Below, in pieces: positions 1 through 48,863 of a stretch of 48,863 nucleotides of DNA. The notes below the pieces were generated by a model. That model had not been told where the DNA came from. It saw only the letters and a list, made by a program, of their open reading frames with translations, and made no database searches. The translations under genes were made by a program, and so were the position numbers. Position 1 is the first letter of the stretch. Each line of letters starts with the position of its first letter. Origin of the DNA: an uncultured Bacteroidia bacterium (GTDB lineage Bacteria > Bacteroidota > Bacteroidia > Bacteroidales > F082); contig CAJVWU010000022.1 in NCBI GenBank assembly GCA_913009755.1, positions 1 to 48,863 on the forward strand. The letters run 5' to 3'.

Positions 1-1346
1 AAGCTATAAAAAGAGTTGTTGGGAATAACTTTACCATTTTCATTATTTACCTCCATTAACGGAGCAACGGGTACGCTGTAATAATCTTCGTCAAAAGGGC
101 GTAGACGAGGGTCAGAATCGTCGCTGTCCTTATCTGATGGATCAATTGAGGAACATTCTTGCGGAGGCTCATATTGTATTCCCCAATTCCAGTAACCATC
201 ATTGTCTTTGTCGAAACATAATGGTTCTTCTGTTTCGGGTGTTAAAAGATTATCAACTGGTGTATCGTAATATGTTACCTGATAGGGATCGTATAAAATT
301 GCAATGAGGTAGGTATATCCATTATCTCCTTCGTCCGTTCCATAGCTATTTTTAAATTTCCAGTAGGTATGTCCAATATATTCCGAATTCTCTGTTTCTG
401 TCACCTCAATCGTACCACCATTTCTGGGGTCAGAATATGTATCACCTAACTTTATTTTGCCATAACCAACCAGGGCCAAGGCATGATTACCTCCCCACGC
501 ACCATAATTAAGTACTGAACAAGTTAGCGGCCCCTTTTCGATCAATTTCGTTTTAATATTTATTAGAGTAGGTGTTACATAATGATAACTATCAAATGTT
601 AATTTATAATCTGGATTTTGGTCATAATAATAATCTCCTTTGGTCGGATCATTGGCTCCATGTCTGTTTCTCCAATCCCATTCTTCTATTAATGTTGAAT
701 TATCAATTTCTCTTAACTCTTCTCCCCAAGGTATAAATATTCCACCAATGTAATAGTCAAACCCCCGCAAATTGAATTTTGGACCAAATAATGCTTCTTT
801 TTGTTGATATGACATATTTGAAAGAGAAGTTGTATCGGCAAACCATAACATATCATTTTCATCTATGAAACTATTTATTGCAGTTACTTTAGTTAGCTCA
901 ACAGTTTGTTTTGCACTTGTTTGTAAACTGTCAGCCCTATTAACGTAGTCCGGGTTATAAGTAATTGTTGATATATTAAGTGTTGCGCTAATTACCTGCA
1001 CCTCTATTGAATAAGGGCTTGTTCCGTCTAAATAACATGTTTCATCGCATACGTTGGAAAAATTAAAAAAGGAAGATTCTGCAATTAAAGGGTACGATTC
1101 ATAGACGAGGTATTCATTAAAAAGTGAATCGTACAGTACAACCCTGATTAAACTTGTGTCGGATGAAAGGTTCACTGAACCGGTAAGGGACAAGCCATAA
1201 ATAGCATCGGATGAACTAAAAGGATAAAACTCACAATCGGCTGTAATTGTTGTATCAACGGTAATAGATTGTGTTTGTGCATTGGCTAATTGGTTTGTGA
1301 ATGTTACCAATATTCCAAAAAATGAAATAAGAAAAAACTTTTTCAT
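1..1346 (-). CDS. Papain-like (C1-type) secreted protein, partial at left edge, catalytic Cys segment apparently missing
   Basis: The gene starts at ATG 1346 and its 3' end lies beyond base 1, so about 448 residues are visible. Residues 1-24 form a signal peptide (MKKFFLISFFGIL...ANAQ). Around residues 230-350 it resembles the C-terminal half of papain-fold peptidases: a WDWRN motif, an LIEKGPL helix, the His motif NHALALVGYG and an Asn motif KNSYGTDEGDNGY. In papain-type enzymes a QGxCGSCWAF block with the nucleophilic Cys follows DWR by about 15 residues. Here DWRNRHGANDP runs almost directly into the late part of the domain and no such Cys block is present. After the domain comes a Cys- and Asp-rich linker (CFDKDNDGYW, DSDDSDP) that may bind calcium. 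A T9SS sorting domain could lie past the edge but cannot be seen. The gene is visibly A+T rich compared with manC nearby. The assignment to the papain fold is fairly sure; peptidase activity is doubtful. Confidence 0.75.
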   Translation of the reverse strand, partial: MKKFFLISFFGILVTFTNQLANAQTQSITVDTTITADCEFYPFSSSDAIYGLSLTGSVNLSSDTSLIRVVLYDSLFNEYLVYESYPLIAESSFFNFSNVCDETCYLDGTSPYSIEVQVISATLNISTITYNPDYVNRADSLQTSAKQTVELTKVTAINSFIDENDMLWFADTTSLSNMSYQQKEALFGPKFNLRGFDYYIGGIFIPWGEELREIDNSTLIEEWDWRNRHGANDPTKGDYYYDQNPDYKLTFDSYHYVTPTLINIKTKLIEKGPLTCSVLNYGAWGGNHALALVGYGKIKLGDTYSDPRNGGTIEVTETENSEYIGHTYWKFKNSYGTDEGDNGYTYLIAILYDPYQVTYYDTPVDNLLTPETEEPLCFDKDNDGYWNWGIQYEPPQECSSIDPSDKDSDDSDPRLRPFDEDYYSVPVAPLMEVNNENGKVIPNNSFYS

Positions 1347-1379
1347 AATTGTGGTTTTTTGGTAATTTTTTAATGAGCA

Positions 1380-1409
1380 CAATATAAGAAAATAAACCTT
1401 GTTTGGCAA
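1380..1409 (-). promoter_or_regulatory. Candidate Bacteroidetes-type promoter for the papain-like gene
   Basis: On the minus strand a TTG (1409-1407) is followed after 20 bases by TATATTG (1386-1380). This resembles the Bacteroidetes TTG / TAnnTTTG promoter pair with one missing T in the -7 box. It would give a leader of roughly 25-30 bases before ATG 1346. The call rests on motif match only. Confidence 0.35.
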
Positions 1410-1504
1410 GGAAGGGGGATGATCGTTTTTGAGATAGCAAAAAATCAGGTTATTTTATACATATAATCAATTATTTTTTCAAACAATATTTACTTTTACA
1501 GCCC

Positions 1505-2128
1505 ATGACCGAAAAAGAAATCTTAGCTCAATACATACCTGAAGCTGCTGTTGACGGCGTGCTGAACCGGATCATTGAAAAAAGAATCCATCTTAAAATT
1601 TCCCGGAGCCGCAAGACCAAGCTGGGGGATTACCGCCCTCCCGTCAGGCACAGCAACCACCGCATCACCATCAACCACGACCTGAACCCTTATGCCTTTT
1701 TGATCACTTTTATCCACGAACTGGCCCATCTGCTTGTGTTTGAGCAATACAAAAACAAAGTGGCCCCGCATGGAAAAGAATGGAAAAATGAATACAAAAG
1801 ATTAATGATTGAATTTTTCAAACTCAATATTTTTTCACCGGAACTGCAAAAAGCATTGGATGATTCCATCCAAAATGCCAAAGCTTCCACTTTTTCCGAA
1901 CTTGAATTAAGCCGGTTGTTAAAGAATTACGACAAACCCAATGGCCAAATCCATCTGGAGACCCTACAGGCAGAAACAGTATTTATTATACACAACGGAA
2001 AAAAGTTTGTCAAAGGTGAAAAATTAAGGAAACGGTATCAGTGCCGGAGTTTGCAAAACAACCGCTTTTACCTGTTTCATCCTTTAACGCCGGTGAAGAT
2101 TGAAGGGGAGAATTTAAACAAGACCTGA
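1505..2128 (+). CDS. SprT-like zinc metalloprotease-domain protein
   Basis: This 207-residue protein carries the SprT-type motif HELAHLLVFEQY (HExxH, about residues 71-75), followed by HGKEWKNEY, which supplies the downstream His and is typical of SprT/Spartan-like zincins. The C-terminal third (KRYQCRSLQNNRFYLFHP) occupies the place where many family members have a small zinc ribbon, but only one Cys is visible, so the ribbon looks lost. No signal peptide is seen, so the protein is probably cytoplasmic. Family members act on DNA-bound proteins or are uncharacterised; the substrate here is unknown. A 7/8 match to TAnnTTTG (TACTTTTA, 1491-1498) lies just upstream of the ATG. The last codons (Lys-Thr-stop) lie inside a copy of a palindromic repeat, so the natural C-terminus may have been replaced. 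Confidence 0.8.
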   Translation: MTEKEILAQYIPEAAVDGVLNRIIEKRIHLKISRSRKTKLGDYRPPVRHSNHRITINHDLNPYAFLITFIHELAHLLVFEQYKNKVAPHGKEWKNEYKRLMIEFFKLNIFSPELQKALDDSIQNAKASTFSELELSRLLKNYDKPNGQIHLETLQAETVFIIHNGKKFVKGEKLRKRYQCRSLQNNRFYLFHPLTPVKIEGENLNKT

Positions 2129-2180
2129 CAGGTTTTAAATGATCTGAGACCTGACAGGTTTTAGAAACCTGTCAGGTCTT
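2120..2180 (+). repeat. Palindromic repeat cluster (two direct copies plus one inverted copy)
   Basis: The sequence AGACCTGACAGGTTT occurs at 2121-2135 and again at 2147-2161, and its reverse complement AAACCTGTCAGGTCT occurs at 2165-2179. The second and third copies can form a 15-bp perfect stem with a 3-base loop. The first copy contains the stop codon of the SprT-like gene. Confidence 0.85.
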
Positions 2181-2186
2181 GTTTAT
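2147..2186 (+). terminator. Likely transcription terminator after the SprT-like gene
   Basis: A 15-bp perfect hairpin (2147-2161 with 2165-2179, loop TAG) is followed by TTGTTTATAA. The downstream tract is only moderately T rich. Placement between a stop codon and the next promoter supports terminator use. The hairpin is symmetrical and could also be a dispersed repeat without a transcription role. Confidence 0.55.
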
Positions 2187-2210
2187 AATCAATCCGTTTA
2201 CTTATCTTTG
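2179..2210 (+). promoter_or_regulatory. Promoter of the mannose-1-phosphate guanylyltransferase gene
   Basis: TTG (2179-2181), a 21-base spacer and a perfect TATCTTTG (2203-2210) match the Bacteroidetes primary sigma factor consensus TTG-N19-21-TAnnTTTG. The start codon at 2237 would leave a leader of about 20 bases. The TTG overlaps the last base pairs of the upstream palindrome. Confidence 0.7.
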
Positions 2211-2236
2211 TCAGCGCAAAAATCAAAACTGCGAAA

Positions 2237-3334
2237 ATGGATATTTATAAGAATACTTTCTGTGTCATCATGGCCGGCGGCGCCGGAACACGATTCTGGC
2301 CCATGAGCCGCACTTCACGGCCCAAACAATTCATTGATATTCTGGGAACAGGTAAAACGCTGATCCAGCTTACTTACGAAAGGTTTATCAACGTATGCCC
2401 GCCCGAAAACATCCTGGTGGTAACCAACGAAATTTATAAAGACCTGGTATTGGAACAACTGCCTGACATGGACGAAAGCCAGGTGCTGCTTGAACCGGCC
2501 CGGCGCAACACGGCACCCTGCATTGCTTACGCCAATCATAAAATAAAAACCCAAAATCCTGATGCCGTTGTCGTAGTTGCCCCTTCCGACCATATCATTC
2601 TGAAAGAAGAAGAATTTGTAAACGACATTAAAACCGCCGTAAAGGCCACATCGGAACACAACTGGCTGCTGACACTGGGCATCAAACCCAGCCGGCCCGA
2701 TACAGGATACGGCTATATCCAGTTTATTGACGAACCGGCTTATACCGGAGACAACCGGCTTTTTAAAGTGAAAACCTTCACCGAAAAACCCAACCTTGAA
2801 ATTGCGGAATCATTCCTTGAAAGCGGTGATTTTCTTTGGAATGCAGGAATCTTTATCTGGTCGCTGAGAAGTATCATGGAGGCCTTTGAAAACCACCTGG
2901 ACGATGTGGAAAGCCTTTTCAAAAAAGGGGAAGAATTGTACAATACGCCTGAAGAGAAAACATTTATCGAAGAAACTTATGCCGTTTGCCGCAACATCTC
3001 CATTGACTATGGCATCATGGAAAAAGCCGAAAATGTTTATACCCTCGCTGTTGATTTCGGATGGTCGGACCTGGGGACCTGGGGATCCCTTTATACTATC
3101 CGCAACAAAGACGATAACCAAAATGCTGTGATAGGCGAAAATGTAATGTTGTATGATACGGTGAACAGCATTGTGAACGTACCCAAAAACAAACTGATTG
3201 TTTTGCAGGGACTTGACGGATATATTGTGGTTGAGGAAGAAGATTCACTGCTGATCTGCCGCAAAGATGATGAACAACAGATCCGACAGTTCGTCAACGA
3301 TGTGAAACTTGAAAAGGGGGAGCGGTTTATTTAA
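2237..3334 (+). CDS. manC: Mannose-1-phosphate guanylyltransferase (GDP-mannose pyrophosphorylase)
   Basis: The enzyme converts mannose-1-phosphate and GTP to GDP-mannose and pyrophosphate, supplying GDP-mannose (and GDP-fucose) for surface glycans; it acts in the cytoplasm. The N-terminus shows the nucleotidyltransferase signature MAGGAGTRFWPMSR at residues 12-25 followed by RPKQF. Further family marks are the APSDH motif near residue 115, the FTEKP motif near residue 178, LWNAGIFIW near residue 203 and the DFGWSDLGTW motif near residue 273. At 365 residues it matches the short, single-domain form, which lacks the phosphomannose isomerase domain of longer ManC proteins. It has its own promoter and a short leader. 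It may be transcribed alone, since the next gene, 42 bases downstream, encodes an unrelated exported peptidase. Confidence 0.95.
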   Translation: MDIYKNTFCVIMAGGAGTRFWPMSRTSRPKQFIDILGTGKTLIQLTYERFINVCPPENILVVTNEIYKDLVLEQLPDMDESQVLLEPARRNTAPCIAYANHKIKTQNPDAVVVVAPSDHIILKEEEFVNDIKTAVKATSEHNWLLTLGIKPSRPDTGYGYIQFIDEPAYTGDNRLFKVKTFTEKPNLEIAESFLESGDFLWNAGIFIWSLRSIMEAFENHLDDVESLFKKGEELYNTPEEKTFIEETYAVCRNISIDYGIMEKAENVYTLAVDFGWSDLGTWGSLYTIRNKDDNQNAVIGENVMLYDTVNSIVNVPKNKLIVLQGLDGYIVVEEEDSLLICRKDDEQQIRQFVNDVKLEKGERFI

Positions 3335-3376
3335 TTGTGATTTTTTTAATTCTAATTTGAAATATTTTTTTGACCT

Positions 3377-5578
3377 ATGAAAAAGTTTATTCTTGTTTTC
3401 CTGTCATTATTGATCGGCTTGGCATCAAGCCTGAAAGCCGATGAGGGCATGTGGATCCCGTTGTTGATCAACAAAAACATTGCAGAGATGCAAAAAATGG
3501 GGTTTAAACTCACCGCCGAAGACATTTACAGTATTAACCATGCCAGTCTGAAAGACGCCGTTGTTATTTTTGGCGGGGGATGTACCGGTGAAATTGTTTC
3601 ACCCAAAGGATTGTTGTTCACCAATCATCATTGCGGTTACGGTAGCATTCAAAAGGTGAGTACCCCGGAGAACAATTACCTTGAGGACGGGTTTTGGGCA
3701 ACAAATCTGGATGAAGAAATTCCTATTGAAGGGCTCACCGTGAAATTTCTCATCCGCATGCAGGATGTTACCAAAGAAACCCTGAGCGGTGTGAAAGAAG
3801 GGATGAGTGGCCAGGAAAAAAACGAATGGATGCAGGACAACATCAAAGGGTTAACTGATAAAGCCACCAAAGGCACGCCATACAGCGCCACCGTAAAACC
3901 CCTGTTTGCCGGTAATAATTACTACATGTATGTTTATGAAACGTATAAAGATATCCGTCTGGTAGGCACACCGCCCGAGTCCATCGGCAAATTTGGTGCC
4001 GACACCGACAACTGGATGTGGCCCCGCCATACCGGTGACTTTTCCATATTCAGGGTTTATACTGCTCCTGACGGAAGCCCGGCAACCTACTCGAAAAAAA
4101 ATATCCCTTTAAAATCCAAAAAATACCTTCCCGTTTCCATTGCCGGGGTGAACGAAGGCGATTTTGCCATGATCATGGGTAACCCGGGAAGGACTCAACG
4201 ATATCTCTCTTCCTATGGTGTTGAACTGGCACTGGATCAAACAAACATGACCATTGTGAAAATCCGCGCTAAAAAACTGGATATTATGGAAAAGGCTATG
4301 GATACCAATGAAGTGATCCGTCTTCAGTATGCTTCAAAATATGCCCGGATATCCAATTACTGGAAATATTTTATCGGGCAGACAAAAGGCCTTAAGAAAC
4401 TGAATGTTAAACAAGAAAAGCAAAACGAAGAAGCTGCTTTTACACAATGGCTGTATAAAAACCCGAAGGAAAAGTTAAAATACGGGGATGCATTGGGACT
4501 GATTAAAAATGCTTATGAAGTTATTGCTGAATACAACCTGGCCAAATGGTATTTCAGGGAAGCCATATACCGGGGGCCTGAAATTATCGGATATGCCAAT
4601 GCTTTCAATGCACTGAAAAAAATGATGGCTGACAAAAATACCCCGGAAGGGAATATTCAAAAAGAAATCAAAAAGCTGAAAGCAGGCGTTGCCGGTCATT
4701 TTAAAGATTATAATGTTGTTATTGACAGAAATATATACGCGGCAATGATGAAGATGTATTATGAAAATGTACCGCTTGACCAACAACCGGTCATGCTTCT
4801 TCAAACCGATAACAAGTATCATGGCGACTGGAGTAAATATGCCGGTTATGTTTTTGAAAAATCCATTTTTGATGACCCGGCTAAAGTGAAAGCCTTTTTG
4901 AACAAACCCAAACTGAAAACACTTGAAAAAGACCCTGCACTGATCGCTGCCGGGGCTTTTTATGATGAATACCAAAAGATTGCCGGCAAAACCAAAGATG
5001 CGGAAAAAGAACTTAAAAAAGGCCACAAACTTTACATTGCCGGTTTAATGGCAATGTATCCTGACAAGAATTTTTACCCGGATGCCAATTTCACCATGCG
5101 CGTTACTTACGGAACGGTTGAAGGTTACAGCCCTGCCGATGCGGTTTATTACAATTATTATACAACCTTAAAAGGGGTCATGCAAAAAGAAAACTCCGCC
5201 AGTTGGGAGTTTACCGTACCCGAAAAGCTGAAAGAGTTATATAAAACCAAAGACTACGGCCGCTATGGCGAAAACGGGGAGATGAGGGTTTGCTTTTTGA
5301 CCAACAACGACATTACAGGCGGCAATTCCGGCAGCCCGGTAATGAATGCCAACGGTGAGTTGATCGGCCTTGCCTTCGACGGCAACTGGGAAGCCATGAG
5401 CGGTGACATTGCTTTTGAACCCAAACTTCAACGCACCATCTGTGTGGATGTACGGTATGTTTTGTTCCTTATTGACAAATTTGCCGGGGCGAAAAACCTG
5501 ATCCGCGAATTAACCATCGTTGATAAAAAACCGGTGAAAAAAGCAGTGGTGGAAAAAGAAATGTCAACTGTTGAATAA
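3377..5578 (+). CDS. S46 family dipeptidyl peptidase, DPP7 type
   Basis: This 733-residue exported serine peptidase removes dipeptides from oligopeptide N-termini, probably in the periplasm. Residues 1-22 are a signal peptide (MKKFILVFLSLLIGLASSLKA). The chymotrypsin-like triad elements are visible: the His motif TNHHCGYG near residues 82-89, an Asp region DNWMWPRHTGDF near residue 213, and the nucleophile in GGNSGSP with Ser at residue 651. S1 specificity in the family depends on one residue in the FDxxWE segment: DPP11 has Arg, DPP7 has Gly. This protein reads LAFDGNWEAMSGD with Gly at residue 669, pointing to DPP7-type preference for hydrophobic residues rather than Asp/Glu. Length matches the family (about 710-740). 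The specificity call is inferred from published DPP7/DPP11 comparisons and has not been tested here. Confidence 0.93.
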   Translation: MKKFILVFLSLLIGLASSLKADEGMWIPLLINKNIAEMQKMGFKLTAEDIYSINHASLKDAVVIFGGGCTGEIVSPKGLLFTNHHCGYGSIQKVSTPENNYLEDGFWATNLDEEIPIEGLTVKFLIRMQDVTKETLSGVKEGMSGQEKNEWMQDNIKGLTDKATKGTPYSATVKPLFAGNNYYMYVYETYKDIRLVGTPPESIGKFGADTDNWMWPRHTGDFSIFRVYTAPDGSPATYSKKNIPLKSKKYLPVSIAGVNEGDFAMIMGNPGRTQRYLSSYGVELALDQTNMTIVKIRAKKLDIMEKAMDTNEVIRLQYASKYARISNYWKYFIGQTKGLKKLNVKQEKQNEEAAFTQWLYKNPKEKLKYGDALGLIKNAYEVIAEYNLAKWYFREAIYRGPEIIGYANAFNALKKMMADKNTPEGNIQKEIKKLKAGVAGHFKDYNVVIDRNIYAAMMKMYYENVPLDQQPVMLLQTDNKYHGDWSKYAGYVFEKSIFDDPAKVKAFLNKPKLKTLEKDPALIAAGAFYDEYQKIAGKTKDAEKELKKGHKLYIAGLMAMYPDKNFYPDANFTMRVTYGTVEGYSPADAVYYNYYTTLKGVMQKENSASWEFTVPEKLKELYKTKDYGRYGENGEMRVCFLTNNDITGGNSGSPVMNANGELIGLAFDGNWEAMSGDIAFEPKLQRTICVDVRYVLFLIDKFAGAKNLIRELTIVDKKPVKKAVVEKEMSTVE

Positions 5579-5922
5579 ATAACCGTTTTTGTAACTATTC
5601 AGCCACTTAAGAGGTTTTATCATCTTCAGATTGTAAACTAAATAGCCACGAATGCACAAATAAAATTTGTGCATTCGTGGCTATTCTTCTCTGATTTAAC
5701 AAAATTAAACATGAAGAATCAATGGACAATGAAGACAATTGAAAAATACGACAAGAAAAACCTCCAGGAAAGAATAATGTCTGGTGACTAACGCAATAAA
5801 AAAAATTGTTGTGCCTGATGTTGTTCCACTGTCCACAACAACGACAGATGGCATCCATGGGTTTTCCTATTTTAGCAACCGGGTTAAACGAAAGGTGCTG
5901 AAAACAGCCGTCAAAATAACAC
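5579..5922. other. 344-base gene-free region with a long perfect inverted repeat
   Basis: The region between the S46 peptidase and the next membrane protein holds the palindrome at 5641-5685. Beyond it I see only short unconvincing reading frames, including a 26-codon frame from 5711 and a 67-codon frame from 5784, neither with recognisable sequence. No TAnnTTTG box is clear; TATTTTAG near 5870 is a weak candidate for the downstream gene. Confidence 0.6.
5641..5685. repeat. 21-bp perfect inverted repeat (possible bidirectional terminator or dispersed repeat)
   Basis: The left arm at 5641-5661 begins AATAGCCACGAATGCACA and its exact complement occupies 5665-5685, with loop AAA. The hairpin lies 62 bases after the S46 peptidase stop codon. 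The sequence after the stem (CTTCTCTG) is not a T-tract, so a classic intrinsic terminator is uncertain. The GCCACGAATGCAC text resembles a palindrome class common in Bacteroidetes intergenic DNA, which I state from memory. Confidence 0.85.
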
Positions 5923-6984
5923 ATGGTTTATCACAAAATACCGGGTATGGAAAGGTCTTCAAGAAACCGTACGGCCGACCTGCTTAAAGGGGTCGCCATA
6001 GTCCTGATGGTACAGGTGCACCTGATGGAGCTTTTTGCCAGGCAGGATATCTTTGACAGTCTTACCGGGCGGATTTCCCTGTTTCTGGGCGGCCCACCGG
6101 CAGCCCCCGTATTTATGGCGGTGATGGGTTATTATGTGGCACTTTCAGGAAAGACGGCTAAACAAATGATAATCCGTGGTGTTAAACTGATCCTGCTCGG
6201 TTTTGCACTGAACATCGGACTGAATTTTCACCTGCTTATCAATATTTATACGGGAAGCCTGCAAATCGGGGCTTTGGTATATATTTTCGGGGTGGATATT
6301 TTATTCCTGGCAGGGCTCAGTATTATTATCCTGGCCTTAATGAAAAAGTTCGTTGGGCTGAAACCTTTGCCTTTTATTTTCACGTTAGTTTTCTTTCTGT
6401 TTCTCCGGTTTTTGCTCCAACAGGTTGTGGGTGCGTCAACACAAAATTATTTTATTGCCTTTTTTTACGGGGAAGGTGCCTGGTGGTCTTATTTCCCTTT
6501 AATCCCCTGGCTGGTTTACCCGTTAACCGGATATTTATTTTATATCCTGCAAAAATACGGCCGCAAAAAAATCCGTCCTTTTTATTATTATATCGTGGGA
6601 ACAGCTTCCCTGGCAACGGTGATTTTTTTCAACTACGGCCTAAAGGTTTCGGCTGATCTTCTGCGATATTACCACCACGGTTTTGTGTTTTATTTATACA
6701 CGCTTTGTTTCCTGATCTTCTGGCTGTTTCTTGCCAATATCATCTCTGGCAAGCCAGAAAACATCTTTTCACGTTTTATGGAATGGTTAGGCCGGAATGT
6801 TACGGTAGCTTATGTTGTCCAGTGGCTGATTATCGGAAACATCGCCACGTCGGTTTACAAAACCCAGGGAAAACCAGCTTTGGCATTTTGGTTTGTTTTT
6901 GTGATGATATTGACCAGCCTGGGCGTTTGGATGTGGAACAGGATAAAATTGAAATCCGGCGGTAAACATATCCTGAAAATATGA
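5923..6984 (+). CDS. Multi-pass membrane protein, HGSNAT/DUF1624-like acyltransferase family (tentative)
   Basis: This 353-residue integral membrane protein has about 10 hydrophobic segments. Its start resembles membrane acyltransferases of the heparan-alpha-glucosaminide N-acetyltransferase/DUF1624 group: an Arg/Asp-containing ADLLKGVAIVLMVQVHLME segment near residues 18-36, then FMAVMGYYVALSG around residue 65. Members of that group move acetyl groups across the membrane onto sugars, but the substrate cannot be read from this sequence. ATG 5947 (MERSSRN) is an alternative start eight codons in. The gene stands alone on the plus strand and converges with the minus-strand regulator just after its end. 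The family assignment is moderate; the membrane topology is clear. Confidence 0.65.
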   Translation: MVYHKIPGMERSSRNRTADLLKGVAIVLMVQVHLMELFARQDIFDSLTGRISLFLGGPPAAPVFMAVMGYYVALSGKTAKQMIIRGVKLILLGFALNIGLNFHLLINIYTGSLQIGALVYIFGVDILFLAGLSIIILALMKKFVGLKPLPFIFTLVFFLFLRFLLQQVVGASTQNYFIAFFYGEGAWWSYFPLIPWLVYPLTGYLFYILQKYGRKKIRPFYYYIVGTASLATVIFFNYGLKVSADLLRYYHHGFVFYLYTLCFLIFWLFLANIISGKPENIFSRFMEWLGRNVTVAYVVQWLIIGNIATSVYKTQGKPALAFWFVFVMILTSLGVWMWNRIKLKSGGKHILKI

Positions 6985-6985
6985 A

Positions 6986-7577
6986 TCAAAGAAATTTGTC
7001 AATGGATTTGCGGTAGCGCACCGGGTCTTTTTTAAAATCGGTGACCGACACCCCCGCAATGTTCTTAAACTGTGTTGACAGATATTGTACACTGCTGTAT
7101 CCCATCATAAAAGCAATTTCGCTCAGGGTAAGCTCCCCTTCCTGAATCAGGGACTTTACTTTTTCAATCCGGTTGAAGATGATATATTTTTCCAGGGTTA
7201 TCCCTTCTTTATCGGAAAAAACAGAAGACAGATACTGGTAAGTTTTCCCGAATTTTCCAATCAGATAATCGGAATTCCGGATCATGGCATTGTAAGTTGT
7301 ATAGTGAACCATGTCAACCACCGCCCTTTTGATGTCCTCGACCAGTTTTTTATCGTTATCAACAATCCATTGAAAACCATTGTTGTGCAACACCTCCCTG
7401 ATTTTTTGCCCATTCACTTTTTTCAGGGTCATAAACAACCGTGGCCTCCCCCAGTTTAATTGTTTTCACTTCAAAACCGGCCTGCTCCAGGTCCATTTTC
7501 AAAACACGGATACAACAATCGCAAACCATGTTTCCGATAGTCAGTTTTTGCTCAATGTATTTTTTTCCCTGTTTCAA
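6986..7577 (-). pseudogene. HMA-domain / AraC-type HTH regulator, interrupted by a one-base frameshift
   Basis: Two overlapping minus-strand frames together form one expected protein of about 197 residues. The first (7577-7359) begins MKQGKKYIEQKLTIGNMVCDCC, a heavy-metal-associated domain with a CxxC motif, and reads to VVYDPEK. The second (from the ORF start at 7438 to 6986) carries an AraC-family helix-turn-helix, with helices around ELTLSEIAFMMGYSS and QYLSTQFKNIAGVS. Removing one A from the A6 run (T6 at 7418-7423 on the plus strand) joins VVYDPEK to VNGQKIREVLHNNG in one frame, the layout of the HMA-AraC regulators I know from Bacteroidetes. As given, the upstream frame ends after 19 aberrant residues. 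This could be a real inactivating mutation, an assembly error in a homopolymer, or transcript slippage. No copper or zinc transport gene is next to it. Confidence 0.72.
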
Positions 7578-7617
7578 CTATTCCGGTTTTACTCCTCAAA
7601 AAGTTTGTCGTTATCAT

Positions 7618-9990
7618 TTATTTCACCATCGTATCCTGTCCGGGAAGAGTGTATATGTTCACGCCAAAATCGTCAATAAAAACATTGCTTTTCCCTTTGT
7701 TCCAAATATAAATTTTCAACAACCCGTTCCGCTGATTGTTTTTCTCCAGCGTTTTTTTTAGAAAACTGTATTTCCATTCCTTTTGTTTATCCCTGTTTTT
7801 CAACGGAAGGAACGACCAGAAATTCTTATCCGATTGGCTTAAAGAGATCACCAAACCGGTTTTCCCGTTGTTTTCCATCCAATACATCAGTTTTGCCTCA
7901 ACCATAATTTTTTCGGCACCGGCCGGCCAAATGGTATCAATCTTGATCTTCAGGGCTGTAGAAAAATTGTTTGACAAAACTTTCTCCGAATAGTTTCCCG
8001 AGAAGGATACGGAAGAATCCAATTTTTTATTAAGAGAGGGCAAAGTACCCGGCCGGTGTTCGAAATCATTAAAATACTGATAAATAATTTTTCTGTTTGC
8101 TGCATCATTATGGATAAACAAACTTTTGGCCGGTTTGTTGTTTGCCGGTGACAGATGCTGCCAGGCCAGTTCAATTCTATCTTTGACCATGCTGTAGTTT
8201 GAACACCTGAACCTGATCTCGTTGACCACCGGCTGATTACTTCCGTCGGAAGGATTTAAAATGAACGGATTGATCCATAAACCCCCGGAAGCATTGTCCG
8301 CTAAAAACCGGTAAGTAAGTATTTTACCATCCGTCATCCGGTAATCAATGTAGTATGCCTCTCCCTTATAAAGCAAAGATTTTATCCGGCCAAGCAGATT
8401 TTTTTTATAATAAAATTTAACACGGGTAATGCCCTGATAAGCCGGAATGGATATCCATTTATTCCATTCCGATTCCTGATGTAAAACGTTTGTTTCTGCA
8501 ATGATCCCTGAAACGCTTTTCTTTTCAAATAACAAAAATTTATTGTTTTTAATAACCGGTTCGTAATGGTTCAACAAGGTGAATATCACTTCGGGTTCAT
8601 CATTTAAAATATAACGGCCGTCAATTGAGCCGAACTTTCCGCCCCATTGATCGTCTGACAGATGAAATAAAACAAAATCGGGTGCATTTTTCCCCGAATA
8701 GCAGATGGCATTTTTATGTGACAGCCAGGGTGATGTTGCCGCCCCGATTTCCAATGTTGTCCTGGGCTTCCAGTTAAAATTGTTAGCAGGTACGTAAGAT
8801 AAATCCCACGGATAGATGTCAATGGTTTTACCGTCAATCAAAGTTGCTGTTTTTTGGTCAACAACATTTGCTTTTATATTGGATTCGGAAATCAACCCGT
8901 ATTTTTTATTAAATGACTGATAGTTGACAAGGGTTTGGGTAAAGTTGTTAATGCCAACCACTTCAATCTTATATCCTGAAAACAAAGGGACATTCATCAT
9001 ATTGGCATAAAACAACATAACCGACAGTGCCGGGAGCAGTAAATAGCGGACTTTTATCGGCCTGGCACCGGACAAAATGATTCCCCAAAAAACAACGAGG
9101 AAACCAATCGCCATGACATGATAAACGTCCTCCCTTCCCATGGCCAGTTTCCAATGGGCAAAAAGCGGAAATAACAATAAAACAAAGGCCGTACGTACTT
9201 TTTTATCTTTTACCCATAAAGGGAAAACAGCTACGGTGATGATGAATCCACTCAAAAGCCACCAGTTGTTTGCAGGGAATAGGGCCATCGCGGATGAATA
9301 TCCCGAGGCAAGATGAAACAGGCCTGCGATGTAATTGATAAAAAGCAATATTCCGCGGAAGGCAACAAGGCCGCCAATAAAAATTACAGCAAGGGAAATA
9401 CCGGCATAAGACAGTATCTCATTCCACCGGACCGGCTTTGATAAAAACCGCAGTACAATAAATACCACAACGGCAGAGTAAGCCGGAATGCCAATGGTGG
9501 TTTTGATCAGCAAGCCGGCAAATGCAGCCACATTGGCCAGGATGAAAAAAGAAATTTTTTCTTTTTTATCATTTGCGAAAATCAGGGATATCACCGTAAT
9601 TCCGATCAGCGAATAGGCAATGCCGGTAAAATAGCCGACAATCCAGGTTATCAAAATGCCCGTTACCCGTATTTTATTTGTGTTCCTGCAATTTAACTTT
9701 AACAAAAGATAAATGAAAATCAGTTTGACGATTGAAAAAAACAATAACGAAATCAACAGGTTATCACCGAGGGCAACCGAATATTTTAAAAACCCCAGTG
9801 GCCCGACGGGATAGTTCAGGTGGATCAAAGCCTGATAATCATGTGCCACAAGATAATTTAAAGCCCATACGTAAGACTGGTCAAGTCCGACTCCATAAAC
9901 CGGTTTAAATTCAGGAAAAGTAAACAGGTAAATGATGAAACTGATGAACAGTAAATACGATTCGTGTAATATTTTTGTTCTGTTTTTCAT
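7618..9990 (-). CDS. Large multi-pass membrane protein, GT-C-like, with C-terminal beta-rich domain
   Basis: The ATG at 9990 (MKNRTKILHESY) is preferred because the further upstream start is a TTG lying next to a -7 box. The 790-residue protein has about 10-12 hydrophobic helices in residues 10-350 and a long soluble C-terminal half, probably periplasmic. The first loop carries GLDQSYVW, in the position where GT-C glycosyltransferases have their acidic catalytic motif. The C-terminus (about residues 630-790) resembles a carbohydrate-binding-like beta-sandwich, ending KIYIWNKGKSNVFIDDFGV. The same ending occurs in the membrane protein at 15030-16853, so the two are probably related. A role in transfer of a lipid-linked sugar is an inference; no substrate can be named. 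Confidence 0.7.
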   Translation of the reverse strand: MKNRTKILHESYLLFISFIIYLFTFPEFKPVYGVGLDQSYVWALNYLVAHDYQALIHLNYPVGPLGFLKYSVALGDNLLISLLFFSIVKLIFIYLLLKLNCRNTNKIRVTGILITWIVGYFTGIAYSLIGITVISLIFANDKKEKISFFILANVAAFAGLLIKTTIGIPAYSAVVVFIVLRFLSKPVRWNEILSYAGISLAVIFIGGLVAFRGILLFINYIAGLFHLASGYSSAMALFPANNWWLLSGFIITVAVFPLWVKDKKVRTAFVLLLFPLFAHWKLAMGREDVYHVMAIGFLVVFWGIILSGARPIKVRYLLLPALSVMLFYANMMNVPLFSGYKIEVVGINNFTQTLVNYQSFNKKYGLISESNIKANVVDQKTATLIDGKTIDIYPWDLSYVPANNFNWKPRTTLEIGAATSPWLSHKNAICYSGKNAPDFVLFHLSDDQWGGKFGSIDGRYILNDEPEVIFTLLNHYEPVIKNNKFLLFEKKSVSGIIAETNVLHQESEWNKWISIPAYQGITRVKFYYKKNLLGRIKSLLYKGEAYYIDYRMTDGKILTYRFLADNASGGLWINPFILNPSDGSNQPVVNEIRFRCSNYSMVKDRIELAWQHLSPANNKPAKSLFIHNDAANRKIIYQYFNDFEHRPGTLPSLNKKLDSSVSFSGNYSEKVLSNNFSTALKIKIDTIWPAGAEKIMVEAKLMYWMENNGKTGLVISLSQSDKNFWSFLPLKNRDKQKEWKYSFLKKTLEKNNQRNGLLKIYIWNKGKSNVFIDDFGVNIYTLPGQDTMVK

Positions 9991-10006
9991 ACAATTGCCG
10001 ATCAAA

Positions 10007-10014
10007 CAAATATA
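10007..10014 (-). promoter_or_regulatory. -7 promoter box for the 7618-9990 membrane protein
   Basis: TATATTTG on the minus strand (10014-10007) is a perfect TAnnTTTG match, 16 bases upstream of ATG 9990. No convincing TTG is seen at the usual -33 distance. The box is a reason to reject the upstream TTG start at 10005. Confidence 0.45.
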
Positions 10015-10128
10015 TAAATATTGTTACTGCTGGCCGAGGAAAAAATAATTTGTCCTCTTATCCGGAGGAAGTACTAATCGGTGTTAAAGCAATACTTGAA
10101 AAATATTAAAACTGATAAACAAAATTTT

Positions 10129-11637
10129 TTATTCCTGATAATTAAGGTGATATAACCTGAATTTCTTGTTACTCCAAATCAGCAAAACCTGATTCTTTTT
10201 TGCAATGAGATATTTTTCCATTGCCGGGTTAGATAAATTTTCATTGGTAAGGATATAACCCACATCCTTTTGTTTTAATAATCGGCCGATCTTCTCAATA
10301 TCATCGGAAAGTTCGTTACAAACCGACTTTCTTCCGGTATATAACGCCAGCACCCGTGGCTTGGTAAACAGAACCGTTTCGTCTTCGGAAAGATGGCTGC
10401 GGATATATTCAAATGCTTCCTGCGATGTTTGCTCCTGAGGGCCGGGTTTTGTTATTTCAGGTTTTTGCACCAAACGAATAATTTCAGGGATATATTGCCC
10501 CAGCAAAAAAACCGCAATCAGTGGTACAAGTAACTGTTTCCGCACAGAAAACCGCCACCGGATACTTTTAAATCCGTTTACGGAATAATTCAACAAAATC
10601 GGAAGAACCGGTAAAAGAAAACGAAAACCGGAAGCATGATAAGGATAAATAATGAGCATCAGCAGATAGACGGAAAAAACAAAAAACAGCAAATCTTTTT
10701 TACTGTTGAGAAACCCGATAAGGGCAAAAGTGAAAAGTACCGGCTGAGTAATTAATACCAAAAATTTCCAGTCGTACAAATTCCTGTAAAAAAAAGATTG
10801 AAAAATTTCGATATACAGGGCTATATTTGTTAAAAAATGATGCTTTAAAGCAATAAGGCTGAAATTCCCGGAATACAAATCAATGCCCGATGGCAAATGA
10901 AAGAGGATTTTATTTACAAAAAAAACAAGTAACAAAGAATAAACAATCGGCACTAAGAGTCTTTTGGTTATGATTTTACGGCCGGTGGGTTCGGCAAACA
11001 GACGGTAAAATAAGTACAATATGAAAGCGACAGGCAAAACAAAACCGGCCGTTTTTATCAATATTGTAAAACCCATTAAAAAGCCCGTAAACAGAGCTTT
11101 TGATTTGCGTAAATATAAAATCAGTGTCAGGTAAAAAAAGAGTGTAAAAGGAATATCGGCTAAAATTTCATTCTTAAAATGCAACAACCACGGGTTAAAC
11201 AAAACCACAAGTACCAGTAAGATGGATACTGTTTTAGAAAAATATTGCCTGAAAAACAACTGCAACACCAAAGCCAACAGGATGAGTATTAACGACAGGT
11301 AAACAATCATAGACACGATGTTGTTTCCGTAAATTAGGCAAACTGGAGCTAAAAGCAAAGGAAAACCGACAGGATACAGAAGAGGCCCGATCATGGGGGC
11401 ATTTGTGTTATATACATATTGTATATTACTAACAGGCTGACAATGCGCAATATTCATCGCTTCACTGATGTACATGGCATAATCGCCACCCCAATCAACA
11501 GTATGTTGAAGATTGATAAAAATTACAGGAAGCACGAGGAGAATGATCAATAAAAGGTCTGAATTCCGTTTGTTAACATGCCCCAGTTTTATCATTTGTT
11601 TTTTTTTATTGGAATTTGATAAAAGTATAATATTCAT
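10129..11637 (-). CDS. GT39-like (ArnT/PMT-type) membrane glycosyltransferase
   Basis: This 502-residue protein has around 10-12 hydrophobic segments and a first extracytoplasmic loop with VDWGGDYAMYISEAMNI, which fits the acidic motif of polyprenyl- or dolichyl-phosphate-sugar-dependent glycosyltransferases (GT-C fold). It is followed by a PLLYPVGFPLLLAP segment, usual after that loop in this superfamily. A short soluble C-terminal part (about residues 400-502) follows. Such enzymes move a sugar from a lipid carrier to a lipid, glycan or protein on the outer side of the inner membrane. ATG 11595 (MIKLGHVNKRN) is an alternative start, and a near-consensus TACTTTTA lies between the two ATGs. 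It is 138 bases upstream of the 7618-9990 gene on the same strand. Confidence 0.75.
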   Translation of the reverse strand: MNIILLSNSNKKKQMIKLGHVNKRNSDLLLIILLVLPVIFINLQHTVDWGGDYAMYISEAMNIAHCQPVSNIQYVYNTNAPMIGPLLYPVGFPLLLAPVCLIYGNNIVSMIVYLSLILILLALVLQLFFRQYFSKTVSILLVLVVLFNPWLLHFKNEILADIPFTLFFYLTLILYLRKSKALFTGFLMGFTILIKTAGFVLPVAFILYLFYRLFAEPTGRKIITKRLLVPIVYSLLLVFFVNKILFHLPSGIDLYSGNFSLIALKHHFLTNIALYIEIFQSFFYRNLYDWKFLVLITQPVLFTFALIGFLNSKKDLLFFVFSVYLLMLIIYPYHASGFRFLLPVLPILLNYSVNGFKSIRWRFSVRKQLLVPLIAVFLLGQYIPEIIRLVQKPEITKPGPQEQTSQEAFEYIRSHLSEDETVLFTKPRVLALYTGRKSVCNELSDDIEKIGRLLKQKDVGYILTNENLSNPAMEKYLIAKKNQVLLIWSNKKFRLYHLNYQE

Positions 11638-11800
11638 CAGCCGGCTTTCGATACCGTGATTACATAAAACATTTTTTCTACTTTCGTATTGTTTTTAACC
11701 TGATGAATTCATAAATTCAAATTTACACTAAAAAAATGACTGCAATAAACCGGGCAAAATTCAGTTTATTAATTATTAATTCAATTCAATCAAGAAACCC

Positions 11801-14146
11801 ATGTTGAAACCCTATTTTCAAACTATTTTTTTATCCGTTTTCATCTTTGTTTTTACCAGCCCTTTTCTGGGACAGGACATCGGTATTGGTGAATGGCGCA
11901 CACACCTGCCTTACAACAAAGTCATCGGGGTTGCCGTTGCAGGCGATGTAATTTTTGCTGCTACACCTTACAGCCTGTTTATTTACAACACCAAAGACAA
12001 TTCGGTAACCCGGTTTGACAAAGTAAAAGGCCTCAGCGATGTAGGTATCACAACAATCGCATTCAACAAAAAACTTAACATATTATTAGTGGCTTATGAA
12101 AACACCAACATTGACCTGATTCATTCAGACGGCACAGTTATCAACATTCCCGATATAAAAGACAAAGATATTCTCGGCAAAAAAACCATCAACAACATCA
12201 TGTTTAAAGACAAATACGCTTATCTGTCGTGTGGTTTTGGCATTGTGGTTTTGGATATGGCGCGTGAAGAAATCCACGATACTTATTACATCGGGCCCGA
12301 AGGCAGTACCCTCGAAGTTTTTGATATGACTTCGAACGACACTTCTTTTTTTGCCGCTACCGGGCACGGCATTTACTATGCTGACGTCAACGCAGAAAAC
12401 CTGGCCGATTACAACGAATGGCATCAAGACAAACGCCTCGTCCATCCCGACCTGGCTTACAATATCATTCAGGCTTTTGCAGGTAAAATTTATACCAACT
12501 ATTACAAGGCAGCGGAATTTGACGGGGATACCCTGTTTGTTTTTGATGGCACCAATTGGAATTATTTTGATAAAAAAAATATTGACCGCCATTTTCAATT
12601 CCTTGTTCGTGATAATGAAATGTATCTGGTAAGCCGCTATGCCGTAAAAATTTTTGATGTCAATGGAAATGAAACCAATAAAATATGGAAAGTGGCAGGG
12701 AAAGGTATCAGGCCCCTCAGTATGGATAAGGGAAATGACGAGTATTTATGGATTGGGGATGCTAAGCTGGGGCTGATCAAAAACTGGAGTACTTTCAACG
12801 GTGAGTTCATTAAACCCAACGGGCCGGGAAGTATCAATGTCTTTGATCTGGATGCAGGCGGCAAGAACGTTTGGGTCGCATCGGGTGGAAGACAATCCAA
12901 CTGGAGTAAACTTTATATGAAAGATGGTGTTTTTGCTTTCATTGACAATACATGGTACACACACAACCGTTCCAACACCCCTGCTTTTGATACGATTTCC
13001 GATTTTGTTGTCGTCAAAGTTGACCCGCAGAATCCCAATGTGGTTTATATCGGCACGTGGGATCATGGCTTGTTAAAGTTTGTGGATAACCAACTGAATA
13101 ACATTTATACCGATGAAAACAGCAGTTTGCAAAGATGGGTAGGTAATCCGACAAAGATATTGATAAGCGGCCTGGATTATGACGACCAGCATAACCTGTG
13201 GGTTGCCAACACCAGTGCTCCCGATATTATTTCTGTAATGAAAAATGATGGCCAATGGCGGTCATTTAATCTGGGCGGCACATTAAGCGCCACAGATATC
13301 GGTAAATTGATGGTTGACAAAAGCAACCAGAAATGGATCATCAAACGTACGGATGGTTATATTATCGTTTTTAATGACAACAACACCATTGATAATCCCA
13401 ATGATGACAAAGTGAAAGTTTTAAGTTCATCCACAGGTAACGGGGGCATAGCCGGAAGTAAGGTTTATTCGATGGCGATTGACCAGGATGGCGAAATCTG
13501 GGTAGGCACCGATAAAGGGATCAATGTGTTTTATTCGCCGGAAAACATTTTTGAATCCGGTGTTAACTCCGACGCACAGCAGATTCTTGTTCCGCGAAAT
13601 GACGGATCGGGCCTGGCAGATATTTTACTGGAAACCGAAACCGTAACAGCCATAACCATTGACGGGGCCAACAACAAATGGATCGGCACCGATCGGGCCG
13701 GTGTTTTTTACCTTTCTTCCGACGGTATCCGGCAACTGGCACATTTCACCACAGCCAACAGCCCGCTATTGTCAAACAGCATCGCAGGCATAGCCATCAA
13801 TGATGACGGAGAAGTATTTTTCGGGACGGCAAAAGGCATTATATCCTATCGTGGGACGGCAACACCTCCCCCACCGCCCGGATCAAGTGTTTATGCTTAT
13901 CCCAATCCCGTCAGGCCTGAATACCACGGTGTGATTGCCATCAAAGGGGTGGCTAACAAGTCGTCCGTTAAGATTACCGACACTTCGGGAAACCTGGTTT
14001 TTGAAACCCGTTCGGAAGGGGGACAGGCCGTGTGGGACGGCAAGAATTTTGACGGCAGGGAAGCCGCTTCGGGCGTATATCTGGTATTTATTACTAATAA
14101 CGACGGTTCCGAAAAACTGGCAACAAAAATATTGATCATCAGGTAA
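11801..14146 (+). CDS. porZ: Type IX secretion system component PorZ
   Basis: This 781-residue exported protein matches PorZ. A signal peptide (residues 1-24) is followed by GEWRTHLPYNKVIGVAVAGD, ATPYSLFIYNTKDNSV, KVKGLSDVGITTI and the strongly conserved AYLSCGFGIVVLD. Repeats such as WVGTDKGINVF and WIGTDRAGVFYLSSDG are two-component-regulator-type beta-propeller blades, matching the two-propeller structure of PorZ. The last 85 residues form a T9SS sorting-type domain: YPNPVRPEYHG, WDGKNFDGREAASGVY, and KILIIR at the end. In Porphyromonas gingivalis, PorZ sits on the cell surface with PorU, PorV and PorQ and supplies anionic LPS for cargo attachment. Its presence agrees with the many T9SS cargo genes here. 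It is followed by recO after 70 bases on the same strand. Confidence 0.88.
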   Translation: MLKPYFQTIFLSVFIFVFTSPFLGQDIGIGEWRTHLPYNKVIGVAVAGDVIFAATPYSLFIYNTKDNSVTRFDKVKGLSDVGITTIAFNKKLNILLVAYENTNIDLIHSDGTVINIPDIKDKDILGKKTINNIMFKDKYAYLSCGFGIVVLDMAREEIHDTYYIGPEGSTLEVFDMTSNDTSFFAATGHGIYYADVNAENLADYNEWHQDKRLVHPDLAYNIIQAFAGKIYTNYYKAAEFDGDTLFVFDGTNWNYFDKKNIDRHFQFLVRDNEMYLVSRYAVKIFDVNGNETNKIWKVAGKGIRPLSMDKGNDEYLWIGDAKLGLIKNWSTFNGEFIKPNGPGSINVFDLDAGGKNVWVASGGRQSNWSKLYMKDGVFAFIDNTWYTHNRSNTPAFDTISDFVVVKVDPQNPNVVYIGTWDHGLLKFVDNQLNNIYTDENSSLQRWVGNPTKILISGLDYDDQHNLWVANTSAPDIISVMKNDGQWRSFNLGGTLSATDIGKLMVDKSNQKWIIKRTDGYIIVFNDNNTIDNPNDDKVKVLSSSTGNGGIAGSKVYSMAIDQDGEIWVGTDKGINVFYSPENIFESGVNSDAQQILVPRNDGSGLADILLETETVTAITIDGANNKWIGTDRAGVFYLSSDGIRQLAHFTTANSPLLSNSIAGIAINDDGEVFFGTAKGIISYRGTATPPPPPGSSVYAYPNPVRPEYHGVIAIKGVANKSSVKITDTSGNLVFETRSEGGQAVWDGKNFDGREAASGVYLVFITNNDGSEKLATKILIIR

Positions 14147-14216
14147 CCTGCCATTGGGTTATTTTCAAATTTACAAGGCAGGGCCGGCACTTTGAACACC
14201 CTGAACAGTATGTGAT

Positions 14217-14942
14217 ATGCTGCACACAACCAAAGGAATTATTTTTAAGTATTTTAACTATTCTGAATCAAGCATTATTGCCAGAATTTATACCGAAAAA
14301 TTCGGGTTGCAGTCTTTCATCATCAAAGGCATCAGGGGGCGGCGTTCGAAAACACGGCTTGCTTTGTTCCAGCCGTTAACCCTGCTTGAACTGGTTGTTA
14401 ACTTTCGCGAAAACAAAAACATCCAATACCTGAAAGAAGCCAAAGTAGCTTATGCCTACCATTCCCTGCCTGTTGATATGATAAAACGTTCGTTCCTGTT
14501 TTTTATTGATGAGCTGCTTTACCGTTCCATCCGTGAAGAAACGCCCAACAATCTTCTTTTCAACTGGCTGTTCGACACCCTGACCTGGCTCGACATGTCC
14601 GATCAGGACATTATTAACTTTCATCTCGTTTTTTTGGTGCAGTTAAGCCGCTTTCTGGGATTTTATCCGAAAAAGATAACAGGTGACTCGTTGACGTTTT
14701 TTGATTTGCGCGAAGGGTTGTTTACAAACAATATTCCCCAACATCCCGATTACATCAGTGGCAAAGAGGCTGAACAGATTGGTTTATTGCTCACCACCTC
14801 TTTTGAAAAAAACCACGAATTGAAGATCACTTATCCCGAACGCAGGAAACTGCTTGATATCTTAACCACTTATTATCAATTGCACCTGCCCGGATTTGGA
14901 GAAATGAATTCTGTTGAGATATTACATTCGGTTTTGGGATAA
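14217..14942 (+). CDS. recO: DNA repair protein RecO
   Basis: RecO mediates loading of RecA onto single-stranded DNA coated with SSB in the RecFOR pathway. The 241-residue protein shows the N-terminal OB-fold pattern (TTKGIIFKYFNYSESSIIARIYT, then GLQSFIIKGIRG and LALFQPLTLLEL) and the helical C-terminal domain with FLGFYPKK and FDLREGLF. The zinc-finger cysteines of some RecO proteins are absent, as is usual in many Bacteroidetes members to my knowledge. It lies 70 bases after porZ; the gap holds only a 6-bp CCTGCC/GGCAGG pairing with a long loop, so cotranscription is possible. Its end faces the minus-strand gene at 15030-16853. Confidence 0.93.
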   Translation: MLHTTKGIIFKYFNYSESSIIARIYTEKFGLQSFIIKGIRGRRSKTRLALFQPLTLLELVVNFRENKNIQYLKEAKVAYAYHSLPVDMIKRSFLFFIDELLYRSIREETPNNLLFNWLFDTLTWLDMSDQDIINFHLVFLVQLSRFLGFYPKKITGDSLTFFDLREGLFTNNIPQHPDYISGKEAEQIGLLLTTSFEKNHELKITYPERRKLLDILTTYYQLHLPGFGEMNSVEILHSVLG

Positions 14943-15029
14943 AATATTGAGCAAGCAAAGACCCTCCCGAATGTAAAGTACATAGCGCCGTGTTATGTTA
15001 GTTATAAAAGGATTTTCTTGCGGGGGATT

Positions 15030-16853
15030 TTAGCCCGGAATAACTTCAAAAACTTCAATCTGATATTCTTTCAACATATATTTTTCTTTGCCTGCATTCC
15101 AGATATAAACCTTTAGTTTGCGGGCATTTTCAGGAACCGGCCCCACAAACAGGCTTTGGTGAAAATTGTCTTTTGTGCCCTCGTACCAGTATTTTAACCA
15201 GTCAAAAGGAATGTATTTATAAATTAGTGTATGGTTATCCCGGTCAGCCACCTGTACAACAAGCCAGGCATGAAAAGGGCTTTTCCCGGAAAAAACAGTC
15301 AACCTGAAATCAAAAAAGAAATATTTCCCTTCAATCGTATCCGAACTGATCTCCAAAAGGTTTTGATATTTTTTATCTGTTTTTAAGGTCTTATTCCCTT
15401 TAATATAAAGGTTTGTCCTTTTTAGGAAAACCGGTTTTTTTCTTTCATACAACAAAAGTCCGGAGTAAGGTGCCGAATCAATTAATTGGTAGTTATTTAA
15501 CTGATACGGATAGTTATTCTTGTCCAGTATCTGAAAGTCGGACACCGAATCAGGATATCCTTTCCAGTCAATCATATTTTCTTTCCCGCCGTTTTTAAAA
15601 TCAATATACATCCACGCAAATTGCCGCATGTTTGATCCGCCGATTGTGGGGAATGAGCCGCTCTCAAGGTGTGCCCGGTGAATGTGATCATAAAACCGCT
15701 GCGGAATGGCTTCGTCGCGGTAACCGTTAACATACAACAGGTTCATTTCGGCAAAAAAATGCACCGGAAAAAACAACAGGGGAAGCAACAGGAGGTAACC
15801 CACCGTCCGGTATTTTCCCGCCTTAACCGCATTCAGTGTATAAAACAAACTCACAAATAGCAAAGGGAACAAATACATGGCCAGCCGGTCTTCGGGATAA
15901 TGAACGTCAAATAACACGGACACCAAGATTATTCCGGTAACGGATGCGGTCAGGATAACCGAAACCATGAAACCCGCTGAACAGAATAATTGACGGTTGG
16001 GAGTTCTTAATTTTTGGAGGTTGAGGACCAGAACAACAATAAAAAGAACAACCGTTATGATGACTCCGGTAAGACTGCTTTTTCCGGTAAAAAGCCGGAT
16101 CAGGGTAAATAAGGTGCCATGGATAAAACCCGTATTACCCCCGATATATAATCCGCTGTTTGCCCGGAGCAGGAACAAATGAACCAGGGCCAGGGTGAAA
16201 GCAATACCGTAAACCACAACAAATGCCAAAACCCATAACCATTGGTTTCCACATATTTGCCTGCGCTTTAAACCAAGAAGTAAAAGCTGATAAACAAAAA
16301 AGGCAAGTGCCGGAATAATCAGATTGAGGTTGGCGCCCAACATGAATAGTACAAACAGGGACGTGTAAAAATGATATATCGGCCGTTTGGTTTGCGATGC
16401 CCGCATCAAAAAATACAGCGCTCCCATGAACAGGGCCATGGACATGCCATAGCCGCGGGAAACAGCAAAAAACTCAATAAAATACAGCGAAAACAGCATG
16501 GTTACCCAAAAGCCGTATCGCAGGATTTGGTCTTTGAGCATCACTCCCGCACGATACACGAAATAAAAATAAACCGGTGCAAAAAGCAGGTTGGGCAGGC
16601 GCAGGGCCCATTTGGCATTGCCAAAAACATTCCAGCTTAACCACGTCAGCACCGTGTTGAGAAAATGATTGTTTGCATCTTCGCGGGTGATACCGGGGAT
16701 CAGTTTGCCCGATTGGACATAGCGGAAAAAAGTGGAGGCCTCATCGTGGGTAAAAGGAACATAGATTGCCCGGATGATCAGATAAACCATCAGCAGTGTG
16801 CTGGTCAATAAAAAGATCAGGAATTCCGGCGTGGTGTTACTTTCCGTTTTCAT
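15030..16853 (-). CDS. GT-C-like multi-pass membrane protein with C-terminal beta-rich domain
   Basis: This 607-residue protein starts with a membrane helix and then has FTHDEASTFFRYV in the first outer loop. The HDEA element matches the acidic catalytic motif of GT-C glycosyltransferases. Ten or so further helices follow up to about residue 370, then a soluble C-terminal domain. The domain ends KVYIWNAGKEKYMLKEYQIEVFE and shares the K-x-YIWN-x-GK pattern with the protein at 7618-9990. The ATG overlaps the lipB stop codon by four bases (ATGA), so the two genes are translationally coupled, although there is no known functional link to lipoylation. Substrate unknown. Confidence 0.75.
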   Translation of the reverse strand: MKTESNTTPEFLIFLLTSTLLMVYLIIRAIYVPFTHDEASTFFRYVQSGKLIPGITREDANNHFLNTVLTWLSWNVFGNAKWALRLPNLLFAPVYFYFVYRAGVMLKDQILRYGFWVTMLFSLYFIEFFAVSRGYGMSMALFMGALYFLMRASQTKRPIYHFYTSLFVLFMLGANLNLIIPALAFFVYQLLLLGLKRRQICGNQWLWVLAFVVVYGIAFTLALVHLFLLRANSGLYIGGNTGFIHGTLFTLIRLFTGKSSLTGVIITVVLFIVVLVLNLQKLRTPNRQLFCSAGFMVSVILTASVTGIILVSVLFDVHYPEDRLAMYLFPLLFVSLFYTLNAVKAGKYRTVGYLLLLPLLFFPVHFFAEMNLLYVNGYRDEAIPQRFYDHIHRAHLESGSFPTIGGSNMRQFAWMYIDFKNGGKENMIDWKGYPDSVSDFQILDKNNYPYQLNNYQLIDSAPYSGLLLYERKKPVFLKRTNLYIKGNKTLKTDKKYQNLLEISSDTIEGKYFFFDFRLTVFSGKSPFHAWLVVQVADRDNHTLIYKYIPFDWLKYWYEGTKDNFHQSLFVGPVPENARKLKVYIWNAGKEKYMLKEYQIEVFEVIPG

Positions 16854-17557
16854 TGCTTCCTGATGATCTCCATTCCGAACACTTTTTCAAATTCTTCGAG
16901 CAGAATATTGCTGACTTCGTCAGGGTTCATTTCTTTTCCCAGTTCCTTTTGCATTGATGTTACGGCTTTCCCTGTGATCCCGCAGGGCACGATGTAGTCG
17001 AAGTATGCCAGGTCGGTGTTCACGTTCAGGGCAAAACCGTGCATGCTCACCCAGTGGCTGGTGCGCACGCCGATGGCGCATATTTTCCGGGCGTTGGCCG
17101 TATTGTCTGCATCGAGCCACACACCTGTGGCGCCTTCCAGACGGGTGGCTGTAATTCCATAACGGGCCATACTGCGGATGATCACCTCTTCCAGTTTATG
17201 GATGTAGCTTTTGATGGACAGCCCGAAATTGTCAAGGTCGAGGATGGGGTAACTAACGATTTGACCTGGTCCGTGGTAGGTGATGTCACCGCCTCGGTTG
17301 ATGTGATAAAGCGAGGCTCCTTTGCTCTTTAAGAAATCCTGGCTGATAAGCAAGTTGGAATCTTTTCCGCTTTTACCAAGTGTGTAAACATGGGGATGCT
17401 GGCAAAAAAGGAGGTAATTGGGGGTTGGGCGTTTTTCCTTCTGTTCGCGGTTCGCCTGTTTGGCTTCCACCACGTTGTTGAACAGCGATTCCTGATAATC
17501 CCAGGCCTTTTTGTAATCAACTAATCCTAAATATTTAACCGATACTTTTCTGTTCAT
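16850..17557 (-). CDS. lipB: Lipoyl(octanoyl) transferase LipB
   Basis: LipB moves octanoyl groups from acyl carrier protein to the lipoyl domains of 2-oxoacid dehydrogenases and the glycine cleavage H protein. The signature RGGDITYHGPGQIVSYPILDL is present (about residues 83-103 with this start). The catalytic pair is visible: Lys in RKICAIGVR and Cys in VPCGITGKAV. ATG 17557 (MNRKVSVKYLG) is chosen over an upstream TTG that would add seven residues. The gene follows lipA on the same strand after a palindrome-rich gap of 173 bases and overlaps the next gene by four bases. Confidence 0.95.
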   Translation of the reverse strand: MNRKVSVKYLGLVDYKKAWDYQESLFNNVVEAKQANREQKEKRPTPNYLLFCQHPHVYTLGKSGKDSNLLISQDFLKSKGASLYHINRGGDITYHGPGQIVSYPILDLDNFGLSIKSYIHKLEEVIIRSMARYGITATRLEGATGVWLDADNTANARKICAIGVRTSHWVSMHGFALNVNTDLAYFDYIVPCGITGKAVTSMQKELGKEMNPDEVSNILLEEFEKVFGMEIIRKQ

Positions 17558-17630
17558 GGATTTATTTATTACTACCAATCCCGGCGTAATTTTTCATGTT
17601 TTGTTATGATTTTTGCTCATGTTGGCCATC

Positions 17631-17727
17631 CCGAAGCTTCGGACCACCAAAACGAATATTCCTCTTTTTTACCCCGTATTCCTCTTCGCTCCATACGGGG
17701 CTATTCATATTAAACCCCTCCGGGGTT
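17631..17727. repeat. Cluster of three palindromes between lipA and lipB
   Basis: Three separate palindromes lie in the lipA-lipB gap: CCGAAGCTTCGG (17631-17642), CCCCGTAT/ATACGGGG (17672-17679 with 17693-17700) and AACCCC/GGGGTT (17713-17718 with 17722-17727, loop TCC). The last begins three bases beyond the lipA stop codon. None has a following T-tract on the minus strand, so a terminator is unlikely; mRNA stabilisation or a dispersed repeat cluster are alternatives. Confidence 0.7.
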
Positions 17728-17730
17728 CAT

Positions 17731-18612
17731 TCATACAGTTTTCTTTTCCACATGCTTTTCAGCATGGTATGACGATCGCACCAGCGGACTGCTTTCCACA
17801 AAGCGGAAACCTTTTTCAAGCCCTGCTTTTCTGTATTCTTCAAACTGCTCCTGTGTAACATACTCAATCACGGAGAGGTGCTTTTTGGTGGGTTGCAGAT
17901 ACTGGCCGATGGTCATCACCTCCACGCCTACGCTCCGTAAGTCATCCATGGTTTTCAGCATTTCTTCCGGCGTTTCCCCCAGCCCGGCCATAATGCCCGA
18001 TTTAGAAACCACGCCGGTTCCTGAAATGATCTCCAGTGTTTTTAAGCTGGTATCGTATTTTGCCCGGCTTCTGGCCCACGGAGTGATTCGCCTTATGGTT
18101 TCCAGGTTGTGCGACACCACCTCGGGGCCGGCATCAACAACCTGCATAATCAAATCATTTTTCCCATCAAAATCGGGAATCAGGGTTTCTATTGTAATTC
18201 CGGGGTTGGTTTCTTTTATTTCTTTTACCGTTAATGCCCAGATTTCCGCCCCGCCATCATTTAGGTCATCGCGGTCAACCGAAGTCAGCACCACGTGTTT
18301 TAATTTAAGTAAACTCACCGATTCGGCCACCCTATTGGGTTCCCCCCAATCAATTGGCAACGGCCTTCCGGTTTTCACATTGCAAAAGCCGCATGAGCGG
18401 GTACAGATATCGCCGAGGATCATGAGCGTGGCCGTTCCCCTGCCCCAGCATTCGTGCATGTTGGGACAATGGCCGCTGGTGCATATTGTGTGAAGTTGGT
18501 GTCGGTCAATGATCTCCATGACAGTAAGGTATTGTTTCCCCGACGGTACTTTTATCTTCAGCCAACCGGGTTTGCGGAGTATGGTTTCTGTTCTTTTGTT
18601 TTCCATTCTCAT
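17731..18612 (-). CDS. lipA: Lipoyl synthase LipA (radical SAM)
   Basis: LipA inserts two sulfur atoms into protein-bound octanoyl groups. The 293-residue protein has both iron-sulfur cluster motifs: the auxiliary CTSGHCPNMHEC (C-x4-C-x5-C) and the radical-SAM CTRSCGFC (C-x3-C-x2-C). The C-terminal RSSY motif that completes the auxiliary cluster is present in PLVRSSYHAEKH. ATG 18612 is preceded by a purine-rich AGAGGAAG that could act as a ribosome binding site; ATG 18606 is an alternative. Overlapping this site is a 9-codon frame (MKQKSKEEE) starting upstream, which may be chance. lipA is the first gene of the minus-strand lipA-lipB-GT-C run and is divergent from the subtilisin-like gene. 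Confidence 0.96.
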   Translation of the reverse strand: MRMENKRTETILRKPGWLKIKVPSGKQYLTVMEIIDRHQLHTICTSGHCPNMHECWGRGTATLMILGDICTRSCGFCNVKTGRPLPIDWGEPNRVAESVSLLKLKHVVLTSVDRDDLNDGGAEIWALTVKEIKETNPGITIETLIPDFDGKNDLIMQVVDAGPEVVSHNLETIRRITPWARSRAKYDTSLKTLEIISGTGVVSKSGIMAGLGETPEEMLKTMDDLRSVGVEVMTIGQYLQPTKKHLSVIEYVTQEQFEEYRKAGLEKGFRFVESSPLVRSSYHAEKHVEKKTV

Positions 18613-18778
18613 TATTCTTCCTCTTTACTTTTTTGTTTCATGTTGTAAAAATAGTATAAATAATTCTGACAACTTTTTGAAATACAAATTCCAAATTCCA
18701 GCAAACAAGAAAAGAAGATGAAAGTCCCAATATTATTTTAAGTCGGTTATGATCTTCCTTTCACAAGCGTTTTTTCTA

Positions 18779-18786
18779 TACTTTTG
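18779..18786 (+). promoter_or_regulatory. -7 promoter box of the subtilisin-like gene
   Basis: TACTTTTG is a perfect TAnnTTTG match, 25 bases before ATG 18812. It lies downstream of a possible earlier ATG (18749), which would therefore be outside the transcript. A clear -33 TTG is missing. Confidence 0.55.
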
Positions 18787-18811
18787 GCAAAATGTGAAAA
18801 ACAACAACCGA

Positions 18812-20788
18812 ATGAAAATAAAAAAACTAATTGTCCTTTTTTTAATATTGCCTTTTGTATTTGCGAAAGTAAACGGGCAGCAAATCCCGGAACCCAATTA
18901 CCATGAAGGGCAATGCCTGGTTCAACTTCAGAATAAAAACGCCCTGGACAGATTGCTTACCGATTATTCAGCTTATGGCATTTATAAATCACAAACCGTT
19001 TCGGAACGTTTCCATATTTATCTGCTGGAATTTGACTCCCGTGCAACAACCAACCGGTTAATGATCAAGGCATTGAAACAAGAACATGGCGTGGTAAATG
19101 TTCAAAACAATCACACACTTATCCTGAGGAGCCTGAAAGAAGAAGACGAGATTATTCCCGACGATTCATTGTTCAATTTACAGTGGGCATTGAAAAACAC
19201 CGGACAAAACGGTGGAAAACCGGGTGCCGACATTGACGCTACGGATGCCTGGGAAATAACGACCGGCGGATTAACCGCACTGGGGGATACTATTGTAGTT
19301 GCCATCGTTGACGGGGGGTCGGATATTTATCACGAAGATTTAAGTTTCTGGAAAAACCGAGCAGAAATACCCAATAACAACATTGATGATGATTCCAACG
19401 GTTATGTTGACGATTACGATGGATGGAATGCGTATGACCACAACGGGACCATCCCGTTTAACAACCACGGGACACATGTGGGGGGCATTGCTGCCGCCAT
19501 AGGCAATAATGGCATCGGGGTCAGCGGGGTAAACTGGAACGCAAAAATATTGCCTGTTGCCGGTTCGTCCACTTCAGAGGCGACGGTGGTTGAAGCCCTG
19601 TCGTATGTATATGTGGTACGCGAAACCTACGACCAGACCAACGGGCAAAAAGGGGCATTTGTGGTTGCCGATAACTGCTCATTCGGAGTGGACAAGGGAC
19701 AACCTGAAGATTATCCGATATGGGAAGCCATGTATGATTCACTCGGGAAACTGGGTGTGTTAAGCTGCGCCGCTACAGCTAATCGTGCCTGGGATATTGA
19801 CAGCGTGGGTGATGTACCCACCGCTTTTACAACCGATTATATGATCGCGGTAACCAATACAACAAACCTTGACAAATTATATTCCTTTGCCGGATGGGGC
19901 GACACAACCATTGATTTGGGGGCTCCCGGAAAACTGATCCTGTCAACCCTTATTGGTAATAAGTACGGCTATAAAAGCGGCACTTCCATGGCAACACCCC
20001 AGGTTACGGGAGCAGTAGCCCTGATGATGGGGGCGGCAGATTCGGGTTTTGTGGCCGGTTACAAAAATAACCCGGCAGATGCCGCACTGCAAATCAAAAA
20101 TTACATTCTTGAAGGAGTTGATACCCTTCCGACATTGGAGGGGAAAACCGTTTCGGGTGGCAGGCTGAATGTTTTCAATTCGATAAACCTGTTGCTGGAT
20201 GCCCCTTCCCTGTCCACAGACAAAGATTCCATCTATGTTGAACTTCCCATGAACTCAACAATAAGCGACTATCTTATCATTTCCAATACGGGAGGCGACA
20301 CCATTTTCTATTCCATTGCTGTTGACAATGACCCGGAATGGTTGTCCGTTAGCCCTGTCGGCGGGGTATTGCCTTCACAACAGGCGGATACGGTTTTTTT
20401 AACTTTCGATTCCAACAATCAGGATACCGGGGTCTATGAAACAGCCCTGTCCATTTCGGGCGATAATATCGTAACCCGCACCATACCGGTCAAAATGTTT
20501 GTGTATAACAACGTAGGCGTGGACGACCATGTTGGCCGGGATCAAAAAATTACCGTTTATCCCAACCCGTTTCATTCTTTTGTCACCATAAATATTGTTG
20601 GGGACTTGAAGGGTGATCTTTCGATTGACATTTATGACCAGACCGGGAAACGTGTTTACAATAAAAGCATTGTTTTAGGGGCTGAGAAAAGCCGGTTTAT
20701 ATGGACAGGAACCCATCCGGGGTTTTATTATTACCGGATTTCCGTAAATGGGAATGTGCTGAAAACAGGGAAGCTGATCAGATTTTAG
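18812..20788 (+). CDS. Subtilisin-like S8 serine peptidase with T9SS type A sorting domain
   Basis: With ATG 18812 the protein has 658 residues and starts with a clean signal peptide (MKIKKLIVLFLILPFVFAKVNGQ). An upstream ATG at 18749 precedes the -7 box and is rejected. A propeptide-like region (residues 24-105) precedes the S8 catalytic domain. The triad elements are VAIVDGGSD (Asp, about 166), NNHGTHVGGIAAAIG (His, about 218) and GTSMATPQVTGAVALMM (Ser, about 391). A beta-sandwich stretch (SVSPVGGVLPSQ) follows, then a C-terminal sorting domain with VYPNPFHSFVTINI and a KTGKLIRF end. The expected product is secreted through the outer membrane by T9SS and anchored at the surface or released, for extracellular proteolysis. 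Its end converges with the next minus-strand gene 24 bases away. Confidence 0.93.
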   Translation: MKIKKLIVLFLILPFVFAKVNGQQIPEPNYHEGQCLVQLQNKNALDRLLTDYSAYGIYKSQTVSERFHIYLLEFDSRATTNRLMIKALKQEHGVVNVQNNHTLILRSLKEEDEIIPDDSLFNLQWALKNTGQNGGKPGADIDATDAWEITTGGLTALGDTIVVAIVDGGSDIYHEDLSFWKNRAEIPNNNIDDDSNGYVDDYDGWNAYDHNGTIPFNNHGTHVGGIAAAIGNNGIGVSGVNWNAKILPVAGSSTSEATVVEALSYVYVVRETYDQTNGQKGAFVVADNCSFGVDKGQPEDYPIWEAMYDSLGKLGVLSCAATANRAWDIDSVGDVPTAFTTDYMIAVTNTTNLDKLYSFAGWGDTTIDLGAPGKLILSTLIGNKYGYKSGTSMATPQVTGAVALMMGAADSGFVAGYKNNPADAALQIKNYILEGVDTLPTLEGKTVSGGRLNVFNSINLLLDAPSLSTDKDSIYVELPMNSTISDYLIISNTGGDTIFYSIAVDNDPEWLSVSPVGGVLPSQQADTVFLTFDSNNQDTGVYETALSISGDNIVTRTIPVKMFVYNNVGVDDHVGRDQKITVYPNPFHSFVTINIVGDLKGDLSIDIYDQTGKRVYNKSIVLGAEKSRFIWTGTHPGFYYYRISVNGNVLKTGKLIRF

Positions 20789-20812
20789 AAACCGGCGACT
20801 GTGAGCAGGCGG

Positions 20813-22426
20813 TCATCTGACAACAATCACTTTCCTGCCCATTACAATTTTATTTTGTTTTATGTATTGAAAAATATAGGTTCCCGACGGGTAATTATAA
20901 ACCGGCAGGATGTAGGTCAGGTCGCTTTGCCACATCGTAAATTCCACAAGTGTTTTCCCGTACAGGTCAACCAGCCTGCCTTTTGCCCCTTTTACTTTTT
21001 CATTGTTCAACCGTTTCAAATAAATATTCAGGTAATCGCGCACGGGGTTCGGGTAGATTTTAATCACATCCTGCTTATTCTTTGTTTCTTCGATACCGGT
21101 TTGGCAATCCGGGACAATGCAGCCGTATTCATCGGTTTTTATCAGCCAGCCCTGCTGGCCGGGCGGCGGGTTGTGTAGCATGTCGCCGGCCTGGCCACAT
21201 AGGATGAAACCGCCATCGTTTGTTTGTTGAATATCATAGATCAGGTGCTCGTCTGCCGGGCTTACCACATAATGGTACTGCCGACTCCAGAGACTGTCGC
21301 CCGCGGCCGACACTTTCACTATCCAGCCGTTGTAGTTCCAGTAATCCCACATTTGGTAATCAGGAAGCCACACCGAATCGGGCCAATACGACTCGAAATG
21401 ATAGCCCGCTGCAACCAGGCTGCCGTCTTCAAGTTCTATCAGCCGGTTGAGAAAGTTGTTATAGGAATAGGGGTTTTCATAGCCATCATACGCTTGCACC
21501 CATACCTGCTTAAAATCCTTGTTCAGCTTGCATATCCCGCCATATTGCCAAAACATATGAATTTTGTTCAGCGAATCATCCTGAATACGTTCCGTACCGA
21601 AAGCCATGGTAAAAGCCAGCCCGCCGTCCTGTGTCTGCAGGATGTCGTTGTGTATGCCGGCCCTTAGTTCGTCGTCTGGTGAGGTCCAGTAGTTTAAGAC
21701 GTTGCCCGCCGTATCCACCCTGATGATCTGGTTTTTCCGGATGAAATCGTTCGTGACATGCCCCGGTTTTTGTAACAAGGTTGACAATACTATCGTACTG
21801 TCCGATAACTGAACCAGTGAAGTGGCTTTGCGTTCAAGTTTTACAGGTGTGGCCAACGGTATCTTCGTCCAGATGTGGTTGCCACCCGCGTCTGCTTTAA
21901 TGAGGTCGGCATTGTATTTTGACAGCGACTTATCCATGACCAATGAAGTTAAATAAAAATTATTGTCAAAGCCCCTGATACCATCTTTGGCAAGTTGCCA
22001 TGTATCATATCCAAAACTTGAGGGATATTCCCTGATAAAAACCGTATCACCCTGGTTATTGAATTTAATTAAAACCGGTTTCCATATTTTATCATAATAT
22101 TTAAACCATCCGGCTATATAAAAATAGCCTTTGCTATAAAACAACTTTTGGTGTGACAATTCAAGTATCTTCCCTGCAAATCCATCATAAGTTTTCAGCA
22201 GCACCGGCTCGCCGTGCAAATCCATGATGGCGAAAAATATCCCTTCGTCATAAGGTGAAACGGAAGTTACCGCGTTGCCGGTTACATAATAACAACTGTC
22301 GGTAGCCACGAGGCTTGTAATATACTGGGCCGGAAAACCAAAGTTTACCCGGATGTTGAAACGAATTTGCGCTTGAATGAAAACCGTAAATAAGGAGAAT
22401 GCCAGTAAAGCAGTAAAATGTTTCAT
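20813..22426 (-). CDS. T9SS type A sorting domain-containing secreted protein, propeller-like
   Basis: The 537-residue protein begins with a signal peptide (MKHFTALLAFSLFTVFIQAQ) and ends with a T9SS type A domain: IKIYPNPVRDYLNIYL, VDLYGKTLVEFT, YPSGTYIFQYI and a Lys/Arg-rich KVIVVR end. The body has repeated blocks such as ILQTQDGGLAFTMAFG, IQQTNDGGFILCGQAG and ELEDGSLVAAGYH. In Bacteroidetes these mark WD-like or 'NDGG' beta-propellers of secreted proteins with unknown ligands. No catalytic motif is apparent. It is followed on the same strand, going upstream, by the terminator hairpin of the large metallopeptidase gene, so it probably has its own promoter. No perfect TAnnTTTG box is visible; TATATTTT lies about 30 bases upstream. 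Confidence 0.8.
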   Translation of the reverse strand: MKHFTALLAFSLFTVFIQAQIRFNIRVNFGFPAQYITSLVATDSCYYVTGNAVTSVSPYDEGIFFAIMDLHGEPVLLKTYDGFAGKILELSHQKLFYSKGYFYIAGWFKYYDKIWKPVLIKFNNQGDTVFIREYPSSFGYDTWQLAKDGIRGFDNNFYLTSLVMDKSLSKYNADLIKADAGGNHIWTKIPLATPVKLERKATSLVQLSDSTIVLSTLLQKPGHVTNDFIRKNQIIRVDTAGNVLNYWTSPDDELRAGIHNDILQTQDGGLAFTMAFGTERIQDDSLNKIHMFWQYGGICKLNKDFKQVWVQAYDGYENPYSYNNFLNRLIELEDGSLVAAGYHFESYWPDSVWLPDYQMWDYWNYNGWIVKVSAAGDSLWSRQYHYVVSPADEHLIYDIQQTNDGGFILCGQAGDMLHNPPPGQQGWLIKTDEYGCIVPDCQTGIEETKNKQDVIKIYPNPVRDYLNIYLKRLNNEKVKGAKGRLVDLYGKTLVEFTMWQSDLTYILPVYNYPSGTYIFQYIKQNKIVMGRKVIVVR

Positions 22427-22454
22427 TGCTTCATTGTTTTTGAAAAATTAAAAT

Positions 22455-22493
22455 ATACACCCCCTGCTTTTTTAAAACCGCGAGGGGGTGTAT
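22455..22493 (-). terminator. Intrinsic terminator of the 1623-residue secreted protein gene
   Basis: ATACACCCCCT (22455-22465) pairs with AGGGGGTGTAT (22483-22493), an 11-bp stem with a 17-base loop. On the minus strand the stem lies 11 bases beyond the stop codon at 22505 and is followed by ATTTTAATTTTTC, a T-rich tail suited to intrinsic termination. Confidence 0.75.
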
Positions 22494-22504
22494 TGCATAA
22501 CGGG

Positions 22505-25500
22505 TTATTTTCTGATGATCAGTTTTCGTTTGTCAATTGCATTTCCTTTTACTTTCAGGCTATAGATGTACACACCCGGCGAAACGCCGCGTGTGTCCCA
22601 GACCGTTTGGCCGGTATTGCCTTCAACCTGAATGGCGGCCACCTGCCTGCCCGACAATTCATATTGATCGGGGATGCTGTCGAGATAATTCAGGGCCCCC
22701 GTAAGATCGTCCTCTGCGAGGTAGGTGTCAACAATTTCGTACATGGCCGTTAAACTTTCCTTGTTGCCCAGCCAAAGCCGCAACGAATCATAATCAATCC
22801 CCGTTGAATCGAGTGCAATGTCGCGGATAAGGTTGCTGGCTGCTGTGCCCCAGAGGAAGGCATAACCGGCCATTTCGTTTTGAAGCACGCCTTTGTAGGT
22901 TTCCTCATCAGCTCCGTCCCTCAGATCGTCAATCATGTATTGGGGCATGGGGTCTTCCTTTGTGGCAAGGTAATCCAGAAACTTTTCGTTGCGCATCTCT
23001 TCGGGGTTGGCCATGCAAATCTCGAACAGGATGGTATGGGGCAGCACATCGGTTTTGTCGGCAGCGGCCATCAGTACTTCTTCCGAAAGATGGGGCGAGT
23101 CGGCCAATAGTTGTGCCCTTAGTTCCCAGGTTTCATCGGGCCAGCTCGTTTCAACGTCAAGTAGTGTCCCCGGTGTATCACCGCCGTCCTTCAACGACTC
23201 GTACAGCGCCCTGGTGTTGTCGTATTCGGCCTTGTTGTCGTAATACTGCTGCCGGAAGTCCGTCTTTTCGGCTTCGGTTAGGCGGATGTCCGAATTCTCA
23301 CCGAAACGATCGTCACAAGTATTTTGATCTGTTTTTTTCTTCCACACACTAATGGTGTTTAACGGCTCCTCATCGGGGTTGCCCTCGTAATAGTAATAGT
23401 TTACAGGCCAAACAGCCAGGTTTGCAAAATCGCTGCCTTCGGGTGCAGCATTGTGGCTGAAAGTGTTTCCGGCAGCCTTGCCTTCGCTGCCCTGGTAGGT
23501 GGCAATGCCTTCATCACCTTCCCAACCTACGTAAAAATCAAACTGGATGTTTGCCGTATTTTGGTTGCACCGGTAATTCAGCCCCCTTTCGGGCCAATCA
23601 TTGTTATGATTGTCGCCGGTGGCCACGTTTGCATAATCAAAGTCGGTAAAACTGTTTTTGAAAACCTCATTAACATCGCCACCGGTATAAAGGTTCCAAA
23701 AACCGATGGCAACATCCAGGTCGGCAGGGATGTCCTGGTAAACGCTAAAATTGTTTTGGTCAAATGTAAAACCGGTGCTGTTGTAATTAAAAATGCCAAT
23801 GGGGTAATTGTAAGGACCGGCTGTTTGTTTGGTCCCCACCTGAAAATTGCTGCGTATGCAAGTTGCATTATTGTTTGCCTCGTTGTAAATGCCCACCAGG
23901 TTGTTTGTAAATTCCGTACGGTCAATTACAAAAGCGTTGGTTGTCCTTTCCTGTGAAGAATTTATTGCAATGTTAAGGCCTGTAAAAGAAGACGGGTCTA
24001 TAGTACCATCATTACACATCCAGCTATTGAAATAAGGATCATAACAACGCGGCAACACATAAAAATTTGCATCTATCGTGCTGATGCCCATTGATTGGTA
24101 AAATGGCGGTTCCTGGAAATCGGACCTGCTGTCAATAAAATCACAACCCATAAACCTTACGCCGTCAACTTTCCACATGCTGACGAAAGTACTGAAAGGG
24201 CTTTCGCCAAACAGCCCGTCATAATCCTCCGTAGTTTCAAAGGTGCAGTTGCTGAAATAGCTTTGGTTGGGCCTCGGCTCACCGGTTTGGGGATCAAAAT
24301 TCTGATAACTCATAAACTGGATAGCCCGGCGGTTATTACGGAAAGTGGCACCGTTGGCAACAATTATCCCTCCTGTTTCATTCCACTCACCGGGGTGCCA
24401 GGGTTGGATGGCTTCCCACGCATTTTCTATTACCGCCCCGTTTTTTAACTCAATGTATCCTTGCTGGTAATTGCCGTTCGCATCGGGGTATTGCGAAGCG
24501 GCGCTATTGCCCCATACTTCGATTCCCTGCCATGATTCGTTACATTCAGATAATGAAGTTAATTTGGAATTATCTATTGTCACTTTTGCTCCTTGTTGAA
24601 CAATCACTTTTGCCAGATCAGAAAATTCAAGATGCGAATTATTTTCGATTATAAAATCAACAGATGGATTGACAATTAAATTTCTTTTGATTTTATAATT
24701 AACATTATTCCAAGTTGTATTTGTACTTATAATTATTTCATTTTCATGCGTATAATCTGTTACAAAAGCTGAACACCTGTATTTTATCTCACCATCCCCT
24801 TCATATTGGATATCGCCAGGCATCTGACAATTACTGGATGCTGTGATTTCCAAATCAGGATTGATGCCAATTATCGCCTCATCATTAAAAATAATATAGC
24901 TATTATTTGATTCTAATAAAATTGAAGCACCAGATTCAATGCAAACATAACCGCCATCTTCAATTGTAATGCTTCCCGATCCATAGATTTCAGTAGTTGA
25001 ATTCGCACTTAAATAAAGAGTCGATCCCTCTGTTACCACTAGACTGCTACCATCGTTGATCTCTAAAATACCATGTTCTTTGCCCCATAATAAGGACTCA
25101 TATCCCAGATTTAATTCTGCTGTAGATTCGGCTCCCCCTAATTGCAATTTTCCATTTACCACATAAATACGATTTTTACCATAGGTAATAAAAGTACTAT
25201 GTTCGAAAATTTGATTATAATTATTTAAGTATAAATCGGCTGTTCTAAATATACTACTATAAGTATCCCATAGACCTAAATAAATGTTATCTGTAAAACA
25301 TTGCGTGTTATCCTCGCTACTATTTAGATAATAATTTTGATCGTTCAGATCATTAAAGATTGTAACATCATAATTATCAGTATATTGTGAACCTGGGAAT
25401 GATGGGTTTTCCTCATATGATTTCGTCTCACCCAATTCATCTGTATTAAAATTTGAATTGTGCCAACCGTATTCATATTCATGCACATTCCACTGCACCC

Positions 25501-27376
25501 TGTTTTCTTGCATAGTTCTACTTATATCTGCAATTGAACTACAATCATTTACAATACTTATAAGATAATCAACAAACATCTGAAGATTTTTTATTTTTCC
25601 ACTTCCGGATTGGTGTTGAATTATAGGTTGGCAAAGTGTATTAAAATCGAACTCAACATCATCAAGTGTTGCCCAAGAATGAAAATTTTGACCCGTTTCG
25701 TTCCAACCATGATAAGTTGCATGTGGCATAGTCTCTGGTAATCCTTTATTGGGGCCATCCCAAAGATCATACAATGCACAGGCGAAATAATATTCTGACC
25801 TAAATCCATTTGTAATATTCCAACTATTAGGCCATGAATAGTGTAATCGATATTCAAAAGGGTACCCAAATTCATCAAAGCCATATTCATTATCTTCCTC
25901 AAAATATGCTGCATCAAGTGCCATTTGTATAAAATCTGCCCATCCTTCAACCCATGCTAATCTACTCGTATTTTCCGTATCCCAAGTATGGCTGAAATTA
26001 TCCTCACCATAAGGAATCGTAAAATTATTATTTTGCATCCTAAACATAGTATGATGGCCAAATTCGTGGTAAGGAGTATTTTCATGGTCCGCATCATCAT
26101 CCATTAAGTTGACAGTAGCAATAACATTATAAGGATTATACCAACTTCCTGTTGCATTAATATTAAATCGTAGTTTTTTACCAAGTAAAATGTTATTATT
26201 TTCAAAATATAAGTATCCTTTATTACCCCAATGTACTACCCTGAAAGCGTCATAATAGTCTTTAGAATCTTCATCTAAAATTATTTCACCTTGATCCATT
26301 GTACCGGCATTTTGAGAGGCGCTCCATTTATCTGTCTCATAACTGTACTGACTTCCTATAAAATTTGTTGACTGTATTTTATAATCATCATTAGTTCTAG
26401 ATTTAAACTTTAAATAAAGTTCTACCTTATCTCCTTCAAGCACTTGATCTTTACTGTAAGACATATCAAAATAACCATCTAAATCAGTATAGGTACTTGC
26501 AAAGGTTTCACTCCAAAGCAAATCTTTTTCCATAAGTTTGACTCTTATACCAGATAACGGATAATCGATTGTATTTCCAAAGTCATCCTGTGACTCAGCC
26601 ATTAGATAACCAACGACTCTGCCAGTAAATGTTCTTCTTTCATTAGTTGAATCTATCCCATCACCAGTTTGTTCATAATATTCTATAGAATCTGGGGGTA
26701 CAGGTTTCATTAATATATTATATGCTAGTCCTTCTACTTCTACCTCGCGAAAATCATCCTTCCAATCATCCTCCCAATTGCCTGAATCCCAATCTATCGT
26801 ATACAAAGCTAAATTTGATAAAGGTATGTTTGCTGAATCAATATATTCTCTTTGAGCATTTGGATTATCTTCATAATATAACCACTTTCTGTTCAAGTTT
26901 TGGAAATCAATCAAATTCCAGATTTCAATGCTGCTATAGGGAGTAAAATAAATCTTGGCTGTTATGCTTTCTTCACTATATAACGAATCATTTGAATCTA
27001 AAGGATTAATCCTTAGATTAGTATATTGCTTAATATTTATTTCTTCAGGGTAGAATGATAAATTATTAGTTGGATAAGTTATTGTTACTGTCCAATTAAT
27101 ACTATCTCCAGGTGAATAAGTATTTCCAACTAAATTTGAGAATGTCGCATTCCAGTTTGCAGGTAATGAGATTAAAGGTGGTTTTTTAAAAGTCGTAGTG
27201 TCAATGAATTTGTACCAAATATTATAGTTAAATTGGCCAGTTACATTCGGCTCATAATCCGAGATAACATTTCCTAAATAGGAATTTCTTAAGGAAGTAT
27301 GGGTCGTGTCATTTGAAGCAGTCCCTTTACTTATTATGACAACACACGAAAGAATAATTAATAATAATATTTTCAT
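22505..27376 (-). CDS. Large secreted zinc metallopeptidase / parallel beta-helix protein with shortened T9SS sorting domain
   Basis: This 1623-residue protein has a signal peptide (MKILLLIILSCVVIISKGTA). A region near residues 250-340 resembles a carboxypeptidase-regulatory-like beta-sandwich. A zincin motif HEFGHH lies near residue 434 and a Glu-containing EGWADF near residue 477, which together fit a gluzincin-type site. Residues about 720-1260 look like a right-handed parallel beta-helix (repeated NGAVIENAWEAI, GATFRNNRRAIQF, RTEFTNNLVGIYNEANN). A helical segment near 1390-1590 (EAEKTDFRQQYYDNKAEYDN, ALNYLDSIPDQYEL) precedes the end. The end WDTRGVSPGVYIYSLKVKG...KLIIRK is the last part of a T9SS type A domain, but the usual YPNP-containing first half is missing. 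The 5' half is A+T rich and the 3' half is not. Confidence 0.82.
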   Translation of the reverse strand: MKILLLIILSCVVIISKGTASNDTTHTSLRNSYLGNVISDYEPNVTGQFNYNIWYKFIDTTTFKKPPLISLPANWNATFSNLVGNTYSPGDSINWTVTITYPTNNLSFYPEEINIKQYTNLRINPLDSNDSLYSEESITAKIYFTPYSSIEIWNLIDFQNLNRKWLYYEDNPNAQREYIDSANIPLSNLALYTIDWDSGNWEDDWKDDFREVEVEGLAYNILMKPVPPDSIEYYEQTGDGIDSTNERRTFTGRVVGYLMAESQDDFGNTIDYPLSGIRVKLMEKDLLWSETFASTYTDLDGYFDMSYSKDQVLEGDKVELYLKFKSRTNDDYKIQSTNFIGSQYSYETDKWSASQNAGTMDQGEIILDEDSKDYYDAFRVVHWGNKGYLYFENNNILLGKKLRFNINATGSWYNPYNVIATVNLMDDDADHENTPYHEFGHHTMFRMQNNNFTIPYGEDNFSHTWDTENTSRLAWVEGWADFIQMALDAAYFEEDNEYGFDEFGYPFEYRLHYSWPNSWNITNGFRSEYYFACALYDLWDGPNKGLPETMPHATYHGWNETGQNFHSWATLDDVEFDFNTLCQPIIQHQSGSGKIKNLQMFVDYLISIVNDCSSIADISRTMQENRVQWNVHEYEYGWHNSNFNTDELGETKSYEENPSFPGSQYTDNYDVTIFNDLNDQNYYLNSSEDNTQCFTDNIYLGLWDTYSSIFRTADLYLNNYNQIFEHSTFITYGKNRIYVVNGKLQLGGAESTAELNLGYESLLWGKEHGILEINDGSSLVVTEGSTLYLSANSTTEIYGSGSITIEDGGYVCIESGASILLESNNSYIIFNDEAIIGINPDLEITASSNCQMPGDIQYEGDGEIKYRCSAFVTDYTHENEIIISTNTTWNNVNYKIKRNLIVNPSVDFIIENNSHLEFSDLAKVIVQQGAKVTIDNSKLTSLSECNESWQGIEVWGNSAASQYPDANGNYQQGYIELKNGAVIENAWEAIQPWHPGEWNETGGIIVANGATFRNNRRAIQFMSYQNFDPQTGEPRPNQSYFSNCTFETTEDYDGLFGESPFSTFVSMWKVDGVRFMGCDFIDSRSDFQEPPFYQSMGISTIDANFYVLPRCYDPYFNSWMCNDGTIDPSSFTGLNIAINSSQERTTNAFVIDRTEFTNNLVGIYNEANNNATCIRSNFQVGTKQTAGPYNYPIGIFNYNSTGFTFDQNNFSVYQDIPADLDVAIGFWNLYTGGDVNEVFKNSFTDFDYANVATGDNHNNDWPERGLNYRCNQNTANIQFDFYVGWEGDEGIATYQGSEGKAAGNTFSHNAAPEGSDFANLAVWPVNYYYYEGNPDEEPLNTISVWKKKTDQNTCDDRFGENSDIRLTEAEKTDFRQQYYDNKAEYDNTRALYESLKDGGDTPGTLLDVETSWPDETWELRAQLLADSPHLSEEVLMAAADKTDVLPHTILFEICMANPEEMRNEKFLDYLATKEDPMPQYMIDDLRDGADEETYKGVLQNEMAGYAFLWGTAASNLIRDIALDSTGIDYDSLRLWLGNKESLTAMYEIVDTYLAEDDLTGALNYLDSIPDQYELSGRQVAAIQVEGNTGQTVWDTRGVSPGVYIYSLKVKGNAIDKRKLIIRK

Positions 27377-27413
27377 ACCAATTTGTTTCTAAGTGGGTTA
27401 ATTAATTATTTAT

Positions 27414-28040
27414 TTAATAAATACCTTGATTAATAAGTATCCATTGGTTTTTATCATAGGTTTCATATTTAATTAATCCAAATTTATCAGCATAGTAAAG
27501 CTTTTTAGGCGAATTTGGATAAAGAGAATCTGATTCAAATATTTTAATGTCGTGGAAAACTGAATTTTGGATTATTAGGCTATCAATTTGTTTTGAGTAT
27601 TTAAGGTTATTATATGAAGTGCCAGTTTCACAACAACAGAAAAAAAGACATTTAGAATAGTCTACTAAAGAATATTCACTAAAGCTACTACATCCAGTGC
27701 TATTTATTTTTTGACACCTTGCTATATAATTACTTTCACCATTGATACTTGATTGTTGAGTTATCCTGTATAATTCAACTGAATATGAATAAGGACTGTT
27801 TTCTACAGATCTGACCGATTTAATAATTTTGACTGTATCTTCAACACCTGCTTGGTTCCTGTATATCCAAAATGTTCCTTCTTTAAAGATTATGAAAGAT
27901 TTGAATTCTTGCTCTAGTAAACATATTTCTCCTTCTTTTGTTTTTGAACAATCTGCACTATTGAGTAATAAAAAAGCTGAAATAAGTGATAATACATAAA
28001 TCATTTTGGAGATTTTATATTTTAATAATTTTTTTCTCAT
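27414..28040 (-). CDS. Hypothetical exported protein, Cys-rich
   Basis: I do not recognise this 208-residue protein. The N-terminus has a basic region and a hydrophobic stretch (MIYVLSLISAFLLLNSADCS), with M13 (28004) as an alternative start. The Cys is preceded by SAD rather than the usual lipobox, so lipoprotein sorting is doubtful but export is likely. The start of the mature part (FKEGTFWIYRNQAGVEDTVKI) and later YADKFGLIKYETYD resemble small periplasmic beta-barrel-like proteins seen in Bacteroidetes, without a known function. A CLFFCCCETG cluster is unusual. The gene is A+T rich like its neighbours and lies 37 bases upstream of the large metallopeptidase gene on the same strand, so the pair may be cotranscribed. 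Confidence 0.65.
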   Translation of the reverse strand: MRKKLLKYKISKMIYVLSLISAFLLLNSADCSKTKEGEICLLEQEFKSFIIFKEGTFWIYRNQAGVEDTVKIIKSVRSVENSPYSYSVELYRITQQSSINGESNYIARCQKINSTGCSSFSEYSLVDYSKCLFFCCCETGTSYNNLKYSKQIDSLIIQNSVFHDIKIFESDSLYPNSPKKLYYADKFGLIKYETYDKNQWILINQGIY

Positions 28041-28346
28041 GCGTCAAGATTTAATTTTATTTAGATAAAACAATGGGGATTAATGCTTTCTGTTTTTTCC
28101 TTGTAAGGAGCAATAATCATAATAAAAATATTTTCTAATCTTGTTTTGTAAAATGACAAAACAGCGATTCATTTTCCTTATTTATTATCTTTTTGCCACC
28201 TCGGTATTTACTTTCAGTACAAATCGACCAATTGTATATTTTTATTTTTGACATCGGTCTGATTACAGGGTGGCAATACTTAAACGAACCTGTTCTTTCC
28301 AATAAAAAATATTGTTCTGTTTTGAGTTTTTACATTTTCATATCTT
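28041..28346. other. 306-base gene-free region carrying one copy of the 82-bp repeat
   Basis: No convincing gene is seen. The region contains most of repeat copy A (28286-28367), a short inverted repeat GTTTTGT/ACAAAAC (28143-28149 with 28156-28162) and a TTGCCACC/GGTGGCAA pair (28193-28200 with 28269-28276). The inverted pairs are short and could be chance in A+T-rich DNA. Confidence 0.5.
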
Positions 28347-28367
28347 TTAATAAAATCTTTGCCATAT
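28286..28367. repeat. 82-bp direct repeat, copy A
   Basis: This copy matches 29600-29681 at 80 of 82 positions, with both differences near base 15-20 of the copy. Read on the minus strand it encodes the peptide YGKDFIKRYENV followed by KTQNRTIFFIGKNRF, and a stop codon follows one codon beyond the repeat. Its edge coincides with the point where the truncated gene at 28347-28605 ends, so the last codons of that gene lie in the repeat. Confidence 0.85.
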
Positions 28368-28605
28368 ATTAAAATTAACATGTAAAATTTTGATCGGTGT
28401 TTGCTCGTTTGGAACCCAGTTCTCTTTGTGCTTGAATATTTGGTTATATGCATCGGAATTTTTCGTGCAGTTGGCATCAAGTATCATAAATTGCTGTGTA
28501 GTATCATCATTGCCACATATCCATTCCTGGGTTTGTGCCAGGGATACTGCTGAAAATAACATGAAAACTGTTATATATAAATAAATCTGATAATTTTTTT
28601 TTCAT
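28347..28605 (-). pseudogene. Remnant of a secreted protein gene: poly-A frameshift at its start and 3' truncation
   Basis: From ATG 28605 an A9 run (T9 at 28594-28602) shifts the frame, so the ATG-initiated frame gives only about 32 codons. If the run were A8, the frame would read a typical signal peptide (MKKNYQIYLYITVFMLFSAVSLAQ) continuous with the open frame from 28562, TQEWICGNDDTTQQFM up to VNFNIWQRFY. The mature part resembles the N-terminal region of larger exported proteins (a WxCGxDD start and a PIKxLxVNFNIWQ strand), stopping where the 82-bp repeat begins. The stop lies 12 bases downstream of the T9SS gene on the same strand. Both defects suggest decay, though an assembly error in the poly-A run or slipped-strand switching are alternatives for the first. 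Confidence 0.6.
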
Positions 28606-28617
28606 TTCGTTTATAAT

Positions 28618-29520
28618 TTAATTTTTTGTTTTTAGCCACTTCTTTGTCATAAGTAATTTATTCTTGTGAATAAGTGTTACGTAATACAATCCGGCCTTTA
28701 AGTGTGCGGTATTAATCGAAACAGCCTCATTGGCATTATACCTCTTGTTTAATTTAACCACAAGTTGCCCATTGGAATTGAACATCTTTATTGTGATGAC
28801 ACCGGATTTTTCTGAATCCATTTTGATGAACAGAAAATTTTCTGATGGGTTAGGGTAAATCGAGAAATTGTCTTGATCAGCCAGTTCAACAACACCTGTA
28901 GGTGGCACAGTGGCTGTATCAGCGAAAGCAAACCACATCATAATTATCGTTTTTTCCCCGTCAGTATAAACACTTGGGGTAATTCCCTCTGCAATACTGT
29001 CAATAATTAACGAATCAGATTCAAATGCGAAAAAGTCAGGTGAAAGGAAAGCTGTTCTTCCATAAACAACATCCCATGCAAAATATTGCCAGGTGTTTAA
29101 CAGACTGCCTGTTACGCAATTGTTGTTTTTAAACAATGACGTATCCCATTTTATTATAAGTGGAAAATGATTACACCAGGCGACAATATTGATTTGATGC
29201 CCAAAATTGCATGTCTTATCAACGATCTGAATTTTTGATTCATACAAAGGCGCAACATTTTCCCAGTCACCGAAATATTTTACTTCACCCGTCCTTACAT
29301 CCAGTTGGTCTTTCCATGGCTGATCAACAATATTTATCTCGCCAAATTCCGGATCTATCGAATCAGTAGCATTTGGGTCATAACCCAGAATTAATGTATC
29401 ACGGTTGCCGGTTGCATCTTCAAAATATAATGGAAAACTAAATTCCTGACTATAAACAGCTATAGCGGTTAATTGAATCAGGAATAAAATAAAGCTATAA
29501 AAGATTTTTTTCCGTTTCAT
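28618..29520 (-). CDS. T9SS type A sorting domain-containing secreted protein
   Basis: The 300-residue protein has a signal peptide (MKRKKIFYSFILFLIQLTAIAVYSQ) and a C-terminal T9SS type A domain: FSIYPNPSENFLFIKM, KMFNSNGQLVVKLN, TAHLKAGLYYVTLI and a Lys-rich KKWLKTKN end. The body (LYFEDATGNRDTLILGYDPNATDSID) is the start of a beta-sandwich often found in Bacteroidetes surface proteins of unknown ligand. No catalytic residues are apparent. It is bracketed by the two 82-bp repeats, with 251 bases to copy A and 79 bases to copy B. TAATCTTTG just upstream of the ATG is a near-miss to TAnnTTTG, with three bases in the spacer instead of two. Confidence 0.82.
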   Translation of the reverse strand: MKRKKIFYSFILFLIQLTAIAVYSQEFSFPLYFEDATGNRDTLILGYDPNATDSIDPEFGEINIVDQPWKDQLDVRTGEVKYFGDWENVAPLYESKIQIVDKTCNFGHQINIVAWCNHFPLIIKWDTSLFKNNNCVTGSLLNTWQYFAWDVVYGRTAFLSPDFFAFESDSLIIDSIAEGITPSVYTDGEKTIIMMWFAFADTATVPPTGVVELADQDNFSIYPNPSENFLFIKMDSEKSGVITIKMFNSNGQLVVKLNKRYNANEAVSINTAHLKAGLYYVTLIHKNKLLMTKKWLKTKN

Positions 29521-29972
29521 GGTTTCAAAGATTAATTAATAAGTATTCGGGTGATTTTTATCTGCTGCCACGGGAAACCCCGGACAGCATAAATCAGGTG
29601 AACCTGTTCTTTCCGATTAAAAATATTGTTCTGTTTTGAGTTTTTACATTTTCATATCTTTTAATAAAATCTTTGCCATATCTTTTGAGGGAATCATGAA
29701 TATACAAAGAAAAGAGTTTGCCTGCTGCCCATTGAAGAATCAGGATGAAAGATGTTGGGTGCGGGGGGAAGCCTTCGGTGAACCTTCGGCATCCGGGGGG
29801 GGGGGTAAATGACTGATGTATAAACAGATATATTCATGAAACGCCTTATATAACTATTGCTAAATAGCAAGAAACATCTGTTTTGCAGGCGGTTCATTTT
29901 GTACGTTGTTGGTTATTGGACTATAAAGGTAATAAAAAAATTGTGGCATTTACAAAAAATTTAGCCTTTTTG
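29521..29972. other. 452-base gene-free region with repeat copy B and a G11 tract
   Basis: The region between the T9SS gene and the EnvC-like gene contains repeat copy B (29600-29681), CCTTCGG direct repeats (29773-29779 and 29784-29790 approximately) and a run of eleven G (29795-29805). A 67-codon minus-strand frame crosses it but has no recognisable features. No promoter is clear. Confidence 0.6.
29600..29681. repeat. 82-bp direct repeat, copy B
   Basis: This copy matches 28286-28367 at 80 of 82 positions and has the same orientation. Read on the minus strand it encodes the same peptide, ending FLIGKNRF-T-stop, and the open frame continues upstream of the repeat through QWAAGKLFSLYIHDSLKR. 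The shared coding sense suggests that both copies derive from the 3' end of one repeated gene, possibly a mobile element. I do not recognise that gene. Confidence 0.85.
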
Positions 29973-31178
29973 TTATCTTTTCAATATCCAGTAAGCCGGA
30001 TTCTGATATTCTTTCCCTTTCCAAACTTCGAAATGCAAACGGGTCTGCCCGTCGGGATTGGTATATATTTTTCCCAGCGCCTGATTGGTTTTTACTTCGT
30101 CGCCTGTGGCAACATAAACGTCTGTTAAATTGGAATATACCGTAAAATAATCACCATGTTTAACGATGACCGCCTTGTTGGTCGTTGTGATCCTGGCAAT
30201 ACTTACCACCTTTCCGTTAAAAACACAACGGGCGTCCGTATTTTTTTCGGTCGCGATGTTTACGCCGTTGTTTCGGGTTTTCACATATTTCAACACCGGA
30301 TGCTGATGCACGCCAAAAGTTTCGGCAATCATTCCTTTATTAACAGGCCAGGGCAACTTGCCTTTGTTTTCGGCAAAGTTGGCAGACAATTGCTTTTCGG
30401 CAGGTGTCAATACATACTTTTTCCCTGTTTTGGCAGAAGTTTTGGTTCTGATTTCGCCGGCTATGATCTCTTTAATTTTATTGGTCAGCCGGTTGGCTTC
30501 TTTTTGTTTTTGTTTTAATCGGACTTTTAACTGCTTTTCCTGCCCGGAAAGTTTTTTAACCAACTGCGTTTTTTTTGCTTTTTCCTGTTCCCGTTTTGAC
30601 ATTTGAACATTTTCATCGTCAAGTAAACGTTTCTTTTCATCAATCTGATTGTTGATCTTTATGATATCCTCTTCTTTTTCCGTTTCCATCTTCCTGATGT
30701 GTGAGGCTTGTTTCCGAAGATAAGCAGCCAGTTGCTCAAGGTAACGCAGGCGTTGATAGGCCTGGTTAAAATCCTCAGCCGAAAACAGGAAAATCAGTTT
30801 ATTATAAGCGGTTTGATGACGATAGGCAAAATAAACAAGATTTGCATATTGACTTTTTATATCGGTCAGCTTTTTGCTCAGGCGGGCAAGACCGTCTTGG
30901 TCCTCTTCAATGTTCCGGTCAAGCGTTTCAATCTCTCTTTTAAGGGTTTCGACCAGCTCTTTACGTCTTTCTATTTGCGTATTGAGGAGATTTATTTCGT
31001 TTACGGTAGCCGTTTTGTTTTTCCTGGTCTTTCCAATAAATTTGCTGGTATATTCAATTTCTTTTTCCAGTTTTTTTCTTTGCAATTCCAACTTTTGTTT
31101 TGTGTCCTGTGCAACTATTGTGTTAAACAGGAAAAAAACACACAGAAACAATATTGAAAAGTACCGGCTACTTTTCAT
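29973..31178 (-). CDS. EnvC-like murein hydrolase activator with degenerate LytM (M23) domain
   Basis: The 401-residue exported protein has a signal peptide (MKSSRYFSILFLCVFFLFNTIVAQ), a long coiled coil from about residue 25 to 240 (KLELQRKKLEKEIEY, ETLDRNIEEDQDGLARLSKK) and a C-terminal LytM/M23 domain from about residue 285. Active M23 enzymes have HxxxxxxD and HxH zinc motifs; here the positions read NNGVNIATEKNTDA and RLHFEVWKG, so the first His and the Asp are missing and one His of the second motif is lost. This fits the EnvC/NlpD class, which activate N-acetylmuramyl-L-alanine amidases during cell division instead of cutting peptidoglycan. It overlaps the upstream DUF4292 gene by 11 bases and is the last gene of that operon. 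Confidence 0.85.
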   Translation of the reverse strand: MKSSRYFSILFLCVFFLFNTIVAQDTKQKLELQRKKLEKEIEYTSKFIGKTRKNKTATVNEINLLNTQIERRKELVETLKREIETLDRNIEEDQDGLARLSKKLTDIKSQYANLVYFAYRHQTAYNKLIFLFSAEDFNQAYQRLRYLEQLAAYLRKQASHIRKMETEKEEDIIKINNQIDEKKRLLDDENVQMSKREQEKAKKTQLVKKLSGQEKQLKVRLKQKQKEANRLTNKIKEIIAGEIRTKTSAKTGKKYVLTPAEKQLSANFAENKGKLPWPVNKGMIAETFGVHQHPVLKYVKTRNNGVNIATEKNTDARCVFNGKVVSIARITTTNKAVIVKHGDYFTVYSNLTDVYVATGDEVKTNQALGKIYTNPDGQTRLHFEVWKGKEYQNPAYWILKR

Positions 31179-32016
31179 GTGGTTTATCGGTTATCAAGAG
31201 TTCTTCGTATTTGCGCGAAATTGAAAATGGGAACTTCAACGGTTTATTCAATTCAACCTTTTGAAAATTCACGCTGATTGTAACGGGTTTTTGTGACGAA
31301 ATATGTATCAACAGTTTCATGGGGAAAAAGCGTCCGTTAATTTCCTGATAATCATTATACAAAACGTCCAGTTTTTTATTATCCCCGCCAAGTTCTTTCA
31401 GTTCAATTTTTTCTATTTTAAAATTCCCGGGGTCAAGCCAGATGTTTTGCACAAGGATTTTGCTATTGCTTTCATTACTTTTCAGATATTTTTTAATTTT
31501 TTTCCTCTCCTGAATTGTGATTCGGTAAAGCCCGCCATCAATTGAGGCCCTGTATTTACTAACATCATATTGGGTCAGATCGTTTCCTATGATCATGGAT
31601 TGCAAAATAGAATAATCAATGGTTGTATTTAAAATATTTCCTAAAAGCAGGTATTCCCCCGTAAAATAAGTTTTATTTAAGCGGTTGATAAATTTTACCG
31701 AATCATTGGTCATCACCACGCGGGCCGCTTCGATGCCAAGGGCCGGTGAAAACGATATCCAGATAATGCTGTCATTTTTAATCCTGAGCTGGCCATGCAG
31801 GCTGGTTGTTTTTTTTCCCTGCTTGTATTCAATACCAAACCTGGCATTCAGGTATTGAAAATCCATCTGGTTTTCCAGCATTTTGGAATAGAGATAATTA
31901 AACCCGTACATTTTGAGGGGTTCTTTTAATGTTGCCCGTGTGGATTTGCATGATGAAACCGCCAGCATGACCACGGGCAGAAAGAAAAGCAATATGATTT
32001 TACAGTGCTTATTCAT
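31168..32016 (-). CDS. DUF4292 family outer-membrane-type lipoprotein
   Basis: ATG 32016 (MNKHCKIILLFFLP) is chosen over an upstream TTG. It gives a 282-residue lipoprotein with lipobox AVSSC at residues 15-19. The body matches DUF4292, a family resembling LolA/LolB beta-barrel-like lipid carriers (SLHGQLRIKNDSIIWISFSPALGIEAAR and NLWLDPGNFKIEKIEL-type segments). It probably acts at the outer membrane; a lipid or lipoprotein handling role is inferred from fold similarity only. Its start overlaps the end of the TPR gene by eight bases and its end overlaps the EnvC-like gene by 11 bases, so the set is tightly coupled. Confidence 0.87.
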   Translation of the reverse strand: MNKHCKIILLFFLPVVMLAVSSCKSTRATLKEPLKMYGFNYLYSKMLENQMDFQYLNARFGIEYKQGKKTTSLHGQLRIKNDSIIWISFSPALGIEAARVVMTNDSVKFINRLNKTYFTGEYLLLGNILNTTIDYSILQSMIIGNDLTQYDVSKYRASIDGGLYRITIQERKKIKKYLKSNESNSKILVQNIWLDPGNFKIEKIELKELGGDNKKLDVLYNDYQEINGRFFPMKLLIHISSQKPVTISVNFQKVELNKPLKFPFSISRKYEELLITDKPHEK

Positions 32017-33739
32017 ATAACTTTCCGTCGGCAATTTTTTTATCAAGCAGTATGGAATAATCTTTTTGTTTTTTGGCCAGTTTCCAATAGCTCAACGCCT
32101 CTTCTTTATCCCCCGTTTTATAAAGGATATCGCCGTAATGCTCAAGGACAACACCGCTGTTGTTTCCTCCGTTGGCAATGGCTTTTTTGATCCATTCAAG
32201 CGCTTCTTTGTATTTCCCCTGTTTGTATAAAACCCAGGCATAAGTATCCAGGTTATTCTGGTTGTATGGATCCAAATCAACAGCCTTTTTGGCCATTGTG
32301 GCGGCTTTCTCAAGATTTACCGACCGCAGGGAGAGGTAATAGGCATAATTGTTCAATACAATAGCATTGTCAGGGTTTATCTTAAGCGCCTGATCATACG
32401 CTTTATAAGAGGCATCATAATTTTCCAGTTCGTTGTATGTATCGCCCAGGGTTGAATAAAACTGTTCCAGGAGTGCATTGTTGTTCACTACAAATTCTTT
32501 CCCCGATTCCAGATAAGCTTTGGCTTTCACATAATCCTTGAGCTGAAAATTACTGATGCCGGCAAAAAAATAGGGCAGCGGGTAAGAGGGGAAAAGATCA
32601 ATAACATCTTCCGAATCCTTTGCCAGCGCATCGTATTCTTCCAGATAAAGATCGCAAAACAAAAGTTCTTCCCACAAAGCATAATTGGAGTTGTCTTTTT
32701 TTAATATTTTATAAAGAAGATCCTGCGCTTTTTCATAATCCTTGTTTTCATACAACATGGATGCATGGAACGATTCGGATAAAATATTGTCGGGATATGT
32801 TTTCTTTAATATTTCCGATAATTCAAGGGCTTGTTTTTTTTGCTTTTCCGACAGGTCGCCAGAATAATAATTAAACAACAGGTTGATTTTGGTTTTTAAA
32901 TCCAATTTGGGGTTGGTAAAACCTATTTTAAGTTCTTCAAATGATTTTTCATCATTTCCTGTTTTTTTATAAAAATCTGCCAGCGAAATATGTACATAAG
33001 GATCATCCGGGTTAATCTCAACTATTTTATTATAAGCCCATTCGGCTTTATCATTCATTTGGTGTTTTGAACAATATTCAGCCAACAAAGCATAATACCT
33101 CGGATCATCCGGGTGTATTTTAATTAATTTCTCATATTCGGCAACCGCGCTGTCGGGCATCGCCATTTTATCGTAAATCTGTGCTTTTTGTGTTGAAAGC
33201 CTTTCGTTTACACCAACCCAATCTTCAATTTTATTGTATGATTTTATGGCATCGCGATAGTCACCGGTAAAATAATAGGCAAAAGCCATTTCCTGCAAAA
33301 AATTCATGTTTTTCGGATACGCTTTTACCAGTTCTTCATAAGTTGACACATAGTCATCATAATTGCCTGCTGCCTTTGATATGTTGGCAAACAAAACTTT
33401 ATACCATTTATTATCAGGGCCCAGTGCAACCGCTTTTTTTGCTGATGTAAGCGCTTCGTCATCACGATCCATTGCCTGGAGTATCCGGGCTTTTTCATAA
33501 TAAGCAGCGGGGTCATCAGGATCAATCCGGATGGCTTTGTTAAACATGTCAAGCGATTTTTCGATGTTGCCCGATTCACGTTCGCTGACTGCCTGAATAA
33601 AAATGTTTGCTTCCTGACGCCGGTCATTTTGTGTAACAACCTGTTCGGTGTTTTTATCGGTAGCATGTTTTGATGCAGAACAAGAAAAAATCAGCAGGAG
33701 AATTGCTGAAAATGCGATGGTTTTTATTAAATGATTCAT
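32009..33739 (-). CDS. Tetratricopeptide-repeat lipoprotein
   Basis: The 576-residue protein has a lipoprotein signal (AILLLIFSCSAS, Cys about residue 20) and a series of about 12-14 TPR units, for example PDDPAAYYEKARILQAMDRD, PDDPRYYALLAEYCSKHQMN, NYDASYKAYDQALKINPDNA and NLDTYAWVLYKQGKYKEALEW. TPR arrays are scaffolds for protein binding, here on the periplasmic side of a membrane. The gene lies between dut (26 bases upstream) and the DUF4292 lipoprotein gene, an arrangement that to my knowledge recurs in Bacteroidetes. The specific partner is unknown. Confidence 0.9.
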   Translation of the reverse strand: MNHLIKTIAFSAILLLIFSCSASKHATDKNTEQVVTQNDRRQEANIFIQAVSERESGNIEKSLDMFNKAIRIDPDDPAAYYEKARILQAMDRDDEALTSAKKAVALGPDNKWYKVLFANISKAAGNYDDYVSTYEELVKAYPKNMNFLQEMAFAYYFTGDYRDAIKSYNKIEDWVGVNERLSTQKAQIYDKMAMPDSAVAEYEKLIKIHPDDPRYYALLAEYCSKHQMNDKAEWAYNKIVEINPDDPYVHISLADFYKKTGNDEKSFEELKIGFTNPKLDLKTKINLLFNYYSGDLSEKQKKQALELSEILKKTYPDNILSESFHASMLYENKDYEKAQDLLYKILKKDNSNYALWEELLFCDLYLEEYDALAKDSEDVIDLFPSYPLPYFFAGISNFQLKDYVKAKAYLESGKEFVVNNNALLEQFYSTLGDTYNELENYDASYKAYDQALKINPDNAIVLNNYAYYLSLRSVNLEKAATMAKKAVDLDPYNQNNLDTYAWVLYKQGKYKEALEWIKKAIANGGNNSGVVLEHYGDILYKTGDKEEALSYWKLAKKQKDYSILLDKKIADGKLYE

Positions 33740-33765
33740 TGATTTGTCGAAATACTTTTAATTTA

Positions 33766-34200
33766 TTACTGATGTCCGGTGTGGCCAAATCCCCCTGCCC
33801 CCCTTGAGGTTTCATTTAATTTGTCAACTTGTATCAGGTCAGCCTGTACATGGGAAGCAATGATCATTTGGGCAATCCTTTCCCCGTCATTTATTTCATA
33901 AGGCGAATCGGAAAGGTTAATGATGATCACCTTGATTTCACCCCTGTAATCGGCATCAATGGTACCCGGTGTGTTGAGAACGGTTATGCCATGTTTTATG
34001 GCCAGGCCGCTCCTGGGGCGCACCTGGGCTTCGTAACCCGTGGGCAGCTCAATATACAAACCGGTAGGGATCAGTGCCCTTTCAAGAGGACTGAGAACAA
34101 CCGGCTTTTCAAGGCTGGCTTTTAAATCCATGCCTGCCGATGCTGCCGTTTCATATTTCGGGAGATCATTGCCAGAGGCATTTACAATCCGGACTTTCAT
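33766..34200 (-). CDS. dut: dUTP diphosphatase (dUTPase)
   Basis: The enzyme hydrolyses dUTP to dUMP and pyrophosphate, keeping uracil out of DNA and supplying thymidylate precursor. All five trimeric dUTPase motifs are visible in 144 residues: AGMDLKA (motif 1), [11 protein letters not shown] (motif 2), [11 protein letters not shown] (motif 3), GERIAQMII (motif 4) and [10 protein letters not shown] (motif 5, with His where Ser is more usual). Its position before the TPR lipoprotein gene on the minus strand suggests operon expression. There is a 110-base gap to the upstream flippase gene. Confidence 0.97.
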
Positions 34201-34310
34201 TTATTTTTATTGTTGAAACCGCGCAAAAATAATCATTTAACAGGCATGTTTTTCTTAATCATTCATAAGATGTAATCCCCGGGATGAGAATAAAGGGTAT
34301 TAAGATGGTA

Positions 34311-35780
34311 TTATAAGCTAATTTTCATTTTCTTCGTTTCCAAAATAAACGCAACCGAGAGATAAATCATAATGAAGATTGTTCCGGTTACAAATTGCAT
34401 CATCTGCCCTTCTATTTTTAAGTATTTGAAACCAAAATAAAGCAATAAGGCCAAAGCCGAATAAAGAAGAATCTTTCCGTATTTGTAATCCACTTTATAA
34501 ATTTTCCGCCCCCAGATGAAGGATATCAGCATCATGCTTAAATAGCAGATAAAATTGGCCCAGGCAGAGCCGAGGTATCCGATTTTGGGGATAAGGATAA
34601 TATTGAGTACAATTGTGATAGCCGCACCAAACAAGGCAATGGCAGCGCCATACAGGGTTTTGTTGGTCAACTTGTACCAAACTGACAAATTAAAGAAAAC
34701 CCCCAGGAACAATTTGGCCATCAACACGATGGGGACAATCTTAAGCCCCTCCCAAAAAGCAGGTCCGATAAAATACTTTACCACATCGAGATAAAGAGTA
34801 ACGCCAAGAAATATCAACCAGGTAAAAATAACAAAATAAGTCATCACATCACTGTAAATGTCTTTGGCCCCTTTTTTGCCCGATTCCCTGAAAAAAAAGG
34901 GTTCGGCAGCATACCTGAACATCTGAATAAAAAGCATCATCAAGATGGCCAGCTTATAATTTGCTCCGTAAATACCTATCTGGGCTTCAACATATTTAGT
35001 GCTTCCGGGTAATAAATATTTCAATAAAATTTTGTCCGATACTTCATTGATCATACCCGAAACGCCAATGACAAGGATAGGCAAACCATAAGCCAGCAGT
35101 TTTTTTAACAATGACTTTTTAATATTCAACCTGAATGACCGCAGTTCAGGGATCAGTAAAAGCAAAACCGAAAAAGAACTGATAAGATTAGCAATAAAAA
35201 CAAAAATGATCATGCTTTCATGACTATAAATTGACAGCTTCGAGAGTTTATGGCCAAAAATTGCCGGGATAATTAGTAAGAAAGTAAAATTCAGGGTAAT
35301 GTTTATCACAACACTTACAATCCTGATTAATGAAAAACGCCTGGCCTTGTTTTGAAATCTTAAATAAGCAAAGGGCAATGCGGTAAAAGCATCCATCGCA
35401 ACAATGATTGCAAGCAGAATGACATATTCAGGATGACCGGCATATTGAATTCCCCGGGCGATGTCGCCTAAAAAAATAATCACCAGAATGATAAACGAAA
35501 CGGAAGTTATCAAAATGGATCCGGTAGCCGTATTAAAAACTTTTTTGGCGTCTTTTTTAAGCTCGGCATATCTGAAAAATGAAGTCTCCATTCCGTACGT
35601 AAGAATCACCATAACCAAAGCAACCCAGGCATACAGCTCTGTAATCTGACCATAATCGCTTTGTGAAAATATCCTGGTATAAAAGGGGACCAACAGATAA
35701 TTGAGTACCCTGGGAACGATGGTGCCCAAACCATAAACTATTGTTTCGCCGGCAAGTTTTTTTATGGGATTAGATGTCAT
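34311..35780 (-). CDS. Polysaccharide biosynthesis flippase (Wzx/MATE-like, MOP superfamily)
   Basis: The 489-residue protein has about 14 hydrophobic segments and the usual N-terminus of O-antigen or capsule flippases (KLAGETIVYGLGTIVPRVLNYLLVPFY, FSQSDYGQITELY, MVILTYGMETSFFRYAE). The MOP superfamily flips undecaprenyl-linked glycans from the cytoplasmic to the periplasmic face. The gene precedes dut on the same strand and is not next to glycosyltransferase genes, so its substrate glycan cannot be deduced. The GT-C-like proteins earlier in the window act on the same side of the membrane but are at a distance. Confidence 0.9.
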   Translation of the reverse strand: MTSNPIKKLAGETIVYGLGTIVPRVLNYLLVPFYTRIFSQSDYGQITELYAWVALVMVILTYGMETSFFRYAELKKDAKKVFNTATGSILITSVSFIILVIIFLGDIARGIQYAGHPEYVILLAIIVAMDAFTALPFAYLRFQNKARRFSLIRIVSVVINITLNFTFLLIIPAIFGHKLSKLSIYSHESMIIFVFIANLISSFSVLLLLIPELRSFRLNIKKSLLKKLLAYGLPILVIGVSGMINEVSDKILLKYLLPGSTKYVEAQIGIYGANYKLAILMMLFIQMFRYAAEPFFFRESGKKGAKDIYSDVMTYFVIFTWLIFLGVTLYLDVVKYFIGPAFWEGLKIVPIVLMAKLFLGVFFNLSVWYKLTNKTLYGAAIALFGAAITIVLNIILIPKIGYLGSAWANFICYLSMMLISFIWGRKIYKVDYKYGKILLYSALALLLYFGFKYLKIEGQMMQFVTGTIFIMIYLSVAFILETKKMKISL

Positions 35781-35854
35781 ATTGCGGTTTGGTCAAAAAT
35801 TTGATTTCTCCATCTCAGGCAAACGATAATTGAAAACAGGTATTCCCTGAAAGA

Positions 35855-38800
35855 TTAACCGGCATCAAGATTACGAAATTTCAGGGTAAAAACAGTGCCG
35901 TTGTCTTTTTGTGATTCGAAGCTGATTTCACCCCCGATTTCCTGCACAATATTTTTTACAATGGCCAGGCCCAAACCTGTTCCGGTGGACCTTGTGGTAA
36001 AATAGGGTTGGAATATTTTCGATTTTTGTTCATCGTCAATACCCTTTCCATTATCCAAAATGGTAACAATTATAAACTGATCTTTGGCTTCCAGTGAAAT
36101 GTTTACAGTGCCTTTTTTGTTTTTTTCTATTGCCTGTATTGCGTTCTTAATCAGATTGTTAAAAAGCCTTAGCAGGTCTTTTTCAAATGCAAGGGTAAAA
36201 TAACGCTCTGTTATATCCGCAGGTTGGTAGCTGATGTCAACAGGGGTATTATTCTTAAAAAGCTGAACCGATTCGCGAATGACTTTCCCCAAATCCACAT
36301 TTTCAAAATTCCTGACCCTGGTTTTGGCCAGGTCCGAAAACATTTCAGCTACTTTATCCAATGACTCTATCTGGCTGATCAATGAATTGCTGATGCTTTT
36401 CACTTTTTCATCCAGGTCCGGATCCTTTTCCCTGAAGGCTTTATCAAGGTATTGAACATTCAGTTTCATGGGTGTTAACGGATTTTTAATCTCATGCGCA
36501 ATTTGTTGGGCCACTTCCCTCCAGGCACTTTCCCGCTCCGATTGTTTGAGCAATTCGGCACTGTGTTCAAGTTTATCAATCATCTTATTATATTCCGTAA
36601 TCAGCTTCCCAATCTCATCTTCATTTGCCCATTGAATCGGCTTGTTGGGTTTATCAATCTGAATGGAAGCTATGTTCTCCTGAAGTACTTTTAAAGGCCG
36701 GGTAATAATTCTGGAAAACGCCACGGCTATGACGGTTCCGATAATGCCAAGAAAAACAAAGAGATTTATAAAAGTAAATATCATCAGATAATAAGCCTGT
36801 TTAACCTCGGTTTGCTTGGCAAAGTAAGGCAGATTAACAATTCCGGCCGTATTGTCCCCTCCAAGCTCAAGGGGTGCATAAGATGAATAATAGGACACCT
36901 TCCCGATTTTCTCTTGTGTAAAATAGAAAAGCCTGCTTTTTACCATAATTTCTTCATAAGCCATCGGATTAATATTTTCGGAAAGCAGCCCCAAATTGAA
37001 TATTTCCGGTCTTGAAGATGCAATAAGCTGTCCTGACGGACTGTACAGGTTGATGTCGGTGAAAAATACTTTTGAAAATTTGAGCAATATTTTTTCCAGT
37101 TGGGGTTGGTCAATTGTATTAAGGTTTTGCCCCCCTCCTATTTTATGTTGCAATTCGATGATTACAGAGTTTGTTTTTTCATTCAACTGTTCAATTAGTT
37201 TATTCTCATTGCTTTGTTTTACATAATATAAAGTAATGACTGCCAGTATGATAATTATAAATGATATGGTTGAAATGAAAATTAATTGTAATCGTGTTTG
37301 AAAACTTGACCTTAAAAGTTTCGGCACATCTTTACTGTATAAAAACATTAGAACCATTACGATGGTGATTGCAAATACAAAAAACAATACCGAAAAAGAA
37401 AGCAATTGTACCGATAACTTTGTGTAGGGCCGGCTTACGACAAGATAATCCCCGTTTGCCATTTTTAGCTTATAATGTAAATATCTGTCTATGTGAAAGA
37501 ACTGTTTTTCAGGATATTTTGCTAAATATTTTAAGTTGGTGTGGTAAGGGAAACTACCGAATTTATAGATTAATATATCCTTGTGATATCTTGCATAAGA
37601 GTAATTTGATAAATCCAGATTGTTGTTTGTACGATTTGCAAGAAGTTCGGGATATCCGATGCCCTCAGGAATGAATTTATAGTAAAATTCGAGATAGATA
37701 TTAACAAACCCGCTTGGGTCGTTTTTGTCCGGATAAGTAAGTTTTGCAATGTAATAAATGCTTTCCGGGTCTGAATTTAACAAATACAGTATCGGTGATT
37801 TTGTGCCGGTTCCAAATTCACTGATCAGTTTCTCAAAATAACCGGAACAATCCGAAACAATACCTTCAGGCTGAATTTCGAGTAATTCACCTTTTTGACA
37901 GAGTGTAACCTGGATATCATATTTTTTACTGATCTCCGGAAAATATTTAGTTGATACATACTGTTTAATTTCTGACTCAACGTTTATAACCTCCTGATCA
38001 ATAATTTTAATAATATGTCGGTCCTGTTTTAATTCTTTGTCTAACCTGATAAATTTATTTTCCAATTTATCGTCATGGGTTACACTTAATAATTCAGCCG
38101 TTTGTTTCAAATGCAAGTTTTTCTTTTGCTGTTCCGATATATTGATTATCAAAGCTATTGCCGCTGAAAACAAAATAATAACCAACAAATATTTTAAAAC
38201 ATTTATCCTTTGTTCCCGTGTTGAAAATCTGATTATTAATATCAGAAGCAACACGAAAAAAGTGGTTGTTAACGGAAGTATAAAACTCTCTGAATATAAA
38301 AGGAAAACGATGGATCCGAAAAGAATAAACATAAAAACATGCAGCCCGTAAGGAACAGGTATTTTTAAAATATGGCTTCCCAGTGCCCTGCCGATAAAAT
38401 ACAAAGACGATGAAAACAACAGGATGGAAAACAAAGACAAGAAGTTATTTATTCCATTCACTTCCACACCGAAAAAAGAGTTGAACGGAAGGTTTTGTAT
38501 TAATTGAAATAGGTAAACAAAAATTAAAAAAGAAACAACCCATAAAGCCAAATCCCATATTATCAATAGGATACGCAGTTTGTTGATTTTCAGTGAAGAA
38601 ATATTAAAGTTGAAATTCCTGAATAAGTTCACAGCCAAAAACAAAACCAGGATCCCGGTTATTATCTGGTCTCCCGGAGAATTTAAGCCGGGCGGCATTT
38701 CCTGGTATGGTGAAAATAAAAACGTTTCTTTTAAGACGAATGGAAAATGAAAATAATAATCGGCAAACCTTAATATCAGGAGATCAAAAAACAAGAAAAA

Positions 38801-39478
38801 CCAAAGAACTATCGTATTTTTTACAGGAAATTTATTATTCTGATAAACACTGTTAATTCCCAGGGCAATAAACAGATAAACCAAAATATAAAGCAAGAAC
38901 AGAACCAGTGTGAAGGGTTTGGACAGGGTGTTGTTTTCCCCTGAAATTATTCCAAATAAAAATTTCCCATTATTATTGGTAATGGTATAATCTGCTTTTG
39001 TTCTATCCAGCGTCAAATGAAACTCTTCAGAATCAATGTGATGAACGCACCGGAAAACATTTTTGAACAAATAAATATTGAAATCATTATATTCCTTGTT
39101 TACAACAAGATACCACGTGGATTGATTTTGATAAATATTTTTGTTCCGAAAATCCAAATAATGAATATCATTAGGTATTATGTTGTTGTTCCAGAAGATC
39201 AAATGATCGTTTTGATAAACAAGGGCAAGTAACTGATCCTCATTGACAGTCCTTTCAAGTTTCGGCCATAAATTTTGTTTGTTAGTATCAATATGATCAA
39301 GCAGGTTTTCTACTTTGATCATCCGCTTATTAAGCCCACTTAATGATCTTTGAATTTCTGTACTTATTCGTTTTACCTGTACACCTTTTTGTGAATCAGC
39401 GTAATAACAAACTACGGCAAATGTAAAAACTGTGATGACAGCCAGCAGGAAAAATCGAAGTGTTTTTTTATTAAGCAT
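35855..39478 (-). CDS. Large membrane sensor histidine kinase, NtrY-like
   Basis: ATG 39478 (MLNKKTLRF) is preferred; an in-frame GTG lies two codons upstream. The protein of about 1207 residues has an N-terminal helix, an extracytoplasmic region, a block of about eight to ten helices (residues about 195-460), a second extracytoplasmic region, two more helices near 700-770, a third outer region and a helix leading to HAMP (SRIITRPLKVLQENIASI, about 935). The His-containing box is AHEIKNPLTPMKLNVQYL (His about residue 997), followed by the ATPase with NNLIKNAIQAI, DNGKGID and TGTGLGLAIVKNI. The NPLTPMKL form is typical of NtrY-type kinases. No response regulator gene is near. The stimulus is unknown. 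Confidence 0.92.
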   Translation of the reverse strand: MLNKKTLRFFLLAVITVFTFAVVCYYADSQKGVQVKRISTEIQRSLSGLNKRMIKVENLLDHIDTNKQNLWPKLERTVNEDQLLALVYQNDHLIFWNNNIIPNDIHYLDFRNKNIYQNQSTWYLVVNKEYNDFNIYLFKNVFRCVHHIDSEEFHLTLDRTKADYTITNNNGKFLFGIISGENNTLSKPFTLVLFLLYILVYLFIALGINSVYQNNKFPVKNTIVLWFFLFFDLLILRFADYYFHFPFVLKETFLFSPYQEMPPGLNSPGDQIITGILVLFLAVNLFRNFNFNISSLKINKLRILLIIWDLALWVVSFLIFVYLFQLIQNLPFNSFFGVEVNGINNFLSLFSILLFSSSLYFIGRALGSHILKIPVPYGLHVFMFILFGSIVFLLYSESFILPLTTTFFVLLLILIIRFSTREQRINVLKYLLVIILFSAAIALIINISEQQKKNLHLKQTAELLSVTHDDKLENKFIRLDKELKQDRHIIKIIDQEVINVESEIKQYVSTKYFPEISKKYDIQVTLCQKGELLEIQPEGIVSDCSGYFEKLISEFGTGTKSPILYLLNSDPESIYYIAKLTYPDKNDPSGFVNIYLEFYYKFIPEGIGYPELLANRTNNNLDLSNYSYARYHKDILIYKFGSFPYHTNLKYLAKYPEKQFFHIDRYLHYKLKMANGDYLVVSRPYTKLSVQLLSFSVLFFVFAITIVMVLMFLYSKDVPKLLRSSFQTRLQLIFISTISFIIIILAVITLYYVKQSNENKLIEQLNEKTNSVIIELQHKIGGGQNLNTIDQPQLEKILLKFSKVFFTDINLYSPSGQLIASSRPEIFNLGLLSENINPMAYEEIMVKSRLFYFTQEKIGKVSYYSSYAPLELGGDNTAGIVNLPYFAKQTEVKQAYYLMIFTFINLFVFLGIIGTVIAVAFSRIITRPLKVLQENIASIQIDKPNKPIQWANEDEIGKLITEYNKMIDKLEHSAELLKQSERESAWREVAQQIAHEIKNPLTPMKLNVQYLDKAFREKDPDLDEKVKSISNSLISQIESLDKVAEMFSDLAKTRVRNFENVDLGKVIRESVQLFKNNTPVDISYQPADITERYFTLAFEKDLLRLFNNLIKNAIQAIEKNKKGTVNISLEAKDQFIIVTILDNGKGIDDEQKSKIFQPYFTTRSTGTGLGLAIVKNIVQEIGGEISFESQKDNGTVFTLKFRNLDAG

Positions 39479-39537
39479 GATCACTGACCTATGAATTGTT
39501 TAAGATTAAAGACAACGGTCAAAGCTGTTAAAGGTAA

Positions 39538-40431
39538 TTATTTTTGCTTTGCAACAAATATCATGCTTGAATAGTTATTATTTTTTTTGGCTTTTTTATT
39601 CGAAACAAAGCCATTGATAATTGCAGGTAAATAAGGAATTTTGCGATGCTTATAACCTTCACTTAATAATGAAACATAATACGCGTCAAATAACATCGGT
39701 TTTTTATCAATTATTGTTAAGCCATGATTTTCAAGCAACAGGCTTAATGTTTTCGGGGAAAAATGATAAAGATGTCTGGGGACATCCAGTGCTGCCCATT
39801 TTTCTCTGTATTTATAAAAATCGGGTGCTTCTATATTGGGTACTGCGATGACGAGATAACCATACTTTTTCAATCCCTTTTTTATTTTTTGTAACGTTGC
39901 GTTCAGATCGGGAACGTGTTCAAGCACATGCCACAACGTAATGACATCAAAACTGTTCTCCTTTAGTTTTTTTAAATGTTTTTCATCATAAATAGCAATT
40001 TGATATGTGTTGACCGCAAATTTTCTGGCATCCTCATTGGGTTCAATACCAACAACATTCCATCCTTTCTTTTTAAAATAATTCAGCAGTTCGCCGGTAC
40101 CCGAACCAATGTCAAGAATGTTGTTCCCCTTGCCAAATTGCTTTACAAGTTTAAATTTCCTCCGGATATTAATGGATCGTAAATATTGATAGACAAAATC
40201 CTTCAGGTTCCGTTTGCGTGCAGTATGCGAAAGGTAGTCGGGTGATTGGTAATATTTTGACAGGTCATGATCAGGCGGCCTGGGATTTGTGAAAACAAAG
40301 GAGCAGGATGAGCATTTAACGAGTTTGAAGTTTTCTTTTGTTAAAAAATAATCTTTTGTATCCAGAAACAGTTCAAACTGATTTGAATTACATATTGGAC
40401 AATTGTATATATATTTTTCTGTCTGTTCCAC
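39538..40431 (-). CDS. Class I SAM-dependent methyltransferase with N-terminal zinc-ribbon-like motif
   Basis: The 297-residue protein begins with paired Cys motifs (CPICNSNQ and CSSCSFVFTNPRPPD) that probably bind zinc, followed by a Rossmann-type methyltransferase domain: NILDIGSGTGELLNYFKKKG (motif I, about 104), VVGIEPNEDARKFA, and VITLWHVLEHVPDLNATL. This is the Methyltransf_23 type often used for small-molecule or glycan-related methylation. The start codon is GTG at 40431, within a parS-like sequence; no good ATG is close enough to keep the CPIC motif. It is the gene after mnmG in the run. The substrate is unknown. Confidence 0.83.
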   Translation of the reverse strand: MEQTEKYIYNCPICNSNQFELFLDTKDYFLTKENFKLVKCSSCSFVFTNPRPPDHDLSKYYQSPDYLSHTARKRNLKDFVYQYLRSINIRRKFKLVKQFGKGNNILDIGSGTGELLNYFKKKGWNVVGIEPNEDARKFAVNTYQIAIYDEKHLKKLKENSFDVITLWHVLEHVPDLNATLQKIKKGLKKYGYLVIAVPNIEAPDFYKYREKWAALDVPRHLYHFSPKTLSLLLENHGLTIIDKKPMLFDAYYVSLLSEGYKHRKIPYLPAIINGFVSNKKAKKNNNYSSMIFVAKQK

Positions 40432-40439
40432 GTGAAACC
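40424..40439. other. parS-like site (second copy)
   Basis: The sequence TGTTCCACGTGAAACC is a 14/16 match to the parS sequence TGTTTCACGTGAAACA; the fifth base is variable in the known consensus, leaving one real difference. It lies between mnmG and the methyltransferase gene and includes that gene's GTG start codon. Confidence 0.65.
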
Positions 40440-40443
40440 TAAA

Positions 40444-42315
40444 TTAAACTCTTCCGATAAATACAGCCAATACATTAATATCTGAAGGGGATACCCCGCT
40501 TATTCTTGATGCCTGCCCTAGTGTTCCCGGCCTGATCTTATCTAATTTTTCGCGTGCCTCGTAAGATAATGATTTCAGGCTGAAATAATCAAAATCCGGC
40601 TTTAACGGTATCTCTTCAAGTTTGGCCATCTTTTTTGCCATTTCCTGTTCTTTCGATATATAACCCTGATATTTTATGAGAATTTCAACTTCTTCTAAAA
40701 TTTCATCGTCCAGTTTATTATCGTTAATAAAATTTTGAAGTGCAGTATTTACACGGATAAGATGGTTAATATTTATTTGTGGCCGAAGAAGAAGGCCCGA
40801 CAATTTTATCTTTTGTTTTAAGGGGTTGGTTCCGTTTTCAATCAATAGAGTATTGATTTCATCGGGGGAAATGCTGTTTTGTTTTAAGTAGTTTTTCAGC
40901 AACCCGGTTTGATCTTTTTTCTTGATTACACGTTCGTAACGTTCTTTACCTGCCAAACCGATTTCATAAGATTTGGGCGTTAACCGTAGATCAGCATTGT
41001 CCTGCCGCATCAATATCCGGTATTCGGCCCTTGAGGTGAACATACGATAGGGTTCATCAACGCCTTTTGTAATAAGATCGTCAATCAGTACACCAATGTA
41101 TGCTTCCTCGCGTTTTAAAATAAATGCAGGCTTTTGACGAATTTTTAAATGTGCATTGATACCTGCCATCAAGCCTTGTGCAGCCGCTTCTTCATAACCG
41201 GTTGTTCCGTTAATTTGTCCGGCGAGGTAAAGATTTTCAACCAATTTCGTTTCAAGCGTATATTTTAGCTGAGTAGGAGGGAAGTAGTCATATTCAATAG
41301 CATATCCCGGCCTGAAAATTTTTGCGTTTTCAAAGCCGGAAATCTTGCGAAGTGCTTTAAGCTGAATGTGATCAGGCAAAGAGGAGGAAAATCCGTTAAC
41401 ATAATATTCTACTGTGTTCCATCCTTCGGGTTCAACAAAAAGCTGATGACTTGATTTATCGGAGAAACGTTCTATTTTATCTTCAATGGAAGGACAATAC
41501 CTGGGGCCAACCCCTTTTATCCTGTCATTAAACAACGGGGATTCGCTAAATCCAAGTTTTAGTTCGTCATGCACAATGGGAGAGGTATAAGTAATCCAGC
41601 AACTTTTTTGGGTTTGAAGTTTTGATTTCTTCAGAAATGAAAAATTTCCCGGATTTTCATCACCCTTTTGTTCCTCCATTTTTGAAAAATCGATGGTTCT
41701 TCCATCCACCCTTACCGGTGTTCCCGTCTTTAGCCTTGCCGATTCAAATCCCAAAGAAACCAAATCCTCAGTTAAACCTTTTGAATCCGGATCCCCAATT
41801 CTTCCGCCGGCAAATTGTTTTGTGCCTATATGGATAATTCCGTTTAAAAAAGTGCCATTGGTTAAAATAACCGATTTTGAATAAATGGTAAGCTGCATGG
41901 CCGTTTTTACTCCAATTACACTACCGTTTTCAAAAACAAGTCCGGTTACTATGTCCTGCCAAAAATCAAGATTTGGTGTTTTTTCCAACATTCTGCGCCA
42001 TGCTAAAGAGAAAAGCATCCTGTCGTTTTGAGCACGCGGACTCCACATGGCAGGCCCTTTTGATTTATTCAGCATCCTGAACTGAATCATCGTTTTATCA
42101 GTTACCAATCCGCTGTATCCTCCCAGTGCGTCAATTTCCCGGATAATCTGGCCTTTGGCTATTCCACCCATTGCGGGATTGCATGACATTTGCGCAATGG
42201 CATTCAGGTTCATGGTAATTAATAATACTTTTGAACCAAGATGAGCAGCGGCAGCAGCAGCTTCTGAACCGCTGTGTCCGGCACCGACTACTATTACATC
42301 ATATTTTTCGAACAT
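40444..42315 (-). CDS. mnmG: tRNA uridine-5-carboxymethylaminomethyl modification enzyme MnmG (GidA)
   Basis: MnmG, with MnmE, modifies the wobble uridine of several tRNAs using FAD. ATG 42315 ([16 protein letters not shown]) is chosen; the frame opens from a TTG at 42339 that lies in the parS site. The FAD-binding [17 protein letters not shown] is at about residues 11-27, followed by the family signature [22 protein letters not shown]. Near the middle are the [12 protein letters not shown] and [20 protein letters not shown] motifs. The C-terminal helical region ends [24 protein letters not shown]. Length (623) is standard. It lies 24 bases downstream of ybeY on the same strand; the gap contains the perfect parS site. 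Confidence 0.97.
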
Positions 42316-42322
42316 GGATTCT

Positions 42323-42338
42323 TGTTTCACGTGAAACA
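42323..42338. other. parS site (perfect 16-bp consensus)
   Basis: TGTTTCACGTGAAACA is identical to the palindromic chromosomal parS sequence bound by ParB/Spo0J. It fills most of the 24-base gap between ybeY and mnmG. In many bacteria parS sites cluster near the origin, and mnmG (gidA) is a common neighbour, which supports an origin-proximal position. No parA or parB gene is in the window. Confidence 0.88.
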
Positions 42339-42339
42339 A

Positions 42340-42768
42340 TCAGGAATTTTTCAGGGAGAGCAAAGATAGATAATTATTCTCTTTTTGACGCATTTCATTT
42401 TTTTCATCAGGGGCATGGTCACCATATCCCATTAAATGTAAAATGCCATGAACCATTACCCGTGCTACTTCGGAAATAAAAGTATCTTTTCGGTTTTTAC
42501 TGTTCTCTTTCACTCTTTCAATGCTTATATATATTTCGCCAGAAATAATATTATTTTTTTTTGAAGTTGAAAATGTAATAATGTCCGTATAATTATCGTG
42601 ATTGAGGAATTTTTTATTTATCTCAATCAGGTAATCATCATCACAAAAAATATAGAAAATGTCACCTACAGAAAATTTTTCTTTACAAACAACCTCTTTA
42701 AGCCACTGTTTAAAAAGATCAGAAGGGAAGTTTTTTAATGTTTTCGGGAGGCCTGAAAAACGAATCAT
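42340..42768 (-). CDS. ybeY: Endoribonuclease YbeY (rRNA maturation)
   Basis: YbeY is a zinc-dependent single-strand endoribonuclease needed for 16S rRNA 3' maturation and ribosome quality control. The 142-residue protein has the family motif HGILHLMGYGDH with its three histidines (about residues 110-121). An earlier segment, KKFLNHDNYTDIITF, is typical of the family. It begins three bases after the upstream degenerate GHKL gene ends and its stop is adjacent to the parS site. Length is standard for the family. Confidence 0.95.
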   Translation of the reverse strand: MIRFSGLPKTLKNFPSDLFKQWLKEVVCKEKFSVGDIFYIFCDDDYLIEINKKFLNHDNYTDIITFSTSKKNNIISGEIYISIERVKENSKNRKDTFISEVARVMVHGILHLMGYGDHAPDEKNEMRQKENNYLSLLSLKNS

Positions 42769-42771
42769 AAA

Positions 42772-43254
42772 TTAATTGCCGCGGACCTTTTGAGTTGTTT
42801 TTGCCCTGAAGAATGTTTGTAATTTATTTCGCCTGTCTTCAAAGACTTCATTGTGCAAAGCACCAACCTCGAAAACGAATGTTACTGCATTATCGCTTTT
42901 TAAAACGATTTCGTCCACAAGTTTTTTAATGATATATATCTTTTTGTTTTCCTCGTTGTCCAAAACATTTTTCAAATCAATCTTTCTGTCCAGAATAACG
43001 ATTAATTCATCGGACACAGACTGTATTTTAACCTTAGCTTGTTGATTTCCAGGCTTATACGTAAGTTTAACCCCTATTCCTTCCTGATAATTAGGGATTA
43101 AGCTTATGAATTCTGTCAAGGACATTAAAATATTACCATAGTAAGTTTCACTGATTTGAAACTGACTAAATAATTTGTCAACAAATCCCTCAATTTGCGT
43201 TATGGATTTTGGGTCAATTGTACTGACCAAAAATTCCTTCTTTTTAGTTGCCAT
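42772..43254 (-). CDS. Degenerate GHKL (RsbW-like) ATPase-domain protein
   Basis: This 160-residue cytoplasmic protein aligns along its length with small RsbW/HATPase_c_2-like ATP-binding proteins that I know from the same position in Bacteroidetes. The alignment is recognisable in the helix before the N-box (IEGFVDKLFSQFQISETYYGNILMSLTE) and in the segment after the G2 box (YIIKKLVDEIVLKSDNAVTFVFEV). However, the N-box, which should read like TEAVNNAIxHGN, reads TEFISLIPNYQ here, the G1 box DxGxG is absent, and the usual GRGIFLM of the G2 box reads NKKIYII. It therefore probably cannot bind ATP in the usual way. It sits between the DUF4175 gene (11-base overlap) and ybeY (three-base gap). 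Confidence 0.75.
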   Translation of the reverse strand: MATKKKEFLVSTIDPKSITQIEGFVDKLFSQFQISETYYGNILMSLTEFISLIPNYQEGIGVKLTYKPGNQQAKVKIQSVSDELIVILDRKIDLKNVLDNEENKKIYIIKKLVDEIVLKSDNAVTFVFEVGALHNEVFEDRRNKLQTFFRAKTTQKVRGN

Positions 43255-46200
43255 GTTCCCTTATAAATTTATACTTATACTTTGATAACAACTTGTTGTA
43301 GTATGGCGACATTTCAATAGGAACGGTTAAAATAATCTCTTCTGTCTTCGTTTTAGGTTTATTTACATCTTCAAAAATAAACTTTTTGTTGGATTTCCCA
43401 ACATTTTTACCTTCTTTTGATTCACGTTTTCTTTCTTTTTCCCTCTCCATTTGTGCCTTTTCTGACCGTAACAATCTGACTTCTATGCGATTTTGCCTCT
43501 CCAGGGTTTCTTGAGAAATTTTTCTATTTATTATATCTTTTTCTGTTTTTTCCATCTCTTTTATCAAATCATTCAGTGAATTTCCAGTTCCCTGGTTATT
43601 TTTCATTTGATCTATATACTCTTGCAGCCTCTTTCTTATCTCACTTTGCATAGCTGCCATCCGTGCTAATTTTTCACTATTTCCATTGATCCCGTCTTCC
43701 CCTTTCGCCCCTTGCGACTTAGCTCCCGGCTTCATACTTTTATTCAATTTACCCTGCATCTGACTTAATTGTTGCAACGAAGGCATTTGCCCCTGACCCG
43801 GAGTCTTACATTGTTGACCAGGTTTGTTTCCTGACATTTGCATACTCATTTGCATTTTGTCAAGTGATTCGGAAAGCATTAATGCCAGATTGTTGATTGA
43901 AGTCATTGCATATTGTTGATGACTTAACGCCGGCCCGGTTTTTCGGTCTTGCATTTGTGAAGTGGCTTTATTCAGGTGGGTCTTTATTTTTTCGGTTTCT
44001 TTTACAACAAAAGGCTGGATCATGATCTGCCGTTTGCTAATGGCAAGTAATGAATCGTGAACAATTTGAAAATCGTCATTTATCTGTTTTATCTTTTCTA
44101 TATTTTCCGGGTATTTTGGGTCGTTTTTTGAGGTCGCGGATACATCGCCCATTACTCTTTCAAGTTTAAAACTTAAATCGATCAGGTTGTCCAATATTTT
44201 CTTAATCTTTTCTGCATCTTCGCCCATACGTGCCTGCATGGCCGATTGCATCATCATGCTCAGGTTTTTGGCCATCTGCTTCATTTTTGATCCGGCCTGT
44301 GATTGATTTTGGGAAGCTTTTTTTGATTTTCCCTGTTCCAGATTATTGGATGCATCGTCCAACTGCATATCTATTGCCTTCATTTCCGATGTGTCGGCAT
44401 TGAACTCAAAAGGCTCTTCAAGTTCATTGTTCAGCTTTTCAGCTTCATCTAAGTTTTTCTTAATTTGTTCAAAGTTTTTGCTGATTTTGTCCTGCTTTTC
44501 AATCGCCTGATTTTTATCACTGTTTTTTTTACCTTTTGTTTCCTTAGCCAGATCATTTTGTCTGTCAGCCAGCGAATCTAATCTGTTAATAGTTTCTTCC
44601 AATTGTTTTTGGAATTCATACTGTTTGTATAATTCCAGGTTTTGATCGAGGCTTGTTTTTAGGTCATCGTTCTTTTCTTTCAAATTATCCAATAATTTCT
44701 TGAGCTTATCCTTATTTATCTTATCGAGTTCCTTTTTCATTTTTTCCAACTGCTGCTCATATTTCTTGTCAGCGAGGTCATTAAACATTTGATCCAACCG
44801 ATCGGTTTTTTCTTGCAATTGCCGGCTTTTTTCTTCATTCACCAAATTTTCGAGGTCATCAATCTGGTTATTCAAACGGTTTAGCTTTTGTAAGTTTTTT
44901 TCAATTGCCAATTGTTTATTAAGCAGCTCCGCCAATTGTTGCTTATCAGCCCAGGTCAATTCTTTTTTGTCAAATAAATCTTTTTGCTTTTCGTCAATTT
45001 CACGATTTATTTTATCCAGTTCATCAAGCGTTTCCTTGATTTTACGTTTCACCTGTTCAGATTTTTCGGCCAGTTTATTTTCAATCTCGGAAACGTCCGG
45101 CAGGTAAAGATACAAAATGGGGCTTCTTGCTTTTTTATATCCGTTTATGGCGTCATTATCACGGACTTCAAAAAAATAGCTCATACTTTCTCCGGGTTTT
45201 AATCCTAATTCATGGGTTAAGAAAGCATGGCTAAACGATTGTTTGGGGATATCGGGGTTGAAAGAAATACTTTGTTGTTTCCAGTTTGTGTTTTCCTGAT
45301 CTTCTTTTTTATAGAAAAATTTCAATGAATGAAATCCGTAATCATCGCTAATGACACCGGTAAAATAAAGGTTTCCGAAAAGGGATTCATCCTGTGCCTG
45401 GTTTACTTCAATTGCAGGATACTGATCTTTAATTACCTGAACGGAAAAATTTAACGAGTCTGAATTTTTAACAAATTGGTTTTCCGCCATCAGCGTATAA
45501 TAAAAATTACTGTTTGCTTTTGTGGAATACGTGAATGAATTGCCGTTGCCTGAATTCAGGATGATTTTTTGATCCCCTTTTTTGAAAATAACATGACGTG
45601 CATCTTTTGTGTAAATCGTCCAGGTAATCTGGCTGCCTTCGGGAACGATAATATCCCCGGAATTTTGAATAATGTCCGTTTTCTTTTTCAGGTAGGCAGG
45701 ATAAGTGAGTTTTACATCAAAACTGAAAATGACAGGTTTTGGAAAAACTTTTATTTTGTACTTTTCACTTAAGTAATCATCTGTTTTTAGCTGAAACCAG
45801 ATGTCATTATTTAAATCTTTGAAAGTGTACTCATATAATCCGGGTTTTAGCTCCGCCATCCGGTAAACATAAATGCCGTCAGTTACACTGACCCCGTCCG
45901 GCACCTCATCTCCCGTGATTTTTACCTTCAAGGTAAAATCTTCGTGTTGCAATGTTTCCAACTTTGAATTCAGGATGGTAAGCTGATAAGGCAAAGGCTT
46001 TTCAAAATAAGCCGAATGATGGACAATTCTTGTTGAAGGTCCTATAATAAAGGCCGGGGAAATAATCATTATCATAAAAATTATGATAACCGGGGGGATG
46101 AAATATCTTAAATATTTTTTGTTTTCCTTAAGTTTGATAACATTTTTAAACGGAACAGGAGTAAGTGCAGCAGATTTTTGCTCAATGCCGGCAATCAAAA

Positions 46201-46588
46201 GATCCATCTCCCTTTTCCCGCTTAATTCACGAACCTGATTTTTTAATTGTAATACATTGAGCAGCCGGTCGCTTACTTCCGGAAAATGACGGCCAATGAT
46301 GAGCGCTGCGTCTTCATTAGAAATTGTGTCACCGATATGAAGAATTTTAAAAAAAGGGATGATCACATAATAAACAAAAACACCCGTAACAATAGCAATG
46401 AAAGAATAAAAAATAATTGTCCGCGCAAGAACACTACTCCAGGAGAGATATTCCACCAGATCAACAGCAAGAAACAGTGTAACAATGATGGAAAGACTGA
46501 GTATCAAGCCCCGTAACATCTGGTTTTTGTAATATTTTTTTACAAACCCCCGAATCTTTGTCAGCAATATGTTAAAATCGTTTTCCAT
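43244..46588 (-). CDS. DUF4175-type membrane and coiled-coil protein
   Basis: ATG 46588 (MENDFNILLTKIRG) is preferred, since the longer frame begins with a TTG upstream of the -7 box. The protein has about 1114 residues. Three hydrophobic helices lie near residues 25-45, 52-78 and 170-190, then a beta-rich outer region (residues about 200-500) and an extended coiled coil (ENKLAEKSEQVKRKIKETLDE, KEELTWADKQQLAELLNKQLA). Gln/Met-rich helical repeats (QMQMSMQMSGNKPGQQ) follow before the C-terminal tail. The layout and N-terminus match the DUF4175 family of Bacteroidetes, whose function is unknown. The gene is first in the run with the degenerate GHKL gene, ybeY and mnmG. Confidence 0.8.
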   Translation of the reverse strand: MENDFNILLTKIRGFVKKYYKNQMLRGLILSLSIIVTLFLAVDLVEYLSWSSVLARTIIFYSFIAIVTGVFVYYVIIPFFKILHIGDTISNEDAALIIGRHFPEVSDRLLNVLQLKNQVRELSGKREMDLLIAGIEQKSAALTPVPFKNVIKLKENKKYLRYFIPPVIIIFMIMIISPAFIIGPSTRIVHHSAYFEKPLPYQLTILNSKLETLQHEDFTLKVKITGDEVPDGVSVTDGIYVYRMAELKPGLYEYTFKDLNNDIWFQLKTDDYLSEKYKIKVFPKPVIFSFDVKLTYPAYLKKKTDIIQNSGDIIVPEGSQITWTIYTKDARHVIFKKGDQKIILNSGNGNSFTYSTKANSNFYYTLMAENQFVKNSDSLNFSVQVIKDQYPAIEVNQAQDESLFGNLYFTGVISDDYGFHSLKFFYKKEDQENTNWKQQSISFNPDIPKQSFSHAFLTHELGLKPGESMSYFFEVRDNDAINGYKKARSPILYLYLPDVSEIENKLAEKSEQVKRKIKETLDELDKINREIDEKQKDLFDKKELTWADKQQLAELLNKQLAIEKNLQKLNRLNNQIDDLENLVNEEKSRQLQEKTDRLDQMFNDLADKKYEQQLEKMKKELDKINKDKLKKLLDNLKEKNDDLKTSLDQNLELYKQYEFQKQLEETINRLDSLADRQNDLAKETKGKKNSDKNQAIEKQDKISKNFEQIKKNLDEAEKLNNELEEPFEFNADTSEMKAIDMQLDDASNNLEQGKSKKASQNQSQAGSKMKQMAKNLSMMMQSAMQARMGEDAEKIKKILDNLIDLSFKLERVMGDVSATSKNDPKYPENIEKIKQINDDFQIVHDSLLAISKRQIMIQPFVVKETEKIKTHLNKATSQMQDRKTGPALSHQQYAMTSINNLALMLSESLDKMQMSMQMSGNKPGQQCKTPGQGQMPSLQQLSQMQGKLNKSMKPGAKSQGAKGEDGINGNSEKLARMAAMQSEIRKRLQEYIDQMKNNQGTGNSLNDLIKEMEKTEKDIINRKISQETLERQNRIEVRLLRSEKAQMEREKERKRESKEGKNVGKSNKKFIFEDVNKPKTKTEEIILTVPIEMSPYYNKLLSKYKYKFIREHGN

Positions 46589-46639
46589 GGACAACCTTAC
46601 CTTGTAATCGTGTGTCTGAACCTTAGAATTAAATATTCT

Positions 46640-46647
46640 TACTTTTG
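46640..46647 (+). promoter_or_regulatory. -7 promoter box of the M1 aminopeptidase gene
   Basis: TACTTTTG is a perfect TAnnTTTG match on the plus strand. The transcript would begin near 46653, leaving about 20-33 bases before the two possible ATGs (46674 and 46686). No clear TTG is at the expected -33 position. Confidence 0.55.
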
Positions 46648-46648
46648 G

Positions 46649-46656
46649 CAAATATA
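46649..46656 (-). promoter_or_regulatory. -7 promoter box of the DUF4175 operon
   Basis: TATATTTG on the minus strand (46656-46649) is a perfect TAnnTTTG match, giving a leader of about 50 bases to ATG 46588. It is one base from the plus-strand -7 box of the divergent gene, so the two promoters must compete for polymerase. Confidence 0.55.
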
Positions 46657-46685
46657 TTATCAATTACTATAACATGAATATAATT

Positions 46686-48653
46686 ATGAAACGTAGTTTA
46701 ACAGTACTTATTCTTTTATTTTTTTCGCTAACTTTTTTTGGACAGTGGAATAATAATTTTAACATTGATGGCAAGGGCATGAACAATGTTGATGCCCGGT
46801 CACCGTTGAGCCCGCAATTTCTTTACGACTGGCAAAGCAGATACATGGACGATTATGACGTTAAATTTTATTGGCTCGACATTAACGTCAGCGATAATTC
46901 AACATTTGTTTCAGGAAATGTAACCATTAATGCCGAAAGCACAGTTGTTCTTGACACTTTCGCTTTTGAACTTATTTCTGTCATGACGATTGATTCTATC
47001 TTTTTGGATGGGACACAATACACATCATATTCTTATGAGGGAGACAATGTTTTGGTTCCGGTTGGGGAAATTGCAGCCGGTAATAATTTCTCGGCTCAGA
47101 TATTTTACCACGGAGACCCGGGTTCGGGAGGATTCTTTTCAGGACTTTCGACTGCATACAACTCGCAATATCAAAAACACGTTACCTGGACCCTGTCTGA
47201 ACCTTTTGCTGCCAAAGAATGGTTTCCGGTGAAACAAGACCTGGAAGACAAGGCCGATTCAGCATGGATATTCATCACAACCGATTCAACAAATATGGCC
47301 GGGTCCGAAGGATTGCTGACAAATACTGTAAATCTTGGAAACGGAAAAACAAGATACGAATGGAAAACCAAATATCCAATTGATTATTATCTGATTTCAT
47401 TTGCTGTTTCCGATTATATGGTTTATGATGTTTATGCGCACCCCGAACAATTAAACGGGGATTCGGTATTGATCCAAAACCTGATTTATAATTCACAAGC
47501 TTGTCTTGATAATAACAAAGACAACATTGACAGGACAGCACAGTTTATTGACCTTTACTCGCATTTGTTTTCCCTTTATCCTTTTTATGAAGAAAAATAC
47601 GGTCATTGTTTAACTGAACTGGGAGGGGGCATGGAACATCAGACAATGACAACAATTGGCGGATTTTCTTTTCATCTTGTTTCACATGAACTTGGGCACA
47701 TGTGGTTTGGCGACAACGTAACCTGTGCGACCTGGAGCGATATTTGGGTTAATGAAGGTTTTGCAACGTATGCAAACTGCCTTGCCGAAGAATTTATCAA
47801 CGGTTGGGAAAGCGGAAAAGCCTTTATTACCAATGCCCAAAACAGCGCCATGTCAAAACCGGGAGGTAGTGTTTATATACCGGAAGACCAGATTTATCAG
47901 GGAAATGAATGGCGGATATTCAATGGCCGGCTCTCGTATGATAAAGGGGCCGCCATCATCCATACCCTGAGGCACGAAATTCAGGATGACAGCATTTTCT
48001 TTTTGGTTTTACAAACTTACCAAAGTGATTTTGCCGATAGTACGGCTACCGGCGACGATTTTAAAAATGTTGCTGAAGATGTAACGGGCATGGATTTTGA
48101 AGATTTCTTTAACCAATGGTATTATGGGGAAGGCTACCCGATTTATGATCTTGAATGGTACAATTTAAGCGGAACATTTTATTTGACGGCCACTCAGTCA
48201 GCCTCTTCTTCAACACCATTGTTTAAAATGCTTATGGATTATAAATTGAATTTTGATGACGGAACTGACACCATCGTCCGGTTTGAGCAAACGGACAATG
48301 TGAATAACTTTTCGGTTTACACCGGTAAAAATGTAACAGGCATAACGGTTGACCCGGATCACTGGACCATGGAAAAAGTAAATAGCATTACCGTAGGTAT
48401 AGAAGAATCGAAATCACCGGTATTTTTTACGGTGGGCCCTAATCCGGTGAAAAACAGACTGAATATTTATTTCCCAAATGAACCATCCAAAACGAGAAAT
48501 ATCAATGTTATGGATCTATCAGGGAAAAATCTGGTTTCGTTTTATTCGGCCGGAAATAAGGTTAGAGTTAATTTTGACGGTTTTAGCAAAGGCGTATATA
48601 TCATACAGATAACTGACGGCGAAAACACTTTCACCCGAAAGATCATTAAATAA
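46686..48653 (+). CDS. M1 family metallo-aminopeptidase with T9SS type A sorting domain
   Basis: The exported peptidase has a signal peptide (MKRSLTVLILLFFSLTFFGQW) from ATG 46686; ATG 46674 would add four residues. The M1 catalytic core is present: the substrate-binding GGGMEHQ (a GAMEN variant, about residue 316), and HELGHMWFGDNVTCATWSDIWVNEGFATY, which holds HExxH and the Glu ligand 18 residues later. A Tyr-containing KGAAIIHTLRHE stretch follows, as in this family. The C-terminus has FTVGPNPVKNRLNIYF, VMDLSGKNLVSFY, FSKGVYIIQIT and RKIIK, a T9SS type A domain with Gly replacing Tyr in YPNP. It probably trims peptides at or outside the cell surface. It is divergent from the DUF4175 operon and ends in a terminator. 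Confidence 0.92.
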   Translation: MKRSLTVLILLFFSLTFFGQWNNNFNIDGKGMNNVDARSPLSPQFLYDWQSRYMDDYDVKFYWLDINVSDNSTFVSGNVTINAESTVVLDTFAFELISVMTIDSIFLDGTQYTSYSYEGDNVLVPVGEIAAGNNFSAQIFYHGDPGSGGFFSGLSTAYNSQYQKHVTWTLSEPFAAKEWFPVKQDLEDKADSAWIFITTDSTNMAGSEGLLTNTVNLGNGKTRYEWKTKYPIDYYLISFAVSDYMVYDVYAHPEQLNGDSVLIQNLIYNSQACLDNNKDNIDRTAQFIDLYSHLFSLYPFYEEKYGHCLTELGGGMEHQTMTTIGGFSFHLVSHELGHMWFGDNVTCATWSDIWVNEGFATYANCLAEEFINGWESGKAFITNAQNSAMSKPGGSVYIPEDQIYQGNEWRIFNGRLSYDKGAAIIHTLRHEIQDDSIFFLVLQTYQSDFADSTATGDDFKNVAEDVTGMDFEDFFNQWYYGEGYPIYDLEWYNLSGTFYLTATQSASSSTPLFKMLMDYKLNFDDGTDTIVRFEQTDNVNNFSVYTGKNVTGITVDPDHWTMEKVNSITVGIEESKSPVFFTVGPNPVKNRLNIYFPNEPSKTRNINVMDLSGKNLVSFYSAGNKVRVNFDGFSKGVYIIQITDGENTFTRKIIK

Positions 48654-48677
48654 AAAGAAAACAACCTTTAAAAGAAC

Positions 48678-48713
48678 AAAGGCACACGGAAAGTTAACCG
48701 TTGTGCCTTTTTT
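48678..48713 (+). terminator. Strong intrinsic terminator after the M1 peptidase gene
   Basis: AAAGGCACACGG (48678-48689) pairs with CCG and TGTGCCTTT (48698-48700 and 48702-48710) around one bulged T, giving 12 base pairs with an 8-base loop. A run of six T (48708-48713) follows. It lies 24 bases after the stop codon. Confidence 0.85.
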
Positions 48714-48714
48714 C

Positions 48715-48722
48715 TATCTTTG
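48715..48722 (+). promoter_or_regulatory. -7 promoter box near the right edge
   Basis: TATCTTTG is a perfect TAnnTTTG match directly after the terminator. No gene is seen in the 141 bases that follow, apart from an ATG at 48844 too close to the edge to judge. The promoter might drive a gene beyond the window or a small RNA. No good -33 TTG is found. Confidence 0.45.
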
Positions 48723-48863
48723 TGCTAAATATATAAGAGTCCACTCTAAAAAGCATCAATATTTTATCTACTGTAGGCTGCCGTATTTGACGTCAAGCTT
48801 GAAGGGTGTGCAAATATCGAAAATATAAACACTTCAATAAGTTTATGGGTTGCAGAAACAAAT

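Follow-up and report, generated by a model that had tools for sequence, protein, structure and literature searches.

Two palindromes of 16 bp flank mnmG (gidA) in a stretch of DNA of 48,863 nucleotides from an uncultured Bacteroidia bacterium, hereafter the window. What are they for and, if they are centromeres, why would selection tie a centromere to one tRNA-modification gene? Our reading is that the pair are predicted chromosomal parS sites, that mnmG lies in the origin region and that mnmG–parS is probably the remnant of an ancestral origin cluster. We put the probability of this reading, as judged from sequence, at about 0.9.

Two palindromes at the ends of mnmG

The features concerned are listed in Table 1. 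The original prediction, made from the letters of the window, held that a perfect palindrome fills the gap between ybeY and mnmG and that a close copy covers the start codon of the gene after mnmG. Both proved correct. Site 1 (42323–42338) lies within the 21 bp ybeY–mnmG gap (42319–42339), 4 bp upstream of the mnmG ATG (42318); the longest mnmG open reading frame begins at TTG 42339, but the profile match agrees with the ATG instead. Site 2 (40424–40439) lies 4 bp past the end of the mnmG stop codon (40444), spans the GTG (40431–40429) of the next open reading frame and fits the NGTTYCACGTGRAACN form known from mnmG of relatives.

Table 1. Features at the mnmG locus (positions in the window).
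Feature	Position	Strand	Remarks
Class I SAM methyltransferase, N-terminal CPxC motif	39538..40431	-	PF13489, 103.9 bits; GTG start within site 2
parS site 2, TGTTCCACGTGAAACC	40424..40439	.	Predicted; two-mismatch copy of site 1
mnmG (gidA), 624 aa	40444..42318	-	TIGR00136, 822 bits (cut-off 525)
parS site 1, TGTTTCACGTGAAACA	42323..42338	.	Predicted; perfect consensus palindrome, 16 bp, ybeY–mnmG gap
ybeY, upstream neighbour	42340..42768	-	TIGR00043, 103 bits

Sites of this kind are rare. With up to three mismatches allowed, the window holds three matches against 0.32 expected from shuffling, and three were reached in two of 100 shuffles. The genome is a draft of 4.05 Mb in 165 contigs (98% complete), and the NGTTNCACGTGNAACN pattern occurs in it at two sites only, both at mnmG, with none for the reversed control; a composition model gives a genome-wide expectation of 0.05–0.18 sites. 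At up to three mismatches there are 35 sites in the genome versus 22 for the control, and the 33 beyond the pair all carry three mismatches.

The binding site of Noc (NBS) is a ATTTCCCGGGAAAT-type site, and Noc has residues Q173 and R201. The present pair and its protein do not correspond to this arrangement: the parS bases are kept in the site, and the R and G are kept in the protein.

A search for parA and parB, proposed in the original prediction as a check, returned a single ParB, encoded by an overlapping parA–parB pair of open reading frames on contig 31, a contig other than that of the window (contig 22). The products match ParB_N, HTH_ParB and ParB_C, and the AAA_31 ATPase, of Pfam. 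By sequence, the nearest solved structures to this ParB are ParB and Noc proteins. It carries GERR (the CTP motif), GKNR and MGHAR, the last two supplying the equivalents of R173 and G201 in Caulobacter numbering, which was carried over by motif matching. Position 184 is Lys and position 179 is Phe, both variable among ParBs. According to the accessible text of PMC7383237, R173 and G201 are absolutely conserved in ParB orthologues and altered in Noc. The genes of interest are scattered over draft contigs whose relative order is not given, with dnaA on contig 16, parAB on contig 31, rsmG on contig 65 and the window on contig 22.

Recurrence at mnmG and the place of the origin

We take the order to be Bacteroidales and the phylum Bacteroidota from the titles of the named mnmG loci, the closest of which are from uncultured Bacteroidales (71 and 69% identity). 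The NGTTNCACGTGNAACN pattern is present in 127 of 149 genomes of the order (that of the window included), mostly in one to three copies, and absent from 22. Among the matches listed, which cover 44 order genomes including that of the window, no more than 150 bp separates 62 of 75 sites from the mnmG match (48 to its 3′ side, 14 to its 5′ side). All but one of these 44 genomes (the exception being G071) have a site within that distance, and 11 have sites on both sides of mnmG, as in the window. In 25 of the 30 best-scoring mnmG loci of the order a perfect site is no more than 200 bp away; in a further locus it is at 253 bp, one has one-mismatch sites only and three have none.

The motif is absent from 12 of the 13 assemblies that have no mnmG match over the cut-off, versus ten of the 136 that have one (p = 5e-11), a joint absence partly explained by low completeness. 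ParB itself scores over the cut-off in 139 of the 149 order genomes. It is retained by 17 of the 22 motif-negative genomes and absent from five of them, versus five of the other 127 (p = 0.007), a weak tie that is confounded by completeness. Three assemblies more than 90% complete (G018, G044 and G100) have neither mnmG nor the parS pattern, and the mnmG–parS region may drop out of draft genomes. Two loci of family f2, L039 (genome G001) and L040 (G120), have a normal ParB and an intact mnmG with no exact parS pattern. At L039 a drifted palindrome with a TTTTCACGTGAAAA core abuts the mnmG start and is repeated about 0.6 kb further on, possibly reflecting a shift in ParB specificity.

In the wider samples the link between parS and mnmG holds in most genomes, with clear exceptions. 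The pattern occurs in 184 of 198 sampled genomes of the phylum (that of the window included), the other 14 being without an exact copy. For the 26 genomes of the class with matches listed, 39 of 73 sites are 150 bp or less from mnmG, and 19 genomes, from families f121, f123 and f127, have such a site. The seven departures are five f124 and two f128 genomes. In G220 the distance is 158 bp, 8 bp over the 150 bp rule, in G314 it is 27 kb and in G326 118 kb; in G185, G212 and G306 parS is on contigs other than that of mnmG; for the seventh, G310, the place of mnmG is not among the matches listed. In four of the f124 genomes (G185, G212, G306 and G326) parS is away from mnmG, a natural experiment on whether the origin followed it.

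A site within 150 bp of mnmG was also present in ten of 13 further complete genomes, the departures being G178 (357 bp), G260 (507 bp) and G327 (12 kb). Exact sites are missing from two more complete genomes, G181 and G339, the latter having two one-mismatch sites at mnmG. For six other complete genomes (G191, G200, G207, G211, G254 and G321) the place of mnmG is not among the matches listed.

The best 30 mnmG loci of the phylum, 23 of which belong to family f141, all have a site with at most one mismatch within 460 bp. A set of 80 named mnmG loci (1.48 Mb) was also assembled; all are titled Bacteroidota, with titles from Bacteroidales, Flavobacteriales, Cytophagales, Chitinophagaceae, Sphingobacterium, Pedobacter, Saprospiraceae and others. 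A perfect site lies within 200 bp of mnmG in 61 of these, and a site with at most one mismatch in 67. Seen from the side of the motif, 101 of the 127 perfect sites in the set are within 200 bp of an mnmG end, with none for the reversed control, and 32 of the 46 near 3′ sites begin 0–10 bp after the stop codon. The 13 named loci with no site (at most one mismatch) within 200 bp include two, L207 and L233, that are cut near or inside mnmG. The usual copy number of parS is one to three. Arrays of four to nine perfect copies are packed into the roughly 1.2 kb before mnmG in Flavobacterium sp. MC2016-06 (L179), Terrimonas ferruginea (L201) and Chitinophaga solisilvae (L173), that of L179 being interspersed with one-mismatch copies.

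Does mnmG then lie near the replication origin? Among ten complete genomes of the class, its distance from dnaA is 0.75–1.8 Mb in nine (G133, G177, G181, G205, G243, G251, G266, G282 and G318) and about 14 kb in the tenth (G150). It ranges from 25 kb to 1.0 Mb in the seven complete genomes of other classes for which both places are listed. In several of the complete genomes examined the sequence starts at dnaA.

Raw GC skew was rejected as an origin locator: it agreed with the mnmG interval in two genomes (G133 and G266) and missed it by about 0.5 Mb in a third (G251). Gene orientation picked out the mnmG interval in G266 only. Since both measures were noisy they were replaced by the GC skew of four-fold sites, corrected for coding strand. 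It was taken from 20 stretches of 20 kb per genome and fitted with two levels, at a resolution of about 200 kb. Six genomes in single contigs, with dnaA 0.37–1.6 Mb away from mnmG, were used: G133, G205, G243, G251 and G266 of the class and G213 of another class. The fitted origin fell within the mnmG interval (rank 1 of 20) in G266, G205 and G213 and one interval off it (mnmG interval rank 2 of 20) in G133, G251 and G243, with R2 at the mnmG interval of 0.45–0.73. The dnaA interval ranked 9 (G133), 12 (G251), 14 (G266), 9 (G205), 16 (G243) and 5 (G213) of 20. The GC-skew switch, which the original prediction had named as a further check, is thus at or next to mnmG in all six complete relatives, a result that concerns relatives only. 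In the window there was no excess of DnaA-box-like sequences (61 versus 64.9 expected).

That the Bacteroidetes oriC is commonly far from dnaA is stated in the available text of PMC4755523. The available text of PMC10197239 uses parS clusters together with GC skew to place the ori of 12 gut bacteria (two Bacteroidetes among them); read coverage and Hi-C diagonals back the placement, which does not always coincide with dnaA. In its Hi-C maps, Bacteroides caecimuris included, parS clusters lie where the secondary diagonal crosses. In the portions available, an oriC adjoining mnmG is predicted for Mariniflexile litorale (PMC11278836, in which one figure legend has its labels swapped) and for Algorimicrobium strain KMM 8389 (PMC12843772). 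These two cases resemble ours in being mnmG-linked, supported by GC skew and from Bacteroidota, and that of Mariniflexile is explicitly not at dnaA. They differ in being single-genome Ori-Finder predictions, and the same portions mention neither parS nor a wider rule. Searches of an open-access library gave no earlier report of a phylum-wide link between parS and mnmG.

The proposal that the pair marks a centromere-like region near oriC is strongly supported by the sequence of the sites, their rarity, their recurrence at mnmG, the parA–parB operon and the GC skew of relatives.

Neighbouring genes and alternative readings

Conserved synteny accounts only partly for the placement of parS, and the site tracks mnmG more faithfully than the neighbouring gene does. 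In 49 of 74 sequences (window included) the gene directly preceding mnmG belongs to the ybeY cluster. Downstream, 24 of 79 sequences have a singleton gene and the largest family has 21 members (window included), in a table built on ATG starts only, from which neighbours started by GTG or TTG may escape and in which the downstream gene of the window appears as a histidine kinase. Of the 80 named loci, 21 have a gene similar to the methyltransferase of the window directly after mnmG. Where the 3′ site is tight (33 named loci), several families follow mnmG: a methyltransferase like that of the window in 11 loci, another family (resembling, by eye, adenine phosphoribosyltransferase) in six, singletons in five and other genes in 11. 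Further out in the window are a sensor histidine kinase of 1209 aa (35855–39484), whose cluster near mnmG has four members, and a large DUF4175 protein (43244–46663), whose cluster occurs close to mnmG in 36 of 81 sequences (window included in both counts).

The original prediction also proposed that site 2 links ParB binding to expression of the methyltransferase gene. In such an arrangement the sites would be real parS and the downstream copy would let ParB regulate the methyltransferase by way of its start codon (METHYLTRANSFERASE). The overlap is probably real: read by eye in the window, the GTG in site 2 is the sole ATG, GTG or TTG upstream of the CPxC motif, and L202 has the same layout with a similar gene. 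Promoters beside some parS sites of Pseudomonas are, reportedly, repressed by ParB. The proposal was not supported, however, since the site stays while the gene that follows mnmG varies among loci. Nor does the overlap recur in general. At 74 tight 3′ sites, drawn from 128 loci, we looked for frames of 100 codons or more at the embedded GTG. Such a frame is present in 22, of which 19 are rsmG of family f141; outside the RsmG-like group the count is three of 55, and the other two frames give four and eight long frames among all 74 sites. Twelve of the 60 loci L039–L098 had no perfect 3′ site within 20 bp and were left out (L039, L040, L052, L060, L065, L084, L087, L088, L089, L092, L093 and L094). 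In our view the overlap arises because the intergenic gap is short, and control of the methyltransferase through it is improbable.

It is very unlikely that the palindrome is instead a transcription-factor operator, serving mnmG through the upstream copy and the methyltransferase through the downstream one, with no role in partition. One copy just upstream of mnmG and another on a GTG start codon are placed as operators might be, and the recurrence of similar methyltransferases noted above is in keeping with this. Nevertheless, 29 of the 44 order genomes with matches listed have exact sites (within 150 bp) on the 3′ side only, the site persists when the downstream gene changes, the exact pattern occurs nowhere else in the genome and so defines no regulon, and the sequence is the canonical parS consensus.

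Least credible is that the palindromes act in RNA at the ends of mnmG, as a hairpin, terminator or attenuator, although an inverted repeat does stand near the stop codon in many genomes. In 101 near sites the variable pair, read on the mnmG-sense strand, is CG in 51, TA in 17, CA in 17 and TG in 16; the symmetric half-sites are modestly enriched (45 CG and 11 TA expected were the half-sites to vary independently, p = 0.008) and a third of the sites are asymmetric. A symmetric excess is equally expected from a symmetric protein dimer or from copied sites, the C–A combination would break the stem in 17 of the 101, and sites also occur upstream of mnmG and within the rsmG coding sequence. The operator and the hairpin were accordingly rejected, in view of the missing regulon, the 3′-only sites and the stem-breaking C–A sites.

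A proposed ancestral origin cluster and rsmG

How might parS have come to stand at mnmG? The genes of the ancestral origin, in the available text of PMC2099444 (citing Ogasawara and Yoshikawa 1992), are gidA, gidB, parA, parB, rnpA, dnaA and others. As mnmG, gidA is a member of this cluster, and families f141 and f139 keep rsmG (gidB) right after it. The genome of the window differs in that rsmG, parAB and dnaA are on other contigs and mnmG alone stays with parS. An RsmG-like gene was present in the fetched mnmG flank of 24 of 140 loci, the other 116 having none. Family f141 accounts for 23 of the 24 loci and f139 for the other (L093); neither family belongs to the class. The two RsmG-like proteins tested both match PF02527. 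In the complete order genome G133, rsmG and mnmG are 769 kb apart.

With parS interpreted as a partition site, its position at mnmG would follow because mnmG is in the origin region of these chromosomes. A ParB dimer would read each parS through its helix-turn-helix and load there as a CTP-dependent clamp; the clamps would slide outward across mnmG and its neighbours, building a partition complex, and ParA would separate the duplicated complexes. The simplest history, suggested by two families, would be an ancestral cluster mnmG–parS–rsmG(–parA–parB) that the other members left. The mnmG–parS pair is probably its remnant: dnaA, rsmG and parAB would have moved off, with parS remaining at the mnmG ends, the ancestral order resting on the same two families.

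The system resembles the ParABS of Bacillus subtilis Spo0J and Caulobacter crescentus ParB in its TGTTTCACGTGAAACA-type 16 bp palindrome and single parAB operon, in the CTP motif and parS-specific residues of ParB and, in relatives, in having sites near the skew origin. Unlike those systems, there are here two sites only, at mnmG, on a contig separate from parAB and dnaA.

Taken as sites, the two palindromes are of a common type in a striking location; what merits following up is how widely parS is anchored to mnmG, exceptions included. On balance we favour the view that in most Bacteroidota parS is fixed to the mnmG ends and that mnmG–parS, rather than dnaA, marks the origin, as a survivor of the ancestral cluster. 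The pair would have kept its position, often 0–10 bp from the stop codon, and may serve as an origin marker for draft genomes and metagenome bins. If this is true, mnmG with an abutting parS would locate the origin in drafts and improve growth-rate estimates from read coverage, in a phylum that is abundant in guts and in the sea and in which dnaA can be more than 1 Mb from the origin. The sites also provide exact targets for work on ParB occupancy in Bacteroidota.

A final observation concerns the f141 loci. An in-frame GTG of rsmG lies inside the 3′ parS in 19 of them, and in the f141 loci read closely a second parS occurs about 150 bp downstream, within the rsmG coding sequence, in the frame VSRET. 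This second site reads Val-Ser-Arg-Glu-Thr in L086, L097, L077 and other loci of the family. The first parS of L097 supplies most of the codons at the rsmG start (Met-Phe-His-Val-Lys-His). Constraint on DNA and constraint on protein here fall on the same bases.
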